Shown here: piece after piece, positions 1 to 64,000 of the stretch | Numbering within the stretch: the first letter of the stretch is position 1 | Layout of the letters: each line of letters begins with the position of its first letter | Origin: Asaccharospora irregularis DSM 2635 | GTDB taxonomy: Bacteria; Bacillota; Clostridia; Peptostreptococcales; Peptostreptococcaceae | Direction: 5' to 3' | Length of the DNA stretch: 64,000 nucleotides | Assembly (NCBI RefSeq): GCF_900129815.1 | Contig: NZ_FQWX01000001.1 | Span: 124,001 to 188,000, forward strand | The notes under the pieces: model-generated | Database searches by the model: none | Told to the model about the DNA's origin: nothing | What the model saw: the letters and a program-made list of their open reading frames with translations, nothing else | Translations under genes and position numbers: made by a program

Positions 1-276
1 AATCTCGCTTGCTAACTTTCTTTCCTGTTCTAAAGCCTTTAATTCTTCTTTTTTATTGCTTATCCCTGTTTCCAGTGCCTCTCTTACCTCATTTGCCACC
101 TTACCTATTATAGGTCTTTCCTCACTAGATAACTTCCCCATTTCTTTAAGTATAGAAGTTAATTCACCTTTTTTGCCTAGATATTTAACTCTCAAGTTTT
201 CTATCTGTTCTATGCTTTGTGCATCTTTTATTTCACTTAAAGCTACTTCTTGTAAATTAAGTAATTTTTCTTGCAC
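1..276 (-). CDS. pheS: Phenylalanyl-tRNA synthetase alpha subunit, N-terminal part (runs off the left edge)
   Basis: The first 92 codons of PheS are visible; the rest lies outside the window. PheS with PheT charges tRNA-Phe in the cytoplasm. The visible part is the N-terminal helical arm, rich in Glu, Lys and Leu, with the family segment KYLGKKGELT at residues 31-40; the catalytic class II motifs would follow beyond the edge. I start at the GTG at 274-276 because an AAAGGGTGAT-type ribosome site sits just upstream and there is no in-frame ATG. A T-box leader with a Phe specifier upstream independently supports the assignment. Confidence 0.9.
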   Translation of the reverse strand, partial: MQEKLLNLQEVALSEIKDAQSIEQIENLRVKYLGKKGELTSILKEMGKLSSEERPIIGKVANEVREALETGISNKKEELKALEQERKLASEI

Positions 277-317
277 TACTAATCACCCTTTCACGTTTTA
301 TTAAAAAAATATAAAAA

Positions 318-553
318 AAGCCCTTCATCCCTATCTAGGGACGAAAGACTATATTCGCGGTACCACCCTAGTAGTTTAATAAAAATATATTAAACCACCT
401 CGTACAAACTTAACGCGTTTTGACGTTAAAGCCTACTGTAATTTCAGCTTTAATACTCCAGAGCGAACTTCTTTTGAATAATTAGAAAGTACTTACAGCC
501 TAGGTACTTCTCTCTGAACTAAATTTGTCCAAAATACTTTTCTCCTTCATTGT
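318..553 (-). promoter_or_regulatory. T-box riboswitch of pheS (Phe specifier)
   Basis: The conserved T-box sequence GGGTGGTACCGCG is read on the minus strand at 356-368. It is followed by a terminator hairpin at 321-347 (arms CTTTCGTCCCTA and TAGGGATGAAGG) and a T run. Upstream, Stem I carries a TTC triplet at 465-467 in the usual place, followed by a purine, which is a Phe codon. Known mechanism: uncharged tRNA-Phe pairs with the specifier and the T-box, favouring the antiterminator so that pheS is read. The 5' boundary is approximate. A TTGACA lies at 591-596, but I could not pair it with a good -10. Confidence 0.92.
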
Positions 554-638
554 ATATTTACTATGAATTTTTAACATTATTTTTATAAAATGTCAAATAA
601 TTATAACATATAATGCCCTTATACTACAAGGCATTAAG

Positions 639-1436
639 TTAAATTATATGCTTTTTTATCTCATACATTAATATAGCTGAGCTTATTGCAGCATTTAGTG
701 ATTCTGCTTTTCCGTAAATAGGTATCTTTACTAGAATATCCGATTTAGATATTAATTCATCATTTATTCCATTAGCTTCATTCCCTATTACTAAAGCCAC
801 TTTATTGTTATAATCTACAGTATTGTAGAAGTTATCTGTGTCTAAATAGCTAGATACTATACTAAAACTATTAGCTTTAAGATTTTCTATCGCTTCTTCT
901 TGTGTACACTGAATTATATTCATGTCAAATATTGAACCCATTGTCGATCTTATAACCTTTGGATTATATATATCTACACATCCCTTTAGCACTATTATAG
1001 CATCTACTCCAGCTGCATCTGCAGTTCTTATTATTGTACCCATGTTTCCTGGGTCTTGAATTCTATCCAGTACAAGAACAAATTTTTGACTACTGTCTAT
1101 GCTTTGTTCTATATTTTTTTCCTTAAAGTTTATAACACCTATAATACCCTGGGTATTTTCAGTGTCTACCAATTCTTTAAAGTTTTTATTTGTTGTTTTA
1201 TATACTTTTACTTCATTATTTTCCAACATTCTCAAAAGTTTTAAATGTTCATTTTTCATTTCAAAATCTTCATTTATAAATACATAATCAATATCTGCAT
1301 TACACTCTAAAGCTAATGTAAGTATTCTATAACCTTCTATTATAAACTTAGACTCTTTCATTCTATTTTTAGATTTTAATAAGGATTTTGTGTATTTAAT
1401 TTTCTCGTTATCCTTACTTGTTATCATTATACTCAT
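639..1436 (-). CDS. TrmH/SpoU family RNA 2'-O-methyltransferase (RlmB-like)
   Basis: A 265-residue SPOUT-class methyltransferase that probably methylates a ribose in 23S rRNA using S-adenosylmethionine. An N-terminal substrate-binding region (about residues 5-100) is followed by the SpoU domain. Motif 1 is QDPGNMGTIIRTADAAG, motif 2 is VIGNEANGI, and motif 3 is KIPIYGKAESLNAAISSA near residue 237; together these form the trefoil-knot cofactor site. The ATG overlaps the trkA stop by one base (TAATG) and has an AGGAG site, so translation is likely coupled. Which rRNA position is modified cannot be told from the sequence. Confidence 0.9.
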   Translation of the reverse strand: MSIMITSKDNEKIKYTKSLLKSKNRMKESKFIIEGYRILTLALECNADIDYVFINEDFEMKNEHLKLLRMLENNEVKVYKTTNKNFKELVDTENTQGIIGVINFKEKNIEQSIDSSQKFVLVLDRIQDPGNMGTIIRTADAAGVDAIIVLKGCVDIYNPKVIRSTMGSIFDMNIIQCTQEEAIENLKANSFSIVSSYLDTDNFYNTVDYNNKVALVIGNEANGINDELISKSDILVKIPIYGKAESLNAAISSAILMYEIKKHII

Positions 1437-2107
1437 TATTTTCTCCTACTTACATCTTTATTTTCTGATGTTATAGCACTTATACTAGTATTTTCTCCAA
1501 TCACAACTAATATACTACCAGCTCTAAGTTCTTCTGTTGGAGAAGGTGTTACATCTATTGATTTTCCTGATTTTATTGCAAGTACAGTAATACCATATCT
1601 CGCTCTTAAATCTAAGTCTATCAATGTTTTGCCTGCCCATCTACTCGGTGTAACTACCTCCACTATAGAGTACTCAGGATCCAATTCTATATGATCTAAT
1701 ATATTATCAGATACCAAGTTGTGTGCAACCCTTACACCCATATCTCTCTCTGGGAATACTACTCTATCCGCGCCTATCTTGTACAGAACTTTGGCCTGTA
1801 GTTCATCTTTAGCCTTGCAAACTATTTGAGATACTCCCATTTCTTTGGCTATAAGAGTAGCCATTATAGAGGCTCTTATATCTGAACCAATCGCTATTAT
1901 AGCTACATCAAAATTTCCTAGACCTAATGATCTAAGGGCCTGCTCATCAGTCACATCTACTATTGCTGCATGAGTTACCTTATATGATAAGCTTTGAATT
2001 ATTTCCTCACTTTTATCTATAGCCATAACTTGATGACCTAAAAGGTGCATAGTTGTAGCTACAGAACCACCAAATCTTCCACACCCAATAACTATATACT
2101 GCTTCAT
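1436..2107 (-). CDS. trkA: Trk/Ktr potassium uptake regulatory subunit TrkA
   Basis: A 223-residue cytoplasmic RCK protein that gates the TrkH channel subunit encoded just upstream. The Rossmann nucleotide-binding motif GCGRFG is at residues 8-13 and an acidic residue ends strand 2 in MAIDKSEE. This RCK_N domain is followed by an RCK_C domain from about residue 135. In the family, RCK_N binds ATP/ADP or NAD(H) and RCK_C often binds cyclic di-AMP. It lies 81 bases downstream of trkH and overlaps the methyltransferase, so all three are probably one transcript. Single-RCK length fits KtrA/KtrC rather than the two-domain E. coli TrkA. Confidence 0.93.
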   Translation of the reverse strand: MKQYIVIGCGRFGGSVATTMHLLGHQVMAIDKSEEIIQSLSYKVTHAAIVDVTDEQALRSLGLGNFDVAIIAIGSDIRASIMATLIAKEMGVSQIVCKAKDELQAKVLYKIGADRVVFPERDMGVRVAHNLVSDNILDHIELDPEYSIVEVVTPSRWAGKTLIDLDLRARYGITVLAIKSGKSIDVTPSPTEELRAGSILVVIGENTSISAITSENKDVSRRK

Positions 2108-2188
2108 AATATTTCTTCCTCTCTATACCTATTAATTCTTTTAATAAAATCTCAAAAATATTAGAAATCTATCCAAATATATTGTATA

Positions 2189-3565
2189 TTACCCTACAAT
2201 TATTCTACCCTCTGGATATCTAACTGGTTGATTTTTCTTAGTGCTTCTAGATAATAGCGCCATAAATATTGTTAAGGAACCTACTCTTCCCATAAACATG
2301 AACATCATTATTAAAATCTTGCCTATACCGCTTAATGTTGCGCTTCCTCCTATACTTAATCCTACAGTAGCAAAAGCAGATGCTACCTCAAATCCTGATT
2401 CTAGTAGGGTAAATTGAGGTTGAGTTAAAGATATAAGCAAAGTTCCTAAAACAGCAACTGATATTCCTATAAAAAATATACCCAATGCCTTTCTGGCAAT
2501 AGTAGTCCCTATTCTTCTTTCAAAAACCTCTATATCAGGTCTTCCAAGTATAAAACATCTTACAGTAAGTATAATTGTAGCTAAGCTAGTTGTTTTTATA
2601 CCTCCACCTGTGGATGCTGGTGAGGCCCCGATAAGCATCAGGTTAATCATTACAAACAATGTACTTTCTTTCATCATAGTCAAATCTATTGTATTAAATC
2701 CAGCTGTTCTTGTTGTAACTGATTGGAATAAAGATGCCAGTAACTTTCCTCCGAACCCTAATGATCCCAAGGTCTTTTTATTATTATACTCTACAACCAA
2801 TATAAATACCATCCCGATAGCTATAAGGATAGCCGTCGTAAATAGTACCAACTTAGAATGTATATTTAATTTAGATAATTTTTTGTTTTTTATTATATCG
2901 AGTATAACTGGAAATCCTAATCCACCTAAAATTATCAACAATGATATTGTAATTGTTATCGTAAAATTGTTTACATAAGATGTTAGTGAAGAAAACGGTC
3001 CACTAACAGAACCCATTAAATCAAACCCCGCATTACAAAAAGCTGATATAGCATGAAATATACTATACCAAGAACCTTTCAAAAATCCAAATTGAGGTAT
3101 AAATACAGTAGACAACATAAGTGCACCTGTACCTTCAATTAAAAATGTAGTCAATAAAACATACCTAGTAAGTTTTACCAAACCAGATAAATCCATTTGA
3201 TTTAGAGATTCTTGAATCAAGAGTCTTTCTTTTAAATTTATCCTTTTCTTAGTTATGAGTGCAAATAATGTAGTTATAGTCATGAAACCCAACCCACCAA
3301 TTTGTATCAACGTTATTATGACAATCTGCCCAAATAAACTCCAATATGTTGCTGTATCTGCAACTATCAATCCTGTAACACAAACCGCAGATGTGGATGT
3401 AAATAAGGCATCCAAAAGGCCTATACTTTCTCCGCTTCTTGTAGATATAGGTAAGTTTAATAAAAGAGCCCCGATTATAATCACACTAGCAAAACCTATC
3501 ACCATAATTTGCGTTGACTGCATATTATTTACTACCTTGATAAGTTTTTTGGTTATTTTACCCAA
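2189..3565 (-). CDS. trkH: Trk/Ktr potassium transporter membrane subunit TrkH
   Basis: A 458-residue membrane protein of the Trk/Ktr/HKT superfamily forming the K+ pathway. Four pore-loop repeats are visible: TSTSAVCVTGL (56-66), AISAFCNAGFDL, TTRTAGFNT and EVASAFATVGLS, each with the selectivity glycine. Hydrophobic helices lie between them. The start shown is TTG, 11 bases after a GGAGG; an internal ATG 15 codons in is the alternative. It is followed by trkA. I saw no cyclic di-AMP riboswitch upstream, although such switches control Ktr genes in some Bacilli. Confidence 0.93.
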   Translation of the reverse strand: MGKITKKLIKVVNNMQSTQIMVIGFASVIIIGALLLNLPISTRSGESIGLLDALFTSTSAVCVTGLIVADTATYWSLFGQIVIITLIQIGGLGFMTITTLFALITKKRINLKERLLIQESLNQMDLSGLVKLTRYVLLTTFLIEGTGALMLSTVFIPQFGFLKGSWYSIFHAISAFCNAGFDLMGSVSGPFSSLTSYVNNFTITITISLLIILGGLGFPVILDIIKNKKLSKLNIHSKLVLFTTAILIAIGMVFILVVEYNNKKTLGSLGFGGKLLASLFQSVTTRTAGFNTIDLTMMKESTLFVMINLMLIGASPASTGGGIKTTSLATIILTVRCFILGRPDIEVFERRIGTTIARKALGIFFIGISVAVLGTLLISLTQPQFTLLESGFEVASAFATVGLSIGGSATLSGIGKILIMMFMFMGRVGSLTIFMALLSRSTKKNQPVRYPEGRIIVG

Positions 3566-3874
3566 ATTAATACAGACCTCCTTCGGTGATTATAGCTGTA
3601 AATATTTGCTATTAAATTCTCTATCAGCAATAATCATTTATAATCATTTCTATATTATATCCCAAATTCTATATAAAAAACAATATTATACGCCTTATAT
3701 ATAATCTTTAACATCGATTTTACATTTAGTAAAATAGACTATATTTTCAGTAAAATTAACTGTACTTTTTCATAATCTTATATAGAGTATTATGCTATTA
3801 TATCAATTTTTTAACCATATGTATTTATAAAGTAATAAGTATTTGTTTTATAATTTTCTATGCATTATAAAAAA
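3566..3874 (-). promoter_or_regulatory. Intergenic region carrying the probable trkH promoter
   Basis: About 310 AT-rich bases lie between trkH and the rplT terminator. On the minus strand a perfect -10 hexamer TATAAT occurs at 3685-3690, but its -35 (TGTTAA-like, 17 bases away) is weak. A strong GAAGGAGGTC ribosome site precedes trkH. I found no conserved riboswitch architecture and no small ORF with a ribosome site. Confidence 0.35.
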
Positions 3875-3903
3875 AGCTATAGCCCTCGATAAGAACTATA
3901 ACT
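3875..3903 (-). terminator. Rho-independent terminator of infC-rpmI-rplT
   Basis: On the minus strand the arms AGTTATAG and CTATAGCT form a hairpin followed by a run of T, starting 18 bases after the rplT stop. Confidence 0.8.
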
Positions 3904-3920
3904 TTTAAATCTCAATTATA

Positions 3921-4277
3921 TTAAGCTAATTTTGCTTTAGCAGCTTCTACTAATTTAGCAAATCCTTCTGGATCATGTATAGCCATTTCAGATAACATCT
4001 TTCTGTTTACTTCAATTCCTGCTAATTTTAATCCATTCATTAATCTAGAATAAGATATTCCATTCATTCTAGCAGCTGCATTTATTCTTTGTATCCAAAG
4101 TTTTCTGAAGTCTCTCTTCTTTAACTTTCTACCTATATATGCATTGTTTAATGCCTTCATTACGAATGTATTTGCTGGTCTATATAATTTGCTTCTAGAT
4201 CCTATGAATCCTTTTGCAAGTTTTAATACTTTTTTGTGCTTCTTACGAGCATTCATAGCTTTTTTTACTCTTGCCAT
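3921..4277 (-). CDS. rplT: 50S ribosomal protein L20
   Basis: A 118-residue basic protein with the normal L20 length. It begins [16 protein letters not shown] and carries the family core [17 protein letters not shown], then the segment around residues 60-90 ([20 protein letters not shown]). L20 is an early 23S rRNA-binding assembly protein of the large subunit. In Bacillus it also represses its own operon by binding the infC leader. The ATG has an AAGGAGGTC site. It is last in infC-rpmI-rplT and followed by a terminator. Confidence 0.98.
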
Positions 4278-4332
4278 CGGTATGACCTCCTTTGTTTTCC
4301 TCTATAATTATTTATCTATTTTTATCCGATTC

Positions 4333-4527
4333 TTAGTATGGTAGTAATTGTGCTATTCTCTTAGCATCGCCTTCACTAACCAATCCTGATTTTCTTAATT
4401 GCATTTTAGTCTTAGCAGATTTTTTAGTTAATATATGTCTTTTATATGCTTTAGATCTCTTTAACTTTCCACTTCCAGTTTTCTTTAATCTCTTTGCTGC
4501 TCCTCTATGAGTTTTCATTTTAGGCAT
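4333..4527 (-). CDS. rpmI: 50S ribosomal protein L35
   Basis: A 64-residue, very basic protein of the expected length. It starts [20 protein letters not shown] and continues with [16 protein letters not shown], both typical of L35, a small large-subunit protein. The ATG is preceded by GAGGAGGAA. It lies between infC and rplT in the conserved order, 27 and 55 bases from its neighbours. Confidence 0.98.
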
Positions 4528-4554
4528 GACAAATTCCTCCTCTCAGTTAATCAT

Positions 4555-5064
4555 CTATTTTTTTGGATCTATTATTACAACCATATTATTACCCTCAAAT
4601 GCAGGGGCTTTTGCTGGTTCTCCAAACTCTTTTACGATATCTAAAAACTTAAGCATTACTTCTTTTCCTATATCTTTATGTCCTAATTCTCTTCCTCTAA
4701 ATCTAAGTTCAACTTTTACTTTATCTCCTTTTTTAAGGAACTTAATAGCATTGTTAGCTTTAGTATTTAAATCATTTTGTTCAATTCCTGGTCTAAGTCT
4801 TACTTCTTTTACTGTTATAATTTTTTGCTTTTTCTTAGATTCTTTCTCTTTTCTCGCCTGCTCATATTTATACTTTCCAAAGTCCATTATTTTACATACT
4901 GGCGGATTAGCGTTAGGCGATATTTGAACTAAATCTAAACTCTTGCTACTTGCCATTAATTGTGCTTCCTTAGTAGGCATTACTCCAAGCTGTTCTCCAC
5001 TGTCGGAAATAACTCTAACTTCTTTATCTCTTATTTTTTCATTTATTACTAATTCTTTGCTAAT
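4555..5064 (-). CDS. infC: Translation initiation factor IF-3 (ATT start)
   Basis: IF-3 binds the 30S subunit and checks start-codon pairing with initiator tRNA. I start at the ATT at 5062-5064: a GGAGGTG sits 7 bases before it, and the product then begins ISKELVINEKIRDKEVR, the true family N-terminus, giving 169 residues. A longer in-frame ATG reading (from 5124) would add 20 residues crossing the leader terminator and lacks family similarity. Rare ATT/ATA-class starts are a known feature of infC that lets IF-3 limit its own synthesis. The N-domain, lysine-rich linker (KEKESKKKQKI) and C-domain with DLNTKANNAIKFLKKGDKVK are all present. Confidence 0.95.
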   Translation of the reverse strand: MSKELVINEKIRDKEVRVISDSGEQLGVMPTKEAQLMASSKSLDLVQISPNANPPVCKIMDFGKYKYEQARKEKESKKKQKIITVKEVRLRPGIEQNDLNTKANNAIKFLKKGDKVKVELRFRGRELGHKDIGKEVMLKFLDIVKEFGEPAKAPAFEGNNMVVIIDPKK

Positions 5065-5110
5065 AGTAGGACACCTCCAAAAATTTTTCAATAATTTTAT
5101 ACAATAAAAA

Positions 5111-5250
5111 GGCGAATGATACAATCATCCGCCATATAAGTTACCAAATTTAAATACGCTTATAAAAATAAGCTTAACTTATATTTACCTTACTAACTTT
5201 CGTCGTAAGGTGAGAAGCGGACTTCTTCTTTGTTTCTCAGTACTCTATAT
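5111..5250 (-). promoter_or_regulatory. infC operon leader with attenuator terminator (L20-leader type)
   Basis: The untranslated leader between the infC promoter and gene ends in a strong hairpin at 5111-5133. Its ten-base-pair stem is GGCGGATGAT/ATCATTCGCC with a TGT loop, followed by TTTTTATT, a complete intrinsic terminator upstream of the gene. Before it lies a structured stretch with CTCACCTTACGACGAAAG followed by AGTAAGGT, which can pair with CACCTTAC. In Bacillus the equivalent leader terminates when L20 binds. That L20 is the effector here is inference. Confidence 0.7.
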
Positions 5251-5279
5251 ACTATATCACTACTAGTTTATTTTTGCAA
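5251..5279 (-). promoter_or_regulatory. Sigma-A type promoter of infC-rpmI-rplT
   Basis: On the minus strand TTGCAA (5274-5279) and TATAGT (5251-5256) are separated by 17 bases, a good vegetative promoter just upstream of the leader. Confidence 0.6.
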
Positions 5280-5618
5280 CCTAATTTTAATTTTTTTTAA
5301 AAATAATTTTAAATTTATAACTCAGGAAAATCTAGCCCTTCTGTGATATAACCTATCATGTAATTTAATAAAAACTAGCAATATTATAATTTTATTTCTA
5401 AAATTTATCATATTAGTAATTATTTATCTGTTTTATGGTTATACTTAAAAATGTTAGATATTTATTCATAGTACAAAGTCATTATTATTTGTGAAACATG
5501 TAGCCCCTTTAAGGATAACGCAGAATACTCTAAACAATAAATATTGAATTTTTGAATAATAAATATTAGCAAAATTGGAAAATATAAAGTAAAAGATTAA
5601 TTTTATTATCCGAGGTGT
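5280..5618. other. Divergent intergenic region without a recognised gene
   Basis: About 340 AT-rich bases lie between the infC promoter and the divergent FtsH-like gene. I see no ORF with a ribosome site, no stable hairpin with a T run, and no convincing promoter for the plus-strand gene. Confidence 0.5.
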
Positions 5619-5624
5619 ATGACT

Positions 5625-7028
5625 ATGAAAATGTTAGATAACTTATTTAAAAAATTAAATAAACCTGTCCCTGTATTTGCACAGACAAAACTTGAGAAAG
5701 ATACTCCAAGCGATGACTCCCCTTGTTCAAAGCCTAAAACTACTTTTGACGATGTAGCTGGTCTTGAAGAAGTTAAGGAAGAATTGTTTGAAATAGTAGA
5801 TTTCCTGAAATCTCCTGACAAATACAAAAAGATGGGTGCCAAAATTCCTAAAGGAGTTCTGTTTTATGGACCTCCTGGGACCGGTAAAACTCTTCTTGCA
5901 TCAGCAGTTGCTGGAGAGAGTAATTCTTCATTTTTCAATGTAACGGGATCTGAGTTCGTTGAAAAATACGTTGGTGTAGGAGCCAAAAGAGTTAGAACCC
6001 TTTTTGAAAAAGCCAGAAAAGAAGCCCCTAGTATCATATTTATAGATGAAATAGATGCTATAGGTGCAAAAAGACATCTTGAAAGCAACAACGAAAAGGA
6101 TCAAACTCTAAATCAACTTTTAGTTGAAATGGATGGTTTTAATAAAGACTCTAATGTAATAATCATAGGTGCTACAAATAGGCTTGATTTACTTGATGAA
6201 GCTTTATTAAGGCCAGGAAGATTTGATAGACATATCCGTATAGGTTCTCCCAATTACCACACTAGGTATGAAATACTTAAAGTACATACTAACAATAAAC
6301 CTTTAGATAAGTCTGTTGATTTACAGCTTTTAGCGAAAAAAACTCATGGATTTAATGGTGCTTATTTATCAAATATAGCAAATGAAGCTGCTATATTCGC
6401 TGTTAGAAACAACAGTAATGTTATTACATCAGAGCATTTTGATAAAGCATTAGAGAGAGTTATAGCAGGACTGGAGTCTAAAAACTCTGTGTTGATAGAA
6501 AAAGAGAAAAATATCGTAGCCTATCATGAATCAGGTCATGCTATTGTTAGTAATATTCTAGGGGTTTGCCCTATACAAAAAATATCCATAGTTCCTAGAG
6601 GTGAAGCTTTAGGATATGTACTTCAGCTTCCTGATGAGGACAGATATATTTACACAAAAGAAGAACTTATTTCTAAAATAAAAGTACTTCTTGCTGGAAA
6701 GGCTGCTGAGGAACTTATTTTTAATCACAAATCTACTGGAGCTAAAGACGACCTTAAAAAGGTGACAGAAATAGCTAATCAAATGGTTTGTGAGTACGGT
6801 ATGAGTAATTTAGGATTTATGACTATCGATGATAAATCAAAAACTATTCTTTCAGATAAAATCCAAAAAGAAGCAAATAGTATAGTGGAAAATTGCTACA
6901 AAGAAACACTATCTCTTTTAGAGGAAAACATCAATGACCTACATATAGTTTCTAAGCATCTTTTCACTAATGAAACTATGTCACACGAAGAACTAAAAGA
7001 TCTTATAAGAAAAGAGGCTGCTAATTAA
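5625..7028 (+). CDS. FtsH-like AAA+ zinc metalloprotease lacking membrane segments
   Basis: A 467-residue protein with the complete AAA and M41 peptidase parts of FtsH but none of its two N-terminal membrane helices; canonical FtsH is usually over 600 residues. Numbering from the first possible ATG at 5619: Walker A GPPGTGKT 84-91, Walker B IIFIDE 139-144, RPGRFD of the second region of homology 198-203, and zinc motif HESGH 303-307. A downstream Asp in TGAKDD is the likely third ligand. The first 40 residues are polar. I start at the ATG at 5625 because the GAGGTG site is 7 bases before it but only one before the ATG at 5619. It should be a soluble ATP-dependent protease of unknown substrate. 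Confidence 0.88.
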
Positions 7029-7049
7029 AAGCCTGTCTTTAATCTTAAA

Positions 7050-7086
7050 AAGGTGAACCTAAGATATTTTTATCTTAGGTTCACCT
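7050..7086. terminator. Bidirectional terminator between the FtsH-like gene and thrS
   Basis: A near-perfect inverted repeat, AAGGTGAACCTAAGATA and its complement around a short T loop, is flanked by A and T runs. It serves the convergent genes on both sides. Confidence 0.85.
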
Positions 7087-7107
7087 TCTTTTGTTAAGTT
7101 TTACTTA

Positions 7108-9027
7108 TTAAGCTTGTATTACATTAACTCTTTCTTCTACTTCTTTTGATATAATATCTATAAATTCATTTAATTCAAGACTTCCTAACTCACCTTTGTC
7201 TCTTGATCTTACAGATACTTTATTTTCTCCAGCTTCTTTTTCACCAACAACTATCATGTATGGTATTTTTTGAAGTTGAGCTTCTCTTATCTTAAATCCT
7301 GTTTTTTCTGCTCTATCATCAATCTCAACTCTTATTCCTTTTTGGAATAACACTTTTTTAACTTCATTAGCATAATCATTGTATTTATCAGATATAGGAA
7401 GTATTCTTACTTGAGTTGGAGCCAACCAAACTGGGAATTTACCAGCATAATGCTCTATTAATATTCCTATAAATCTCTCTATACTTCCAAATGCAACCCT
7501 ATGAATCATAACTGGTCTATGCTTTTCACCATCTTGACCTACATAAGTAATATCAAATCTTTGAGGAAGTTGCATATCTAATTGTATAGTTCCGCATTGC
7601 CATGTTCTTCCTATACAGTCTCTTAAGTGGAAGTCTATCTTAGGTCCGTAGAATGCACCGTCACCTTCATTTAATATATATGGAAGATTTAATTCTTCTA
7701 ATGCTTCTCTTAGTCCATTTTCTGCTGCTTCCCAATCTTCATCTGACCCCATTGATTTTTCTGGTCTAGTCGATAATTCTAGATGATATTCAAATCCGAA
7801 AGTTTTATAAACTCTATCTATTAAGTCAACTACTCCCTTTATTTGGTCTTTGATTTGTTCTTGCAACATGAATATATGTGCATCATCTTGAGTAAATGCT
7901 CTAACTCTCATAAGTCCATGTAATGCTCCTGATAATTCATGTCTATGAACTCTACCCAGTTCAGCCGCCTTTATAGGGAATTCTTTATATGAATGTGGTT
8001 TAGAATTATAATAAATTAAAGACCCTGGACAGTTCATTGGTTTTATTGCAAATAATTCATCATCTATATTTACAGTATACATATTTTCTTTGTAATTGTA
8101 CCAGTGACCTGAAGTTTCCCATAATTTTTGATTTAATATTATAGGTGTTTCTATCTCAACATATCCATCTTCTCTGTGTATTTCTCTCCAGAATTTTAAT
8201 AATTCATTTTTTAATTCCATTCCTTTTGGTAAGAATAATGGGAACCCTGGGCCTTCCTCTGGTATAAAGAATAAATCTAATTCCTTACCTAATTTTCTAT
8301 GGTCTCTTTTTTTAGCTTCTTCTAACATGTGTAGGTACTCTTCTAAATCCTTGTTCTTTTCAAAAGTTATACCGTATATTCTTTGAAGCATTTTATTTTT
8401 TTCATCTCCACGCCAGTAAGCACCTGCTACGCTTAATAACTTAACCGCCTTAACCTTTTTAGTTGAAGGAAGGTGTGGCCCTCTACATAAATCTGTGAAG
8501 TCCCCTTGCTTATAAAAAGATATTATTTCTCCTTCTGGTAATTCTTCTATAAGTTCTACTTTGTATATTTCATCATTTTCTTTAGCCCAAGCTAAAGCTT
8601 CTTCTCTTGGCAATTCGTATCTTTCAACAGGTAAGTCTTCTTTAGCTATCTTCTTCATTTCTTTTTCTAATTTTTCTAAATCTTCACTTGTTAATCTATG
8701 CTCTAAATCTATATCATAGTAAAATCCATTGTCTACAGTTGGCCCTATAGCAAATTTAGCCTCCGGGTACAGTCTCTTTATAGCCTGAGCCAATATGTGA
8801 GCTGATGTATGTCTAAATACATCCTTACCTTCTGCATCATCAAATTTAAATAAATTTAACTCACAGTCTTCTTTTACTATATGATTTAAACCTACTACTT
8901 TACCATCTATTGATGCTGCAACTACTGCTCTAGCCAAACCTTCACTGATAGATTTCGCTATATCAAGAACAGAAATTTCTTCATCAAATTCTCTTACTGA
9001 TCCATCTTTTAAAGTAACTTTTATCAT
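7108..9027 (-). CDS. thrS: Threonyl-tRNA synthetase
   Basis: This 639-residue class II synthetase charges tRNA-Thr. The order is the TGS domain (MIKVTLKDGSVREF onward), the editing domain with HTSAHILAQA, the catalytic core with the zinc-binding MNCPGSL segment and VRAFTQDDAHIF, and the C-terminal anticodon-binding domain. I start at the ATG at 9027, which follows an AGGAGGAAAAATC site and gives the standard N-terminus. An in-frame ATG 41 codons further upstream lies inside the T-box leader and is not a start. Expression should follow the uncharged tRNA-Thr level through that leader. Confidence 0.97.
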   Translation of the reverse strand: MIKVTLKDGSVREFDEEISVLDIAKSISEGLARAVVAASIDGKVVGLNHIVKEDCELNLFKFDDAEGKDVFRHTSAHILAQAIKRLYPEAKFAIGPTVDNGFYYDIDLEHRLTSEDLEKLEKEMKKIAKEDLPVERYELPREEALAWAKENDEIYKVELIEELPEGEIISFYKQGDFTDLCRGPHLPSTKKVKAVKLLSVAGAYWRGDEKNKMLQRIYGITFEKNKDLEEYLHMLEEAKKRDHRKLGKELDLFFIPEEGPGFPLFLPKGMELKNELLKFWREIHREDGYVEIETPIILNQKLWETSGHWYNYKENMYTVNIDDELFAIKPMNCPGSLIYYNSKPHSYKEFPIKAAELGRVHRHELSGALHGLMRVRAFTQDDAHIFMLQEQIKDQIKGVVDLIDRVYKTFGFEYHLELSTRPEKSMGSDEDWEAAENGLREALEELNLPYILNEGDGAFYGPKIDFHLRDCIGRTWQCGTIQLDMQLPQRFDITYVGQDGEKHRPVMIHRVAFGSIERFIGILIEHYAGKFPVWLAPTQVRILPISDKYNDYANEVKKVLFQKGIRVEIDDRAEKTGFKIREAQLQKIPYMIVVGEKEAGENKVSVRSRDKGELGSLELNEFIDIISKEVEERVNVIQA

Positions 9028-9076
9028 GATTTTTCCTCCTAAGTATAATATATTTTTTATTCCCTTAAAATTAAAA

Positions 9077-9345
9077 ACTCGCCCCAAATAAAAATATTTG
9101 GGACGAGTATTAATTCGTGGTTCCACCCAAGTTGGTGTATAAAATATCACCCTCTTGAAGACTATACGGTAGTCAACCGAACACTTTCACATAGTATGCT
9201 ACTAAGTTCTGCTCAAAGGTAGTTTTCAAATAGTCCTATTTAAATGGGCTCTCAGCCTAAGACCCATAATCTCTTATAAACGGCTGCTAATCTACTCTTC
9301 CTTTTTCATAGCAATTTAATATAATTTATGTTTATATAATAATTT
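9077..9345 (-). promoter_or_regulatory. T-box riboswitch of thrS (Thr specifier)
   Basis: The T-box GGGTGGAACCACG is read on the minus strand at 9115-9127. It is followed by a terminator hairpin at 9077-9107 (ACTCG.CCCAAATA arms) and a T run. Stem I carries two overlapping-phase Thr codons, ACT at 9221-9223 and ACC at 9218-9220. Alignment with the pheS leader in this window favours ACT because it is followed by a purine, but either codon gives threonine. Confidence 0.92.
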
Positions 9346-9351
9346 ATTACC

Positions 9352-9380
9352 ATTATACCAGACAATTATACATCAATCAA
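9352..9380 (-). promoter_or_regulatory. Promoter of the thrS leader
   Basis: On the minus strand TTGATT (9375-9380) and TATAAT (9352-9357) are separated by 17 bases. This places the start near 9345, just ahead of T-box Stem I. Confidence 0.65.
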
Positions 9381-9392
9381 TAATATTATTTA

Positions 9393-9995
9393 CTATATAA
9401 ATATAGTAATTAATCCTTGAATTATACCTATTCCAAATCCTAGTATTAATCCAAATATCTCTATTTGCTTTAGCTCATTTTTTGAAATCTTAATTATTAT
9501 TTCTTCTAGTTTGTATAAGTCAAGTTCATTGATTTTTTCTTCTATAATTTGTTGTATATTTATACGGTCACTAGCCTTTTCAACCATTTTTTCAGATAAT
9601 TCATCTATACTCTTTCTTACTTCTTCCTCTATTATATCTCCCATATAACCATCAATTATATTTTTTATTGCACTAGGTATAAATGGTACCTTCTCGCCTA
9701 TTATGATCTTCATTCTTGCTTTTATATATGTAACAATGTTTTCTTTATCTTCTTCTGTTATTACATTTTCTAGTATCTCATCTATAGATATTAATTCTTC
9801 TTCAATTACCTCACCTATATTTTTGGCTATATCTTTTTTTCTCTTTGGTATAAGTCCTAATATCTCTATATTTAAAATAGGTATCTTTACTGGTACTATA
9901 GGTCTAAATATTAACTTTATCGCAACTACGTTAGTTATGTATCCAATAGCCCCTCCAATAATAGCCAAAATTAATATTCTTATTACGTTGTCCAT
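9393..9995 (-). CDS. DUF445 family membrane protein
   Basis: A 200-residue protein with a hydrophobic N-terminal helix (about residues 4-25), the DUF445 signature GYITNVVAIKLIFRP, then a conserved IEILGLIPKRKKDIAKNIGE segment. A long amphipathic, Glu/Lys/Ile-rich helical region follows, ending in a second membrane helix (about 180-198). The family is widespread in Firmicutes (YheB-like) and lacks a firm function. It lies between ytxC and thrS on the same strand but about 100 bases from ytxC, so operon membership is uncertain. Confidence 0.8.
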   Translation of the reverse strand: MDNVIRILILAIIGGAIGYITNVVAIKLIFRPIVPVKIPILNIEILGLIPKRKKDIAKNIGEVIEEELISIDEILENVITEEDKENIVTYIKARMKIIIGEKVPFIPSAIKNIIDGYMGDIIEEEVRKSIDELSEKMVEKASDRINIQQIIEEKINELDLYKLEEIIIKISKNELKQIEIFGLILGFGIGIIQGLITIFI

Positions 9996-10104
9996 CTCAG
10001 TATCTCCTTATATCTTCTCTCAATTATTTTAATTATAATGTATTTTCACTATAACTAATTATAAGGCTTAAATACTAATTTAAAAAGGACTTTTTTATAA
10101 TAAA

Positions 10105-10950
10105 TTAATTTGGCAAGATAATTTTTACCCTATCACCAAATATAGACTTAATTGTTTCTATTATTTCTTTAGAGCAATTGTCATTTAGTAAATTAACTAT
10201 TTCTATTTTTTTGGGACATAGGGTTAGTAGCGTGCTTATTAAAAAATCTTCATAATTTAAATTTTCTTTTATAACCATATTTATGATATCTTCATCGTCT
10301 ATATTTTCTATTTTATTGCCATCTTTATCATACAAAATAAACGAATTATCATCTAATATATGCACTCTTAACAACTCTATTTTTTCTTGTTGTATATCGA
10401 CAAAATATTTTAATACTTTTATAAATTCCTCATGGTCTTTTTCCATCAAGTACTCTTCCAGAGCTATGTCACCTATAGTTGATATATACCCCATAAACTC
10501 TTTCATTCTAAACTTGACAAATCCATCTACATTTATATAATTGTTGTTCAATATGTAATTGTATACTCTATTCACTATAGTATCTCTTATAAAAACTTCC
10601 TTTTGCTCAAATATTTTTAAGGAGTAAATATAGATGTTATCTTTATCGTCTTTATATGCATTTCCATACTGCTTTAAAATATATTCTTTTAATAGTTTGT
10701 CCTTCATTATATTTATTATTAAATCTGTTATATCCTTTGATATTTCATCTATACTTAGTAATTTAGCTCCATCTTCATCTTTATTGATTACCTTGGTCCC
10801 TAAGCACTCATTTTGATCTGCATTTATCATTACTTCTATCATATCATCATTACATACCAATTTTTTGTTGAATTTATTATTATTTAAAAACTTCATTGCA
10901 GGAATTTTGTACTGCGGTAATAAACCTACACAAATATCTTTTTTCGTCAA
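10105..10950 (-). CDS. ytxC: YtxC-like sporulation-associated protein
   Basis: A 281-residue soluble protein resembling B. subtilis YtxC, which also sits beside thrS in Bacillus. The C-terminal half shows the family pattern: a VNRVYNYILNNNYINVDGFVKFRMKEF block, the LMEKDHEEFIKVLKYFVDIQQ helix, and a final strand-helix module with LLTLCPKKIEIVN. The family is called sporulation-related mainly from its taxonomic spread; the biochemical role is unknown. It begins 2 bases after the upstream DUF6873 gene ends, so the two are cotranscribed. Confidence 0.75.
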   Translation of the reverse strand: MTKKDICVGLLPQYKIPAMKFLNNNKFNKKLVCNDDMIEVMINADQNECLGTKVINKDEDGAKLLSIDEISKDITDLIINIMKDKLLKEYILKQYGNAYKDDKDNIYIYSLKIFEQKEVFIRDTIVNRVYNYILNNNYINVDGFVKFRMKEFMGYISTIGDIALEEYLMEKDHEEFIKVLKYFVDIQQEKIELLRVHILDDNSFILYDKDGNKIENIDDEDIINMVIKENLNYEDFLISTLLTLCPKKIEIVNLLNDNCSKEIIETIKSIFGDRVKIILPN

Positions 10951-10952
10951 TT

Positions 10953-11714
10953 TTATCGCTCCTTTCTAGTCATAAGAGGAACTATGGAACCTAAATCCAA
11001 TAACTTCTCACTGCTAAGTATAACTATCTCTTTCCCTCTACTCTGTATAAATCCTTTTATTTTTTCATAATCTGGATGGTTCTTTATATCGCCATAAAAG
11101 GCTATTTGATTTTTTGAAATCATTCCTGTACAACCACCTATAAATCCATAGCTCATATCAAATAATTCTATATGTCCCTCTTCTATTAAAAGACATTCAA
11201 TGTCAGTATCTTTTACGCTATTAAAAATACCTACATCAGATGTTATTATAGAATTATCATCAACTATACATATAGAACACTTAGAGTAACCTTGTTGTAC
11301 ATTTATTTTATTTAGATTGTTTTTATCTATGTAACTCAGTATACTTTCATCCGTATATTTAAAGTTATGTATTGCATGTTTGCCCAATATAGCTACATTG
11401 TACTGTATATTATATGGATACTTATTCTGTATAGCGCTCCTACCCTTTATTACATTAAAATTGTACGGACTCAGTATTTTTTTATATTCACTATATACAT
11501 TCGGTGCAACAACAATATCTCCCTTCCCTAAATTACATACACATATATCCGGATGATATCTTATGCTTTTATATACTTCATCACACGCTATAGTCTTTAT
11601 TATTTCAATATTCCTTTTTTTTAATTCATTTTCTGCTTGGTAAGTAATTCTTCTGTCCACTAATGCTAATGCAAGATCATCTGTTAATATAAATGGTTCT
11701 TCTGTGAAATTCAC
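10953..11714 (-). CDS. DUF6873-type protein, probable guanidine-modifying-enzyme (pentein) fold
   Basis: A 253-residue protein resembling the DUF6873 group, which has been linked to the GME (arginine deiminase/amidinotransferase) fold. Repeated short strand-helix units and candidate catalytic residues fit that fold: a His in YHPDIC about one third in and a Cys in FIGGCTGM near the end, where penteins keep their nucleophile. No substrate can be named. I start at the GTG at 11712-11714, preceded by a very strong GGGGGAGGTG; the ATG 17 codons upstream has no ribosome site. It is coupled to ytxC (2-base gap). Confidence 0.62.
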   Translation of the reverse strand: MNFTEEPFILTDDLALALVDRRITYQAENELKKRNIEIIKTIACDEVYKSIRYHPDICVCNLGKGDIVVAPNVYSEYKKILSPYNFNVIKGRSAIQNKYPYNIQYNVAILGKHAIHNFKYTDESILSYIDKNNLNKINVQQGYSKCSICIVDDNSIITSDVGIFNSVKDTDIECLLIEEGHIELFDMSYGFIGGCTGMISKNQIAFYGDIKNHPDYEKIKGFIQSRGKEIVILSSEKLLDLGSIVPLMTRKER

Positions 11715-12028
11715 TTCTGCACCTCCCCCAAAAAAATTATGGCCACTAAATATTAATATTATCAAAACTCAAAAATTTTATTCTACTATAATTATAAATT
11801 CCCTATACTTTATATTATTAACATATATCCAACTATTAGTATTATTATTTTATATATTCTCACTAAATTTTTATGTATTAATTTTTAACTCAGTTAAATT
11901 CAAGAATACTCTAGTTATTTTATATGTCACTCATCCTTATTTTTACTTGATAATTCTCTATACATTTTAATCCCCCACATATTTTTTATTATAATATTAT
12001 ATGCGTTCCTCTATATAAGGTTCTAAAC
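11715..12028. other. Intergenic region, AT-rich
   Basis: About 310 bases separate the DUF6873 gene from the terminator of the nucleoside ABC operon. A TATAAT at 11791-11796 (minus) is the only promoter-like element I see, with a poor -35. There is no credible small gene. Confidence 0.4.
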
Positions 12029-12066
12029 AAAAAGGGTATGAATTTTAGTAAATCCATACCCTTTTT
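12029..12066. terminator. Terminator of the nucleoside ABC transporter operon
   Basis: An inverted repeat AAAAGGGTATG...CATACCCTTTTT, with A/T runs on both sides, begins about 65 bases past the last permease gene. Confidence 0.85.
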
Positions 12067-12130
12067 ACTTTATTTATTTTATTTTAATCTAATTGTATTT
12101 AGGTCTTATATACTAACTTTAAATACAAAT

Positions 12131-13066
12131 TTATCTTTCACCTTTTTTGTAAGTATTTCCAAGAGCCGCTGGAGCTTTAGAACTTTTTACAAACAGTACA
12201 AGTACTATTAATGTTACTATATATGGAATCATAGATAGTAGGTTTTCATTTATAGAAAATGGTAACTGTGGATTTCCAAAGTATACCGATAATGACGTAG
12301 AAAAACCGAATAATAAACAAGCTACCATAGCCCATTGAGGTCTCCACTTACCAAATATTACAGCTGCCATTGCTATATATCCTTGTCCAGATATAAGAGT
12401 AGGTCTGAATGATGATACAACTGCTAAACTTAAAGATGCTCCACCAAAACCAGCTAGTAGTCCTGATATAATAACAGCTGCATATCTTATTTTTGAAACA
12501 TTAACACCTAATGTGTCTGCTGCACCTGGATGCTCTCCTACCGCTCTTACTCTAAGACCAAATTTAGTTTTGTATAGTACATACCATACTATAGCCACCA
12601 ATATAAATGCTATATACACTGTGGCATAAGTATTAAATATAGTATCAAGTATTCCTCCACCTTCAAATACACCAGCTAATGGTCTTGGAATCTTATTTTC
12701 CATAGATATTGTAGGAGTCATAGTTGCCCCATCAAATATTATTTTTGAGGCAAATAACGCCACCCCAGGTGCTAATAAGTTTAGTGCAACACCTGATATA
12801 GTATGATCTGCATTAAAGCTTACCGTTGCAATCGCATGTATCAAAGCAAATAATGCTCCTGCTAATCCTCCTATTAAAAATGAAAGCCAAGGATTTCCTA
12901 ACATATATCCTGCTGTTGCCCCCGCAAACGCACCCATAGTCATCATACCTTCTATTCCTATGTTAACTATTCCTGAGTTTTCTGAAAATACTCCTCCTAG
13001 CGCTGCGAATATAAGGGGAGTAGAATACATCAATGTTGTACTAAGTATTAACGCTAAATCTTCCAT
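12131..13066 (-). CDS. Nucleoside-type ABC transporter permease (NupQ/YufQ-like)
   Basis: A 311-residue BPD_transp_2 permease with about 8-10 hydrophobic segments. Family landmarks include GIVNIGIEGMMTMGAFAGA near residue 34 and VRAVGEHPGAADTLGVNV, the cytoplasmic loop that contacts the ATPase. With the second permease it forms the membrane channel of a Bmp-type importer, a group whose studied members carry purine nucleosides. Its start overlaps the other permease's stop by one base (TAATG). Confidence 0.88.
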   Translation of the reverse strand: MEDLALILSTTLMYSTPLIFAALGGVFSENSGIVNIGIEGMMTMGAFAGATAGYMLGNPWLSFLIGGLAGALFALIHAIATVSFNADHTISGVALNLLAPGVALFASKIIFDGATMTPTISMENKIPRPLAGVFEGGGILDTIFNTYATVYIAFILVAIVWYVLYKTKFGLRVRAVGEHPGAADTLGVNVSKIRYAAVIISGLLAGFGGASLSLAVVSSFRPTLISGQGYIAMAAVIFGKWRPQWAMVACLLFGFSTSLSVYFGNPQLPFSINENLLSMIPYIVTLIVLVLFVKSSKAPAALGNTYKKGER

Positions 13067-14160
13067 TATTCATTCCCCCCTTTAGCTCTTTTTTGCTGCA
13101 TTTTTGTATATACAATTCTTAAAACACTGCTTAGTGCTATAAAATAAACTATCGAACCTATAACTATATTTATTACTTCAGATGGAGCTCCCATGGCTTG
13201 CATTTTAGTTCCGCCGTATTTAAATGCTCCAAATAATAATCCTGAGAATACTACACCAATAGGGTTACTATTTGCTATTAAGGCTACAGCTATCCCGTCA
13301 AATCCATACCCTTCTTGTGCTGCTAGTATAGTTATATTATGAGATACACCCATTACTTGTATTGCACCAGCAATCCCTGCAAGTAATCCAGCTATTGCCA
13401 TAGATTGAAGTATAGATCTTTTAACATTTATTCCGCCATATTCCGCTGCATCTTTATTGTGTCCTACTCCTCTTAATTCAAATCCTAGAGTTGTTTTAAC
13501 TAATATAAAAGCAATTATAAGAACAAGTATTATAGATATAATTATACCCCAGTTTACCTTAGTTGCTGGACCTACTAGTCCCTTCATCCAGTCAATACCT
13601 ATACTTGCTGATTCATGTATATCAAGGGAAGCTTCACTATTTGGTTTAGCTAACCATGTAGTCTTTACCATAAAGTTGCTTAAATAGAATGCTATCCAGT
13701 TAAGCATTATAGTAGCTATTACCTCATTTATTCCAAATTTAGATTTAAGCCATCCTGCAAATCCACCCCATATTGCTCCTCCTAATGCTGCCATTATAAG
13801 AGTTAATGGTACATGTATTATTGCTGGTAAATCCAATCCTGCTCCAACCATAGTTGCAACAAGAGCACCTATTATAAATTGTCCCTCTGCACCTATATTA
13901 AATAGTCCCGTCTTAAATGCAAAGGCAATTGAAAGACCCGTTAGTATTAATGGTGTAGACATTATAATAGTCCACGCTATAAACTTAGGCTTGCCAAATA
14001 TACCCTTTAACATCGCTCCATAAGCTTCAAAAGGACTAAATCCTGCCATAGTTAGTGCTATCGCTCCAACTACTAGTCCTAATATTATTGATATAACTGA
14101 AAATAATATAGTGCTGCCAGCTGAGGATTTTTTCTTTGATTTTTCTATTTTATTGCTCAT
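13066..14160 (-). CDS. Nucleoside-type ABC transporter permease (NupP/YufP-like)
   Basis: A 364-residue permease, longer than its partner, with a cytoplasmic Lys/Ser-rich N-terminus and about ten membrane helices. Landmarks are GLFNIGAEGQFIIGALVA (about residues 84-101) and the ATPase-contact loop LRGVGHNKDAAEYGGINV. It overlaps the ATPase gene by 11 bases and the following permease by one, indicating tight translational coupling. Confidence 0.88.
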   Translation of the reverse strand: MSNKIEKSKKKSSAGSTILFSVISIILGLVVGAIALTMAGFSPFEAYGAMLKGIFGKPKFIAWTIIMSTPLILTGLSIAFAFKTGLFNIGAEGQFIIGALVATMVGAGLDLPAIIHVPLTLIMAALGGAIWGGFAGWLKSKFGINEVIATIMLNWIAFYLSNFMVKTTWLAKPNSEASLDIHESASIGIDWMKGLVGPATKVNWGIIISIILVLIIAFILVKTTLGFELRGVGHNKDAAEYGGINVKRSILQSMAIAGLLAGIAGAIQVMGVSHNITILAAQEGYGFDGIAVALIANSNPIGVVFSGLLFGAFKYGGTKMQAMGAPSEVINIVIGSIVYFIALSSVLRIVYTKMQQKRAKGGNE

Positions 14161-15721
14161 CCTTTTTACCTCCTGCCATCATGAAACCTAATGTATTTTC
14201 ATCTGCATCCTTAGCATCAACTATTCCTACTATTTCACCTTCATATATAACAGCTATTCTATCAGATACATTCATAACTTCATCTAGTTCTAAAGATACT
14301 AATAAAACTGCATTTCCTTCATCTCTTTGTTTTATCAATGCTTTGTGTACAAATTCAATTGCCCCAACATCTAGACCTCTTGTCGGTTGTGTTGCAATTA
14401 ATACCTGAGGTTCGTTTTCTCTATTTTTTGATGTTTCTATATTGTCAACTTCTCTACCTATTATAATCTTTTGTTGATTACCACCAGATAGAGCTCTTGC
14501 TTGAACTGTATAATCAGTAGGTCTTATATCAAATCTTTCAACTATAGTTTTTGCATGTTCAGATATTGCATCATGATTTAATATTCCATTTTTAGAGAAT
14601 TTCTCATTTTTATAATTTTGTAATATCATATTTTCCGAAACACTAAAGTCTAGTACTAGACCCCTTTTTTGTCTATCTTCTGGAATATTTTTTATCCCAG
14701 TTTTGAATATTTCTATAGGTGTTTTGTTTATAACTTCCTTACCATTTACCTTTATACTTCCTGACTCAGCTTTTCTAAGGCCCGTTAAAACTTCTACTAG
14801 TTCAGATTGACCGTTTCCATCAATACCTGCAACTCCTAATATTTCTCCTGCCCTAACTTCTAATGATAAATTGTTTATAACATCTATCTTTCTATTGTCT
14901 TTAGCTAATAAATTTTGTATTTCTAAAACGGTTTCTTTAGGTGATGCCTCAGCTTTATCTACCTTAAAGCTTACTTCTCTACCTACCATCATAGCCGCTA
15001 GATCGTCCTCGCTAGTCTCGCAAACTTTAACTGTATCTATATATTTACCTCTTCTTATTATCGTACAATTATCAGCCACCGCTTTTATTTCTTTTAGTTT
15101 ATGAGTTATTATAATTACTGATTTTCCTTCTTTTGTTAAATTTCTTATAATTTGTATAAGTTCTTGAATTTCCTGTGGTGTAAGAACCGCCGTAGGCTCA
15201 TCAAGTATTAATATCTCCGCACCTCTATATAAAGCCTTTAATATTTCTACTCTTTGTTGCATCCCAACAGTTATATCTTCAACCTTAGACATAGGGTCTA
15301 CATATAATCCGTATCTATCCGACAATTCTTTTACATCATCAATAGCTTTTTTCATATCTATAGTTCCCCCAACCTTCGTAGGTTCTATTCCAAGAACTAT
15401 GTTTTGAGCTACTGTAAATGGTTGAACAAGCATAAAGTGCTGATGCACCATTCCTATTCCCTTTGATATAGCTATATTAGGATTGTCTACTTTTACTAAT
15501 TCATTATTTATATATATTTCTCCATCAGTTGGATGATATAATCCATATAATATATTCATAAGCGTAGACTTTCCTGCCCCATTTTCACCTAAAAGGGCAT
15601 GTACTTCACCTTTATGTACAGTTAAGTCTATATTTTCATTAGCAACAAAATCTCCGAACTTCTTAGTTATTTTTTTCATCTCTACAACTTTTTTGCTGTA
15701 ATCGATGTTACTATTATTCAT
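14150..15721 (-). CDS. Nucleoside-type ABC transporter ATPase with two nucleotide-binding domains (NupO/YufO-like)
   Basis: A 523-residue cytoplasmic protein with two fused ABC domains. The first has Walker A GENGAGKST, signature-like VGMQQR and Walker B ILILDEPTAVL. The second has the degenerate Walker A GIDGNGQSE, signature LSGGNQQK and Walker B-like VLIATQPTRGLDVG. This asymmetry is normal for the sugar/nucleoside double-ATPase family, in which the first site is catalytic. It powers the two permeases encoded immediately downstream. Confidence 0.92.
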   Translation of the reverse strand: MNNSNIDYSKKVVEMKKITKKFGDFVANENIDLTVHKGEVHALLGENGAGKSTLMNILYGLYHPTDGEIYINNELVKVDNPNIAISKGIGMVHQHFMLVQPFTVAQNIVLGIEPTKVGGTIDMKKAIDDVKELSDRYGLYVDPMSKVEDITVGMQQRVEILKALYRGAEILILDEPTAVLTPQEIQELIQIIRNLTKEGKSVIIITHKLKEIKAVADNCTIIRRGKYIDTVKVCETSEDDLAAMMVGREVSFKVDKAEASPKETVLEIQNLLAKDNRKIDVINNLSLEVRAGEILGVAGIDGNGQSELVEVLTGLRKAESGSIKVNGKEVINKTPIEIFKTGIKNIPEDRQKRGLVLDFSVSENMILQNYKNEKFSKNGILNHDAISEHAKTIVERFDIRPTDYTVQARALSGGNQQKIIIGREVDNIETSKNRENEPQVLIATQPTRGLDVGAIEFVHKALIKQRDEGNAVLLVSLELDEVMNVSDRIAVIYEGEIVGIVDAKDADENTLGFMMAGGKKDEQ

Positions 15722-15946
15722 TGATCTTCATCACCCTCCTCATTTATATTTATTCAGTATTTCTATTATACTAAAATATACTCAATATAACAATTTTTTT
15801 CGACATTTTCGTTTTTCACCTTATTATACCAAATTATTTAGGCAATTATAATTATAAATTTAGTTTTCTAAATAGAACAATAACTTTTTTATTTATCAAA
15901 TATTATTATTTCCAAAACAAATAGAAATATCGATTATATTATAAAA

Positions 15947-15991
15947 GGCATAGAGTTTAATAGACCTATAAAAAGGATTAATCTCTATGCC
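15947..15991 (-). terminator. Terminator between the Bmp lipoprotein gene and the ATPase gene
   Basis: On the minus strand the arms GGCATAGAG and CTCTATGCC enclose a 27-base loop and are followed by TTTTATAAT. It follows the binding-protein stop by about 25 bases and lies upstream of the ATPase. It may allow more binding protein than ATPase and permease to be made. About 220 unremarkable AT-rich bases follow before the ATPase start. Confidence 0.65.
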
Positions 15992-16016
15992 CATACTTAT
16001 TTATATATATAAATAT

Positions 16017-17087
16017 CTATTTGCTAATTTCATTAAATTCTTTTTCACTTCCAGGTACTTTTATTTCACCCTTTACAATCTTTTCTTTTGTAGCATTTAC
16101 TTCATCTAATATTTTAGAATCTACTAATTTATCAGTTGTAGAAGCTATTCCTACACCATCGTCTTTTAGACCATATACTACAGTATCTCCTGCTTTAAAT
16201 TTACCATTGATTACTTCTTCAGTTATTGAATATATTGCATTGTCTACTCTTTTCATTGAAGAAGTGATAACATTTTTTGGAGCTAAATTACTTTGGTCTC
16301 TATCCACACCTATTGCATATTTATTACTTTCCTTAGCTGCTTCTATAGCTCCTGTTCCTACATCTCCTGCAGCTGTGAATATTACATCTACTCCATTTTT
16401 GTGCATTTGATTAGCTATTGCTTTACCTTTTGCTGAATCTGTAAATGAATCTGCATATTGAGCCATTACCTGTATATCCTTATTTACAGATTGAACGCCA
16501 GCCTTGTATCCATATTCAAATCTACTTATAACGTCTCCTTTTTTTCCACCTATAAACCCTACTTTGTTGGATTTCGTCATTTTACCTGCTACAACCCCAA
16601 CAAGGTAAGCGGCCTCTTGATCGTTGAATAGTATAGATTTTACATTTTTAGGTTGTTCTTTTCCATAAGAATAATCTACTATTGCAAAATTTTGTTTTGG
16701 ATAATTCTCAGCAGATTCCTTTATTGCATTAGCTAAGTTATATCCTACTCCTACAATCAAATCATTTCCTTCATCATATAGTGTTTCTATGTTAGCTATA
16801 TAATCTGCATCTTGTTTTGACTCTAAGTATTTAACTTGTACTTTATCTTTGCCATATTTATCTTGGATTTTCTTTAGACCTTCCCAAGCTGATTGATTAA
16901 AAGATTGGTCATTTACGCCACCTGTATCAGTTACCATAGCTATTTTTATTTTTTTATCTTTATTGGATGTTGGTGCCTCATTTTCTTTATTCTTATTAGC
17001 ACACCCAGCAATCATAGATGTAGCCATTGCAAAAATCATAGCAACTGTAATGATTTTTTTAAATCCTAGTTTTGATCTCATAATCAT
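16017..17087 (-). CDS. Bmp family lipoprotein, nucleoside-binding component of the ABC importer
   Basis: A 356-residue secreted solute-binding lipoprotein. The signal peptide ends in the lipobox MIAGC (Cys about residue 29), followed by a polar linker. The Bmp/Med domain then starts with IKIAMVTDTGGVNDQSFNQS and contains VGVGYNLANAI, VGFIGGKKGD and VIFTAAGDVGTGAIEAA. Studied relatives (PnrA/Med, YufN) bind purine nucleosides. It precedes the ATPase-permease genes in the usual order. A 342-residue paralogue lies upstream. Confidence 0.9.
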   Translation of the reverse strand: MIMRSKLGFKKIITVAMIFAMATSMIAGCANKNKENEAPTSNKDKKIKIAMVTDTGGVNDQSFNQSAWEGLKKIQDKYGKDKVQVKYLESKQDADYIANIETLYDEGNDLIVGVGYNLANAIKESAENYPKQNFAIVDYSYGKEQPKNVKSILFNDQEAAYLVGVVAGKMTKSNKVGFIGGKKGDVISRFEYGYKAGVQSVNKDIQVMAQYADSFTDSAKGKAIANQMHKNGVDVIFTAAGDVGTGAIEAAKESNKYAIGVDRDQSNLAPKNVITSSMKRVDNAIYSITEEVINGKFKAGDTVVYGLKDDGVGIASTTDKLVDSKILDEVNATKEKIVKGEIKVPGSEKEFNEISK

Positions 17088-17246
17088 AATCCTCCTCTAA
17101 TTTAATTTATGTATATATATAATATTTCTCAATTAATTAATTTTTATCCATTAAAATTAATCGTTTTTTAATCTATTTATATTATTTATTAAATAGGGAG
17201 TATTATTTTATTTATAATGCTATGAAACTATACCTATGCATAAGTA

Positions 17247-17294
17247 AAAAACCTCCATTTGGAAGTTTTAAACTTAAATCAAATGGAGGTTTTT
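17247..17294 (-). terminator. Terminator after the second Bmp lipoprotein gene
   Basis: The inverted repeat AAACCTCCATTT / AAATGGAGGTTTTT begins within a few bases of the stop codon at 17297 and has T runs in both directions. Confidence 0.8.
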
Positions 17295-17296
17295 AT

Positions 17297-18325
17297 CTAT
17301 TTTTCTGGTACAGCAATCTCTTCATCTTTTACTTTTTCTAGTATTGACTTTATACTTTCTAATACATCTGGTGGTATATTTTTATCACTACTTGAAGATA
17401 TTCCAACAGCGTTCATATCTAATGTGTTCTCTATGACTTGTCCACCTTTAAATTCTCCAGTTACCAAAGAATTTACCAAATTGTATATTGGTATATCTAC
17501 ATTTTTAATTGTTGAACTCAAAACTCTATCAGCATCTAATGAACTTTGATCACCATTAAACCCTATGGCTTTTTTACCAGTTTCCTTAGCTACTTCTATA
17601 GCTCCTTTTCCATCGTCCTCTGTTGCTGAAAATATTACATCTACACCGTCATTTTCAATCATATCTCTTGCTGCATCTTTAGCAGACTCTGGATTTGAAA
17701 ATACATCTACATATTTAGTAACAACTGGTCTAGCATTTTCTCCTGCCTCTAAAACACCGGCTTTAAATCCAGCCTCATTTTTCAATCTTACTTCGCCCTC
17801 TAATCCACCGATAAAACCTACAGTACCTGTTTCTGTCATTTTTTGTGCTATAAATCCAGCTAAATAAGCTGAAATATTATCATCAAATACAATAGAAGTT
17901 ACATTTGATGGTTGTTCTTCATATTTATAGTCTACAATAGCGAATTGTTGCTTTGGATACTTTGAAGCAAAAGATTTTATATCATTGGCAAACCTACTCC
18001 CAACACCTATTATAAGTTGTGGTTTTTCTTCACACAAAGACTCTAGCTCTTTAGAGATTTCATCTGATTTTTTTACATCTAATGTTTGTACATCTACATC
18101 CAATTCATTTTTAGCCTTATTTAATCCTGATAAAGCCCCTTTATTAATAAAGGTATTATTACCTTCTTCACTATCTGTAATCATTGCAACCTTTATATTT
18201 GAAGAACTATCTTTTTCTTTTGTCGATTCATTTTTTTCATTGCTTTTGCCTGTACTACATCCAACTAATGTCAATGTAGTCATAACTGTAACTAGGCCTA
18301 AAACCAATATCTTGTTTAGTTTCAT
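17297..18325 (-). CDS. Second Bmp family solute-binding lipoprotein
   Basis: A 342-residue paralogue of the neighbouring nucleoside-binding lipoprotein, with lipobox TLVGC at about residue 23. Shared blocks include IKVAMITDSEEGNNTF, LIIGVGSRFANDI, QFAIVDYKYEEQPSNV, VGFIGGLEGEV and VIFSATEDDGKGAIEVA. It has its own terminator, so it is probably a separate unit feeding the same membrane complex. The changed first binding-loop sequence (EEGNNTFI against GGVNDQSF) suggests a different ligand preference; that is inference. Confidence 0.85.
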   Translation of the reverse strand: MKLNKILVLGLVTVMTTLTLVGCSTGKSNEKNESTKEKDSSSNIKVAMITDSEEGNNTFINKGALSGLNKAKNELDVDVQTLDVKKSDEISKELESLCEEKPQLIIGVGSRFANDIKSFASKYPKQQFAIVDYKYEEQPSNVTSIVFDDNISAYLAGFIAQKMTETGTVGFIGGLEGEVRLKNEAGFKAGVLEAGENARPVVTKYVDVFSNPESAKDAARDMIENDGVDVIFSATEDDGKGAIEVAKETGKKAIGFNGDQSSLDADRVLSSTIKNVDIPIYNLVNSLVTGEFKGGQVIENTLDMNAVGISSSSDKNIPPDVLESIKSILEKVKDEEIAVPEK

Positions 18326-18442
18326 ATATTATCTCCTTTTTTAAATTATTGTAGGTTATATAATCTTATTACCTGGTCTTTTTTATAATACATCATTTTT
18401 GCCATTTTTTCTACACAGAACGCAATTCTTAATGTATTTTAA

Positions 18443-18464
18443 AAAAGGGCTATTAAGCCCTTTT
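18443..18464 (-). terminator. Terminator after the DegV gene
   Basis: AAAAGGGC, a six-base loop, then GCCCTTTTTT on the minus strand, directly after the DegV stop. Confidence 0.75.
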
Positions 18465-18466
18465 AA

Positions 18467-19312
18467 TTATTTTCTTAAACACATAATCCCCGTTACTCCC
18501 GGACCTCCATGAGTACCTATACATGCTCCTATTTGGAAAAATACTATTTCCTTAGGATTTAATTGTTCTTTAGCTGCTTTAGCTAACTGTTCTTTTTCTT
18601 TGAAATCATCACTATAGCCTACGTATACAACTTGATCAGATAAATCTTCTCCACAATTTGCCTTTAGTAGTTCTATTATTTTTGATACAACATTTTTCTT
18701 TCCTCTTACTTGAGATATCTGAGAAACTAATCCATCTTTTATTTCAAGTATCGGTTTTATATTTAATATACTACCTATAGCCGCCTTTGTAGAAGATATC
18801 CTTCCGCCTTTTTGTAAATATTCTAGCGTATCAACCGAAAATAATACGAATACATCTTCTTTCATTTTATCTAAAACAGCTATTATTTCATCTATAGTTT
18901 TTCCTTCTCTTGAAAGCTCTGCTGCTTTTATGACCATCATACCTATCCCAAAACAAAGCATATTAGAGTCATATACATATATTTCTCCGTCTATATCATT
19001 TTTTGCCATAACAGCACTTTGGTATGTCCCAGTTGCAACTGCAGAACCTGCTATGTAAAGTATTTTTTTTCCCTGATTTGTATACTTTTCAAATATATCC
19101 TTAAATTGAGTATAAGTAGCTTGAGATGTTTTCGGGTATACTTTTCCCTCTCTAAGTATTCTATAAAACTCATCATTGGATATATCTACACCGTCCCTGT
19201 ACTCTTTTCCTTCTAATATAACAGTTAGTGGCACTATATCTAAATCATATTTATCAATAAAACTCTGTGGTATATCTGACAAACTATCGCATATTATTTT
19301 TAAGTCATCCAT
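18467..19312 (-). CDS. DegV family fatty-acid-binding protein
   Basis: A 281-residue cytoplasmic protein of the DegV/FakB family, which binds a fatty acid and can present it to FakA kinase. Landmarks are KIICDSLSDIP at the N-terminus (strand and Ser-rich loop), PLTVILEGKEYRDG, the ligand loop YPKTSQATY (usually TSQPS), VDTLEYLQKGGRIS and the C-terminal GACIGTHGGPGVTG. The Pro-to-Ala change in the TSQ motif is seen here; its effect is unknown. No fakA is in the window. Confidence 0.92.
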   Translation of the reverse strand: MDDLKIICDSLSDIPQSFIDKYDLDIVPLTVILEGKEYRDGVDISNDEFYRILREGKVYPKTSQATYTQFKDIFEKYTNQGKKILYIAGSAVATGTYQSAVMAKNDIDGEIYVYDSNMLCFGIGMMVIKAAELSREGKTIDEIIAVLDKMKEDVFVLFSVDTLEYLQKGGRISSTKAAIGSILNIKPILEIKDGLVSQISQVRGKKNVVSKIIELLKANCGEDLSDQVVYVGYSDDFKEKEQLAKAAKEQLNPKEIVFFQIGACIGTHGGPGVTGIMCLRK

Positions 19313-19356
19313 TTGTTAATACGCCCCTCCTTAAATCTTATTTATATTCACTAAGA

Positions 19357-19827
19357 TTATCTCATATTAGGATACCCTAATTGTCTTAATGCTTCATAAA
19401 CAACTATGGCAACTGAATTGGATAGATTTAAAGATCTAGCCTTCTCTATATCTATCATAGGTATTCTTATACACGTTTCTAAATTTTTTTCTATTAATTC
19501 CTTTGGTAATCCTTTGGTTTCTTTTCCAAACACTATAAAAGAGTTATCCTCAAATTCCACATCTGAATGTGATTGATTAACTTTAGTTGTAGAATAAAAA
19601 AACTTACTATCTGGATATTTTTCTTTTACCTCTTCGAAACTATCATAATATTGTATATTAGCTATATCCCAATAGTCAAGCCCGCATCTCTTCAAGTGCT
19701 TATCATCTAAAGAAAATCCTAACGGCCTAACTAAGTGCAAAGTCGCTCCTGTAGCTGCACAAGTTCTTATTATATTACCTGTATTTTGAGGTATCTCTGG
19801 TTCTACTAAAACTACATTTAAAGACAT
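19357..19827 (-). CDS. trmL: tRNA (cytidine(34)-2'-O)-methyltransferase TrmL
   Basis: A 156-residue minimal SPOUT methyltransferase, the usual length for TrmL, which modifies the wobble ribose of certain leucine tRNAs. It shows VLVEPEIPQNTGNIIRTCAATG at residues 5-26, LDYWD, FIVFGKETKGLP and IRIPMIDIEKARSLNLSNSVAIVVYEALRQ, the three knot motifs. It lies 44 bases upstream of degV on the same strand. Confidence 0.93.
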   Translation of the reverse strand: MSLNVVLVEPEIPQNTGNIIRTCAATGATLHLVRPLGFSLDDKHLKRCGLDYWDIANIQYYDSFEEVKEKYPDSKFFYSTTKVNQSHSDVEFEDNSFIVFGKETKGLPKELIEKNLETCIRIPMIDIEKARSLNLSNSVAIVVYEALRQLGYPNMR

Positions 19828-20026
19828 AATATCCTCCTTAGTCCTGCTCTTACCTATATGTACTTATATATTATATTGTATGATTTCTTTTAACCATTTT
19901 TGAATATACCTATAATTATAACAGAAATTCATTACACTACAAAACGTTCTTTATTAAACTTCATAATAAATTCATATAAGGCTGTAGGAAAACTTTTTCT
20001 ATGCTAATAATATTAATATATTAATT

Positions 20027-20665
20027 CTATTTTTTACTTTCTTTTCCTTCTTGGTAATAATTACAATCATTTTTTATAGGACATTGATCACACTCTGGTT
20101 TTCTAGCTTTACACATTCTTCTTCCATGAAAAATCAAAAGATGATGAGAATGTGACCATCTCTCCTTAGGTATAACTTCCATAAGGGCAAACTCAGTTTT
20201 TTCAGGCGTCTTAGTGTCAACTATACCGATTCTATTTGAAACTCTAAATACATGAGTATCTACAGCTATAAATGGCTGTTTATAGGCATTGCTAAGAACT
20301 ACACCTGCAGTCTTCCTACCTACCCCTGGAAGCTCTATAAGTTCTTCTAGTTTATCTGGAACTTCACCATTATAAAGAGTGCTCAATTTTTCTGATGTTT
20401 CTCTTATTTTTTTTGCCTTGCTTCTATAAAGTCCACAAGTTTTTATTTCCTCTCCAATTTCTTCTTCTGTTAACCTTGCAAATTGATGAGCTGTATTATA
20501 TTTTTTAAACAACTCTGCTGTTACCTTATTTACCCTAACATCAGTACATTGTGCTGACAATATTGTAGCTATTAAAAGTTCGAATGGAGTTGTATAGTTT
20601 AACTCACATTTTGCATCTGGGTAAAGTTTTTCTAAACTATCAAGTATTTCATTTATTTTTTTCAT
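20027..20665 (-). CDS. nth: Endonuclease III
   Basis: A 212-residue base-excision glycosylase/AP lyase that removes oxidised pyrimidines. The helix-hairpin-helix ELPGVGRKTAGVVL carries the catalytic Lys, the catalytic Asp lies in AVDTHVFRVSNRIG, and four cysteines near the C-terminus (CKARKPECDQCPIKNDC) bind a 4Fe-4S cluster. Length and motifs are standard. It lies between the Lon-family gene and trmL, with its own spacing of about 200 bases to trmL. Confidence 0.96.
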   Translation of the reverse strand: MKKINEILDSLEKLYPDAKCELNYTTPFELLIATILSAQCTDVRVNKVTAELFKKYNTAHQFARLTEEEIGEEIKTCGLYRSKAKKIRETSEKLSTLYNGEVPDKLEELIELPGVGRKTAGVVLSNAYKQPFIAVDTHVFRVSNRIGIVDTKTPEKTEFALMEVIPKERWSHSHHLLIFHGRRMCKARKPECDQCPIKNDCNYYQEGKESKK

Positions 20666-20695
20666 TAGAATCTCCTCAAATTTTATTTTTTACAT

Positions 20696-20757
20696 AAAAA
20701 GCTACCTCAAATTTTCCTTTAAGATGCTGATTAATTTCTGACTTTGAGATAGCTTTT
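20696..20757 (-). terminator. Terminator after the Lon-family protease gene
   Basis: The inverted repeat AAAAGCTATCTCAAA...TTTGAGGTAGCTTTTT (one G-T pair) is followed by a T run on the minus strand, just past the stop at 20776. Confidence 0.75.
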
Positions 20758-20775
20758 GGTTAAGTTAGCAAATCT

Positions 20776-23016
20776 TTATTTATTTTTTGTATTTTGAATT
20801 TCACTAAAACTAAATAACTTGTATTCAGCTAATTTCTTAACCTCATCAAAAGGTTTATCAGTTAGAATCTCAATTGCTTCCTCTACTCTTTCTATCTCAT
20901 AGATTTTAAATTTTCCAGCCTCAATAGCTTCATTTACTTCATCATTTAAAACCAAGTTTCTTTTATTATTTTTTGGTATTATAACTCCGTAATCATTTTC
21001 CAAGCCTCTTTTATTGCATAGAGAGTAAAATCCCTCTACTTTTTCATTAATTCCACCTACTACTTGTATATCTCCTTTTTGATTTATAGACCCTGTTACT
21101 GCTATGTTTTGTTTTAAAGGGACCTCGCTAAGTGATGATATTAGTGCGTACAACTCTGCTCCAGAAGCACTATCTCCATCAACACCACCATAATTTTGTT
21201 CAAAACATATATACGCATTTAAGGATAGAGGAAACTTCTGAGCAAAGTTTTCTGCCAAGTATCCACCTAATATCATAACTCCTTTGCTGTGTATGGAACC
21301 ACTCATATCTACTTCTCTCTCTATATTAACTATCCCTTTATTTCCATGACTTGTAGTCACAGTTATCCTAGATGGCTTACCAAACGAATACTCTCCTACA
21401 TTTAAAACTGATAATCCATTTATAACTCCTACTTTGCTTCCTTCTGTCTCTATAAGAGTAAAACCTTTTTTTATCGATTCCTCCATTTTATCTTCTATCT
21501 TGCTCAATCTTTTTCTTCTCTGTGATATAGCCTTCTTTACATCTTCCCTGTCTACATACTTATTATCCCTAAGTTTACTATAGGCATCAGCCTCTATTAA
21601 TATTTCCATTATCTTGTTAAACTCAGTAGATAATTTATACTTATCGCCAGCCAATCTGGTGCTATATTTAACTATTTCTTGAACTGCATCATAAGTGAAA
21701 TGTTTAAGGTTATTTTTGTCACACTGATATGACACAAATTGGGCTACTCCATATTCATTTTCTTCTGTTTTATCCATTATGTTATCAAAATCCACAAATA
21801 TTTTAAAGTACTTAGCAAATTCATTATCATATTTATATAGCAAATTATAAATATAATTACTTCCTATAAGTACAACTTTAAAATCAACTGCCATATGTTC
21901 TGGTTTTATACAAGTTTGAGTCTCTACACTTATTTTTTTAGATTTAATAACTCTTTTTAGCATATCCCATGATGTTGCGTATCTCAATATTTGATCCATG
22001 TATATTACTAAGCAGCCACCATTTGCTTTATGGACAGACCCTGGCATTATTTTTGTAAAGTCAGTTTTTATGCTTCCGTTATAGTAATCATACTCAGCTT
22101 TGCCAAACAAGTTTGATGGTGTAGGGTTAGTTTCTACAACAACAGGTGCTTTATCTTTATATTCTTCAGCACCATTATCCACAAACAAGTTTACCCTATA
22201 TCTAATAAAGTGTTCTTTATCATACTTTTCCTTTAATTCATCTTCTTCCATATAAAACAGATAAATATACTCCAATATATCTATCTCTATTTTTTTTAAA
22301 TACTCTATAACTTTTGGATAGTCTTTATACTTTTCAGTCAGTATTTCTATATGTGGCTCTAGAACTAATTTAGCTATCTCGTCTTCTAGCCTTATAACTT
22401 CTTTTTTTGCAGCTTCTTCTAAATCCTTAATCTTATAGATTAATTGAATAGCCATACTTTCTAACTCTCTCTTTGACTTATAGAATTCTATTTCTGATGG
22501 TTCACTTTCCTCTTGTTCCTCATCCATCGGTACGAACACTATCCCAACTTTGCTGCTTTTTAACTTGAAGCCCTTTTCTTCCCCATATTTTTTTATTCTT
22601 TTTAATAGTTCTTCTTTCTCAATTTCATAATCTTCAATAAGCTGATTTTTGGCTAACTCAAAATCTTCACTTTCAAATGCATCCTTTATCTCATCCAAAA
22701 GATTTTCTATTAATTTTTCTATATCATTTTTAAATTCTCTTCCCAATCCTCTTTTCAGCCCTATTATTATGGGCTCTCTCTGATCTACAAAATTATATAC
22801 ATAGCACCAGTCCTTATGTGTATTTTTATTTTTTGCATTTTTACCTAAAGTTTCTAGTACATATGTGCCTTTCCCTGTACCAGCATCTCCAGCTACATAT
22901 ATATTGTAGGCTGGATTATCTATACTCAACCCTATTTCCATAGCTTCCACTGCTCTTTGCTGACCTAGCGTCTTTTTTAGCGGCTCTATCTCAGATGTAT
23001 TATTGTACTTCAACAT
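20776..23016 (-). CDS. Lon-family ATP-dependent protease (LonB/Lon_2 type)
   Basis: A 746-residue AAA+ serine protease of the Lon_2 group, distinct from classical LonA because it lacks the LonA N-domain. Walker A is VAGDAGTGKGT at about residue 41. A long Glu/Lys-rich coiled-coil insertion (about 110-260) separates it from the Walker B-like region GGCLVIYMDQIL. The C-terminal protease domain has the catalytic Ser in DGDSASGAEL and the Lys in INEKVEGF. It starts at an ATG behind GGGGGC. Natural substrates are unknown. No membrane helix is evident. Confidence 0.88.
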   Translation of the reverse strand: MLKYNNTSEIEPLKKTLGQQRAVEAMEIGLSIDNPAYNIYVAGDAGTGKGTYVLETLGKNAKNKNTHKDWCYVYNFVDQREPIIIGLKRGLGREFKNDIEKLIENLLDEIKDAFESEDFELAKNQLIEDYEIEKEELLKRIKKYGEEKGFKLKSSKVGIVFVPMDEEQEESEPSEIEFYKSKRELESMAIQLIYKIKDLEEAAKKEVIRLEDEIAKLVLEPHIEILTEKYKDYPKVIEYLKKIEIDILEYIYLFYMEEDELKEKYDKEHFIRYRVNLFVDNGAEEYKDKAPVVVETNPTPSNLFGKAEYDYYNGSIKTDFTKIMPGSVHKANGGCLVIYMDQILRYATSWDMLKRVIKSKKISVETQTCIKPEHMAVDFKVVLIGSNYIYNLLYKYDNEFAKYFKIFVDFDNIMDKTEENEYGVAQFVSYQCDKNNLKHFTYDAVQEIVKYSTRLAGDKYKLSTEFNKIMEILIEADAYSKLRDNKYVDREDVKKAISQRRKRLSKIEDKMEESIKKGFTLIETEGSKVGVINGLSVLNVGEYSFGKPSRITVTTSHGNKGIVNIEREVDMSGSIHSKGVMILGGYLAENFAQKFPLSLNAYICFEQNYGGVDGDSASGAELYALISSLSEVPLKQNIAVTGSINQKGDIQVVGGINEKVEGFYSLCNKRGLENDYGVIIPKNNKRNLVLNDEVNEAIEAGKFKIYEIERVEEAIEILTDKPFDEVKKLAEYKLFSFSEIQNTKNK

Positions 23017-23119
23017 AATATACGCCCCCTATCTACTATATCTCAACTTCATAGTAATTCTATTTCGGAAATAACAACACATATTAAAGTATATGAAACG
23101 GGGTCGTTTTATTTTACTT

Positions 23120-24022
23120 TTACTCAAACTCTTTTGATATTATTTCTAAATTTCTTTTTATTATATTTTTACCTCTCCAGCTAAATGCCCTATCCTTATA
23201 CCTTCTTTTAAACTCTTTATTTGATATATTATTTATTTCTTCATGATCTATGACTTTTATTAAGTCTTCTTTAAATTCATCTATGTCAGTTGTTTTTATA
23301 CCTATATTATGAGGACAAACTTCTTGACATATATCACACCCAAATACTTTTTTATTTTTATTTAATTTTTTCTCCTCATCTTTTGATAAATCTCCCTTTT
23401 TCTGCGATATATATGATAAGCATTTTCTAGGATCCATATTATAATTTCCCAAAAGAGCATTTCCCGGACAATATTTTACACATTTTCCACACTTTAGACA
23501 GGTTTTGTCTGTAGGTTTATCCAAAACAAATTCATAATTATTTATAATATATCCTATAAAAACATATGAACCATATTGATCTGTTATTATGTTGTTATTT
23601 ATCCCAAAATATCCTATCCCCGATAAATATGCCATATATCTATCCACTAGTGGCCCATTGTCTGAAAATATCTTGTAGTTAAAGCCCTCTACTTCTTTAT
23701 CTATATAGTCACATATTTGTTGAAGCTTATCTTTCACCACGATATGATAGTCCTTGCCATAGCAATATTTAGATATATTTGAATTTCCACACTCTCCTAT
23801 ATAATATGGAAATGCTATTACAATTACTGAATTGGCATCTTCAAGTGTGAGTTTTGGATTTATTCTTTTCTCCAATGCCTCTTCTTCCATTCCAGTAATA
23901 TAGTTTTTTTCTATTCTATCAATTAATTTTTTTTCTAAATCGTAGTATGGACCTACTCCAGCTATGCCCATACATTTAAGTCCTATTGAGTTGCAAAACT
24001 CTCTTAATTTTAATTTATCCAT
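23120..24022 (-). CDS. queG: Epoxyqueuosine reductase QueG (short form)
   Basis: A cobalamin- and iron-sulfur-dependent reductase completing queuosine in tRNA wobble positions. Two 4Fe-4S motifs are visible: CLKCGKCVKYCP and CDICQEVCPHN. The N-terminal reductase-like part carries the DNGPLVDRYMAYLSGIGYFG block. I start at the ATG at 24022 (AAGGA 7 bases upstream), giving 300 residues beginning MDKLKLREF. A longer in-frame reading to 24157 would overlap the divergent RusA gene and has no family similarity. The C-terminal HEAT repeats of E. coli QueG are absent, as in many Firmicutes. Confidence 0.9.
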   Translation of the reverse strand: MDKLKLREFCNSIGLKCMGIAGVGPYYDLEKKLIDRIEKNYITGMEEEALEKRINPKLTLEDANSVIVIAFPYYIGECGNSNISKYCYGKDYHIVVKDKLQQICDYIDKEVEGFNYKIFSDNGPLVDRYMAYLSGIGYFGINNNIITDQYGSYVFIGYIINNYEFVLDKPTDKTCLKCGKCVKYCPGNALLGNYNMDPRKCLSYISQKKGDLSKDEEKKLNKNKKVFGCDICQEVCPHNIGIKTTDIDEFKEDLIKVIDHEEINNISNKEFKRRYKDRAFSWRGKNIIKRNLEIISKEFE

Positions 24023-24085
24023 AAAATTTCCTTCCATTAATGATATATTATGATTATAATAACTAGAGTGAAAGATGGTGATAAT

Positions 24086-24496
24086 TTGATTAAAATTGTA
24101 ATACCAGGTAGACCTATTAGTAAATCTAACTTTAAGCTTCATAATGTCCACGGTCAAGCATGGATGCCTTCAAAAGGCAAACATTCTAAATACTTAGCAT
24201 ATGAAAATATGGTTGCTGGTCACATAAATAGACAGTACCAGGGTGAAGCTATAGAGGAAAATTTAATAACTATTTTAAAGTTATACTTCCCAGATAAACG
24301 AATAGGTGATCTGCACAATTATCCTAAAAGTATCTGTGATGGTATAGAAAAAAGCGGAATTATAAAAAATGACAAACAGCTTAAACCTGTTTTGTTATTT
24401 GATTTTATAGATAAAGAAAATCCCCGTGTAGAAATAGAACTTTATCCTATATCAGAATACGATATTAAATACGACGTTTTCAAAAAGGGCTGTTGA
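24086..24496 (+). CDS. RusA family Holliday-junction resolvase-like nuclease
   Basis: A small RusA-fold protein, about 136 residues from the TTG at 24086, which follows GATGGTG by 5 bases and gives MIKIVIPGRPISKSN, the normal family start. A weaker ATG lies at 24050. In E. coli RusA three Asp residues (70, 72, 91) bind metal. Here the aligned segment is GDLHN...KND, so the first and third are kept but the second is His. Activity could therefore be altered. There are no other phage genes nearby, so it looks chromosomal and not part of a prophage. It is divergent from queG across 63 bases. Confidence 0.8.
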   Translation: MIKIVIPGRPISKSNFKLHNVHGQAWMPSKGKHSKYLAYENMVAGHINRQYQGEAIEENLITILKLYFPDKRIGDLHNYPKSICDGIEKSGIIKNDKQLKPVLLFDFIDKENPRVEIELYPISEYDIKYDVFKKGC

Positions 24497-24516
24497 ATAT
24501 TCAACCAGCCCTTTTT
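24482..24516. terminator. Terminator after the RusA-like gene
   Basis: The inverted repeat AAAAAGGGCTG...CAGCCCTTTTT overlaps the end of the coding region and has a clear T run on the plus strand. It also faces the aldo/keto reductase remnant. Confidence 0.85.
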
Positions 24517-24532
24517 AATGTACTTATATACT

Positions 24533-24693
24533 CTATCCAAGTTTTTCAACTACATTTTTTAACATTTTTCTTATTGGTAATTCATATGGGCATCTAGTTT
24601 CACACAGGCCACAGTCTTCACATTCACTAGGTTTTGCTGCATTTGCATCATATCTTTCCCCACCCAATTTATATGTTTTTATTATAATTATAC
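24533..24693 (-). pseudogene. C-terminal remnant of an iron-sulfur aldo/keto reductase
   Basis: On the minus strand an open stretch of about 55 codons ending in TAG at 24533-24535 encodes ...GGERYDANAAKPSECEDC, then GLCETRCPYELPIRKML and NVVEKLG. The CxxCxxCxxxCP ferredoxin motif after an Asn-Ala-Ala-Lys-Pro-Ser stretch matches the C-terminal tail of aldo/keto reductases carrying a 4Fe-4S site. No start codon with a ribosome site and no catalytic barrel precede it; an in-frame stop occurs near 24705 and nfo begins immediately. It looks like the end of a gene whose body was deleted. Confidence 0.7.
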
Positions 24694-24696
24694 ATC

Positions 24697-25533
24697 CTAT
24701 CTGCCGTTAAGTGCTTTTTTTATCATTTTTATTTCTTCTTTATGGCCTTGATCGTCAAAAGGCGTTTCCAAGAAAAACGGTAAATCCTTTATAGCAGGAT
24801 TAGTCATAAAATTAAGAATAGCTTCTAACCCTATTTCTCCTTCGCCTATTGCAGCGTGTCTATCTTTATTGCTTCCAAAAGGCATCATACTATCATTTAG
24901 GTGTATCGTCTTTAGTTTATCTATCCCGATAGTTTTGTCAAATTCCTCTAATACAGCATCTAAATTGTTAACTATATCATACCCAGCTGAAAATATATGG
25001 CAGGTATCTAGACATACCCCTACTCTATCCTTATACTGCACATTATCTATTATCCTTTTTAATTCTTCAAAACCTCTTCCTATTTCAGTTCCCTTACCTG
25101 ACATAGTTTCCAAAAGAACTGTTATATTTTCATTTCCAGTTATTCCTTCATTTAATCCGTCTATTATTCTATCTATACCAAAGTCAACTCCACCACCAAC
25201 ATGGCTACCTGGGTGAAAACACAGATACTCTATACCTAGATTGTCCATTCTCTCTATATCCTCTTTTATTACCCTTCTTGCAAACTCATATACCTCATCT
25301 TTGTTTCCTCCCAAGTTCATAGTATATGGTGCATGGGCTAAAAGGGGACCAAAGTTGCTTTCCCTTCTGATTTTTTCAAAGCCTACTATGTCCTTTTCAT
25401 CATATACTTTAGCATTTCCACCTCTTGGGTTTCTACTAAAAAATTGAAAAGTATTTGCTCCTATTTCTACAGCAGTTTCAGCCGCCTTTTTAAATCCTTT
25501 TGCTATTGATATATGTGGTCCTATTACAAGCAT
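24697..25533 (-). CDS. nfo: Endonuclease IV (AP endonuclease)
   Basis: A 278-residue TIM-barrel AP endonuclease using three metal ions, acting at abasic sites in base-excision repair. Metal-ligand segments are visible: [39 protein letters not shown] with [12 protein letters not shown], and FLETPFDD. Length and order are normal. It starts at an ATG behind AAGGAGA. The 3' end abuts the aldo/keto reductase remnant. Confidence 0.96.
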
Positions 25534-25583
25534 ATTTATCTCCTTATTCTTCCTTATTTATGTTGTACTTTTGATAACAAATT

Positions 25584-26009
25584 TTACTTTTTATGATCTA
25601 TTGTTTCTCCATTTTTTATAGCCTGTCTTTCCTCTATTAGATTCTTTAATATGTTATCAATAGTCCAATCCACTGATGTTTCTGTAACTACTGCCGATAG
25701 TACATTCTTTATTTTTACTTTTTTAAGGTTTTGTAGTAGGGAATTTATCATAGTATGGTGTAGGTTATTAAATAAAATAGCCTTGTTTCTTAAACCATCT
25801 TCACTTATATCCTCTTTATTTCCATCTAATATATCTCTCACTACATTGTTACTATTTTTATAGTCTAATACTATTAGGTCCTTTAACCCAAAAAGATTAC
25901 ATATATTTTTTACAAGCAGTTGTTCTTTTTTATTGAAATTTACAATTATAGCACAACTTCTGTCGTGTGTATTTTTAAATTTAGTTTCCTTCATATTTTC
26001 AAATGACAT
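25584..26009 (-). CDS. DUF3783 domain protein
   Basis: A 141-residue soluble protein resembling DUF3783. The C-terminal part VLSAVVTETSVDWTIDNILKNLIEERQA is the recognisable domain. The rest is a predicted alpha/beta region (CAIIVNFNKKEQLLVKNI; KAILFNNLHHTMIN). The function of the family is unknown. It lies about 50 bases upstream of nfo on the same strand, so cotranscription is plausible. Confidence 0.65.
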   Translation of the reverse strand: MSFENMKETKFKNTHDRSCAIIVNFNKKEQLLVKNICNLFGLKDLIVLDYKNSNNVVRDILDGNKEDISEDGLRNKAILFNNLHHTMINSLLQNLKKVKIKNVLSAVVTETSVDWTIDNILKNLIEERQAIKNGETIDHKK

Positions 26010-26162
26010 CTCTATAAACTCCTTTTTCTTTTTATATTTATATACCCAATAACGATTATAATAACCCTAAACTTACTCCACTATCAATATTATACATAAT
26101 AACAGGTAAAAAATTCATCTATGTCTATGTAAAGTTGTTTATAATTTATTTTCTCAATTAAA

Positions 26163-26192
26163 ATAAGTATCAACAAATGTCGATACTTATTA
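26163..26192 (-). terminator. Probable terminator after the ArsR-like regulator gene
   Basis: Arms AATAAGTATC and GATACTTATT around a ten-base loop, followed on the minus strand by TTAATT. The T run is short. Confidence 0.5.
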
Positions 26193-26210
26193 TTATTTAT
26201 AGCTAAATTA

Positions 26211-26795
26211 TTATTCTGCCAAAGACTCACTCTTTTTTTCTGTAGGAATACTAAGCAACACTACTTTATGTCTATCGTTATCCATGTCGCTATCTTCTAT
26301 ATCAAAATTTCTTTTATTTATAATTTCATCTAACTTAGATTTTAATACACGATTCAACTCTAATAATTCCTCACTTGTAATGCAAACATCACGGTACTCT
26401 ACTATGTTTTGATTAGTTATATTTTCCTGTTCTGCCGCCTTATAAAATAATTCACTTATGTTTTCGAACTTAGATATATTTAACCTTTCCTCCTCAGACT
26501 CACCCTCCACAGAAAAATCCAATATTTTTTTGCTTATAATTATATTTTTTGCACTTGGGTAATAATATTTTTCCACAATACCCGATTTAATTTTTTCCTC
26601 AACAAGTTCCAAAATACCTACCCTGTATAAAGTTTTTATGTGATAGTTTACTTTAGCATGAGGTTCATCTAATAACTGCGATAACTGCTTTGCCGACAAC
26701 GGTAAATCACCAAATGTTTTTAGAATATCAATTCTACGGGGATGTACTATAGCCTTTATACACTCCAAATCTCTTAATACTAATACCTCTCTCAT
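26211..26795 (-). CDS. ArsR-type winged-helix transcriptional regulator
   Basis: A 194-residue DNA-binding protein. Residues about 8-80 form a winged helix (CIKAIVHPRRIDILKTFGDLP, then KQLSQLLDEPHAKVNYHIKTL as the recognition-helix region). An acidic C-terminal half contains the YRDVCITSEELLELNRVLKSKLDEI helix. No CxC metal motif of classical ArsR sensors is seen. I start at the ATG at 26795 behind AGGGGTGGGGGT; an upstream in-frame GTG adds three residues. It lies 81 bases downstream of glsA, whose expression it may control, but that is guesswork. Confidence 0.78.
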   Translation of the reverse strand: MREVLVLRDLECIKAIVHPRRIDILKTFGDLPLSAKQLSQLLDEPHAKVNYHIKTLYRVGILELVEEKIKSGIVEKYYYPSAKNIIISKKILDFSVEGESEEERLNISKFENISELFYKAAEQENITNQNIVEYRDVCITSEELLELNRVLKSKLDEIINKRNFDIEDSDMDNDRHKVVLLSIPTEKKSESLAE

Positions 26796-26876
26796 TACCC
26801 CCACCCCTAAAAAGATTATTTCACTTCAATACTATTATATATTAAAGAATATACTATTGTCAAAAAATTCGGTATT

Positions 26877-27794
26877 TTAAAAAATATTTAATTTAAGCAT
26901 CCTAGATAGGTCTTCTAATACCCTAAGACCTGCTATACTATTTCCTTTTTTATCTAGTGAGGGTCCATATACCCCTATACCCATACGATTCGGAACAGAT
27001 GCTAAAATGCCTCCTCCAACTCCGGACTTTGCAGGAATTCCAACCCTTATAGCAAATTCTCCAGATGCATCGTACATACCACAAGTTACCATAAATGTTT
27101 TTACCATCCTAGAAACACTTTCGCTCAGTACTCTCTCTCCAGTCTCTATATCTACACCATAAGTAGCAAGGTTTGTCCCTATCCTAGCTAAATCAACCGT
27201 ATCTATCTCTATAGAACATTGTTTAAAATAAAGATCTAATACTTCTTCTACATCTCCTTCTATAAATCCGTCATTTTTAAGCAGATATGCCATCGCCCTA
27301 TTTCTATCTCCCGTCCTTTTTTCCGAATTATAGACATCATAATTTATTGAAAGCTTATCATTCTTGGCAATCTTTCTAAAAAAATTCAACATTCTTTCCT
27401 CTTTTTCTTCAACACTATCGCCCTTTATAAGAGAGGTAGTAACTATAGCCCCAGCATTTATCATGGGATTGCATGGTTTTTTTGTATCATTCATCTCTAA
27501 TTTCATTATAGAATTAAATGGGTCTCCGCTTGGTTCCATACCAACCTTCGAAAAAACGTGTGACCAGTCATTATCCATAAGAGCCATAGCTAAAACTATT
27601 GGTTTTGATACACTTTGTATAGTAAATTTAGTATCGTATTCTCCGGCTGTATATATCTTATTATCTTTATCTATTATGCAAATTCCTAAATCTTCTTTAC
27701 AGGCCTTGCCTAAATCCGGTATATAGCTAGCTACATTTCCATTACTTGTATGTCTTCTATTTATTTCCACGATTTCATTTAACATATTGTTCAT
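26877..27794 (-). CDS. glsA: Glutaminase
   Basis: A 305-residue glutaminase of the serine-dependent beta-lactamase-like fold, converting glutamine to glutamate and ammonia in the cytoplasm. The catalytic Ser-x-x-Lys is in FTIQSVSKP (about residue 64). Other family blocks are KKPCNPMINAGAI, ARIGTNLATYG, MVTCGMYDASGEFA and GIPAKSGVGGGILA. The ribosome site directly before the ATG is weak, whereas a strong AGGAGGTGATGG lies about 50 bases upstream (27844-27855) in front of only a two-codon in-frame reading. It may support glutamate supply for fermentation or acid resistance. Confidence 0.95.
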   Translation of the reverse strand: MNNMLNEIVEINRRHTSNGNVASYIPDLGKACKEDLGICIIDKDNKIYTAGEYDTKFTIQSVSKPIVLAMALMDNDWSHVFSKVGMEPSGDPFNSIMKLEMNDTKKPCNPMINAGAIVTTSLIKGDSVEEKEERMLNFFRKIAKNDKLSINYDVYNSEKRTGDRNRAMAYLLKNDGFIEGDVEEVLDLYFKQCSIEIDTVDLARIGTNLATYGVDIETGERVLSESVSRMVKTFMVTCGMYDASGEFAIRVGIPAKSGVGGGILASVPNRMGIGVYGPSLDKKGNSIAGLRVLEDLSRMLKLNIF

Positions 27795-27900
27795 AGTACT
27801 CTGTTGCCAATAATTTATAAATGCACTTTCTTACTGCAACAGTCCATCACCTCCTAAAATTCAATTGTTATTCTTTTTTCAATTAAGAATATAATACAGA

Positions 27901-27931
27901 AAAACCTGATATTATGCAACATCAGGTTTTT
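27901..27931 (-). terminator. Terminator after the uridine-kinase-like gene
   Basis: Inverted repeat AAAACCTGAT...CATCAGGTTTT with flanking T runs, about 20 bases past the stop at 27951. Confidence 0.8.
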
Positions 27932-27950
27932 AACAATAGATTCATTTAAG

Positions 27951-29618
27951 TTATTCTACTATCTTGCTTCCACCTATAAACTCTCTTATTATAGATGTAT
28001 TTGGTATATCGGATGTATCCTCTAATTCAACAAAATACTGAAGAAACTTTAACAATCTATTAGCCTCTATATAAGCAGGACTATCTATACCTATATCCTC
28101 CAACAATGACGTGGCATATTTCTTTAAAACTGCAATTTCATATACACAAGCTGAATTAAATATAACATCAGCCTGACCTTGGTATGGGAATATATTTTTA
28201 TCTTCTCCCCTTCTTACTGAAGGCCACTGCATTATTGTCTTCTCTGCATCATACCCTCTAAAATTGCTGTCTCTAACCATTCTCCTTATTAATCTTAAGT
28301 CTGTGGTTGGAATTCTATTATGATTATCTAAATTTATTTGAGTTAGTGCACTTATATATATTTTAAACTTATCTTTATCAGGTATTGATGATGTCAAAAT
28401 AGGGTTCAATCCGTGTATACCTTCTAATATAACAGGTTGATTCTTTTCGATTTTAAGCTTTTCACCTGTATACTCTCTTTTTCCTGTTTTAAAGTTAAAC
28501 TTTATAATATCTATCTCATCACCGTTAAACAAACTTGTAAGGTCCTTATTGAATTTATCCAAATCAATAGCATATATAGATTCAAAGTCATACTTACCAA
28601 ACTCATCTTTGGGAGTGTGTTCTCTATCTACAAAATAATCATCCAAAGATATTGATATAGGGTTTAGGTGATTAACCCTTAAATGTATGCATAGTTTATG
28701 AGCAAAACTAGTCTTACCAGATGAAGAAGGTGCTGCTATTAATATAAGCTTACTTTTTCTTTCATTTATCATATCAGCTATTTGAGATATCTTCTTTTCC
28801 TGAAGGGCCTCAACTGTTCTGATCATGTCTCCATATTTTTTGTTTTCTATTATTTTGTTAAGAGATAAAACCTTGTCTACACCCATAAGTTTTGACCACT
28901 GCTCAGCCTCATAGTATATATTGGCCAACTTCTCATCTGGCATAAACTTTCTAGGAACATTCTTGTCTTCCTTACTCGGTCCTAAAACTACAACACCTTT
29001 GTTATACAATTTTAAGTCAAATGTTTTTATATAGCCAGTTGATGGGACCATATACCCATAAAAATGGTCTATATAATCATTACATTTATAAACCTTAGTA
29101 TCATCATACTCTTTATACTTTAATAATTCTGCCTTTTCATATCTTCCCTCTTGCTCAAATAATTCTATGGCTTTTTGTCTTGTAGTCTCTATCTTTTCTA
29201 TAGTATAGTCATTTTCAACTATTTCAACCATTCTTTTCTTAATATTATCTATATCTTCTTCATTTAAAGTTCTCTCTCCATGAACTTCGCAGTACAACCC
29301 TCCTGATAAAGAGTGTTCTATAACTACATCACACTCGTTAAACAACTCTTTACATGCCATTATAAATATAAGTGATATTCCCCTAAAATATACCCTAAGA
29401 CCATCTGGGTTATTGGTATCTAAAAACTTTATATCACACTCTTCTTCAACCTCATAATTTAACTCTCTAATTTTTCTATCTACAATTGCAAGAGTTATAA
29501 ATCCCTTATAATCGTTATAAATATCTTTAGAAATCTCTTCTAATTTTATACCTGTAGAGTTATCTTTTAGTTCATATTGCTTTTGCTTTCCATTAACATT
29601 TAAATTTAACTTTTTCAT
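27951..29618 (-). CDS. Uridine kinase/phosphoribulokinase-family nucleoside kinase with TGS-like N-terminus
   Basis: A 555-residue cytoplasmic protein combining a ThrRS-like N-terminal half with a kinase. An N-terminal ubiquitin-like/TGS segment and a synthetase-editing-like region (VIEHSLSGGLYCEVHGERTL) are followed by the P-loop kinase domain: Walker A APSSSGKTS at about residue 294, ISLDDYFVDREHTPKDEFG, and VILEGIHGLNP. This fused architecture is common in clostridia and is usually annotated as nucleoside or uridine kinase. The true substrate is not established. Confidence 0.85.
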   Translation of the reverse strand: MKKLNLNVNGKQKQYELKDNSTGIKLEEISKDIYNDYKGFITLAIVDRKIRELNYEVEEECDIKFLDTNNPDGLRVYFRGISLIFIMACKELFNECDVVIEHSLSGGLYCEVHGERTLNEEDIDNIKKRMVEIVENDYTIEKIETTRQKAIELFEQEGRYEKAELLKYKEYDDTKVYKCNDYIDHFYGYMVPSTGYIKTFDLKLYNKGVVVLGPSKEDKNVPRKFMPDEKLANIYYEAEQWSKLMGVDKVLSLNKIIENKKYGDMIRTVEALQEKKISQIADMINERKSKLILIAAPSSSGKTSFAHKLCIHLRVNHLNPISISLDDYFVDREHTPKDEFGKYDFESIYAIDLDKFNKDLTSLFNGDEIDIIKFNFKTGKREYTGEKLKIEKNQPVILEGIHGLNPILTSSIPDKDKFKIYISALTQINLDNHNRIPTTDLRLIRRMVRDSNFRGYDAEKTIMQWPSVRRGEDKNIFPYQGQADVIFNSACVYEIAVLKKYATSLLEDIGIDSPAYIEANRLLKFLQYFVELEDTSDIPNTSIIREFIGGSKIVE

Positions 29619-29656
29619 AGCATTTTCCTTTCCCCTTATATAGGAAAAAGAGGTGA

Positions 29657-30418
29657 CTAAACCTCTTCCTTGATAAAATTTAATTTGTTTATAGAATCCT
29701 CAATATATTCATAACCAACTTCTAATACTAGGTATTCTGGTCCAAGGTTTAATACATCATATATATGACTTTCTGGCAGAATCCCCATACCTACTCCAAG
29801 ATGACTATCCTCAAATCCATTATTATCACTAAGGTGAACTATATTTATTCTTTTTTTTAACTTAGAAATATAGTCGTCTTTACTTATTAAATAATGACCT
29901 GTATCATAACAAAAACACACCTTGGAGTTATCTATATTTTTAAATATGTATTCAAAATCAGATACTTTATTCCCAACATTAGAGATATCCCCACCTTTAG
30001 AATATGTATTCTCTATTGAAATAGTTATATCTCCATCTAAATAAATCTGATTTAAAAAATCGATACTATTTTTTAGGTATTTGTATCTGTTCATTGTCAA
30101 CCTATCTGTTATAGCATAACCTAGATGAATGTTGAAATACTTAATATCAAATCCTAAAAGTTTGCTGTGTACCTCAACTATAAATTGAACCCAGTTATGT
30201 CTTATATACTTTATATTATCACAAGTATTTAGTTCCATGGGTAAATGAATTCCAACAGATAGTCCAAGCTTAGAAATTATATCTTTGTATTTGTATAATT
30301 CTTCGCAGTCCTCTATATTGTCTATTCCTATTTCTATATGGATTATAGTCCTTGATTTTTTACATACTTCTAAGACATCATCTATATTAAATAAAAGTGC
30401 TGATACCCCAATTTTCAT
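29657..30418 (-). CDS. TIM-barrel sugar phosphate isomerase/epimerase-like protein
   Basis: A 253-residue AP_endonuc_2-type barrel. Segments consistent with metal-binding strands are IHIEIGID, VGIHLPMELN, FNIHLGYA, ISIENTYSKGG, CFCYDTGHYL, IVHLSDNNG and LVLEVGYEY. The layout matches xylose isomerase-like epimerases and endonuclease IV relatives. Substrate unknown. The gene ends 8 bases from lepB's end-to-start gap, so it is cotranscribed with lepB, with no obvious metabolic partner. Confidence 0.7.
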   Translation of the reverse strand: MKIGVSALLFNIDDVLEVCKKSRTIIHIEIGIDNIEDCEELYKYKDIISKLGLSVGIHLPMELNTCDNIKYIRHNWVQFIVEVHSKLLGFDIKYFNIHLGYAITDRLTMNRYKYLKNSIDFLNQIYLDGDITISIENTYSKGGDISNVGNKVSDFEYIFKNIDNSKVCFCYDTGHYLISKDDYISKLKKRINIVHLSDNNGFEDSHLGVGMGILPESHIYDVLNLGPEYLVLEVGYEYIEDSINKLNFIKEEV

Positions 30419-30426
30419 AAGGATAC

Positions 30427-30960
30427 CTACTTAACTACTCCTATTTTTGAAAATGGAAATAATCTAACTACAACTTCTCCCATTATATCTTTTTCATCTA
30501 TCAACCCAACTTGATCATATCTGCTATCCAAGCTATCTTCTCTATTATCCCCCATAGCAAATACCTTTCCTTCTGGTACAGTTATATCAATATTTCCATC
30601 TGTGTAATTATCATGTATATAAGGCTCCTCTATTAATTTATCATTTACATAAACTTTAGAGTCCTGTATTTTTATATGATCTCCCTCTACTGCTATAACT
30701 CTCTTTACTAAGTCTTTTTTCTTACCGTCATCTTGTTCTAAATTTGTACCAAATACTATTATATCTCCATGTTCTGGCTCTCCAATTTTGTATGCTGTTC
30801 TATTTATTACTAAATAATCATTTTCGTCTAAAGTAGGAAACATCGATTCCCCTCTTACCAACGTAGGTCTTACAAATCTAGTAATTACAAAAGCTGCTAC
30901 AAGTGCTATTGCAATTACCTTTATCCACTCCAGTATCTCATTTTTTATTTTTTCACTCAC
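30427..30960 (-). CDS. lepB: Signal peptidase I
   Basis: A 177-residue membrane-anchored serine protease that removes signal peptides outside the membrane. One N-terminal helix (about residues 11-30) is followed by box B RGESMFPTL with the catalytic Ser, box D DLVKRVIAVEGD with the catalytic Lys, and box E MGDNREDSLDSR. I start at the GTG at 30958-30960, nine bases after AGGAG; the ATG nine bases upstream has no spacing to that site. Single-helix length is typical of Gram-positive enzymes. Confidence 0.95.
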   Translation of the reverse strand: MSEKIKNEILEWIKVIAIALVAAFVITRFVRPTLVRGESMFPTLDENDYLVINRTAYKIGEPEHGDIIVFGTNLEQDDGKKKDLVKRVIAVEGDHIKIQDSKVYVNDKLIEEPYIHDNYTDGNIDITVPEGKVFAMGDNREDSLDSRYDQVGLIDEKDIMGEVVVRLFPFSKIGVVK

Positions 30961-31003
30961 GAATACCATCTCCTTTACAACAAGCCTTACCTAATAAGTA
31001 TAA

Positions 31004-31801
31004 TTAAACTGTGTAGTTTCCTATAAGCTGAGTAGCTATTTCATTGATATTGTCATATTTATTTTTAGAAATTCCTAGGTCTAACAATTCACAGACCTTT
31101 ATTAAATCCTGAACTACCTCCATAGGATCTCCATATATTTCTTCAATATCTTCTTTGCTTACACCTCTAAAACCATGCCCTACTGGACATTCATTTCTAA
31201 GTCTAATTAAATTTTCTAGTCTTTCACCATTTAAAATTTCTATTACCTTTTCCATTCTCTTTGTCTTATTTAAGTATTTATTAATATAGTGGGTAACACC
31301 ATGTATTAAATTTCCATTATATATATTATACTTCTTTTTCAATACATATAATATGTTTTTCTTTGACACCATGTGACCATACATACACACCCTGTATTTT
31401 TTAGACTCTTTCGTACTGACAAAAATATACTTAAACAAAGCTTCCTTTAACCTATATAGCCTCCCTAAGAAATCTATATACTCTTCGTTTACAATCTGTA
31501 TTTTGATATTTTCTATTAATTCAGATAGTATATCCTCTGGTTCCCCTGAATTTAAATGCACTAGATTTTGAGTTAATTTTTTTATTTCATTTGTAGATAA
31601 CAAATCCCTGCTTGTTTGGTTTATAAATTCCTCAGCTCTTTTAAAATCGAAATTGATAGCGTATTTACAAGACTTTATAAGGAAGTATAAATCACCTTCC
31701 AATATATCTGCATCCTCTAATATATCCAAAACTGTACAATAATCGTATTTCTGCAAAAATTTAAAAATTATATACTCTTGTTGCTTATTTAAATTTCCCA
31801 C
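31004..31801 (-). CDS. Stand-alone Csm6-like HEPN-domain protein, putative RNase
   Basis: A 265-residue protein I do not recognise as a named family, but two segments match the HEPN region of Csm6/Csx1/Cas02710 proteins. RLYRLKEALFKYI (about residues 114-126) resembles their RLYR-x-x-E helix. LRNECPVGHGF has the R-x6-H HEPN ribonuclease motif (Arg202, His209). The first half is helical and contains no Rossmann-like CARF domain for cyclic oligoadenylate. I start at the GTG at 31799-31801, behind AGGAGGTG; the ATG eight codons earlier has no site. It sits inside a housekeeping run (lepB to RsmF-like) with no cas genes. RNase activity is inference. Confidence 0.55.
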   Translation of the reverse strand: MGNLNKQQEYIIFKFLQKYDYCTVLDILEDADILEGDLYFLIKSCKYAINFDFKRAEEFINQTSRDLLSTNEIKKLTQNLVHLNSGEPEDILSELIENIKIQIVNEEYIDFLGRLYRLKEALFKYIFVSTKESKKYRVCMYGHMVSKKNILYVLKKKYNIYNGNLIHGVTHYINKYLNKTKRMEKVIEILNGERLENLIRLRNECPVGHGFRGVSKEDIEEIYGDPMEVVQDLIKVCELLDLGISKNKYDNINEIATQLIGNYTV

Positions 31802-31860
31802 AATACACCTCCTAAAACATTTCATGTTTTAGTATTATACAGTATCATGAATTTTATTAC

Positions 31861-33159
31861 TTAATAAGTTATTCTACGACCTTTTGGGTAATGATTTTTT
31901 AAAACGCCATTTGATTCTTTGCCCCAGCCTAGTGGTATTCCTTCTACAGTTACAAGTACCCATCCTCTACTTTGATTAGTGTTTATAGTGTTTCCTCTAA
32001 GGTACTGATATACCTCCTGACTATCTACACTAAAATCTTCTGTATATTTTGCATCACATTTCTTTATATAATGAGACAAAGCATGAGATGGCTCAAATCT
32101 ATTCTTTTTTAATATACCTACATGAAGACCACATCTTAACACTTTCAATCCATTAGTGTCAGGTGCATTATTAGGAATTAAATATAAGTTTTCTCCCCTT
32201 AAATTAAATCTATCTTCTAGTTTTATATTTAAGAACTTACTTTCAAATTCTCTATAATATTTCAACTCTTTTCCCATTTTCCTAATATTAATAGTATTAA
32301 CTTTACTTTTTTCTTCATCTAATTTATGTATTTTAGCTACAAAGTGGCCTTCTCCTTTTATTTTGTGAGGCCATAGTCTCTTTATATCTATTAGTTTAGC
32401 ATTTGGATACTCTTTTATAAACTCCTCTATTACCATTTCATTTTCTTCTCTAGAAAAAGTACATGTAGAGTACACTAAGGTTCCTCCCTTTTTTAGCATA
32501 TCATATCCATCTCTTATAAGCTGTCTTTGAATACTTTGACATTCTATAACCTTTGTATAACTCCAATCTTTAATTGCAACCTCGTCCTTTCTAAACATCC
32601 CTTGTCCAGAACAAGGTGCATCTATTAAAACCTTATCAAAATAACCTCGAAATACCTTATTTAGTCTTTCTGAATCTGTGTTAGTTATTATACAATTTTT
32701 TGCCCCAAATCTCTCTAAATTCTCTCCCAAAGCTCGTACTCTTGTAGAATTTATTTCATTTGATACAAGGAGTCCTGTATTGTTCAATCTTGATAATATG
32801 TATGTGGACTTTCCTCCAGGAGCGGCACACATATCAAGTACAATGTCGCCCTCCTCTATATCTAATTTGGGTACAACACTCATAGCTGAGGGCTCTTGTA
32901 TATAATAAGCTCCTGCCTCATGCAATGGATTTTTACCAGGTTTGGAATTACTTTCATGATAATAAAAACCATCTTCTGTCCACTCTATAGGAGATAATTC
33001 AAATAAATTCAAATCTAACATTTCTTTTTTTCCTATTTTTAAAGTGTTAAGTCTTAGTCCAGTTGTTTTTGGGCTTTTATAACTTTCTATAAAATCGTCA
33101 TACTCTTCTCTAAGTAATTCTTTCATATCGTCTAAAAATTTTTCTGGTAAGTCGATCAA
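31861..33159 (-). CDS. NOL1/NOP2/Sun family RNA m5C methyltransferase (RsmF/YebU-like)
   Basis: A 432-residue SAM-dependent methyltransferase. The N-terminal segment TTGLRLNTLKIGKKE is followed by YIQEPSAMSVV and motif I CAAPGGKSTYIL. Motif IV IDAPCSGQGMFRKDE and motif VI VYSTCTFSREENE both carry the paired cysteines of the m5C mechanism. A C-terminal PUA-like/RsmF-B domain ends in VEGIPLGWGKESNGVLKNHYPKG. The target is most likely a 16S rRNA cytosine. Confidence 0.92.
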   Translation of the reverse strand: MIDLPEKFLDDMKELLREEYDDFIESYKSPKTTGLRLNTLKIGKKEMLDLNLFELSPIEWTEDGFYYHESNSKPGKNPLHEAGAYYIQEPSAMSVVPKLDIEEGDIVLDMCAAPGGKSTYILSRLNNTGLLVSNEINSTRVRALGENLERFGAKNCIITNTDSERLNKVFRGYFDKVLIDAPCSGQGMFRKDEVAIKDWSYTKVIECQSIQRQLIRDGYDMLKKGGTLVYSTCTFSREENEMVIEEFIKEYPNAKLIDIKRLWPHKIKGEGHFVAKIHKLDEEKSKVNTINIRKMGKELKYYREFESKFLNIKLEDRFNLRGENLYLIPNNAPDTNGLKVLRCGLHVGILKKNRFEPSHALSHYIKKCDAKYTEDFSVDSQEVYQYLRGNTINTNQSRGWVLVTVEGIPLGWGKESNGVLKNHYPKGRRITY

Positions 33160-33198
33160 ATTCCATCTTCCCTTCTGTCTTATGTCTCTTTTTAATGT

Positions 33199-33927
33199 CT
33201 ACATTTTTTTAGTTTTTCTAAGTTTAAACCTTTTTCTCTTAAAAAATCTTACTTTTGAAATATTTGTATAGTACTCTAACTTATCTAAGTTATTTTTCCA
33301 TAAAAATACTATATAAATTACAAATAATATAATAGCCCATCTATATTCTATTATCAATATAAAATCGAAAATGCCATGAAGTAAAATAGGTAATATTATT
33401 GACATTATAAAGTACTCTCTTTTTTTTATTTTATCATCTGAAAACTTGTATTTTGATATATAATATCCCATAGTAATTGCAAACATTATATGACCAGGTA
33501 TAGATATTATCGCCCTACTTAGACCTAATTCAAATACAAAGTCTCTACTCTCAGACATTATATATATTAAATTTTCTATACTTGCAAATCCAAGAGATAA
33601 AAATATAGAGTATATAACTCCATCTAACTTTTCATTGAAGTGTTTTTCTTTGAATAGTATAGGTATCAAAATCAAAGCCTTCAAACCTTCCTCTGTAAGA
33701 CCAGCAACTATAAATGCTATATATATATAGTTGTACCATCCATCTAAAATATTTATTTTAACTAAAAATCTTTCTATAATTATTGCAAATACACTTAAAA
33801 TTGCACCTAAAACAAAGTACTTAACCAGTATTACTATCGGTTCCTTTTCATATTTATCTTTTAGATATATCCAAAATACAAATGCCACCACTGGAGCTAA
33901 CGCTAATACTAATAAATCTATCGCCAT
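33199..33927 (-). CDS. prsW: PrsW family intramembrane metalloprotease
   Basis: A 242-residue, roughly seven-helix membrane protein of the CAAX/PrsW glutamic-type protease group. Key motifs are LTEEGLKALI (EExxK), GFASIENLIYI, PGHIMFAITMGYY and ILLHGIFDF, carrying the conserved Glu and His residues. PrsW cuts anti-sigma factors (RsiW in Bacillus, RsiT in C. difficile). No obvious anti-sigma substrate is adjacent. The neighbouring sleC gene on the other strand resembles the C. difficile arrangement as I recall it. Confidence 0.87.
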   Translation of the reverse strand: MAIDLLVLALAPVVAFVFWIYLKDKYEKEPIVILVKYFVLGAILSVFAIIIERFLVKINILDGWYNYIYIAFIVAGLTEEGLKALILIPILFKEKHFNEKLDGVIYSIFLSLGFASIENLIYIMSESRDFVFELGLSRAIISIPGHIMFAITMGYYISKYKFSDDKIKKREYFIMSIILPILLHGIFDFILIIEYRWAIILFVIYIVFLWKNNLDKLEYYTNISKVRFFKRKRFKLRKTKKM

Positions 33928-33982
33928 AAAATAAAATTCCTCTCTTTTATATTTTCAATATATATTATTTCCATTTTTCTTA

Positions 33983-34034
33983 ACAAAATAATAGTTATAT
34001 TCATACAATAGAATAGTTATATTCATACAATAGA
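33983..34034 (+). promoter_or_regulatory. Duplicated sigma-K-like promoter elements upstream of sleC
   Basis: Two perfect tandem copies of a 22-base unit (33991-34012, 34013-34034) each contain CATACAATA, which fits the mother-cell sigma-K -10 (CATANNNTA), at 34002-34010 and 34024-34032. Exactly 17 bases before each lies an AC (33983-33984 and 34005-34006), the sigma-K -35 core. The duplication therefore makes a second complete element. sleC starts 44 bases after the second one. Sigma assignment is inference from consensus. Confidence 0.6.
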
Positions 34035-34076
34035 ATATACTAGCATTTTAAAGTTATTTATAGAAAGGGTGATTTT

Positions 34077-35348
34077 ATGCAAGATGGTTTTTTAACGGTT
34101 AGCGTAATTGACTCTGCTACCAACAGACCTATAAAAGATGCCACTGTAAACGTGTATTCTGTTCCGGAGAATGGAGAAAGTTCTTCTGCTTTATATCAAA
34201 ATTTAAAGAGTAATGAGTCCGGTCAAGTCGTAGATTTAAAACTTCCAGCTCCGGATATATCATATTCTCAGGAGCCTTCTGATGTCAGACCGTATAGTCA
34301 GTATATTGTAGAGGCTATTATAGACGGATATGAGACGGTCGTTGTAGAAGGTACTCAGCTTTTCCCAACTATAGAAGCTAGACAAAATATGCCCCTACCA
34401 CCCAAGACGAGAAGCAGAATGTCATACTCTAGACAAAATGAGGTTGTTTTTAGAATTGAGGAAAATACATTATACGGAACATATCCTCCAAAGATACCCG
34501 AAAGCAGTTTGAAACCACTGCCTCCTCCTACAGGATTTGTAGTTCTTGATAATGCTGTGGTACCTGAGTTTATAGTTGTACATGACGGTCTTCCAGAAGA
34601 TACTTCTGCAAAAAACTACTGGATTCCTTTTAAGGATTATATTAAAAATGTAGCTTCTTCTGAAATATATTCAACTTGGCCCCAACAAACTATTTACTCA
34701 AATATAGTAGCTATTATCTCATTTACTCTAAACAGAGTTTTTACTGAATGGTACAGAAATAAAGGGTACAATTTTACAATAACTTCATCAACTGCTTATG
34801 ATCATAAATTTATATATAATAGAAATATATTCAACACTATATCTGTAGCGGTAGATGATATTTTTAATACGTATATAAAAAGACCTCCTACAGCTAGACA
34901 GCCACTTCTAGCACAGTACTGCGATGGCATAAAATCACAGTGTCCTGGTCAAATGACTCAGTGGGGTAGCAAAGATTTAGGAGATGAAGGATATGATTTC
35001 AAAGCTATACTAAGACACTTCTATGGAAATGAAATCGTTTTTGAAAAAGCACCTATTGTAAGCGGTGTACCTGTTTCATACCCTGGGTATCCACTACAGG
35101 CTAGTTTATATAATAAATATGTTAAGACTATACAAAATCAACTTAATGCTATATCAAATTCATACCCTGCTATACCTAAAGTTAAAGAAGATGGTATATA
35201 TGGTGAGAATACTTCTGCAGCTGTAAAAACATTCCAGCAAATATTTGGATTACCTCAAAGTGGCATAGTTGATTTTAAAACTTGGTATGAGATATCTAGG
35301 GTGTATGTGGCAACTACAAAAATTGCTTCTTTAAACCCTGTTATATAA
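34077..35348 (+). CDS. sleC: Spore cortex-lytic enzyme SleC (pre-pro form)
   Basis: A 423-residue precursor of the clostridial germination enzyme that degrades spore cortex after Csp proteases activate it. The N-terminal pre/pro region (about 1-150) begins MQDGFLTVSVIDSATN and contains the DVRPYSQYIVEA segment. The SpoIID-like lytic domain carries the putative catalytic Glu196 in NVASSEIYSTWP, then LNRVFTEWYRNKGYNFTITS, YCDGIKSQCPGQMTQWGSK and LRHFYGN. A C-terminal peptidoglycan-binding repeat (about 345-410) contains VKEDGIYGENTSAAVKTFQ. No signal peptide, as expected for a mother-cell product packed into the spore. RBS GAAAGGGTGAT. Confidence 0.95.
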   Translation: MQDGFLTVSVIDSATNRPIKDATVNVYSVPENGESSSALYQNLKSNESGQVVDLKLPAPDISYSQEPSDVRPYSQYIVEAIIDGYETVVVEGTQLFPTIEARQNMPLPPKTRSRMSYSRQNEVVFRIEENTLYGTYPPKIPESSLKPLPPPTGFVVLDNAVVPEFIVVHDGLPEDTSAKNYWIPFKDYIKNVASSEIYSTWPQQTIYSNIVAIISFTLNRVFTEWYRNKGYNFTITSSTAYDHKFIYNRNIFNTISVAVDDIFNTYIKRPPTARQPLLAQYCDGIKSQCPGQMTQWGSKDLGDEGYDFKAILRHFYGNEIVFEKAPIVSGVPVSYPGYPLQASLYNKYVKTIQNQLNAISNSYPAIPKVKEDGIYGENTSAAVKTFQQIFGLPQSGIVDFKTWYEISRVYVATTKIASLNPVI

Positions 35349-35389
35349 ACCCTATACAATACTAACATATAAATTAGTTTAATATATAC

Positions 35390-35431
35390 AAAAGAGTCAA
35401 CCATCACATTTTCTTGAAGTTGACTCTTTTT
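35390..35431 (+). terminator. Terminator after sleC
   Basis: Inverted repeat AAAAGAGTCAAC...GTTGACTCTTTTT with flanking A and T runs, usable in both directions. Confidence 0.85.
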
Positions 35432-35484
35432 GTATATACTAAAATTTTAAAATGAGTTTTCTATTTATTTAATAATTTTTCTAT

Positions 35485-36855
35485 TTATTTAAATATATCT
35501 AAATACTTTTCCTTTAGTATATGATCTATAACGTCCACTTTTATTGGAAACTCGGGTATACCTGCTGCATACGGTGCTATATCATACAAATCAAAATAGA
35601 TAACAAGGCTATCATCTCGTACATAATACTTTTGACCTTTCTTTACTCCAGAAAATTGATATATACCTTCATTTTCTTTGTTTTCCTTAACTAATTCTTC
35701 TATCTGTTTTCTTATCTCTTTATCTATGACTATTTTATAATCTGAACCATCCTTAAAAAAATCATCTAAATTTAGAAACTTTCCATCTCTCATGTCTATG
35801 TTGTAAGATATATCCTCATACATTCCATGAGCTCCACCACTATATTGATAATATCTAACCTTTATACTCAACATATTATTGCTATTTTTCTCAACATCAA
35901 AGTTTATGTTTACTACGAATTTATTTTTATTTTCTTTATTATCTCCTAAATATTTTTTAGCCTCTTCCTGGGCATTGTTATAAAAGCTCATAATATCATT
36001 TCTAATCTTATCATTTATTGATTTTTCAATGGTCTTATTTGATGTGGTTATTATAGGTATATTTATCACACTGTTTATATACTCATTATTTTCTGTTATT
36101 GTTTGTGTGTCTATATTCGCTTCTATAGAATCTGTATCCGCCACACTTATTTTATTTTTAAATATAGAGTGCGGTATTTTAAATTCATATGCTATATTTT
36201 TCCCACTTTCTTTGTATGGATTAAAATAAACACTTATCCCTCCATCTATTATCGAATAATTTGTGTATTTATCTATGTTAATTCTGGACATATCTAGTCC
36301 TTCTTTATTATCTTTTTTGGTTTTAATTATATGATTCTTAATTACCTCTTTATAGTCTTCATTATTTTTTAAAAAATTATCTAAAAATATTCTTTGTCCT
36401 GTCTTGAGGTCAAAAATGTAACTATCTTTTTCAAACTTAGTATTGTTTTTACTGGATTTTGTATCTCTAGTTATAACTATGTTCAGTAAGTTGCTATCCT
36501 CAAATGCAACATAGTAATTTATATCTATAACTGACTTGTCCTTTTTCTCTAAAGTATCTTTAATCTGTCTTTGATTGTTTATAAATTGATTTATATTCTT
36601 TCTTATATATGAATTCATATATCTCTCTATTTCTTTATTGTAATAGTGAATCTGAGGCATTTTTATATTTATAGATATGTTTTTATCATTTATATTATAC
36701 TTCTCCTCAGTTATCTTTATAACCCTTAAACCTCCAGATATGTTTGTTTGTAATGAGCTTCGCACTTTTAAAATATCAGTCTTTGTAACCACTAATGCCA
36801 GCGATCCCAATAAAATCCCCAGCATTAGTATATTTGAAAATAATCTTTTTTTCAT
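35485..36855 (-). CDS. Secreted/anchored protein with two RsiV-like (DUF4163/DUF3298) units
   Basis: A 456-residue protein with one N-terminal membrane segment or signal anchor (about residues 8-25) and an extracytoplasmic region made of two similar units of about 200 residues. Each pairs a DUF4163-like part with a DUF3298-like part: YIFDLKTGQRIFLDNFLKNNEDY / ISVYFNPYKESGKNIAYEFKIP in unit 1, and YNIDMRDGKFLNLDDFFKDGSDY / LVIYFDLYDIAPYAAGIPEFPI in unit 2. It lacks the sigma-binding N-terminus of RsiV, and no sigma gene is adjacent. Unit 2 keeps the GGAHG motif. Function unknown; lysozyme or peptidoglycan binding is a guess from RsiV and PdaC. Confidence 0.75.
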   Translation of the reverse strand: MKKRLFSNILMLGILLGSLALVVTKTDILKVRSSLQTNISGGLRVIKITEEKYNINDKNISINIKMPQIHYYNKEIERYMNSYIRKNINQFINNQRQIKDTLEKKDKSVIDINYYVAFEDSNLLNIVITRDTKSSKNNTKFEKDSYIFDLKTGQRIFLDNFLKNNEDYKEVIKNHIIKTKKDNKEGLDMSRINIDKYTNYSIIDGGISVYFNPYKESGKNIAYEFKIPHSIFKNKISVADTDSIEANIDTQTITENNEYINSVINIPIITTSNKTIEKSINDKIRNDIMSFYNNAQEEAKKYLGDNKENKNKFVVNINFDVEKNSNNMLSIKVRYYQYSGGAHGMYEDISYNIDMRDGKFLNLDDFFKDGSDYKIVIDKEIRKQIEELVKENKENEGIYQFSGVKKGQKYYVRDDSLVIYFDLYDIAPYAAGIPEFPIKVDVIDHILKEKYLDIFK

Positions 36856-36865
36856 TTTATATATT

Positions 36866-36913
36866 CCTCCTAAACAAACAAGCTTATTATTTAATCTTCT
36901 TATTATGTTTAGG
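36866..36913 (-). promoter_or_regulatory. Inverted repeat overlapping the ribosome site of the RsiV-like double protein
   Basis: CCTAAACA (36869-36876) and TGTTTAGG (36906-36913) form an 8-base-pair stem whose 3' arm on the minus strand runs directly into the AGGAGG of the gene. A folded stem would partly hide that site. No T run follows. Confidence 0.4.
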
Positions 36914-36927
36914 AATCTTTTATTTAT

Positions 36928-37827
36928 TTATGCAGAAAGTTTTTCATTTACTTCCTCTTTTGATTTTAAAGCTGATTTTAACATCTGAATAGAAGTATAA
37001 GCAATAACCAATATAACTAAATATTTTAATAAGTTCATAGGCATATTACCAACTAAAAATGCTGCTATAAAAACACCTATTGACCCACCTATTGTTATAC
37101 CCATGGCAGTTTTTCTAGAATAAGCTTCCTCTTTTATAAACTTAATACTTGCAACTGGCATTAATAATGCGCAAGATCCCATCATTATAGGAAAGGCAAC
37201 CTTAGATGACATTCCTAAGAAATAAACCATGGCCATACAAGGTGCATATAAGCCTATACCTGCTGTCATTAATGCTCCTAATATAAAGTTTCCAATTATA
37301 CCTGCAATTAGCTTTATACCTGTTAGACCTGTTTCTTCTCCTCCACCAGGCATTAAGTTTATTGATGGATGTGATAAAAGCATCAGTACAGCTGTTATAG
37401 CTAATGCTATTCCCATAACCAACTGAATTTTTCTTTCGTCCATTTTTGATATTATACCTGCTCCTATATAAGAACCCAATACCGCTGCTCCCAATAGACT
37501 AAGTAGTGTAACAGGGTCAACCTTTATAACAGTAGTAAATATTAATGCTTCTATAATAACAGGAATCGTGTGAGCCACATTTAATGTTCCTGGAATTAAT
37601 CTATCATCTACATTTTGTTTGAAAACCTTTAAGCAGGCTATAGTTGGTGCAAACGCTCCTATACCTAAGGTATCAAAAAAATCGGTTCCAAGTCCAATTC
37701 CAATCGCCTTGAAAATGTTTTCTTCTCCTAATTTGTTTTGTTTTCTAGACTTTGCATAGTCCTTTACATACGCTCCTCCAAAAAGAGCTCCAAATGCTAT
37801 AAGTAATCCTCTTAATATTGTTACCAT
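36928..37827 (-). CDS. TSUP (TauE/SafE) family membrane transporter
   Basis: A 299-residue membrane protein with about eight helices. The two inverted halves of the family are visible through glycine-rich segments GIGAFAPTIACLKVF with GLGTDFFDTLG, and MTAGIGLYAPCMAMVYFLGM. Members export or import sulfite, sulfonates or related organosulfur anions. The substrate here is unknown. RBS GGGGGAAGAAAG. Confidence 0.85.
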   Translation of the reverse strand: MVTILRGLLIAFGALFGGAYVKDYAKSRKQNKLGEENIFKAIGIGLGTDFFDTLGIGAFAPTIACLKVFKQNVDDRLIPGTLNVAHTIPVIIEALIFTTVIKVDPVTLLSLLGAAVLGSYIGAGIISKMDERKIQLVMGIALAITAVLMLLSHPSINLMPGGGEETGLTGIKLIAGIIGNFILGALMTAGIGLYAPCMAMVYFLGMSSKVAFPIMMGSCALLMPVASIKFIKEEAYSRKTAMGITIGGSIGVFIAAFLVGNMPMNLLKYLVILVIAYTSIQMLKSALKSKEEVNEKLSA

Positions 37828-38049
37828 CTTTCTTCCCCCGCAATTTTCTTGTGATTTTAAATAATGTCCTTAAACTAGCTTAGATTAAATATAATGTCTT
37901 TCATCACCTCTCTAGTACTTTTGAATGATAATTTATATATGCTAAATAATACACTACATCTCAAAAGTATATATTGTAAAAGGGAATAAGTAAATACATA
38001 TATAAATTATCTATTAAGATCTTTCTGTATATTGTAAAATGTCTATATA

Positions 38050-40203
38050 TTACAATAATATTAAACTTTCAAACTCCGGAATTTGTATTGGTTTTGAATA
38101 TAAATATCCCTGTGCCATGTCACATCCTATATCACATAAAAACTCCTCTTGTTTACTGGTTTCAACCCCTTCACAGACAACCTTCATATCTAATTCATGT
38201 GCTAACTGAACCACTTTTTTTATTACCTTATTCTTAACCTCGGATTCTTCACTATAAACGAGGAATGCCCTATCTATTTTTAGAATATCAGCCGGTATCT
38301 CAGTAATAAGATTAAGTGATGAGTATCCACTTCCAAAGTCATCAATAGATAACTTTATTCCTCTTTCGTGCAACTTTTCTATAGCTTTTAACAATATATC
38401 TTTATTTTCTATATAAAGTGTCTCGGTAATCTCTATTTCAATCAATGAACTATCTATCTCGTACTTATCTAATATTTCAAAAATCAAATTTATATAGTTA
38501 GGATTAGTTAGAAGTTGTCTAGACTGATTTATTGCAATTGAACAAAGACTTTCCCGATTTTCCTTTCTACAACATAAATACTTACATACCTCCTCTAATA
38601 CAAACAAATCTATCTTCTCTATAAATCCATTGGTTTCAAATATAGGTATAAACTGATTTGGGTAGACTATAGTCCCATCCTTCTTTACCCAACGTATTAG
38701 AGCTTCTGCACCAAGTATCTTAAGTGTACTTAGATCAACCTTTGGCTGTAAATATACCTGAAACTCTTTATTTTGTAGTGCAGATTCCATTTCAACTTCT
38801 ATTTTACTTTCAAGTAAAACTTTTTTCTCTATTTTATCATTATAAATAGCATAATTTAACTTATGGTTTCCTTTTATACTTCTATGGGCCATAGATGCCT
38901 TATCAATCATTATAGAAATAGGCTCGTCCTTGTCTTCTACCTTATAAAGCCCAGCTTTAAACTTTAGCTGCAAGCCCAAATTAACTCCAAATTTTATTCC
39001 TTCTAATCCTTTTAAGAATTCACTTAAATCAGATAAATCTTCTCCAAGTTTTGCAAGCACGATGAAATTATCCTCAGATATTCTAGCGAAAATCTCTCCG
39101 TCCTTTGTCTTCTTCCGTCCTTCTGATGCAATCTTTTTAAGTACATCATCTCCAATATTTACTCCATAATAATGATTTATACTTTTGAACCTACTTATAT
39201 CAAACTTAATAAAATAATATCCATCTATTCCATACTTTTTTAGTATCTTGGGTCCTTCTTCTTCTAAATAATTTAAATTGTAACTGTCTGTCAACGTGTC
39301 ATAGTGTCTAGCTTTAATAACTTTTCTTCTATTAATTTCCCATAGACGAACTACCAAAGCTACAATTATAAATAAAATTATTGTTATTATAAAAATATAT
39401 TCCTCAAAAAACAGACTCCAATTAAATTTTTGTTCAACACTATCGACTGATTCAATTATACTTATTGAATCATATTTTCTATATAATTCAGATTCAAAGT
39501 AAGGATTGTCAATTTTAATCTTATCAATTGCCAAATCAATATTTTTCATTATCGCATTATTTTTTTCAGATGTTATAAAATAGAAAGGATCTACCCCGAA
39601 CTTGGCGACTACTTTTAAGTCATCGTGCCATGATAAATTGCCAACTGCAATTGCATCTACTTCCCCCTTATTTAATGCTTTTGTCACTTCACTATCTGAT
39701 TTGTACATTACAGCATCATAAGTAAACGAATTCTCCTTTGCATACTTTTCAAATAGTTTATTTTGAAAACTGCCATCTATCATTCCGACTCTCATCCCAT
39801 TGAATGCTTCTTTATCATCATAATAGATATTTTTATTGTCTTTTGATACATATAGAATGCTTAATTCATATCCAATTGGATACTTTGAAAATTTATATAA
39901 TTTATCTCTTTCCTCAGTGTACTGGGATGTACATATAAGATCAATTTCTCCTGTCTTTAGCTTTTCAAGGCAGTTTGTCCATGTATCATATACATATTCA
40001 TATCTCCACCCTGTATATTTTGATATTTCATTTAAGTACTTTACGCCGTACCCATCAAATTTTTTATTTTTGTCCTTTTCGATGAATCCATTATAATTTA
40101 TATAACCAACTCTAATAACATCATCTGCAAACACTACTTTTGTAAACCCACCTGATATTAGAACAAAACTAAGCAGTACTAATATAACTTTGCATTTTTT
40201 CAT
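38050..40203 (-). CDS. Solute-sensing c-di-GMP phosphodiesterase (SBP_bac_3 - TM - degenerate GGDEF - EAL)
   Basis: A 717-residue membrane signalling protein. A signal peptide precedes an extracellular SBP_bac_3 domain (about 25-245; RVGYINYNGFIEKDKNKKFDGYG, ICTSQYTEERDK), then a membrane helix near 270-290. The GGDEF domain has lost its signature (RISEDNF in place of RxGGDEF), so it should not make c-di-GMP. The EAL domain keeps AEALIRW, IEITETLYIEN, SIDDFGSGYSSL and LKIDRAFL and looks catalytically intact. I start at the ATG at 40203, preceded by GGGGGAAG. The ligand may be an amino acid. Confidence 0.88.
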   Translation of the reverse strand: MKKCKVILVLLSFVLISGGFTKVVFADDVIRVGYINYNGFIEKDKNKKFDGYGVKYLNEISKYTGWRYEYVYDTWTNCLEKLKTGEIDLICTSQYTEERDKLYKFSKYPIGYELSILYVSKDNKNIYYDDKEAFNGMRVGMIDGSFQNKLFEKYAKENSFTYDAVMYKSDSEVTKALNKGEVDAIAVGNLSWHDDLKVVAKFGVDPFYFITSEKNNAIMKNIDLAIDKIKIDNPYFESELYRKYDSISIIESVDSVEQKFNWSLFFEEYIFIITIILFIIVALVVRLWEINRRKVIKARHYDTLTDSYNLNYLEEEGPKILKKYGIDGYYFIKFDISRFKSINHYYGVNIGDDVLKKIASEGRKKTKDGEIFARISEDNFIVLAKLGEDLSDLSEFLKGLEGIKFGVNLGLQLKFKAGLYKVEDKDEPISIMIDKASMAHRSIKGNHKLNYAIYNDKIEKKVLLESKIEVEMESALQNKEFQVYLQPKVDLSTLKILGAEALIRWVKKDGTIVYPNQFIPIFETNGFIEKIDLFVLEEVCKYLCCRKENRESLCSIAINQSRQLLTNPNYINLIFEILDKYEIDSSLIEIEITETLYIENKDILLKAIEKLHERGIKLSIDDFGSGYSSLNLITEIPADILKIDRAFLVYSEESEVKNKVIKKVVQLAHELDMKVVCEGVETSKQEEFLCDIGCDMAQGYLYSKPIQIPEFESLILL

Positions 40204-40466
40204 AAGCTTCCCCCACATTAACTTTGTATATTATTTGTTATAGTTTTTATTTCTAGATTCAAAACCCCTATATCAGTACTCTATTTTTTTAGACAGTATA
40301 AATTTAATACATTTAAAGCATATATAATTACTAGTATATCAATTGACAAATAAATATTTCCTCTGACCTAAGTATAATTATACAATTAAATAATTACACC
40401 AGCAACAAAATCAAATCCCCCATATCCTATATTTTTAGTTACTTATAATAAATTATAAATTCATAT

Positions 40467-40507
40467 AAAAAAATAGCCCTGTATCAGAAGATACCAAGCT
40501 ATTTTTC
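40467..40507 (-). terminator. Terminator after the YbaK-like gene
   Basis: Arms AAAAATAGC and GCTATTTTT with an inner GTATC/GATAC stem and T runs, just past the stop at 40514. Some 250 further bases to the EAL gene hold no recognisable element; I looked for a c-di-GMP riboswitch and did not see one. Confidence 0.75.
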
Positions 40508-40513
40508 TAAATA

Positions 40514-40980
40514 TTATAACTTACAAACATCCACCCATTCTGTAAATTTAGATGCAACTTCTAATTCATCTAATGTCAGTTCTACACAACTATTGCTACT
40601 CCCTGCTGCTGGTAGTACTGTTTCAAATCTTTTCATAGATATGTCAAGGTATACCTTAGTAGATTCATCTTTTATATCAAATGGACAAACCCCACCAACA
40701 GCATGTCCAGTATATTTAATTACATCATCAGGTGAAAGCATTTTAGCTCTAGTTTTAAACTTTTCTTTGTACTTCTTATTGTCTATTTTCGTATCACCTG
40801 CTGCCACTACTAATATACACTTATCATCTACCTTGAATGATAGAGTTTTTGCAATTTTACCAGGTACAACCCCCGCTACCTTCGCAGCTAGCTCCACTGT
40901 AGCACTAGATCCTTGAAATTCTCTTACCCTTTCATCAAATCCCACTGTTTCAAGTAATTCTTAACGTTTTCCAATGCCAT
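40514..40980 (-). pseudogene. YbaK/EbsC family aminoacyl-tRNA deacylase-like gene with an N-terminal frameshift
   Basis: The main frame (from GTG at 40945) encodes 143 residues: GSSATVELAAKVAGV, KIAKTLSFKV, GGVCPFDIK and the end LPAAGSSNSCVELTLDEL, a standard YbaK/EbsC editing-domain protein missing its first dozen residues. Those residues are encoded just upstream in another frame: ATG at 40978-40980 behind AGGAGGG gives MALENVKNYLK, the expected start, but the frame then runs to a stop. One missing base near 40946 restores MALENVKNYLKQVGFDERV. The GTG has no ribosome site. It is either a frameshift mutation or a sequencing error. Confidence 0.75.
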
Positions 40981-41007
40981 TTAATACCCTCCTGTGTTCA
41001 GGTTTTT

Positions 41008-41994
41008 TTACTTTTCAGGCCCTTTTATAAATACCTTTTTTTGGCGATTACTATCTTGTTTTATACTAAGACAATCTATTTCCTCTATATATTTTGAGAA
41101 TTTTGAATACCCATAATCTCTTACATTAAAGTTCTTATACTTATTATGAATTCTATTTCCAAGTTCACCTAAGAATATTCCATCTCTTCCTTGTGATTTC
41201 ACTATATTGATTGTATAAGTATCGATTTCATTTTTATTAATCCTGTTATCATTTCTTTCTACACTAATAGATTTGCCTCTCTTAATCATCTTTAACCTTG
41301 GCAATTCTACTAAAAACTTAGATAGTAAACTGTATCCGTAATTTCTAACATCAAAATCAGGGTACTTTTTTAATAGTGTACTGCCTATTTCTCCTAACCC
41401 AACTACGCCATTTTCCTTTGATGAGATTATTTTTATAATTTCCTCTTCAATCGTCTCCTTTGTTATTATAGTTCCTACAGATAAATTGTTATTCTTTTCT
41501 TCTTTATTACAATTTGATAATCCTAATTCTTTTGGAGAAATACCCTCTTCACCTATATCAGAGTCCATCAATAAATTTAGTGATATAAATCTATCGCAAG
41601 CCACTCTAAATGGTTTAGGTGTTTTCTCTTCTCCCATTCCTATTACTAACATGCCGTCTTCTCTTAACCTACTAGCCAACTTTGTAAAATCACTATCACT
41701 AGATACTATACAAAATCCCTCAACGCTTTTAGTGTAAAGTATATCCATTGCATCAATAATCATCGCCGAATCTGTTGAATTTTTCCCTCTAGTATAACTA
41801 AACTGTTGAACTGGGTTTATGGAATTTTCAAGTAACGCGTCTTTCCAACTAGACGAAGTCGTCTCAGTCCAATCACCATATATCCTTTTATAAGTGGCTA
41901 CACCATACTGTGAAATCTCATCCAAAATATACTTGACATATTTTACTGAAATATTATCCGCATCAATTAATAATGCAAACCTTTTTTCCTCCAT
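41008..41994 (-). CDS. NYN-domain putative RNase with two OST-HTH (LOTUS) domains
   Basis: A 328-residue protein. Residues 1-150 are a LabA-type NYN (PIN-like) nuclease domain with acidic residues in LIDADN, TDSAMIIDAMD and IVSSDSDF. Two OST-HTH domains follow (about 180-245 and 258-325), recognisable by the repeated FDVRNYGYSLLSKFL and FNVRDYGYSKFSKYI motifs. LOTUS domains bind RNA (G-quadruplexes in some cases) in germline proteins such as MARF1, so an RNA-directed nuclease is likely. It is followed 27 bases later by the YbaK-like gene. Confidence 0.85.
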   Translation of the reverse strand: MEEKRFALLIDADNISVKYVKYILDEISQYGVATYKRIYGDWTETTSSSWKDALLENSINPVQQFSYTRGKNSTDSAMIIDAMDILYTKSVEGFCIVSSDSDFTKLASRLREDGMLVIGMGEEKTPKPFRVACDRFISLNLLMDSDIGEEGISPKELGLSNCNKEEKNNNLSVGTIITKETIEEEIIKIISSKENGVVGLGEIGSTLLKKYPDFDVRNYGYSLLSKFLVELPRLKMIKRGKSISVERNDNRINKNEIDTYTINIVKSQGRDGIFLGELGNRIHNKYKNFNVRDYGYSKFSKYIEEIDCLSIKQDSNRQKKVFIKGPEK

Positions 41995-42163
41995 ATTTTA
42001 TACCTCTCTACTTTATATATATTATTTAAGTTGCTTTAATTTAATCTAAAATAATTTCTTATACCAAAACTTCCAAAAATTTATTTTATTCTGCCTACTT
42101 TTATCTTAGCATATTAAAGACTTTTTCTCATTAAAAAATCAATTTACACAAGTTAAAATAGAT

Positions 42164-42212
42164 AAAAAAGGCTGTAACCAGTAATTTAAATCATTGGTTA
42201 CAGCCTCTTTTA
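42164..42212 (-). terminator. Terminator after the broken GT2 gene
   Basis: Inverted repeat AAAGGCTGTAACCA...TGGTTACAGCCTCTTT flanked by GATAAAAA and TTTTATC, immediately beyond the stop at 42214. Confidence 0.85.
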
Positions 42213-42213
42213 T

Positions 42214-43553
42214 CTATTCCCATACTCTTTTTATTCCCACCAATTCCTGAACATATCCATATAGCGATACAGGAGACATAATCATCTGATAAGCTAATAT
42301 AAATATAATAAATCCGATGTGGTTTTTTCTAACTCTTAAGTTTAAATTTTTAAATACTACTTTAGATTGAAAACGATACAAAATCCAAAAACTAGCTAAG
42401 GTCAATGGTAGTACTAATAACATCATAGGTCCTACTATATAATACTTTTTGAAAAATAAGGCTAAAATTAATCCTGGTATCCAAAAGAATGTATAGCTAA
42501 AATCCATGTATAGTATAATTAAATCTATCCCTGTCAAGAATTTATAAAATACAAGCGGTTGTTGCCAAGGCTTTACTTCTCTTAGAGCTTCTATCATTCC
42601 TCTTGCCCACCTCGATCGCTGTTTTACAAAGTGTGATAATTTTATCGGTACATCAGTAAAAGCTACAGCCATTGGTTCAAAGTAAACCCTATTTCCTTCT
42701 TTTAACATTTTCCATGTCAAAACTATATCCTCTCAGACCAACCTCCTAATCTCTTTACAGTATCGGTCTTGTAAAGAGAAAAAGCTCCCTGAGCAACCAA
42801 AGTTCCCTGATATAAACCTTGCATTCTTTTTATCGATGCTATACTTAGGAAATAATCCCACTCTTGTACCTTTGCTAATAAATTGTCCCTACTATTTCTA
42901 ACAAGCATAGAACCCGCAACAGCGACAACATCTTCGGGAGAACTATTCATTCTTGAAACCAGAAAATTTATTGCATCTTTGTGAATAAGTGTATCCGCAT
43001 CCAAGGTTATAACATATTTTGTATCTACAAAGTTTAGACCATGATTAAGAGCATTGAACTTACCTGGTGTAGGTTCATGTAACAAAAGTATGTCCATATT
43101 CAATTCATCAATCGCGCGCCCTACCTCTTTAGCTGTATTATCTGTAGAATTATTATCTATTACAATAGTTTTTATATATCCATTATATTTCTGCTTTTTT
43201 ATATAATTCAATGTATCAAATATACCCGCCTCTTCATTGTAAGCGGCTATTAATAAAGTTACGCTATCCGTTGGATTTTGATTCTTAACCTTGGGCTGCC
43301 TATCTAAGATTAAACTACTTACTAGAAAAGCATTCATAAACCCAGGCACATATGCAACTCCTGCAATTACAATATATGCAATCATAGGTGATGTGATTTT
43401 ACTTAAATCTTCTATCCAATTTCTGGATACCTCAAATGATATAAGTACCCATAGTAATGCAATTAATATACTTATATAAAACTTAGCATGAACTGAAATA
43501 TACAGTCCTTTAGATTTTTTTGTCGTTTCTAATGAATTTTCCATCTCCTCCAT
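42214..43553 (-). pseudogene. Processive family 2 glycosyltransferase (PgaC/IcaA-like), broken by a frameshift
   Basis: Two reading frames together make one membrane GT2. 42723-43553 encodes two N-terminal helices and the catalytic fold (LLIAAYNEEAGIFDTL, IDNNSTDNT, ITLDADTLIHKD), ending GGWSERI-stop. 42214-42720 resumes in another frame with DIVLTWKMLKEGNRVYFEP, the QRSRW acceptor motif and three to four C-terminal helices. The expected join is GGWSERIGEDIVLT; the gap fits a 10-base deletion between two copies of GAGAGGATA. The Gly-Glu of the catalytic GED is lost. A three-codon reading (ATG AGA GTC TAA) with the ribosome site overlaps the first ATG. Product would be a cell-surface polysaccharide. 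Confidence 0.82.
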
Positions 43554-43839
43554 TAGACTCTCATTTTTTAATATCCACCCCCATCTTGTTAAGTTTTGTA
43601 TAGTTGACTTATACCCAGACTTAATATATTTAAATATATAATATCATATTTATTATTAAATTAATTTTACACATATTTGAATTAAAGTTAATTTTTTCAT
43701 AGTATTCATAAATTTTGTATGAATATTCCTCTTGATAAATAAAAATAATCTATTAAATGACAAAATGACCTATCAAAATCAATATTGATTTTAATTAGGT
43801 CATTTTGTCATTCATTATTTAATTGTTATTTAATATAGT

Positions 43840-44898
43840 CTAAACTGTATCCTTTGCTCTCTTTAATCCACCTTCTGGTTGAGGTAAGTTTTCTATATCT
43901 ATTTTTTTTATATCACAATAGTGTTCAAAAAATTCTCTTGCTAGGTCCTCTTCATTAGTACCCTTTTTGAGTTCACAAATATCTCTTAGAATTTGTGCAG
44001 ATTGAGTGTTACTTAGATATCTATGTAATCCACTGCCAAAAACTATTTTCTCTGGTCTATTAGGGTTAAAATAATAATTCCAGAATTTAAGTTTCTTAGC
44101 CTCTAATGGAGATAGTTTTATCCTATACTTAGGGTTGGCTCCGACACATCCTTCTGAATCTCTATCTCCTCTATAATCTTCATCAATTAGAAATACTGCA
44201 AAAATAAATCTATCCTTATCTTTTGCATGTGGAAGTCGCGTTGTAAGCAGAGCTAAACTATTCCCTCTGGCATTTCTTAGTGTCATTGGGCTGCCTTTTC
44301 TTTTTCCTGTTTGTACTATCCCAGCATAGGCACGCCACTCATTTAGTACTTTGCTCTCATAACATACAAATCCATCGTCTTCGTAAGCATTTACAAGCTC
44401 TTCCCTTGTTAAATCTCCATTTAAATAACGATAGCATGGTGAATCTTCTCCACCGCACCATACATGCTTTGCCTTGTAAATATTGTATTCTATGGTTTCC
44501 TTTGTACATGGACTTGTAAAACCTACTCTGTCCTCACCTGCTCCACCATCACAATAATTACATTTAAAAGCTATGTTGCTTAATCCATCCGTTTTCCTTG
44601 GTGTAGAGCTCTTTCTCGTTCTGCTATTTTTCTTAGCTTCTACTATATCCTCTATTCGTTGTTTTTCAGCTTTTTTAAGTTCATTTTCCTTTTTAACTTC
44701 ATCTTCTTTGTCTACTTCTATTTGATCTATAAAAGCTCTATTTTCTATTTCTAAAAACTTACCAAATGAAGAAGGATACTGGAATGTTTTTTCTTCATCA
44801 TAGTTGTCAAATAGTACTGTGATGCGGTTATCTTCAAACTTTACTATCTTTCCTCTTCCAAATGTCCTATGTCTTACTATTTCTCCACAAAATCCCAA
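43840..44898 (-). CDS. Unrecognised cysteine-rich protein with an N-terminal Tudor/SH3-like domain
   Basis: I do not recognise this protein. From the TTG at 44896-44898 (4 bases after GGGGGTGT) it has 352 residues; the ATG 12 codons upstream has no ribosome site. Residues 1-50 (GEIVRHRTFGRGKIVKFED, ITVLFDNYDEEKTF) look like the small beta-barrel ending PcrA-type helicases. A charged helical linker (about 60-110) leads to a Cys-rich block with CNYCDGG, TSPCTKE, HVWCGGEDSPCYRY and FVCYES, a plausible zinc or iron-sulfur site. The C-terminal half contains TLRNARGNSLALLTT, FAVFLIDEDYRGDRD and VFGSGLHRYL. No signal peptide or membrane helix. A nucleic-acid role is only suggested by the first domain. 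Confidence 0.5.
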   Translation of the reverse strand: MGFCGEIVRHRTFGRGKIVKFEDNRITVLFDNYDEEKTFQYPSSFGKFLEIENRAFIDQIEVDKEDEVKKENELKKAEKQRIEDIVEAKKNSRTRKSSTPRKTDGLSNIAFKCNYCDGGAGEDRVGFTSPCTKETIEYNIYKAKHVWCGGEDSPCYRYLNGDLTREELVNAYEDDGFVCYESKVLNEWRAYAGIVQTGKRKGSPMTLRNARGNSLALLTTRLPHAKDKDRFIFAVFLIDEDYRGDRDSEGCVGANPKYRIKLSPLEAKKLKFWNYYFNPNRPEKIVFGSGLHRYLSNTQSAQILRDICELKKGTNEEDLAREFFEHYCDIKKIDIENLPQPEGGLKRAKDTV

Positions 44899-45048
44899 AT
44901 TTACACCCCCATTATGATAGTACAGCATTTCCATCTATATATATGGTAACACAGTTGGAAGATATTTTCATGCTTTAAGATACATTATAAGCTTTTATAG
45001 TACTTTGCTTTAAACAAAGCCCCATAAACTAAATAAAAAACACTACTT

Positions 45049-45327
45049 TTATTTATAAAATTCTTTAATTTCTATATTTATAAATTTGGATATCATTTCA
45101 CGGTATACCGCTTCTACAATATCTGGATTTGCACCATACATTTCCGATTTTTCACGAACTTTACTGATTACCTCTTCTACTCGCTTTGGAGCCTTTGCAC
45201 CTTCTTCATCTTTCTTAAAAGATGATGCTTGTAATACATAATCTCCTCTTTCAGCAATAAGTTTAATAATTTCACTATCAATCTTATCAATATTTTCTCT
45301 AACTTCTTCTAAATTTTTACATTTCAT
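45049..45327 (-). CDS. Chorismate mutase (AroQ type)
   Basis: A 92-residue all-helical domain of the AroQ fold, converting chorismate to prephenate. It shows LEEVRENIDKIDSEIIKLIAERGDYV (helix 1 with the active-site Arg), KAPKRVEEVISKVREKSE, and VEAVYREMISKFINIE, the standard CM_2 pattern. Some members of this short type are isochorismate-pyruvate lyases. It stands alone; no other aromatic pathway gene is nearby. Confidence 0.85.
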   Translation of the reverse strand: MKCKNLEEVRENIDKIDSEIIKLIAERGDYVLQASSFKKDEEGAKAPKRVEEVISKVREKSEMYGANPDIVEAVYREMISKFINIEIKEFYK

Positions 45328-45390
45328 AATAACTCTCCTCTACAAATTTCAATTTGATTTATCATAAAGATCACATATCCTAATTTATTT

Positions 45391-46191
45391 TTACAACGGT
45401 AAATCTTTTTTTATAAACCATATAGCCCCAGATACATAAAGTACAAAAGCTATTATAAGCATAGCTATATTTGCTAAAATAACATCTCCTGAACCACTGA
45501 CAATAGACTCCCCTGGCAGCATCGTATAAATAGTTAGGTATTTTAACTTTTCTAAATCTCCTCCCATATTAGAAAGCATCTCAATCAAATAAAAACCTAT
45601 CGGTAAACCAACACCAACTGATACATACCCCTTTGATTCATTGAAAAAACAAGCTGAAAATACTGCAATTCCGCTAACCATTAAGTGTAATAATACAGTG
45701 CTGAAATTTAACGATATATATTTATCTATATCTAGTTTTCCGGGAAACATTATCTCACTGCAAGCTAAGCCTATTAATGTTACAAGTACAATCAAAACTA
45801 CTACACTAATCGCAATAGATACTAACTGAGTAAATATAATCTTTTTTCTCGAGTTCGGTGTTGATAAAAGGCATGCCATAGATCCATTATCCACATATTT
45901 CATAATTAGCTTATTTACCAACATAACTTCAAAAATCATCGGCACTATTATCATCAAGAATCCATATAGGTAAGTGTTAATAAACTCTATTAAAGTTCCA
46001 ACACCTCCAGACATTCCCATTGCCGACATAAATCCTGGCATCATTTCAGAGTACTGATTAAGTAAATCAGCCATTTCTGGATCAAACATCCAAATAATTA
46101 TAGATGTATACATCGCAAGAACAGCCAAAAATATTAACATAAATTTTATCGATGCTATCATATTACGTTTGAAAAGCGGTAAAGAAATCAT
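45391..46191 (-). CDS. ABC transporter permease (ABC-2 type)
   Basis: A 266-residue membrane protein with six hydrophobic segments and a large outer loop near MPGFMSAMGMSGGVG. It carries YVDNGSMACLLSTPNSRKKIIFTQL, the intracellular coupling stretch of ABC-2 exporters. Its start overlaps the ATPase stop by one base, so the two form one exporter. Substrate unknown; relatives export antimicrobial peptides or other toxic compounds. Confidence 0.82.
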   Translation of the reverse strand: MISLPLFKRNMIASIKFMLIFLAVLAMYTSIIIWMFDPEMADLLNQYSEMMPGFMSAMGMSGGVGTLIEFINTYLYGFLMIIVPMIFEVMLVNKLIMKYVDNGSMACLLSTPNSRKKIIFTQLVSIAISVVVLIVLVTLIGLACSEIMFPGKLDIDKYISLNFSTVLLHLMVSGIAVFSACFFNESKGYVSVGVGLPIGFYLIEMLSNMGGDLEKLKYLTIYTMLPGESIVSGSGDVILANIAMLIIAFVLYVSGAIWFIKKDLPL

Positions 46192-47078
46192 TAGTTCTCA
46201 CCTCCATAAAAATGTAGAAAAATTTCCTCTAAGGACTGTGTTCTAACATCTAAATCTTTTATATAGTACTGAGTAAGTTCATTTAAAAATTCATTGACCT
46301 CTCCTCTAACAGCAACTATAACCTTTTGCGAATTTTGTTCAATGACATCATTTCTAGACTTAGTAAAATCTATAGCTTTTTTTTCATCCGAGAATGTAAT
46401 AATATACGATTTTTGCTTTTTCTGTTGCAAACTTTTCATATCTTCAACATCAACTATTTTACCATTTTTAATAATCGCCGTTCTGTCACAAGTACGTTCT
46501 ATTTCCTCAAATATATGAGAAGACATAAATATAGTTTTTCCTCTCTTCTTTTCTTCTAGTATAAGATCAATAAATCTGTTTTGCATAAGGGGATCTAATC
46601 CACTAGTTGGCTCGTCAAGAATAATAACATCGGGGTCATCCATAAATGCACATATAATTCCTATTTTTTGTTTCATACCCTTAGACATTTTTTTAATTTT
46701 ACCCTTTGGATCCAATTCAAAACGATTCATAAGCTCAAGCATTCTTGACTTATCTTTTTGTCCTTTCATTGAGGCTATAAATTCAAGCATTTGTTCTCCA
46801 TTTAAGTCATCTAAAAATGTAATCTCTCCTGCCAAATACCCAAGATTTTTTTGTATATTTTCTGCATCCCTATAGCAATCCATCCCCATAACTTTACACT
46901 CTCCGCTAGATGGCCTTATAAAGCCCATTAGATTACGAATAGTTGTAGTTTTTCCCGCTCCATTTGGTCCTAAAAATCCAAACACTTCACCCTGCTTTAC
47001 TTCTAGATTTATATCAAAAATTCCTTTACCACTCCCATAGTCTTTGGTAAGATTTTTTATTTGAATTATATCCTTCAT
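46191..47078 (-). CDS. ABC transporter ATP-binding protein
   Basis: A 295-residue ATPase with Walker A GPNGAGKTT, signature KMSKGMKQKIGI (a variant of LSGGQ), Walker B VIILDEPTSGLDP and switch His in FMSSHIF. A C-terminal domain of about 80 residues is typical of exporters such as BcrA. I start at the ATG at 47078 behind AAGGAGGAA. The four-base ATGA overlap with the end of the TetR remnant shows that the regulator once preceded it in one operon. Confidence 0.9.
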   Translation of the reverse strand: MKDIIQIKNLTKDYGSGKGIFDINLEVKQGEVFGFLGPNGAGKTTTIRNLMGFIRPSSGECKVMGMDCYRDAENIQKNLGYLAGEITFLDDLNGEQMLEFIASMKGQKDKSRMLELMNRFELDPKGKIKKMSKGMKQKIGIICAFMDDPDVIILDEPTSGLDPLMQNRFIDLILEEKKRGKTIFMSSHIFEEIERTCDRTAIIKNGKIVDVEDMKSLQQKKQKSYIITFSDEKKAIDFTKSRNDVIEQNSQKVIVAVRGEVNEFLNELTQYYIKDLDVRTQSLEEIFLHFYGGEN

Positions 47079-47271
47079 AGATATTCCTCCTTGTAATAAC
47101 TTTTTCTCCAAAACTCAATCAACCTTATAAACTTATCTTCTAGAATATCAATATTTAAGCTATCTCTTGCATAGGTGATTTTTTATATGAGTTTTTAGAA
47201 AACACCTCAAACCCAGCGTTAATTATCACATCCCTTTTTTCCCTTGGCATTTTGTAAAACTTGTTATTCAT
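47075..47271 (-). pseudogene. TetR family regulator reduced to its two ends by internal deletion
   Basis: On the minus strand an ATG at 47269-47271 behind AAAGGGGGT encodes MNNKFYKMPREKRDVIINAG, then FEVFSKNSYKKSPMQEIA, the first part of a TetR DNA-binding domain, and stops at 47155-47157 after 38 residues. The following bases in another frame read NIDILEDKFIRLIEFWRKS, then YYKEEYL and a TGA overlapping the ABC ATPase start, as the last helix of a TetR protein would. About 130-150 residues, including the recognition helix, are missing. The exporter has therefore probably lost its local repressor. Confidence 0.8.
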
Positions 47272-47284
47272 TTAATACCCCCTT

Positions 47285-47336
47285 TATAGACCATACCAGT
47301 CAATTTATATTAATATTAAACCTATTGACCGTTTTT
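47285..47336 (-). promoter_or_regulatory. Candidate TetR operator/promoter of the ABC exporter operon
   Basis: Upstream of the TetR remnant the minus strand has half-sites CGGTCAAT and ATTGACTGG facing each other across an AT-rich spacer, overlapping promoter-like TTGACT and TATGGT sequences. This is typical of an autoregulated TetR promoter; the pairing is my inference. Confidence 0.35.
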
Positions 47337-47345
47337 GAGAAGAGT

Positions 47346-47385
47346 AAAAAGGAGCGAAAATCATTATAATTTTCACTCCTTTTTT
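47346..47385 (-). terminator. Terminator after the HAD phosphatase gene
   Basis: Arms AAAAAGGAGTGAAAAT and ATTTTCGCTCCTTTTT (minus strand, one mismatch) followed by a T run, about 10 bases past the stop. Confidence 0.8.
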
Positions 47386-47395
47386 AAAATAAGCA

Positions 47396-48055
47396 TTATG
47401 CATAGCTTTCCTGTATTAATTCTCCTAAATTATTGATTATTTTAATATAAGGAAAATCCTTAAAATCATCGAATGTTGTAGTCCCTGTTGTCACACCAAC
47501 AAAATCAACATTTGCATTTAGTGCTGTCTTAGCATCCACCAAACTATCTCCAATATACAAGACTCTTGTTTTATCCTCATTAAGTTTTTCAATTGCATAT
47601 AAAAGTCCTTCTGGATCTGGTTTGGCAACTTTAACATCGCCACCACCAATAATAATATCAACCATAGAAGTTATATTGTACATTTCTAAGGTTTCCATTA
47701 TTCTATATCTATATTTCGTAGATATAATTCCTATCTTCTTCCCTTGTTCCTTTAATTTTTTTATCATAGGGATAGTTTCTGGATATAGCTTTGTATTTGC
47801 TGTCATTACTTCATTGGCTTTATCTACGTATTCTTTTCTATATCTCTCGATAACCCCACTATCTTCTATACCTGTCATTTCAATAAATGCCTGTTCTAAT
47901 GTCAGTCCTATTGTTTTTTTTATTACTTCATCAGATATATTTTTAAAACCATTGTTGTTTAATACAAATTGAAAACAAGTTACTATTCCCACTTCCGAAT
48001 CAGCTAACGTATAATCAAAGTCAAATAAATAAGTACTATATTCTATATTTTTCAA
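47396..48055 (-). CDS. HAD family hydrolase (phosphoglycolate phosphatase/PpaX-like)
   Basis: A 219-residue cytoplasmic phosphatase. Motif I is FDFDYTLAD (nucleophile Asp12, Asp14), motif II IGIISTKYR, motif III Lys in VKVAKPDPEGLLYAI and motif IV YIGDSLVDAKTA. An alpha-helical cap lies between motifs I and II (about residues 20-85). Substrate preference cannot be read from the sequence; PpaX (pyrophosphate) and Gph are the nearest characterised types. Confidence 0.88.
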   Translation of the reverse strand: MKNIEYSTYLFDFDYTLADSEVGIVTCFQFVLNNNGFKNISDEVIKKTIGLTLEQAFIEMTGIEDSGVIERYRKEYVDKANEVMTANTKLYPETIPMIKKLKEQGKKIGIISTKYRYRIMETLEMYNITSMVDIIIGGGDVKVAKPDPEGLLYAIEKLNEDKTRVLYIGDSLVDAKTALNANVDFVGVTTGTTTFDDFKDFPYIKIINNLGELIQESYA

Positions 48056-48233
48056 AACACTATTCCCCCTTTTCAGTGATAAATTATCAATCGTGATAAC
48101 TTTATTTCAGTATATTTCATAAATAGAAATATTATTTTATATTTTACCATACATATGTTTAATAAACACAACCCATCAATACAAAACTCTTTCTATATAC
48201 TATACAAATTTCCTAATTATTATAAAAAAAACA

Positions 48234-48285
48234 CCTTATAGTAAAGGTATAGTTATTTAAACTATTAAAACCCTCTACTATAAGG
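48234..48285 (-). terminator. Terminator of sigV-rsiV
   Basis: Arms CCTTATAGTA and TACTATAAGG around a 32-base loop, followed on the minus strand by a run of eight T. Confidence 0.8.
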
Positions 48286-48308
48286 CATATTCTTATACTT
48301 ATAAACTA

Positions 48309-49202
48309 TTACTTAAGTATATCTTTTATTGCTTTATCATTTATTGTAAACTGTGGGCATCCCATAGATCCTGGCGCTACTTCATACTCATCAAACACAA
48401 TTACTAGTTTCCCATTTTTATCCATGTAGAAATTTTGATCTTTTTTAATAGATTCGAAATTGGCACTATTATCAACCGGATCATTTATAAAGTAAGACAC
48501 ACTAGAATTATCATTCATTTGCTCATTCATCTGATTTTTTATGTCTTTAGTTATTATATCTATATAATTAGTATCCTTCTTAAATATATCCTTAAGTTCT
48601 ACAATATCACCAGTTCTCTTATCTATATTATAGTATTTAGAATACTGATTTCCACTAGCTTCTGTTTCAGATACATTGATACAAAGTGTAAACCAATTTT
48701 CATTATCCGTAACAACATCATAAGATACATCAAGTCCTTGCTTTCCACCTTTTGTTTCTATGTCTTTATCAAATTTATTAATAAGCATTGATGTATACTC
48801 TTTAGCTTTTTCATTAGTGATTTTTATGCCTTCTGTCATAGATTTGTCGTCTTCTACTTTAATCTGTGGTGTGACTACACTTGCATGGTGATTTTCATCA
48901 TTAAAATCAAATCTTCCAAATGTAATTACATTCACTGTCTTTCCTATAACAGGTATTCTTTCCATAGCTCTTGCAACATTCTCACTACTATTAGATAAAA
49001 ATACAAAGAATGCAAACGTAGCTGCTATACCCAAACCAGTATTCTTTATATTTCTTAAAAATTTATATTTTCTCTTATCTCTCTTTGCGTTCTCAATCGA
49101 TTTTTTCATTCTCTTAATCCCCTCTTCTGGAACTATATGATTTCTATACTCTTCTCTTAATTTATCTAAGCCTAATTCATCTATTTTCTTATTTTCTTTC
49201 AT
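48309..49202 (-). CDS. rsiV: RsiV-like anti-sigma factor (DUF3298)
   Basis: A 297-residue single-pass membrane protein. A cytoplasmic N-terminus (about 1-65), which should bind the sigma factor, is followed by a membrane helix GLGIAATFAFFVFLSNSS. The extracytoplasmic region pairs DUF4163 and DUF3298 (YNIDKRTGDIVELKDIFKKDTNY; LVIVFDEYEVAPGSMGCPQF). In B. subtilis and C. difficile RsiV binds lysozyme and is then cut to release SigV. I start at the ATG at 49202 behind GGAGGAG; the ATG 15 bases upstream is formed from that site. It directly follows sigV. Confidence 0.87.
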   Translation of the reverse strand: MKENKKIDELGLDKLREEYRNHIVPEEGIKRMKKSIENAKRDKRKYKFLRNIKNTGLGIAATFAFFVFLSNSSENVARAMERIPVIGKTVNVITFGRFDFNDENHHASVVTPQIKVEDDKSMTEGIKITNEKAKEYTSMLINKFDKDIETKGGKQGLDVSYDVVTDNENWFTLCINVSETEASGNQYSKYYNIDKRTGDIVELKDIFKKDTNYIDIITKDIKNQMNEQMNDNSSVSYFINDPVDNSANFESIKKDQNFYMDKNGKLVIVFDEYEVAPGSMGCPQFTINDKAIKDILK

Positions 49203-49217
49203 ATTTAGCTCCTCCAT

Positions 49218-49688
49218 TTATTTTAAAAGTTTTAACTGCAACTTTTTTAATGTTCTATAAAGCTTTGTCTTAACTGTATTCATATTTTCATCTACTATTT
49301 CTGCAATCTGACTAATTTCCAAATCCTCAAAGTACCTAAGTGTTATAATTGCTCTTTCTGTTGGAGGTAACATGTCTATAGATTTTCTCAAGTCGACGTC
49401 TTGATAAGTATCTTTTGAGATAAGGTCTTCTTCCTGAATCTCTCTAGACTCTCTTTTATTTTTCCTCAAGAACCCTAGGGCTTCATTGATCATTATTCTA
49501 TAGATCCATGTGTCGATGTATTCTACACTTTTTAAGGATTCACTTTTCAAAATTGCTTTATAAGCACCTTCTTGCACAATATCCATCGCATCTGATTCAT
49601 TATGAACATAACTATATGCAAGTCGGTAATACTTGTTATAATTTTTTATGAGATTTTCATTTATAAGATTTTCCATAACGTTATTCAT
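49218..49688 (-). CDS. sigV: ECF RNA polymerase sigma factor, SigV-like
   Basis: A 156-residue two-domain sigma factor. Region 2 is YYRLAYSYVHNESDAMDIVQEG, then YIDTWIYRIMINEALGFLRKNKR. Region 4 is LPPTERAIITLRYFEDLEISQIAEI, then VDENMNTVKTKLYRTLKKL, a helix-turn-helix for the -35. Coupling to an RsiV-like anti-sigma gene supports SigV, the lysozyme-stress sigma factor. A TGAAAC/CATCTAAT promoter in front fits autoregulation. RBS AAAGGAGGG. Confidence 0.9.
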   Translation of the reverse strand: MNNVMENLINENLIKNYNKYYRLAYSYVHNESDAMDIVQEGAYKAILKSESLKSVEYIDTWIYRIMINEALGFLRKNKRESREIQEEDLISKDTYQDVDLRKSIDMLPPTERAIITLRYFEDLEISQIAEIVDENMNTVKTKLYRTLKKLQLKLLK

Positions 49689-49714
49689 CTTTACCCTCCT
49701 TTGTAGCTACAACT

Positions 49715-49745
49715 ATTAGATGCTGCTCCTCTATATAAAGTTTCA
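49715..49745 (-). promoter_or_regulatory. Candidate autoregulatory ECF (SigV) promoter
   Basis: On the minus strand TGAAAC (49740-49745) and CATCTAAT (49715-49722) are 17 bases apart, close to the ECF consensus TGAAAC-N16/17-CGTC. The -10 differs by one base (CATC for CGTC). It lies 27 bases before sigV. Confidence 0.6.
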
Positions 49746-49911
49746 ATTTTTATAATATAATCTATAATAATTTTTTATTAAGACACAATTATCATCTTTT
49801 TTAGGATATATATAATTTTTATATTTTCAATACTTTTTTTAGTAATTTTATAATATTTTTTCTATACTAAACTATATTTCTATATATAAATTCTATATGC
49901 TCTCTATATAA

Positions 49912-49941
49912 TTGACATTTATTTCTATAAAATGCTATATT
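49912..49941 (+). promoter_or_regulatory. Sigma-A promoter of the AhpD-like gene
   Basis: TTGACA (49912-49917) and TATATT (49936-49941) with an 18-base spacer, about 60 bases before the start codon. An AGGAGGAA ribosome site follows. Confidence 0.6.
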
Positions 49942-49999
49942 TTATGTGTTGTTGTAAGTTAAAAATCTTTTTATACTAATTATTAGGAGGAATTTATTT

Positions 50000-50350
50000 A
50001 TGAAAGATGTAAGAGCTATGTCTAAAGCCATGGGACAAGGTATGGGTAATTTAGGAAAAGAAAATCCTGAAGCAATGGGTGCTTTAAATGGATTTATAGG
50101 AGCAGCACTTTCTGAAGGAAAAGTATCTTTAAAAACAAAAGAATTAATAGCTGTTGGAATAGCTGCATACAGTCGTTGTGAATATTGCATAGTTAGCCAT
50201 GTTGCTAATGCATTCAAAGCTGGATGTACTAGAGAAGAAATAATAGAAGCCGCTACAGTAGCTATTGCTTTTGGTGGAGGTCCTACTGCTGCATACACTG
50301 CAACAACTTTAATGGATGCTGTCAATGAATTTGAAAAGGATTTCAAATAA
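50000..50350 (+). CDS. Carboxymuconolactone decarboxylase/AhpD-like protein
   Basis: A 116-residue all-helical CMD-family protein with the AhpD redox motif C60-E-Y-C63-x3-H67, which in the family relays electrons for peroxide reduction. Helices around LKTKELIAVGIAAYS and CTREEIIEAATVAIAFGGGPTA are typical. Length suits a small homo-oligomer. It has its own promoter and terminator. A role in peroxide handling is likely but not proven. Confidence 0.87.
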   Translation: MKDVRAMSKAMGQGMGNLGKENPEAMGALNGFIGAALSEGKVSLKTKELIAVGIAAYSRCEYCIVSHVANAFKAGCTREEIIEAATVAIAFGGGPTAAYTATTLMDAVNEFEKDFK

Positions 50351-50386
50351 ATATAACTACATAAAAATATAAATGCTTGAATAATT

Positions 50387-50429
50387 AAAAACCCTGTAAG
50401 TATTATCAATATCTACTTCACAGGGTTTA
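50387..50429. terminator. Terminator between the AhpD-like gene and the convergent transporter gene
   Basis: AAACCCTGT and AAGTA arms pair with TACTT and ACAGGGTTT, leaving an 11-base loop. A/T tracts lie on both sides. Confidence 0.75.
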
Positions 50430-50466
50430 TATATTATATAATTTAAACTTTTACTCTAATACAATT

Positions 50467-51984
50467 CTATATTTTTAAGTTTACTTGAATTAATAGCATT
50501 ATAGCACTAAATATAGCTATATATCCCATAAGTGGCATTATAAACTTCAACCATTTATCATAGGTTATATCAACCATAGAAAGTGTTGCCAAAATCAAAC
50601 CTGTAGGTGTTATAAATGCTATCAAGCCTATACCATAAAGATAAGCAGATATTATAACATCCCTTGGCAAACCAACAGCATCTGCAAGTGGTGCCATTAT
50701 AGGTATGGATAGAACTGCCAATCCAGAAGATGACGGTATAAAGAATCCTAACACTATAAAAACCAAAAGCATTAAAACTATAAATATATTTGGATTCATT
50801 CCAGCAATTGATCTAGAGAAAAACTCTAATATAGTGTCTGAAATCAAACCATTCTCTAGTACTAAGTTTATACTTCTAGCAACTCCTATAACAAGTGCAA
50901 CACTTATTAATTCACTTGCACCTGTTAAAAACTGGTTTACAAATTCCTTTTCACCTAATCCTGATAAGAAACCAATTAATATAGCTGATACTAGGAATAA
51001 TCCTGTCATTTCAGGGAACCACCAACCTAAATTAGGGTTAGATACTCCATATATCATGACAATAAAAGTCACTAAAAATAAAAGTAATATTATCTTAAAT
51101 CTTAGGGTTAAAGGTGGAGCTTCACCTTGACTTGCAAATTTCTTTTCTATCTGCTCCTTGTCCTCATAGACTATAGATTTTGTAGGGTCTTCTTTTACTT
51201 TCTTAGCATATTTTAATATATACACTACTGTAATCAATGTCCCTATAATAAGTGCAGCTACTCTAAAATAAAGTCCATTTGTAAAACTTATACCTGCTGC
51301 GTTAGAACCTATAACGGCTGAAAAAGGGTTTACCGTTGAAAACATAGTACCAATCGATGATCCCATGTAAATTGCAGCTATACATACGAGAACATCATAG
51401 TTTGCAGCTAAGAATACTGGCACTAATATAGGATAAAGTGCTATGGTTTCCTCCGCTAATCCAAAGGTAGTCCCACCAAGAGCTATTAGGAAAGTTATAA
51501 ACACTATTAGTAGATACTCCCTTCCCTTTGTTATTCTTGAAAGAGATGCTATTCCTGCATTAAATGCGCCAATGTTATTTAAGACTCCAATAATTCCTCC
51601 TATTATGAATACGAATAATATAATGTCTATAGTGTCATAAACTCCATTTACTGGTGATAAAATTATGTCGACTATCCCCTGAGGTTGCTGTTCAACTTTT
51701 TCATAAGTTCCTGGAATTGCGATAGGTTTATTAATATCGCCATCAGTAAACTTAGATATTTCATTAACAATTTTAAGTTTGTCTAAAGTCTCCTGAGTCG
51801 CCGGCATCTCCTTTACTTCCCCAGAAGGAGATGTAACCTCAAACATTGAAGAAGATGCGTTATAAGAAAGTTTAGAGTAAGATCCAGCCGGTATTATGTA
51901 GGTTAATGCCGAAGCTAGAATAAGAACAATAAACAATACTGTAAACGCTGTTGGAAACGAAAACTTCCTTTTCTTTTTTTCCAT
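50467..51984 (-). CDS. YfcC family (C4-dicarboxylate-carrier-like) transporter
   Basis: A 505-residue integral membrane protein with about 12 helices. A periplasmic loop near residues 50-95 precedes DIILFVFIIGGIIGVLNN. Family landmarks are GGTTFGLAEETIALYPIL, MGSSIGTMFSTVNPFSA and FFIPSSSGLAVLSIPIMAPLAD, with ITPTGLILATLSM near the end. YfcC/DcuC/AbgT relatives carry dicarboxylates, arginine or peptides; the substrate here is open. I start at the ATG at 51984 behind AGGGGGT. Confidence 0.85.
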   Translation of the reverse strand: MEKKKRKFSFPTAFTVLFIVLILASALTYIIPAGSYSKLSYNASSSMFEVTSPSGEVKEMPATQETLDKLKIVNEISKFTDGDINKPIAIPGTYEKVEQQPQGIVDIILSPVNGVYDTIDIILFVFIIGGIIGVLNNIGAFNAGIASLSRITKGREYLLIVFITFLIALGGTTFGLAEETIALYPILVPVFLAANYDVLVCIAAIYMGSSIGTMFSTVNPFSAVIGSNAAGISFTNGLYFRVAALIIGTLITVVYILKYAKKVKEDPTKSIVYEDKEQIEKKFASQGEAPPLTLRFKIILLLFLVTFIVMIYGVSNPNLGWWFPEMTGLFLVSAILIGFLSGLGEKEFVNQFLTGASELISVALVIGVARSINLVLENGLISDTILEFFSRSIAGMNPNIFIVLMLLVFIVLGFFIPSSSGLAVLSIPIMAPLADAVGLPRDVIISAYLYGIGLIAFITPTGLILATLSMVDITYDKWLKFIMPLMGYIAIFSAIMLLIQVNLKI

Positions 51985-52234
51985 GTTAATACCCCCTAAT
52001 ATAATTTTCATAAAACATAAATTCAGCACCCTTTTCTAACTATATAATACTATAGTTTTTTGCAAAAAAGAAGCTATTTTACAGTATTCTTGATATTATT
52101 TTAATAATTCTAAATGTTTTTATAGCCCCGAAAACTCCTTTTCTGACTTTTATGTCTTATACCCTCCAACTAAAAATAGTAGCAGTGAAAATAGTAATGA
52201 GAGAGATTATTACTTTTTGATTTATTAAATAGGT

Positions 52235-52741
52235 TTACTTTATTATCTTCCAAGCCTCGATTAATTTCTCTAATGTATAGGCTGCATTTGCAGGACTCGT
52301 TGAGGGAAGTTCTATTATAGGTCTACCTATTTTTTGTTCACTAAACTTACTATATAGCTTACCTGCAGCCTTGCCATTTGCAAATATATGCTCGATATCA
52401 CAATTATCTAAAACCCTCCCCAAATCGGTTACCTCTACATTTTTTATACTGCTATCACTTGATCCTATTATGTCACAACTATCAATGACATCCCAAACTG
52501 CAATATTAGATTCAATAAGCATTTTTTTCTTTTCTTCTACAGTTTTAGGCTCATCATATCCGTATATAGATGATATTACCTTCCAAAATCTATTTCTTGG
52601 ATGTCCATAATAAAATCCTTCTTCTCTAGATTTTACAGATGGAAGACTTCCTAGTATTAATATTCTGGAATTACTATCAAATACAGGATCAAATGTGTGT
52701 TTTATTCTTTTGTACTCTCCCTTAGATTTTATATTTTTCAT
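52235..52741 (-). CDS. DNA-deoxyinosine glycosylase (uracil-DNA glycosylase superfamily)
   Basis: A 168-residue protein of the hypoxanthine-DNA glycosylase branch. Motif A is ILGSLPSVKSREEGFYYGHPRNRFWKV, the segment AVWDVIDSCDI follows, and motif B is LPSTSPANAAYTLEKL. These fit removal of deaminated adenine (deoxyinosine) in base-excision repair. Length is standard. It stands alone; a weak hairpin near 52193-52218 may end transcription. Confidence 0.85.
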   Translation of the reverse strand: MKNIKSKGEYKRIKHTFDPVFDSNSRILILGSLPSVKSREEGFYYGHPRNRFWKVISSIYGYDEPKTVEEKKKMLIESNIAVWDVIDSCDIIGSSDSSIKNVEVTDLGRVLDNCDIEHIFANGKAAGKLYSKFSEQKIGRPIIELPSTSPANAAYTLEKLIEAWKIIK

Positions 52742-52835
52742 ATTTAAGCTCCTTTTGATAAAATTTTAAACATTAAAATTTCCCCTTAGCTATAAACTAT
52801 TATAACCAAAGGGATCATTTTTTTATCCTATATTA

Positions 52836-53579
52836 TTAACTTCTAGCAGCTCCATCTACCGATAGTACAACTCCTGTAACATAACTTGCCATATCACTTG
52901 CTAAGTATAGGAAGGCATTAGCAATGTCCTCAGGTTCCCCAACTCTTCCCAAAGGAATTGTTGATATTAATGGTTTTATAATCTCATCAGGTAGGTTTTT
53001 CACCATATCTGTATTTGTAACACCTGGGGCAACTGCATTTACACGTATATTATCTTTTCCAAGCTCTCTTGCAAGAGATTTTGTAAGTCCATTAACTGCA
53101 AATTTAGATGTTGGGTATCCACATCCAGATGGTTGCCCGTAAATACTTACCATAGAACTTGTATTTAGGATAACTCCACCTTGTTGCTTTTTCATAATTA
53201 ATGCAACTACTTGAGAACAATTAAATACTGCATTTACATTTAAGTCCATGATTTTAGAAAAGTCTTCAGCTTTATAATCATATATTGAATCCCTTGCTGA
53301 TATTCCAGCATTATTTACAAGTATATCAATTTTGCCATATGTTTTCTTAACATTTTCAAAAGCCTCTTTTACCTCTTCTATAGAGCTTAGATTCGGCCAT
53401 ATGCCCTCAACATTATATTCTGGATTCTCACCTCTAAGTGTCTCTACAGCCTTATCAACAGTTTCTTTTCTTGAACCACATAAAACTACTGTTGCTCCAT
53501 TATCTAGGTATTTTCTTACAATTGCAATTCCTATACCTCTTGTTCCTCCTGTAACTATAGCTACTTTACCTTTTAACAT
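52836..53579 (-). CDS. Short-chain dehydrogenase/reductase, BaiA-like (possible hydroxysteroid dehydrogenase)
   Basis: A 247-residue classical SDR. The NAD(P) motif TGGTRGIG is at residues 10-17, followed by NNAG, the catalytic Ser in NTSSMVSIYG and the Y-x3-K in GYPTSKFAV. It ends VTGVVLSVDGAARS. The IVTGGTRGIG start, PGVTNTDM and ASYVTGVVLSVDGA resemble BaiA 3-alpha-hydroxysteroid dehydrogenases as well as FabG. No other bai genes or fab genes are adjacent, so substrate is unsettled. A bile-acid-family amidohydrolase lies 9 kb away. RBS GGGGGAAATTGTT. Confidence 0.8.
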   Translation of the reverse strand: MLKGKVAIVTGGTRGIGIAIVRKYLDNGATVVLCGSRKETVDKAVETLRGENPEYNVEGIWPNLSSIEEVKEAFENVKKTYGKIDILVNNAGISARDSIYDYKAEDFSKIMDLNVNAVFNCSQVVALIMKKQQGGVILNTSSMVSIYGQPSGCGYPTSKFAVNGLTKSLARELGKDNIRVNAVAPGVTNTDMVKNLPDEIIKPLISTIPLGRVGEPEDIANAFLYLASDMASYVTGVVLSVDGAARS

Positions 53580-53819
53580 AACAATTTCCCCCTTATAAGT
53601 TGTATTTTAAATTCTGAATCTATAAGATTAAATTTAATAAAACGTACTCATATATTAGGTGTAAAGGCTTATAACTATATTATACCACTAATAAATGCAA
53701 TCTTATAGAGAGCTTTCACCTAATTTCAGCCCTATTTTATATTACATATTTTTCTCTTATAGTTTACAAAACACTAAATATAATCCTCAAAAACAATCCC
53801 CATTTTTAAAAAATAAAAT

Positions 53820-53888
53820 CCACTTTCCTATAATACATAACCACTAAGTATTTTTCACCTAGCAAATTAAAGTATAAAGGAAAGTGGA
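53820..53888 (-). terminator. Terminator after the POT transporter gene
   Basis: On the minus strand CCACTTTCCTTTATA pairs with TATAGGAAAGTGG (imperfect at the inner end) across a long AT-rich loop, followed by ATTTTATTTTTT. Confidence 0.7.
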
Positions 53889-53900
53889 CTATTTATTGTT

Positions 53901-53918
53901 CTAGATTCTAGAATCTAG
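53901..53918. repeat. Perfect 18-base palindrome CTAGATTCTAGAATCTAG
   Basis: A symmetric sequence with no central spacer lies between the POT stop codon (53931) and its terminator. It has no T run of its own. It could be a protein-binding site or a transcript-end structure. Confidence 0.6.
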
Positions 53919-53930
53919 TTAACTTTAAAT

Positions 53931-55256
53931 TTATTTTTCTTCATCTACAACTAATCCGTTTAATTTACCATCTAACGCCCAAAGTATAACACCAGATGCT
54001 ATAGCTATACCAGCTATTACGAATTGTACAGTTGAGAAATTGAATTTTAATGTAAATTCATATAACCATCCATAAGATTTTCCTGCAAAGAATACAGCAA
54101 GTACCCAAACACTCATCATGCTTGTTAGTAATTTTGGTGGTGCGAATTTACTTATAAATGAGTTTCCAAGTGGTGAGAATACCATTTCACCAAGAGATAA
54201 TACCATACCGAACGCTATTATCCATCCAAGAGGTGCAAGATTTCCTCCTCTTGTAACATCAGCCATACCGAATATTACATAAGATAATCCTAATAATAAC
54301 ATACCTAAAGCAGTTTTCTTGAACATACTTAAGTCACCTTGAGGTCTCTTAGCTAATGTAGACCATACTTTACCAAGAATTGGTCCTAGTGCTATACACA
54401 TAAATGCGTTTAATGAGTCAAACCAAGCTGTTGGAACTTCGAAGTTACCTATCATCCAGTTAGCAGCTGCGTTTTCCCCACCCCAGTAGTAGTAAACTGG
54501 CATATATGCTAGGTACCAGAATACCCAGAATATTACAGAGAATATAGATACTAGTATTATAGCTCCTACTCTCTTCTTTTCTAATGTTGTAAGAGGTTTA
54601 GCTTCTTCTTTTTTATCTTCTTTAGATTCTTCATGCTCATCAATTTTGAATGGTCTTTTTCCTGCTTCACCTAAGAATCTCCATCCAAATACAAACCAAG
54701 CAGCATTAACAAACATCATAAGTCCACAAACCAAGAAACAGAAAGCATATCCTTGAGTTCCAGCTAATACACCTAATATTGTTGTTCCTATGAAAGAACC
54801 TATATTAACGAAAGAGTATTGAGTAGAGAATGCACTATCCAGTTGTCTAGGGTCATCAAAAAGTCTACCTGTGATAGCACTTGTTTGACTCTTGAATAAA
54901 CCTGTACCTATAGAAACTAATAAAATCATTAAGTTTACCATAGTAGCACTAGTAGCTTGCCATCCTACTAAGTAACCTGCACCCATTAAAGCCATCCCAA
55001 CAGGAACAAGATATCTAGCACCTATATAACGGTCAGATATATATGCACCGATTAATGGAGCAAGATAAGTAAATGCAACTAAGTTTGCAGTCATCTTAGC
55101 ACCATCTGCAGCTGTAAGACCAAGTCCTCCATCTGCTACTGAAGCAGCTACGAATACTGCTATTAACCATTTTGATCCATAGAATGCAAATCTTTCCATT
55201 GTGAAAGCAAGTGAGCATACATAAAAACCAAAAGGTCTTTTGTTTGTGTTTTCCAT
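53931..55256 (-). CDS. POT/PTR2 family proton-coupled oligopeptide transporter
   Basis: A 441-residue MFS peptide transporter with 12 or more helices. It starts MENTNKRPFGFYVCSLAFTM, then ERFAFYGSKWLI; the family motif ExxERFxYY appears as FTMERFAFY, lacking the first Glu. GAYISDRYIGARYLVPVG and the FTYLAPLIGAY segment match the POT signature. A charged cytoplasmic loop (about 212-228) joins the halves. It faces the Xaa-Pro dipeptidase and proline iminopeptidase genes across a shared upstream region, suggesting import of proline-containing peptides. Confidence 0.88.
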   Translation of the reverse strand: MENTNKRPFGFYVCSLAFTMERFAFYGSKWLIAVFVAASVADGGLGLTAADGAKMTANLVAFTYLAPLIGAYISDRYIGARYLVPVGMALMGAGYLVGWQATSATMVNLMILLVSIGTGLFKSQTSAITGRLFDDPRQLDSAFSTQYSFVNIGSFIGTTILGVLAGTQGYAFCFLVCGLMMFVNAAWFVFGWRFLGEAGKRPFKIDEHEESKEDKKEEAKPLTTLEKKRVGAIILVSIFSVIFWVFWYLAYMPVYYYWGGENAAANWMIGNFEVPTAWFDSLNAFMCIALGPILGKVWSTLAKRPQGDLSMFKKTALGMLLLGLSYVIFGMADVTRGGNLAPLGWIIAFGMVLSLGEMVFSPLGNSFISKFAPPKLLTSMMSVWVLAVFFAGKSYGWLYEFTLKFNFSTVQFVIAGIAIASGVILWALDGKLNGLVVDEEK

Positions 55257-55778
55257 TTTTTTTCCCCCTTATTTAAGTATATTTTGAATTATTGCGTCCC
55301 TGAAATCTAATGATTTCTGAGTTATATATCAAAGAATATCCCATAATAAAATTGGTAATTCTTATGATAACTTTACTTGATACAGATTTTGAAATCCTTT
55401 TCCTATAAAATAAATATTTTATTTTTCAGGCTCATGATATTTATCTAATAAAAATATAATAATTATACTTATATTTTAAGTATATCTTTTTAATGCTTTT
55501 TTTGTCTGTTTTCTCGATACAAGTTTTGAATGTGCTGCATATATAATGGTATGTATTAATTAAGTAAAATTTATGTAGAAAAAAATATTATATTGGCTTT
55601 TTCTTAAATATATTATCATAAAATTATAATATCACAAAAAATGCCTCTAGTACAGAACAAAAATAAAAAATTCACAAAAATGAAAACATTTCTGAAACTA
55701 TAGTTAATCTACTGAAATTTTTTCTATAATTTTCTATAATATTAATGATAAGAGTGTTAAAATTTTTCCAATGTCTCA
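55257..55778. promoter_or_regulatory. Divergent regulatory region of the POT and Xaa-Pro dipeptidase genes
   Basis: About 520 AT-rich bases without a credible gene. A CodY-like box ACATTTCTGAAACTA lies at 55686-55700; it matches 11 of 15 positions of AATTTTCWGAAAATT, with the central TTTCTGAAA exact. Further AATTTTCTATAATTTTCT-like repeats follow. CodY control would suit peptide-use genes. I see no other structured element. Confidence 0.4.
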
Positions 55779-55807
55779 TTGACATTTTCACTCAAGAATA
55801 ATATTAT
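55779..55807 (+). promoter_or_regulatory. Sigma-A promoter of the Xaa-Pro dipeptidase gene
   Basis: TTGACA (55779-55784) and TATTAT (55802-55807) with a 17-base spacer, about 42 bases before the start codon and followed by the TAGGGGGAA ribosome site. Confidence 0.75.
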
Positions 55808-55848
55808 CATAGTAGTATTTAAATAATTAAAAATAGGGGGAATACATA

Positions 55849-56937
55849 ATGGATACAAAGAAACTGAGCAGAGTTCTAGAGTCAATGAAGGACCATGAGA
55901 TTCCACAAATGATTATCTCTGATCCCACAGCTATTTTTTATTTAACAGGAAAATGGATTATCCCTGGTGAAAGATTATTGGCATTATACTTAAATGTTAA
56001 TGGAAACCACAAAATTATTATCAACGAATTATTTCCACAAGAAGAAGATCTTGGCGTAGAAATTGTATGGTACAACGATATCCAAGACGGTGTTGAAATC
56101 TTATCTAGATATGTGGAAAAAGATAAAGTTATAGGTATTGATAAAGTATGGCCTGCTAAATTCTTATTAAGATTACAAGAACTTGGTGCAGGAAGTAAGT
56201 TTGTAAACGGGTCATTAATAGTTGACTACGTAAGAATGATTAAAAATGAAGAGGAAATAGAAATTTTAAGAGAATCTTCAAGATTAAACGACATAGCAAT
56301 GGGTGAATTAATTCCTTGGGTAGGAAAAGGTTTATCTGAAAAAGAATTAAATGCTAAAATACGTGAAATCTATAAGGGTCTTGGTATAAATGATGTATCT
56401 TTCGATCCTATAACTGCATATGCAAAAGGTGCAGCAGACCCTCACCATGTAACTGATGATACAAAAGGTAAACATGGGGACTGTGTTATCCTTGATATAG
56501 GAGGATTCTACAAAAACTATGCATCTGATATGACAAGAACTGTATTCCTTGGTGAAATTTCTGAAAGACAAAGAGAAATCTACGATATAGTTGTGGAGGC
56601 TAACCTAAGAGGTATAGCTGCTGCAAAACCAGGAAACAGAATGTGTGATGTTGACTTAGCTGCAAGAAATTATATCGAAGAAAAAGGATATGGAAAATAC
56701 TTCACACATAGAACTGGTCACTCTTGTGGTCTAGAAGATCATGAGTTTGGTGATGTTTCTTCTGTAAATGAAGACATAATCAAAGTAGGACAATGCTTCT
56801 CTGTTGAACCAGGAATCTATCTTCCAGAAGAAGGTATCGGTGTTCGTATAGAAGACCTTGTTATAATCACTGAAGATGGTTGTGAAGTATTAAATAAATT
56901 TACAAAAGACGTTATTGTAGTTCCTGAAGAAAAATAA
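55849..56937 (+). CDS. Xaa-Pro dipeptidase/aminopeptidase (M24 family)
   Basis: A 362-residue cytoplasmic metallopeptidase that cuts the bond before proline. The creatinase-like N-terminal domain (about 1-125) is followed by the pita-bread catalytic domain. All five dinuclear metal ligands are visible: Asp216 and Asp227 (LDIGGFYKNYASDMTRT), His291 (HRTGHSCG), Glu320 (SVEPGIY) and Glu335 (VRIEDL). With the POT importer and the proline iminopeptidase it forms a proline-peptide use cluster, useful for Stickland fermentation. Confidence 0.93.
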   Translation: MDTKKLSRVLESMKDHEIPQMIISDPTAIFYLTGKWIIPGERLLALYLNVNGNHKIIINELFPQEEDLGVEIVWYNDIQDGVEILSRYVEKDKVIGIDKVWPAKFLLRLQELGAGSKFVNGSLIVDYVRMIKNEEEIEILRESSRLNDIAMGELIPWVGKGLSEKELNAKIREIYKGLGINDVSFDPITAYAKGAADPHHVTDDTKGKHGDCVILDIGGFYKNYASDMTRTVFLGEISERQREIYDIVVEANLRGIAAAKPGNRMCDVDLAARNYIEEKGYGKYFTHRTGHSCGLEDHEFGDVSSVNEDIIKVGQCFSVEPGIYLPEEGIGVRIEDLVIITEDGCEVLNKFTKDVIVVPEEK

Positions 56938-56978
56938 TCTAAACTAAATATAAAATTTAATATCAAAATACAATCAAC

Positions 56979-57024
56979 AGGAAATTATATTTGTTAAATA
57001 GACTTACTACAATTATAATTTCCT
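56979..57024 (+). repeat. Inverted repeat between the dipeptidase and iminopeptidase genes
   Basis: Perfect 11-base arms AGGAAATTATA (56979-56989) and TATAATTTCCT (57014-57024) enclose 24 bases. No T run follows, so it is not a standard terminator. It could be an operator, an mRNA-stability stem or a partial attenuator. Confidence 0.5.
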
Positions 57025-57056
57025 AATATTTGTACATGAAAATAAGGAGATTTATT

Positions 57057-57938
57057 ATGAAAATTACTGAAGGATACATGCCTTTTGAAGGTTTTAAAAC
57101 TTATTATCGTATAGTTGGCGAATCTACTGGAAATAAAAAGCCATTAGTTTTATTACATGGTGGACCAGGTTCAACACATAACTATTTTGAAGTACTAGAT
57201 AAAATAGCAGAAAGCGGTAGACAAGTAATAATGTATGACCAAATCGGTTGTGGTAACTCATTTGTAGAAGGCCACCCTGAATTATTTAATGCTGATACTT
57301 GGATAAAGGAGCTTGCAGAATTAAGAAAACATCTAGGTCTTGATGAGATCCATTTATTAGGACAATCCTGGGGAGGTATGCAAGCTATTTGGTATGCTAT
57401 AGAATACCAACCAAAAGGTATAAAATCATATATTCTTTCATCTACTCTTCCATCTGCAAAACTTTGGGAAGAAGAACAAAAAAGAAGAATATCATACATG
57501 AGCGAAGAAGATCAAAAAGCTTTACTTGATGCAGAAAAAACTGGAGATTACTCTAGCAAAGAATACGCTAATGCATTAGATAAATTTATGGAAATGTACT
57601 GTGCTGGTCAGGTAACTGAAGATTCTCCAGAATGCTTAAGAAGACCTAAAAAAGCTGGTTCTGAAGCATACGTTGTTGGATGGGGGCACAATGAATTCTC
57701 TCCTTCAGGAACTTTAGCTGGATATGAGTTTACTGATAGATTACATGAAATAAAAGAGCCTTGCTTAATAACTAACGGTGCAATAGACTTATGTTCTCCA
57801 TACATTGCAAAAATAATGTATGATAGAATCCCTAATTCTGAGTGGGAATTATTCCAATACAGCCGTCATATGCCATTCGTAGAAGAAAACGAAAAATATA
57901 TCGAAGTTCTTAATAAATGGTTAGATAAAAACGACTAA
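57057..57938 (+). CDS. pip: Proline iminopeptidase (alpha/beta hydrolase)
   Basis: A 293-residue serine peptidase removing N-terminal proline from peptides. HGGPG (34-38) is the oxyanion-hole motif, Ser104 the nucleophile in GQSWGGM, and the Asp and His of the triad are probably in NGAIDLCSP and YSRHMPF. A cap domain fills about residues 130-215. I start at the ATG at 57057, 7 bases after AAGGAGA; an ATG at 57030 lacks a site. Followed by a clear terminator. Confidence 0.93.
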   Translation: MKITEGYMPFEGFKTYYRIVGESTGNKKPLVLLHGGPGSTHNYFEVLDKIAESGRQVIMYDQIGCGNSFVEGHPELFNADTWIKELAELRKHLGLDEIHLLGQSWGGMQAIWYAIEYQPKGIKSYILSSTLPSAKLWEEEQKRRISYMSEEDQKALLDAEKTGDYSSKEYANALDKFMEMYCAGQVTEDSPECLRRPKKAGSEAYVVGWGHNEFSPSGTLAGYEFTDRLHEIKEPCLITNGAIDLCSPYIAKIMYDRIPNSEWELFQYSRHMPFVEENEKYIEVLNKWLDKND

Positions 57939-57960
57939 TATAAATATCAATATCTAGAGG

Positions 57961-57989
57961 TAGCCACTATTTTAGTGGCTATCTTTTTG
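57961..57989 (+). terminator. Terminator after pip
   Basis: Perfect stem TAGCCACTA/TAGTGGCTA with a three-base loop, followed by TCTTTTTG. Confidence 0.9.
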
Positions 57990-58096
57990 TTTTAATTTAC
58001 CTCTACACTCAACTTATTATTTATTATGTCATTTGAATCATTCTATGCATATACTGAATTATATGCACTATAATATAAAATTTGGAGGTAAATCAA

Positions 58097-58531
58097 ATGC
58101 AATTTTGCTATGGAGAAAAAAATCACATAAGAATACTAGAGGAAGCAGAGTTCTGGAAGAGACAAGAGTCAGAGCATACAGTGGTAATCAGAGAGATTGT
58201 TACAGATTTAGAAGATGAATTTGTAAATATACTAAAGGATTATCAAAGAGTCCTTAGTGCGACAGAAGCCTCTATATTACAATATATTGAAAGGTTAAAT
58301 AGAAGTTGCTTTACAATAACTCCGGAAATAGCTGAAAATATCACATATATGATTGAAATCACATTAAAGCAAAGTCAAACATTTATAGAGTTTTTAAATA
58401 GTATGATGAAAAATAGTAATGCAGTTAAAAATAACTTTGCAGCTCCTATAGTAATTAGTCATATTATTAGAGAATCAGAGTACTATGTCGGTATTGCTAA
58501 GGCATATCTTAACCAGGTAGACTGTAAGTAA
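58097..58531 (+). CDS. DUF2935-like protein, single-unit form
   Basis: A 144-residue helical protein resembling one half of DUF2935 proteins, which in clostridia usually carry two such units and are about twice as long. The recognisable start is EEAEFWKRQESEHTVVIREIV, followed by helices with SILQYIERLNRSCF and ITLKQSQTFIEFL. His and Glu residues spaced as in ferritin-like bundles may bind metal. I start at the ATG at 58097, behind TGGAGGT. Function unknown; whether it is a short relative or a truncation cannot be decided here. Confidence 0.65.
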   Translation: MQFCYGEKNHIRILEEAEFWKRQESEHTVVIREIVTDLEDEFVNILKDYQRVLSATEASILQYIERLNRSCFTITPEIAENITYMIEITLKQSQTFIEFLNSMMKNSNAVKNNFAAPIVISHIIRESEYYVGIAKAYLNQVDCK

Positions 58532-58540
58532 ACTTAAGAT

Positions 58541-58592
58541 AACCCTTGAATAATAATGCTAACAAAAATCATTATTTTCAAGGGTTAAACTT
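58541..58592. terminator. Bidirectional terminator between the DUF2935 and LolD-like genes
   Basis: Arms AACCCTTGAA with AATAATG pair with CATTATT and TTCAAGGGTT. T-rich sequence lies on both sides. Confidence 0.8.
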
Positions 58593-58593
58593 T

Positions 58594-59298
58594 TTATATG
58601 CTTATGTTTCCTATATTGATTATATCATTATTTACCTTACCATCTTTTATTTCGATAATTCTATCCGCTTTCTCAGCAACCCTTTTATTATGGGTAATTA
58701 CAATAAAAGTAGATTTAAACTCCTTATTTATTTTCTTTAATAGATCATAAACTGTTTCTGTTGTTTCTGAATCCAGGTTTCCAGTGGGTTCATCGCCCAA
58801 TATTATTCTAGGATTATTAATCAAAGATCTAGCAATAGCTGCCCTTTGCTGTTGACCACCTGATATATCTGTGGCTTTATTATTTCTAACCTTGCCTAAT
58901 CCAACTATCTCAATCAAATCATTTGCTCTATTTAAAGCTTCTTTAGTTACTTTATTATGTTTTATTTTATAGGGCATCAATATGTTTTCTAAAACAGTAA
59001 ACTCAGGCAATAAATAGTGAAATTGAAATATAAATCCTATAGTTTCGTTTCTTAAACTTGCCAGCTGATTTTTATTCATATTTGAGATATTTTTTCCATC
59101 AATTATAACTTCTCCGTTTGTTGCCTTATCTAAAGTTCCCATTATATTCATCAAGGTAGATTTACCACTCCCCGAAGCCCCAATAATAGAGTTAAAAGAG
59201 CTTTCCTCAAAACCTAAATTTATATCAAAGAGAACCTGCGTTTTTATTTTTTCTCCGTAAATCTTATTTATATTTTTTAATTCTAAAATATTAGCCAT
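58594..59298 (-). CDS. ABC transporter ATP-binding protein (LolD/MacB type)
   Basis: A 234-residue ATPase of the MacB/LolD/FtsE group. Walker A is GASGSGKST, signature DISGGQQQRAAIARSL, Walker B IILGDEPTGNLD, switch His in VITHNKR. It overlaps the permease gene by 8 bases, so both are cotranslated. Such pairs export lipids, peptides or drugs, or act mechanically on envelope proteins. Confidence 0.92.
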   Translation of the reverse strand: MANILELKNINKIYGEKIKTQVLFDINLGFEESSFNSIIGASGSGKSTLMNIMGTLDKATNGEVIIDGKNISNMNKNQLASLRNETIGFIFQFHYLLPEFTVLENILMPYKIKHNKVTKEALNRANDLIEIVGLGKVRNNKATDISGGQQQRAAIARSLINNPRIILGDEPTGNLDSETTETVYDLLKKINKEFKSTFIVITHNKRVAEKADRIIEIKDGKVNNDIINIGNISI

Positions 59299-60469
59299 TT
59301 TTAATCACCTCTATAGGATTTAATTTAGAAGATTTTCTAGCTGGTATAAGTGCAGCGATAGTGGCAGATAAAATAGCTATCAATACCGAAATCGCTATAA
59401 ATCTATAGTCTAGGTAAAAGGAAACTAAAGGTGTCCCGTCGGCATTTGTTACGAAATTAGAGAAGACGTACGTTAGTGAAATTCCTAAAACAGTACCTAA
59501 TACAGACCCTATAATTCCTAGTAAAAGACCTTGGAATAAAAATATAAGGCTTGCTGTTTTATCCTTTATTCCCATTGCCTTTAATATACCAATTTGCTTA
59601 GACTTTTGAACTACAGATACAGCCAAAACAGATGATATCCCAAGTAAAACTGACAATAATACAAATACCTGTATCATATAACTAGATGCAGATTGTCCCG
59701 CCAAACCTGAAAGCAATTCCTCATTTTGTTCCTTCCAGTTTATAGCTTTTAAATTTTCTTTTTTCAAATCTTCTTTAAATTCCTTAGATATAGTATCTGC
59801 ACTAAATACATCTTTTACTTGAGTTTCTATAGATGACAACTCCTCATCTTTTTCAAATATGCTTCTACTACTATTTAATGTGCTCATCACCCAGGATTTA
59901 TTTAAACTCGCAACCTTTAAATCATAAACGCCAACTATTTTTATCTCTTTATTTTTTCCTTCTGGTGTAATTATATCTACTTTATCTCCTACTTCTATAC
60001 CCGTTTCTTCTACAAGATTTTTTCCTATTAGTACTTCTAAATTATCTTTTGGCATTCTTCCTTCGATTAATTTATCGTCAAACTTATAAATTTTATTTGC
60101 ATCATTAAATTTTACACCTCTTAAAAGTATTGGGTAAGACTCCTCATCTTTAAATAAAAATGCTGAAGAATCCAGAGATTTAGATACAGAGGAAAATCTA
60201 TCATCCTCTCTCAACTTTTTTATAATATAATCCTTATCTTCAAAAAATTTATCATTCCCATCTGGTACTACTGTAATATGTGAAGAGCTTCCTATTGTTT
60301 TGTCTACCAAAGTCTTCTGTAATCCATCTATCAAAGAACCTATAAATATTTGAACCGAAACACCAATAGCTATTCCTATTAAAATTAGGGTTGTCTGCCC
60401 TTTATTGGATTTTAAAAATCTAACAGCTATGTTGAGTGCTAATCTCAAATCCCCGTAAAAATCTTTCAA
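59291..60469 (-). CDS. FtsX-like ABC permease (LolC/MacB type)
   Basis: A 392-residue permease with the type VII layout: a first helix (about 22-45, GQTTLILIGIAIGVSVQIFIGSL), a large extracellular MacB-like domain (about 45-260), then three helices carrying the FtsX domain (VQKSKQIGILKAMGIKDKTA; PARKSSKLNPIEVIKNG at the end). It partners the overlapping ATPase gene. In an organism of this kind it cannot have the outer-membrane lipoprotein role of LolCDE; substrate unknown. Confidence 0.88.
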   Translation of the reverse strand: MKDFYGDLRLALNIAVRFLKSNKGQTTLILIGIAIGVSVQIFIGSLIDGLQKTLVDKTIGSSSHITVVPDGNDKFFEDKDYIIKKLREDDRFSSVSKSLDSSAFLFKDEESYPILLRGVKFNDANKIYKFDDKLIEGRMPKDNLEVLIGKNLVEETGIEVGDKVDIITPEGKNKEIKIVGVYDLKVASLNKSWVMSTLNSSRSIFEKDEELSSIETQVKDVFSADTISKEFKEDLKKENLKAINWKEQNEELLSGLAGQSASSYMIQVFVLLSVLLGISSVLAVSVVQKSKQIGILKAMGIKDKTASLIFLFQGLLLGIIGSVLGTVLGISLTYVFSNFVTNADGTPLVSFYLDYRFIAISVLIAILSATIAALIPARKSSKLNPIEVIKNG

Positions 60470-60597
60470 GCCATATCTCCTCCTGATTTTTTAAACTTAA
60501 TATATTTATAAGCTATTTATAACGATACCCAATTATTGAGATTAGTCGCACTTTTTCATAAATTAAAATAATCCCATGTAAAAATACTTGTTTAACT

Positions 60598-60633
60598 AAA
60601 AATATCCTTATAAATAAAAATATCCTTATAAAT
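60598..60633. repeat. Tandem duplication of an 18-base unit at the end of the uvsE gene
   Basis: Two exact copies of AAAAATATCCTTATAAAT (60598-60615, 60616-60633), with a partial third. The uvsE stop codon falls in the second copy, so the duplication touches the coding end. Confidence 0.7.
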
Positions 60634-61879
60634 AAAAATAATAAGAATTCAATAGATAATACTCCTCGTATTTCAAAGCCATCTTACATAAAAAATCCTT
60701 TATAGGCTTTTTTGAGTTACGCCCATCTTCATATCCTTTTATATATTTTGTAAATTTATTTTTTTCAACTTCTGTAGCATTAGATTTAAAATAACCCCAA
60801 ACATGAAGTAAAGCATTTATTGTACTGCCTATAGTCTCCTCTTTTTTTAAAGCTTCATCTATTAAATTATAAAATTCTAATACAGGGTATTCATCTTTGT
60901 TTTTAAGCAGTTCACGAATTCTATTATAGTGCGCATTGGAGTGTTCTAATATAGTATATTTGTATTTGCTCCATTCCATTTCTAAATTGCTTACTTTTTT
61001 ATCCTCTCTTATGTAGTTGATGCATTTTAGCGTAGAAAGGTTCTTGTCCTTTACCTCTAGCATTATATCTACATCTAGATCTATCTCTTCAATAAATTCT
61101 GTAAATTTTTTTATGTCTATAGTAGATGAGTGAGCTCCTTTTCTCTTGTTCACATCTTGTTGTGAATAATGAATCTTTTGAACTCCATCCTCTTTATTCC
61201 ATGTTTCACTACATAAACTTATCCAATACTTATCATCCTTTGATAAATCATAAGGTAAAACTCTATTGTGTAAATTATCATATACAACAGGTATATTTAA
61301 AGTCTGACCAATTTTTAAAACTTCTCCTATATTAAAGGATTTATCATCATTTTCAATTACAATTCTTTGCTTAACTTTGTTATCTAGTAGTTGGAAGTTA
61401 TCAATAAAACCCTCCACAGCCTTACCCTTATTATTGTAAACTCCTCCTATGTGAAGTATTATTTTATTATCTATACCTGCACCAAGGCTATCCAGTACTC
61501 TATTATGGTAATTTAAATCCTCTATTGCTCTTTTCACTACATCCTCATTTGGTGAATTCAGTACTGTATATTGTCCTGGATGCATTGAAACCCTCATACC
61601 CGAGTTTTTAATTTTTTCTCCTATTGAACATAGTTTAGAGGAAAATACATCCCACCAAGGTATGTCATTTGCAGGACTTGACCCGAACGGTATTAAGTCT
61701 GATGTTATTCTAAAAAGTTTTATATTATTTTTTATATTATACTTTATTATGTTTTCTAGTGAATCTAAATTGTGTTCTATAATCTTTAAAAGATTATCTC
61801 TGTTTGCATTCTTTAAAGTGCAACGTTTAAAATTTGTATTTGGTACTCCTTCAGTTAAACATGCATATCCTATTTTCAT
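60626..61879 (-). CDS. uvsE: UV damage endonuclease UvsE
   Basis: A 417-residue TIM-barrel endonuclease that nicks 5' of UV photoproducts. Landmarks are MKIGYACLTEGVPNTNFKRC, RITSDLIPFGSS, RVSMHPGQYTVLNSPNEDVV, IILHIGGVYNNK, VIENDDKSFN, VYDNLHNRV and MLEVKDKN, the metal-binding strands. I start at the ATG at 61879 behind CAGGGAGA; an in-frame reading 65 codons longer has no family similarity. The C-terminal 120 residues form a helical extension common in clostridial members. Confidence 0.92.
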   Translation of the reverse strand: MKIGYACLTEGVPNTNFKRCTLKNANRDNLLKIIEHNLDSLENIIKYNIKNNIKLFRITSDLIPFGSSPANDIPWWDVFSSKLCSIGEKIKNSGMRVSMHPGQYTVLNSPNEDVVKRAIEDLNYHNRVLDSLGAGIDNKIILHIGGVYNNKGKAVEGFIDNFQLLDNKVKQRIVIENDDKSFNIGEVLKIGQTLNIPVVYDNLHNRVLPYDLSKDDKYWISLCSETWNKEDGVQKIHYSQQDVNKRKGAHSSTIDIKKFTEFIEEIDLDVDIMLEVKDKNLSTLKCINYIREDKKVSNLEMEWSKYKYTILEHSNAHYNRIRELLKNKDEYPVLEFYNLIDEALKKEETIGSTINALLHVWGYFKSNATEVEKNKFTKYIKGYEDGRNSKKPIKDFLCKMALKYEEYYLLNSYYFYL

Positions 61880-62299
61880 AAAATTTCTCCCTGTTTTAAT
61901 ATTTAATTTAAAAAAATAATTGCGTTCTAAATTATCAAAGATTTTATCTTTATAGTTAATTATAAATAAATAAAATAGGACTTCAAGCCATTTTATACTA
62001 ATAAACCAAAAGTCATAGATTCCTTTGATAAAATCTATCCGAAAAGTATTATATATTATCATACAAATGTACAATCATATCATACAATTTTATGTCCATA
62101 AAATGAGTATTTTATTATAATTCAACAATTTTAATCTAATGACTATATTTATATACATGACTAAGTCTATGAAATTAAATAAATGTAAGGAATTATCCTA
62201 ATAAATATAGACCATTTGCTATATAAGAGATTTTCACCTTATTTGCTATAGAGGCATACATTATCATTATTACATTTATTGTATTGGAGGTTTTATAGT

Positions 62300-63268
62300 A
62301 TGTGTACTGCTATTACACTACAATCTATGCAAGGAGAAAACTTTTTTGGAAGAACAATGGATTTTTCTCACCCAATTGAACCTGGAATTTATATAATACC
62401 TAAAAATTACAAATGGCGTAGTCTTATAACACCTAAAAAGTATGTTGATAGCTATAGCTTTATTTGTATGGGTCAGGAAACTGATGGTATGTTAGGCTTC
62501 TTTGACGGTGTAAATGAACAAGGATTTGCCGCTGCAGTCTTATACTTTGCCGGGTGTGCTTATTATGATTTACCTGTAGACAATAAAGAACAAATTGCTT
62601 CACTAGATTTTCTGCACTATATATTAGGGCGTTGTAGTTGTGTAGATGATTTAAAATCTCTACTAAAAAATGTCCGTATCGTAGGTATACAGGATCCTGT
62701 TACCAAAACATCTGCTCCACTACACTGGATTGCCACTGATAAAAGTGGTAAATGCGTTGTTATAGAGCAAACTAAGACAGGTCTTGAGGTAATAAACAAT
62801 CCTATAGGTGTTATGGCGAATAGTCCTGGTTTTAACTGGCATATGACAAACCTAAGAAATTATATAGATGTATCAGTTAATCAACCCAAAGAAGTTTATT
62901 GGGGAAATGTATCACTAACTCCTTTTGGTCAAGGGGGAGGGACTCTACATCTCCCAGGAGGCTTTACATCTCCTGAACGTTTTGTTCGTACGGCATTTAT
63001 AAAAACACATGTAACAATCCCAAAAACTAAATCTCAAACACTAATGACATGCTTTAATATTATGAACGGTGTTTTTATTCCTAAGGGTATTGTTATTACC
63101 GATAAAGGTAGTGATGATTATACAAAATATATTTCTTTTATGAATACCAATACATGTGAATATTATTTTAAAACTTATGAAAATAATCAAATCATAAAGG
63201 TATGTCTTTTGGATTATATACATGCTAATAATCCAATCTTTCTCGGAAAAATTGGATTATCTTCATAG
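62300..63268 (+). CDS. Choloylglycine hydrolase family amidohydrolase, penicillin-V-acylase-like
   Basis: A 322-residue Ntn hydrolase. The ATG at 62300 behind TTGGAGG places the nucleophile Cys2 directly after Met, as the family needs. Arg18, Asp21, Asn174 (ANSPGFNWH) and Arg227 (SPERF) fill the catalytic set. Position 82 is Tyr (VLYFAG), as in Bacillus penicillin V acylase; bile salt hydrolases usually have Asn there. So penicillin V acylase or N-acyl amino acid/homoserine lactone acylase activity is likelier than bile salt hydrolysis, though function is not settled by that residue. No signal peptide. The roughly 200 bases upstream are AT-rich with no clear promoter. Confidence 0.88.
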   Translation: MCTAITLQSMQGENFFGRTMDFSHPIEPGIYIIPKNYKWRSLITPKKYVDSYSFICMGQETDGMLGFFDGVNEQGFAAAVLYFAGCAYYDLPVDNKEQIASLDFLHYILGRCSCVDDLKSLLKNVRIVGIQDPVTKTSAPLHWIATDKSGKCVVIEQTKTGLEVINNPIGVMANSPGFNWHMTNLRNYIDVSVNQPKEVYWGNVSLTPFGQGGGTLHLPGGFTSPERFVRTAFIKTHVTIPKTKSQTLMTCFNIMNGVFIPKGIVITDKGSDDYTKYISFMNTNTCEYYFKTYENNQIIKVCLLDYIHANNPIFLGKIGLSS

Positions 63269-63325
63269 TTTGAATAGTAGCTTTATAAACTATACTTTTG
63301 AAAATAATGCTGTGTTTTATAAGAT

Positions 63326-63362
63326 AAAAGTAGGGGTATTCAATCCTATACTCCTACTTTTA
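63326..63362. terminator. Terminator between the choloylglycine-hydrolase-family gene and the GNAT gene
   Basis: AAAAGTAGGGGTAT pairs with ATACTCCTACTTTT (one mismatch) across a short loop, with a T-rich tail on the plus strand. It may serve both convergent genes. Confidence 0.8.
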
Positions 63363-63413
63363 TTCTTATTGTATTAAATTTAAGAAATAGTTGATGCCTT
63401 TTTATTATTAGAG

Positions 63414-63875
63414 TTATAATCTAGAATACATTGTAATCATTTGCTTTTTAAAATTTTGACTTTCATAGAATTTAATTGCTGATTCATTATTATCAAGTAC
63501 ACTTAATTGTACATATTCTAAATTTCTTTCTTTACACCAATTTTTACATTCATTTATTAACTTTTTTCCAATTCCATTTGATTTATAATCTGATGAAACT
63601 ATAATATCGAATATATAACCAAGTTTATGATATTCAATCATATTATACGGAGGAGTTTCTTGCTCTTGAACAAGTGAAAACCCTATTATTTCATCATTTT
63701 CACATGAAATAAATATTTCAGAATCATCATTTTCTATCATAGATTTAATAAATATTTCATCTTGTCTACTTTCTTTTAAAAAATATGGTTGAAGTTTAGA
63801 CATTGTTTCTATTAACTCACAATATAAATTTGATATTTTGGTAATATCATCAATATTTGCTTTTCTTATTATCAT
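63414..63875 (-). CDS. GNAT family N-acetyltransferase
   Basis: A 153-residue acetyltransferase. The acetyl-CoA loop is KSNGIGKKLINECKNW (motif A, Q/RxxGxG/A form), preceded by the strand YIFDIIVSSDY and followed by LEYVQLSVLDNNESAIKFYESQNF, the canonical motif B. Start MIIRKANIDDITKI is standard. The substrate cannot be predicted. The remaining 125 bases to the window edge show nothing recognisable. Confidence 0.88.
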   Translation of the reverse strand: MIIRKANIDDITKISNLYCELIETMSKLQPYFLKESRQDEIFIKSMIENDDSEIFISCENDEIIGFSLVQEQETPPYNMIEYHKLGYIFDIIVSSDYKSNGIGKKLINECKNWCKERNLEYVQLSVLDNNESAIKFYESQNFKKQMITMYSRL

Positions 63876-64000
63876 AGGTTCACTCCTTTATATACAATTT
63901 TTTAAGTAAAATCATACCAAAACTTAGTCAAATAAGGAAATTCTAAATAACATACTTATGTTTAATATTTTTATCAGTATTATCTCACTATTATATTGTC

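Follow-up and report, generated by a model that had tools for sequence, protein, structure and literature searches.

Does the duplication of a promoter element in front of a gene for spore germination give the cell more of the enzyme, or does it leave expression almost as it was? This question is raised by the DNA upstream of sleC in Asaccharospora irregularis DSM 2635, a relative of C. difficile; sleC is needed for the waking of spores. All positions below refer to the window, that is, the whole stretch of 64,000 nucleotides that was analysed. sleC lies at 34077-35348 on the plus strand and encodes the pre-pro-form of a spore cortex-lytic enzyme of 423 amino acids. The original prediction had named the gene sleC, and this identity was confirmed by a structure match of residues 1-423 to the solved spore cortex-lytic enzyme pre-pro-form 9h68 (E 1.7e-231). 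Pfam detected only the peptidoglycan-binding domain in the 423-residue product, and NCBIfam gave no match over its curated cut-off. The protein shares 65-81% identity with the 37 orthologues analysed here, and the closest is that of Romboutsia lituseburensis (80.6%). A divergent prsW-like gene occupies 33199-33927 on the minus strand (168.7 bits, below the curated cut-off of 225). Downstream of sleC, the minus strand carries a gene at 35485-36855, one part of which is RsiV-like (100.7 bits, below the curated cut-off of 250). The genome assembly is 98.94% complete (2.62 Mb in 76 contigs) and contains one sigK over the family cut-off (312.9 bits versus 298.65), which is an open frame of 222 amino acids with no internal stops. 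sigK, yabG, spoIVA and spoIIID are present in this genome, in which dpaA (TIGR02853) gave no match at E 0.001.

The intergenic gap between prsW and sleC is 149 nt and holds two identical units of 22 nt, AATAGTTATATTCATACAATAG, arranged head-to-tail. Direct reading and a repeat scan placed them at 33990-34011 and 34012-34033 on the plus strand. The second unit is followed by AATA, so that the exact match at offset 22 extends over 26 nt. Tandem Repeats Finder described 33983-34037 as 2.5 copies of period 22 with 93% matches; the copies share 91% identity when they are counted from 33983. CATACAATA was read directly at 34002-34010 and 34024-34032, and in both copies a spacer of 17 nt separates it from an upstream AC, at 33983-33984 and 34005-34006, respectively. 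Two exact tandem copies of 22 bases, each CATACAATA having an AC exactly 17 bases before it, had been proposed earlier, and both points hold. Of the two ACs, the first precedes the exact repeat, whereas the other forms part of the upstream CATACAATA. With AC at offset 3 in CATAC and the -35 AC 19 bases upstream of the -10 (3+19 = 22), a 22-bp step supplies the downstream AC automatically. At periods of 10-60, the window contains four exact tandem duplications, and in two of them, the one before sleC and one at 60597, the run is at least 18, whereas six dinucleotide shuffles gave 0, 0, 1, 0, 0 and 0, the lone one being a run of 11. The duplication before sleC is therefore real and beyond chance, although the 64 kb contain a second one of that size class. 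The latter lies at 60593-60640 and consists of an 18-nt unit with a 26-nt exact run at offset 18. A microhomology origin of the 22-bp step, in which the -35 region resembles the -10 region, found no support beyond AT-richness; in a test of 15 orthologue representatives at offsets 18-27, offset 22 had a mean of 5.33 matches of 11, fewer than offsets 18, 20 and 25.

The promoter itself is shared by relatives. We took upstream DNA for 69 loci (L002-L070) and kept 37 distinct orthologue upstreams, leaving out two that were too short, 16 duplicates, the window itself and 13 with less than 65% SleC identity, which are paralogues or distant. AC-17-CAT was found at -32 to -54 in 25 of the 37, and TTAACAAA stands at -35 in all 25. 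Two more upstreams (L057 and L063) carry the AC-CAT element with a spacing of 16, bringing the total to 27/37. The remaining ten have no such element at this place and comprise four Intestinibacter-like loci, three of Metaclostridioides, a second R. maritimum copy and two MAGs. In the Intestinibacter-like loci (L021, L023, L025 and L026), prsW adjoins sleC, yet no AC-(16-18)-CAT occurs at the usual distance. In Metaclostridioides (L015, L016 and L027), TTAACAAA and TTAACAAAATA are kept upstream of sleC and a TTTATTTTT-like sequence replaces the CATA -10; the start of sleC in this genus may differ from that in its relatives. The firmer gain of the comparison is this conserved family sleC promoter, with a long -35 block (TTAACAAA, 25/25 at spacing 17).

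Assignment of the sleC promoter to sigma-K is well supported. Both copies fit the minimal sigma-K rule (AC, 16-17 nt, CATANNNTA), with a spacing of 17. Loss of sigE or of sigK lowers the sleC transcript of C. difficile by a factor of more than 100 according to the available part of PMC3738446, and the gene is entered with a sigma-K promoter in the portion of PMC3789822 at hand. The sigma-K-like character claimed in the original prediction is thus borne out by the elements in 27/37 orthologues and by sigma-K dependence in C. difficile, as far as these two sources extend. The loose motif AC-N17-CATANNATA is at background in the genome (27+24 matches versus 35+22 in the reversed control), so the weight of the promoter comes from its conservation across species. 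In the window, the same motif has four matches versus 1.46 expected, and at least four occurred in 5/100 shuffles. TTAACAAA-N14-CATANNATA, allowing one mismatch, has six matches versus four in the reversed control, and the sole exact one is that of sleC. A sigma-A promoter for sleC (TTAACA-18-TACAAT, 10/12) was rejected because sigma-A-like matches on both strands are at shuffle level (two found versus 2.3 expected) and because sleC of C. difficile depends on sigE and sigK in the text seen of PMC3738446.

Other sporulation promoters, drawn from 13 to 15 family genomes, gave mixed support for an AACAAA -35. In yabG upstreams (L116-L131), AC lies 16 nt before a CATA -10 in 14/16 and AACAAA is at -35 in 13/16; one of them (L117) has ACAAT at -35, as in the proximal sleC copy. 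This pattern suggests a -35 element longer than AC. In sigK upstreams, AC at 16 before CATATAAT was found in 3/13 only, and the 14 spoIVA upstreams examined had no comparable boxes. Excerpts of PMC10681294 report that a yabG reporter of C. difficile is on in a sigK mutant and describe control by sigma-E and sigma-K without ATA.

Although both copies fit the minimal rule, they are not equivalent. The distal -35 AC (33983-33984) is inside the conserved block TTAACAAAAT (33980-33989), at the place where all 25 spacing-17 elements have TTAACAAA, whereas the proximal -35 AC (34005-34006) is inside the distal -10 by direct reading; the distal copy reads AACAAA at -35 and the proximal copy ACAAT. Near-identical regions were grouped into 15 representatives, at least 80% of which agree in each of 32 columns. 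Of these conserved columns, 31/32 are matched by the distal copy and 20/32 by the proximal copy. This difference is clear in the -35 flank (14/14 versus 8/14), whereas the spacer and -10 columns are matched 11/11 in both. The extended profile score is 41.5 for the distal copy and 15.4 for the proximal copy; the representatives score 20.8-46.6, and the highest score of an unrelated site in the window is 14.9. The core profile score is 33.8 and 24.8, respectively, and 11.9 for the highest unrelated site. These scores indicate that the family promoter is preserved intact in the distal copy, whereas the proximal copy combines a good core with a -35 flank that has been replaced. Thus, the earlier claim that both copies are complete sigma-K-like elements stands insofar as each has AC-17-CATANNNTA, but it does not stand as an equivalence, because only the distal copy keeps the TTAACAAA -35.

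Distance from the gene gives the opposite picture. The distal -10 (34002-34010) starts at -75 from the ATG, which is outside the family range, whereas the proximal -10 (34024-34032) starts at -53, within the orthologue range of -32 to -54. In 26 orthologue loci in which PrsW aligned from residue 1, the gap between prsW and sleC is 95-125 nt in 19, 179 and 186 nt in two, and 232-286 nt in five C. difficile-type loci. Removal of one unit from the gap here leaves 149-22 = 127 nt, near the commonest length. The 149-nt gap compared with 127, together with a proximal -10 in the family range and a distal one outside it, leads us to infer that 22 bp were inserted between the conserved -35 and sleC.

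The reading that we prefer, with a probability of about two in three, is a species-specific duplication in the family sigma-K promoter, in which the distal copy would be dominant, the proximal copy weak or silent, and the net output near that of the ancestor. An ancestral one-copy sigma-K promoter of sleC would have undergone a single 22-bp tandem duplication between the -35 and the start codon. Sigma-K polymerase would then start mainly at the distal copy, and the mRNA leader would gain about 22 nt. The proximal copy, with the AC of the distal -10 (CAT-AC-AATA) as its -35, would be weaker or silent. Judging from its size, polymerase should not sit on both promoters simultaneously when they are 22 bp apart; joint occupancy would thus be impossible and the two copies would compete. 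Natural tandem promoters with start sites less than about 35 bp apart show weaker expression on average, as stated, citing other work, in the part of PMC11339919 available to us. That work concerns E. coli; the predicted starts here also fall within about 35 bp of each other, so mutual occlusion is expected, with the difference that the -35 of one promoter is inside the -10 of the other. Given this overlap and the average from that partial source, more SleC is not the default expectation, and the proposal that the duplication raises the SleC level is not what would be expected of promoters 22 bp apart. Net sleC expression would probably be close to that of the one-copy ancestor. Nor would germination speed have to follow the transcript level, because CspB is required for the maturation of pro-SleC at germination according to extracts of PMC3789822. 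The duplication is most likely near-neutral.

Known systems resemble this arrangement in part. sleC of C. difficile (CD0551) likewise has prsW adjoining, TTAACAAA at -35 and a 17-nt spacer, but it has a single element with the CAT of its -10, CATATCTTG, at -51 in a gap of 232-286 nt, whereas here the spacer and -10 are duplicated. sigK of C. difficile also has two mother-cell promoters before one sporulation gene; as given in the accessible text of PMC3789822, P1 is sigma-E-like and P2 sigma-K-like, and their start sites precede the start codon by 67 and 26 nt, whereas here a single element occurs twice at an interval of 22 nt.

Neutral slippage, by which the leader was merely lengthened and the proximal copy is silent, is compatible with the preferred reading and has a probability of about one in three. 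It fits with the presence in the window of a further exact tandem duplication of that size class (60597) and with the rarity of the arrangement, since the exact overlapping double pattern, searched in its exact form and spacing, occurs in 1/71 family genomes, the Asaccharospora one only; completeness is 90% or more and contamination 5% or less in 60 of these genomes, and the genus is represented by one genome. It also fits with the folding of the two assumed leaders, which hardly surpasses that of shuffled sequences (z -1.28 and -0.70, with 20/200 and 45/200 shuffles as good or better), and a leader RNA structure for sleC is accordingly unsupported. Against it, the perfect 26-nt match could reflect constraint as well as recent origin, and one genome cannot separate the two.

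That both copies are active sigma-K promoters, jointly raising SleC in the spore, is rather unlikely. In its favour, both copies fit AC-17-CATANNNTA, the proximal copy stands as far from the ATG as is usual and has a core score above that of every unrelated site in the window, and paralogues resembling sleC in L031 and L037 are arranged similarly, with GTACAATT followed by CATACAATA at a spacing of 17. On the other hand, the proximal copy is without 6/14 conserved -35 flank columns, and a step of 22 bp brings the second AC with it automatically. The overlap of the promoters and the weaker average of closely spaced pairs, in the seen part of PMC11339919, also argue against joint activity. If both copies do fire, the locus would be a simple case of a slippage-made overlapping promoter, its -35 lying in the -10 of its neighbour, before a cortex-opening enzyme; otherwise, the duplication is a minor local variant of a known promoter in one genome.

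We consider it similarly improbable that the TTAACAAAAT block is kept for the prsW promoter or for a regulator such as SpoIIID, in which case the contrast between the copies would say little about sleC. In each of the 27 upstreams that carry the element, prsW lies next to sleC, and the element is missing from the two orthologue loci that have no prsW match (L017 and L028); part of the conservation of TTAACAAAAT may therefore serve the divergent gene. A possible prsW promoter box, TTGTTA, lies at 33986-33981 on the minus strand, overlapping the TTAACAA block, in a sigma-A-like TTGTTA-18-TATATT; such matches are, as noted above, at shuffle level. The SpoIIID box of C. difficile, KRTAACARK in the available text of PMC5025042, shares TAACA with the block, but by eye the block has 6/9 of the SpoIIID consensus positions, and the occurrence of AACAAA at the -35 of yabG also speaks against this reading.

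It is unlikely, though slightly less so than the sigma-E reading below, that the two copies form a self-templating promoter pair, with a unit copy number that varies between strains and tunes the amount, timing or leader length of SleC. Its basis is that, in a CATAC -10 with AC at offset 3, any 22-bp duplication turns the upstream -10 into a downstream -35. If this were true, the copy number of the 22-bp unit would be a variable dial on spore germination. Viral contigs did not contain the exact 22-mer, and no report of a duplicated sleC or sigma-K promoter was found among the best title matches in open-licence literature.

Least probable of all is that the proximal copy widens sigma specificity, CATAC giving ATA, a sigma-E -35, together with AC, and sleC being turned on earlier through sigma-E. 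ATA is present at 34003-34005, 18 nt before the proximal -10 and at no other spacing of 15-18, whereas none stands 15-18 nt before the distal -10, and CATACAAT fits the B. subtilis sigma-E -10. Expression of yabG in the sigK mutant despite the lack of ATA suggests that AC-type promoters may be read by sigma-E (PMC10681294, in part), but the fall of the C. difficile sleC transcript in the sigK mutant (PMC3738446, in part) argues against an earlier start of sleC through sigma-E. So does the spacing in spoIIID upstreams, which have ATA at 16, not 18, in 12/13, the 13th being truncated and a weak 14th match (L171) having been left out; spoIIID has a sigma-E type promoter in C. difficile in the portion of PMC5025042 consulted.

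Imperfect tandem duplications are also present elsewhere in the window, at 20652-20715 (period 30 nt, 85% matches) and 10246-10332 (44 nt, 77%).
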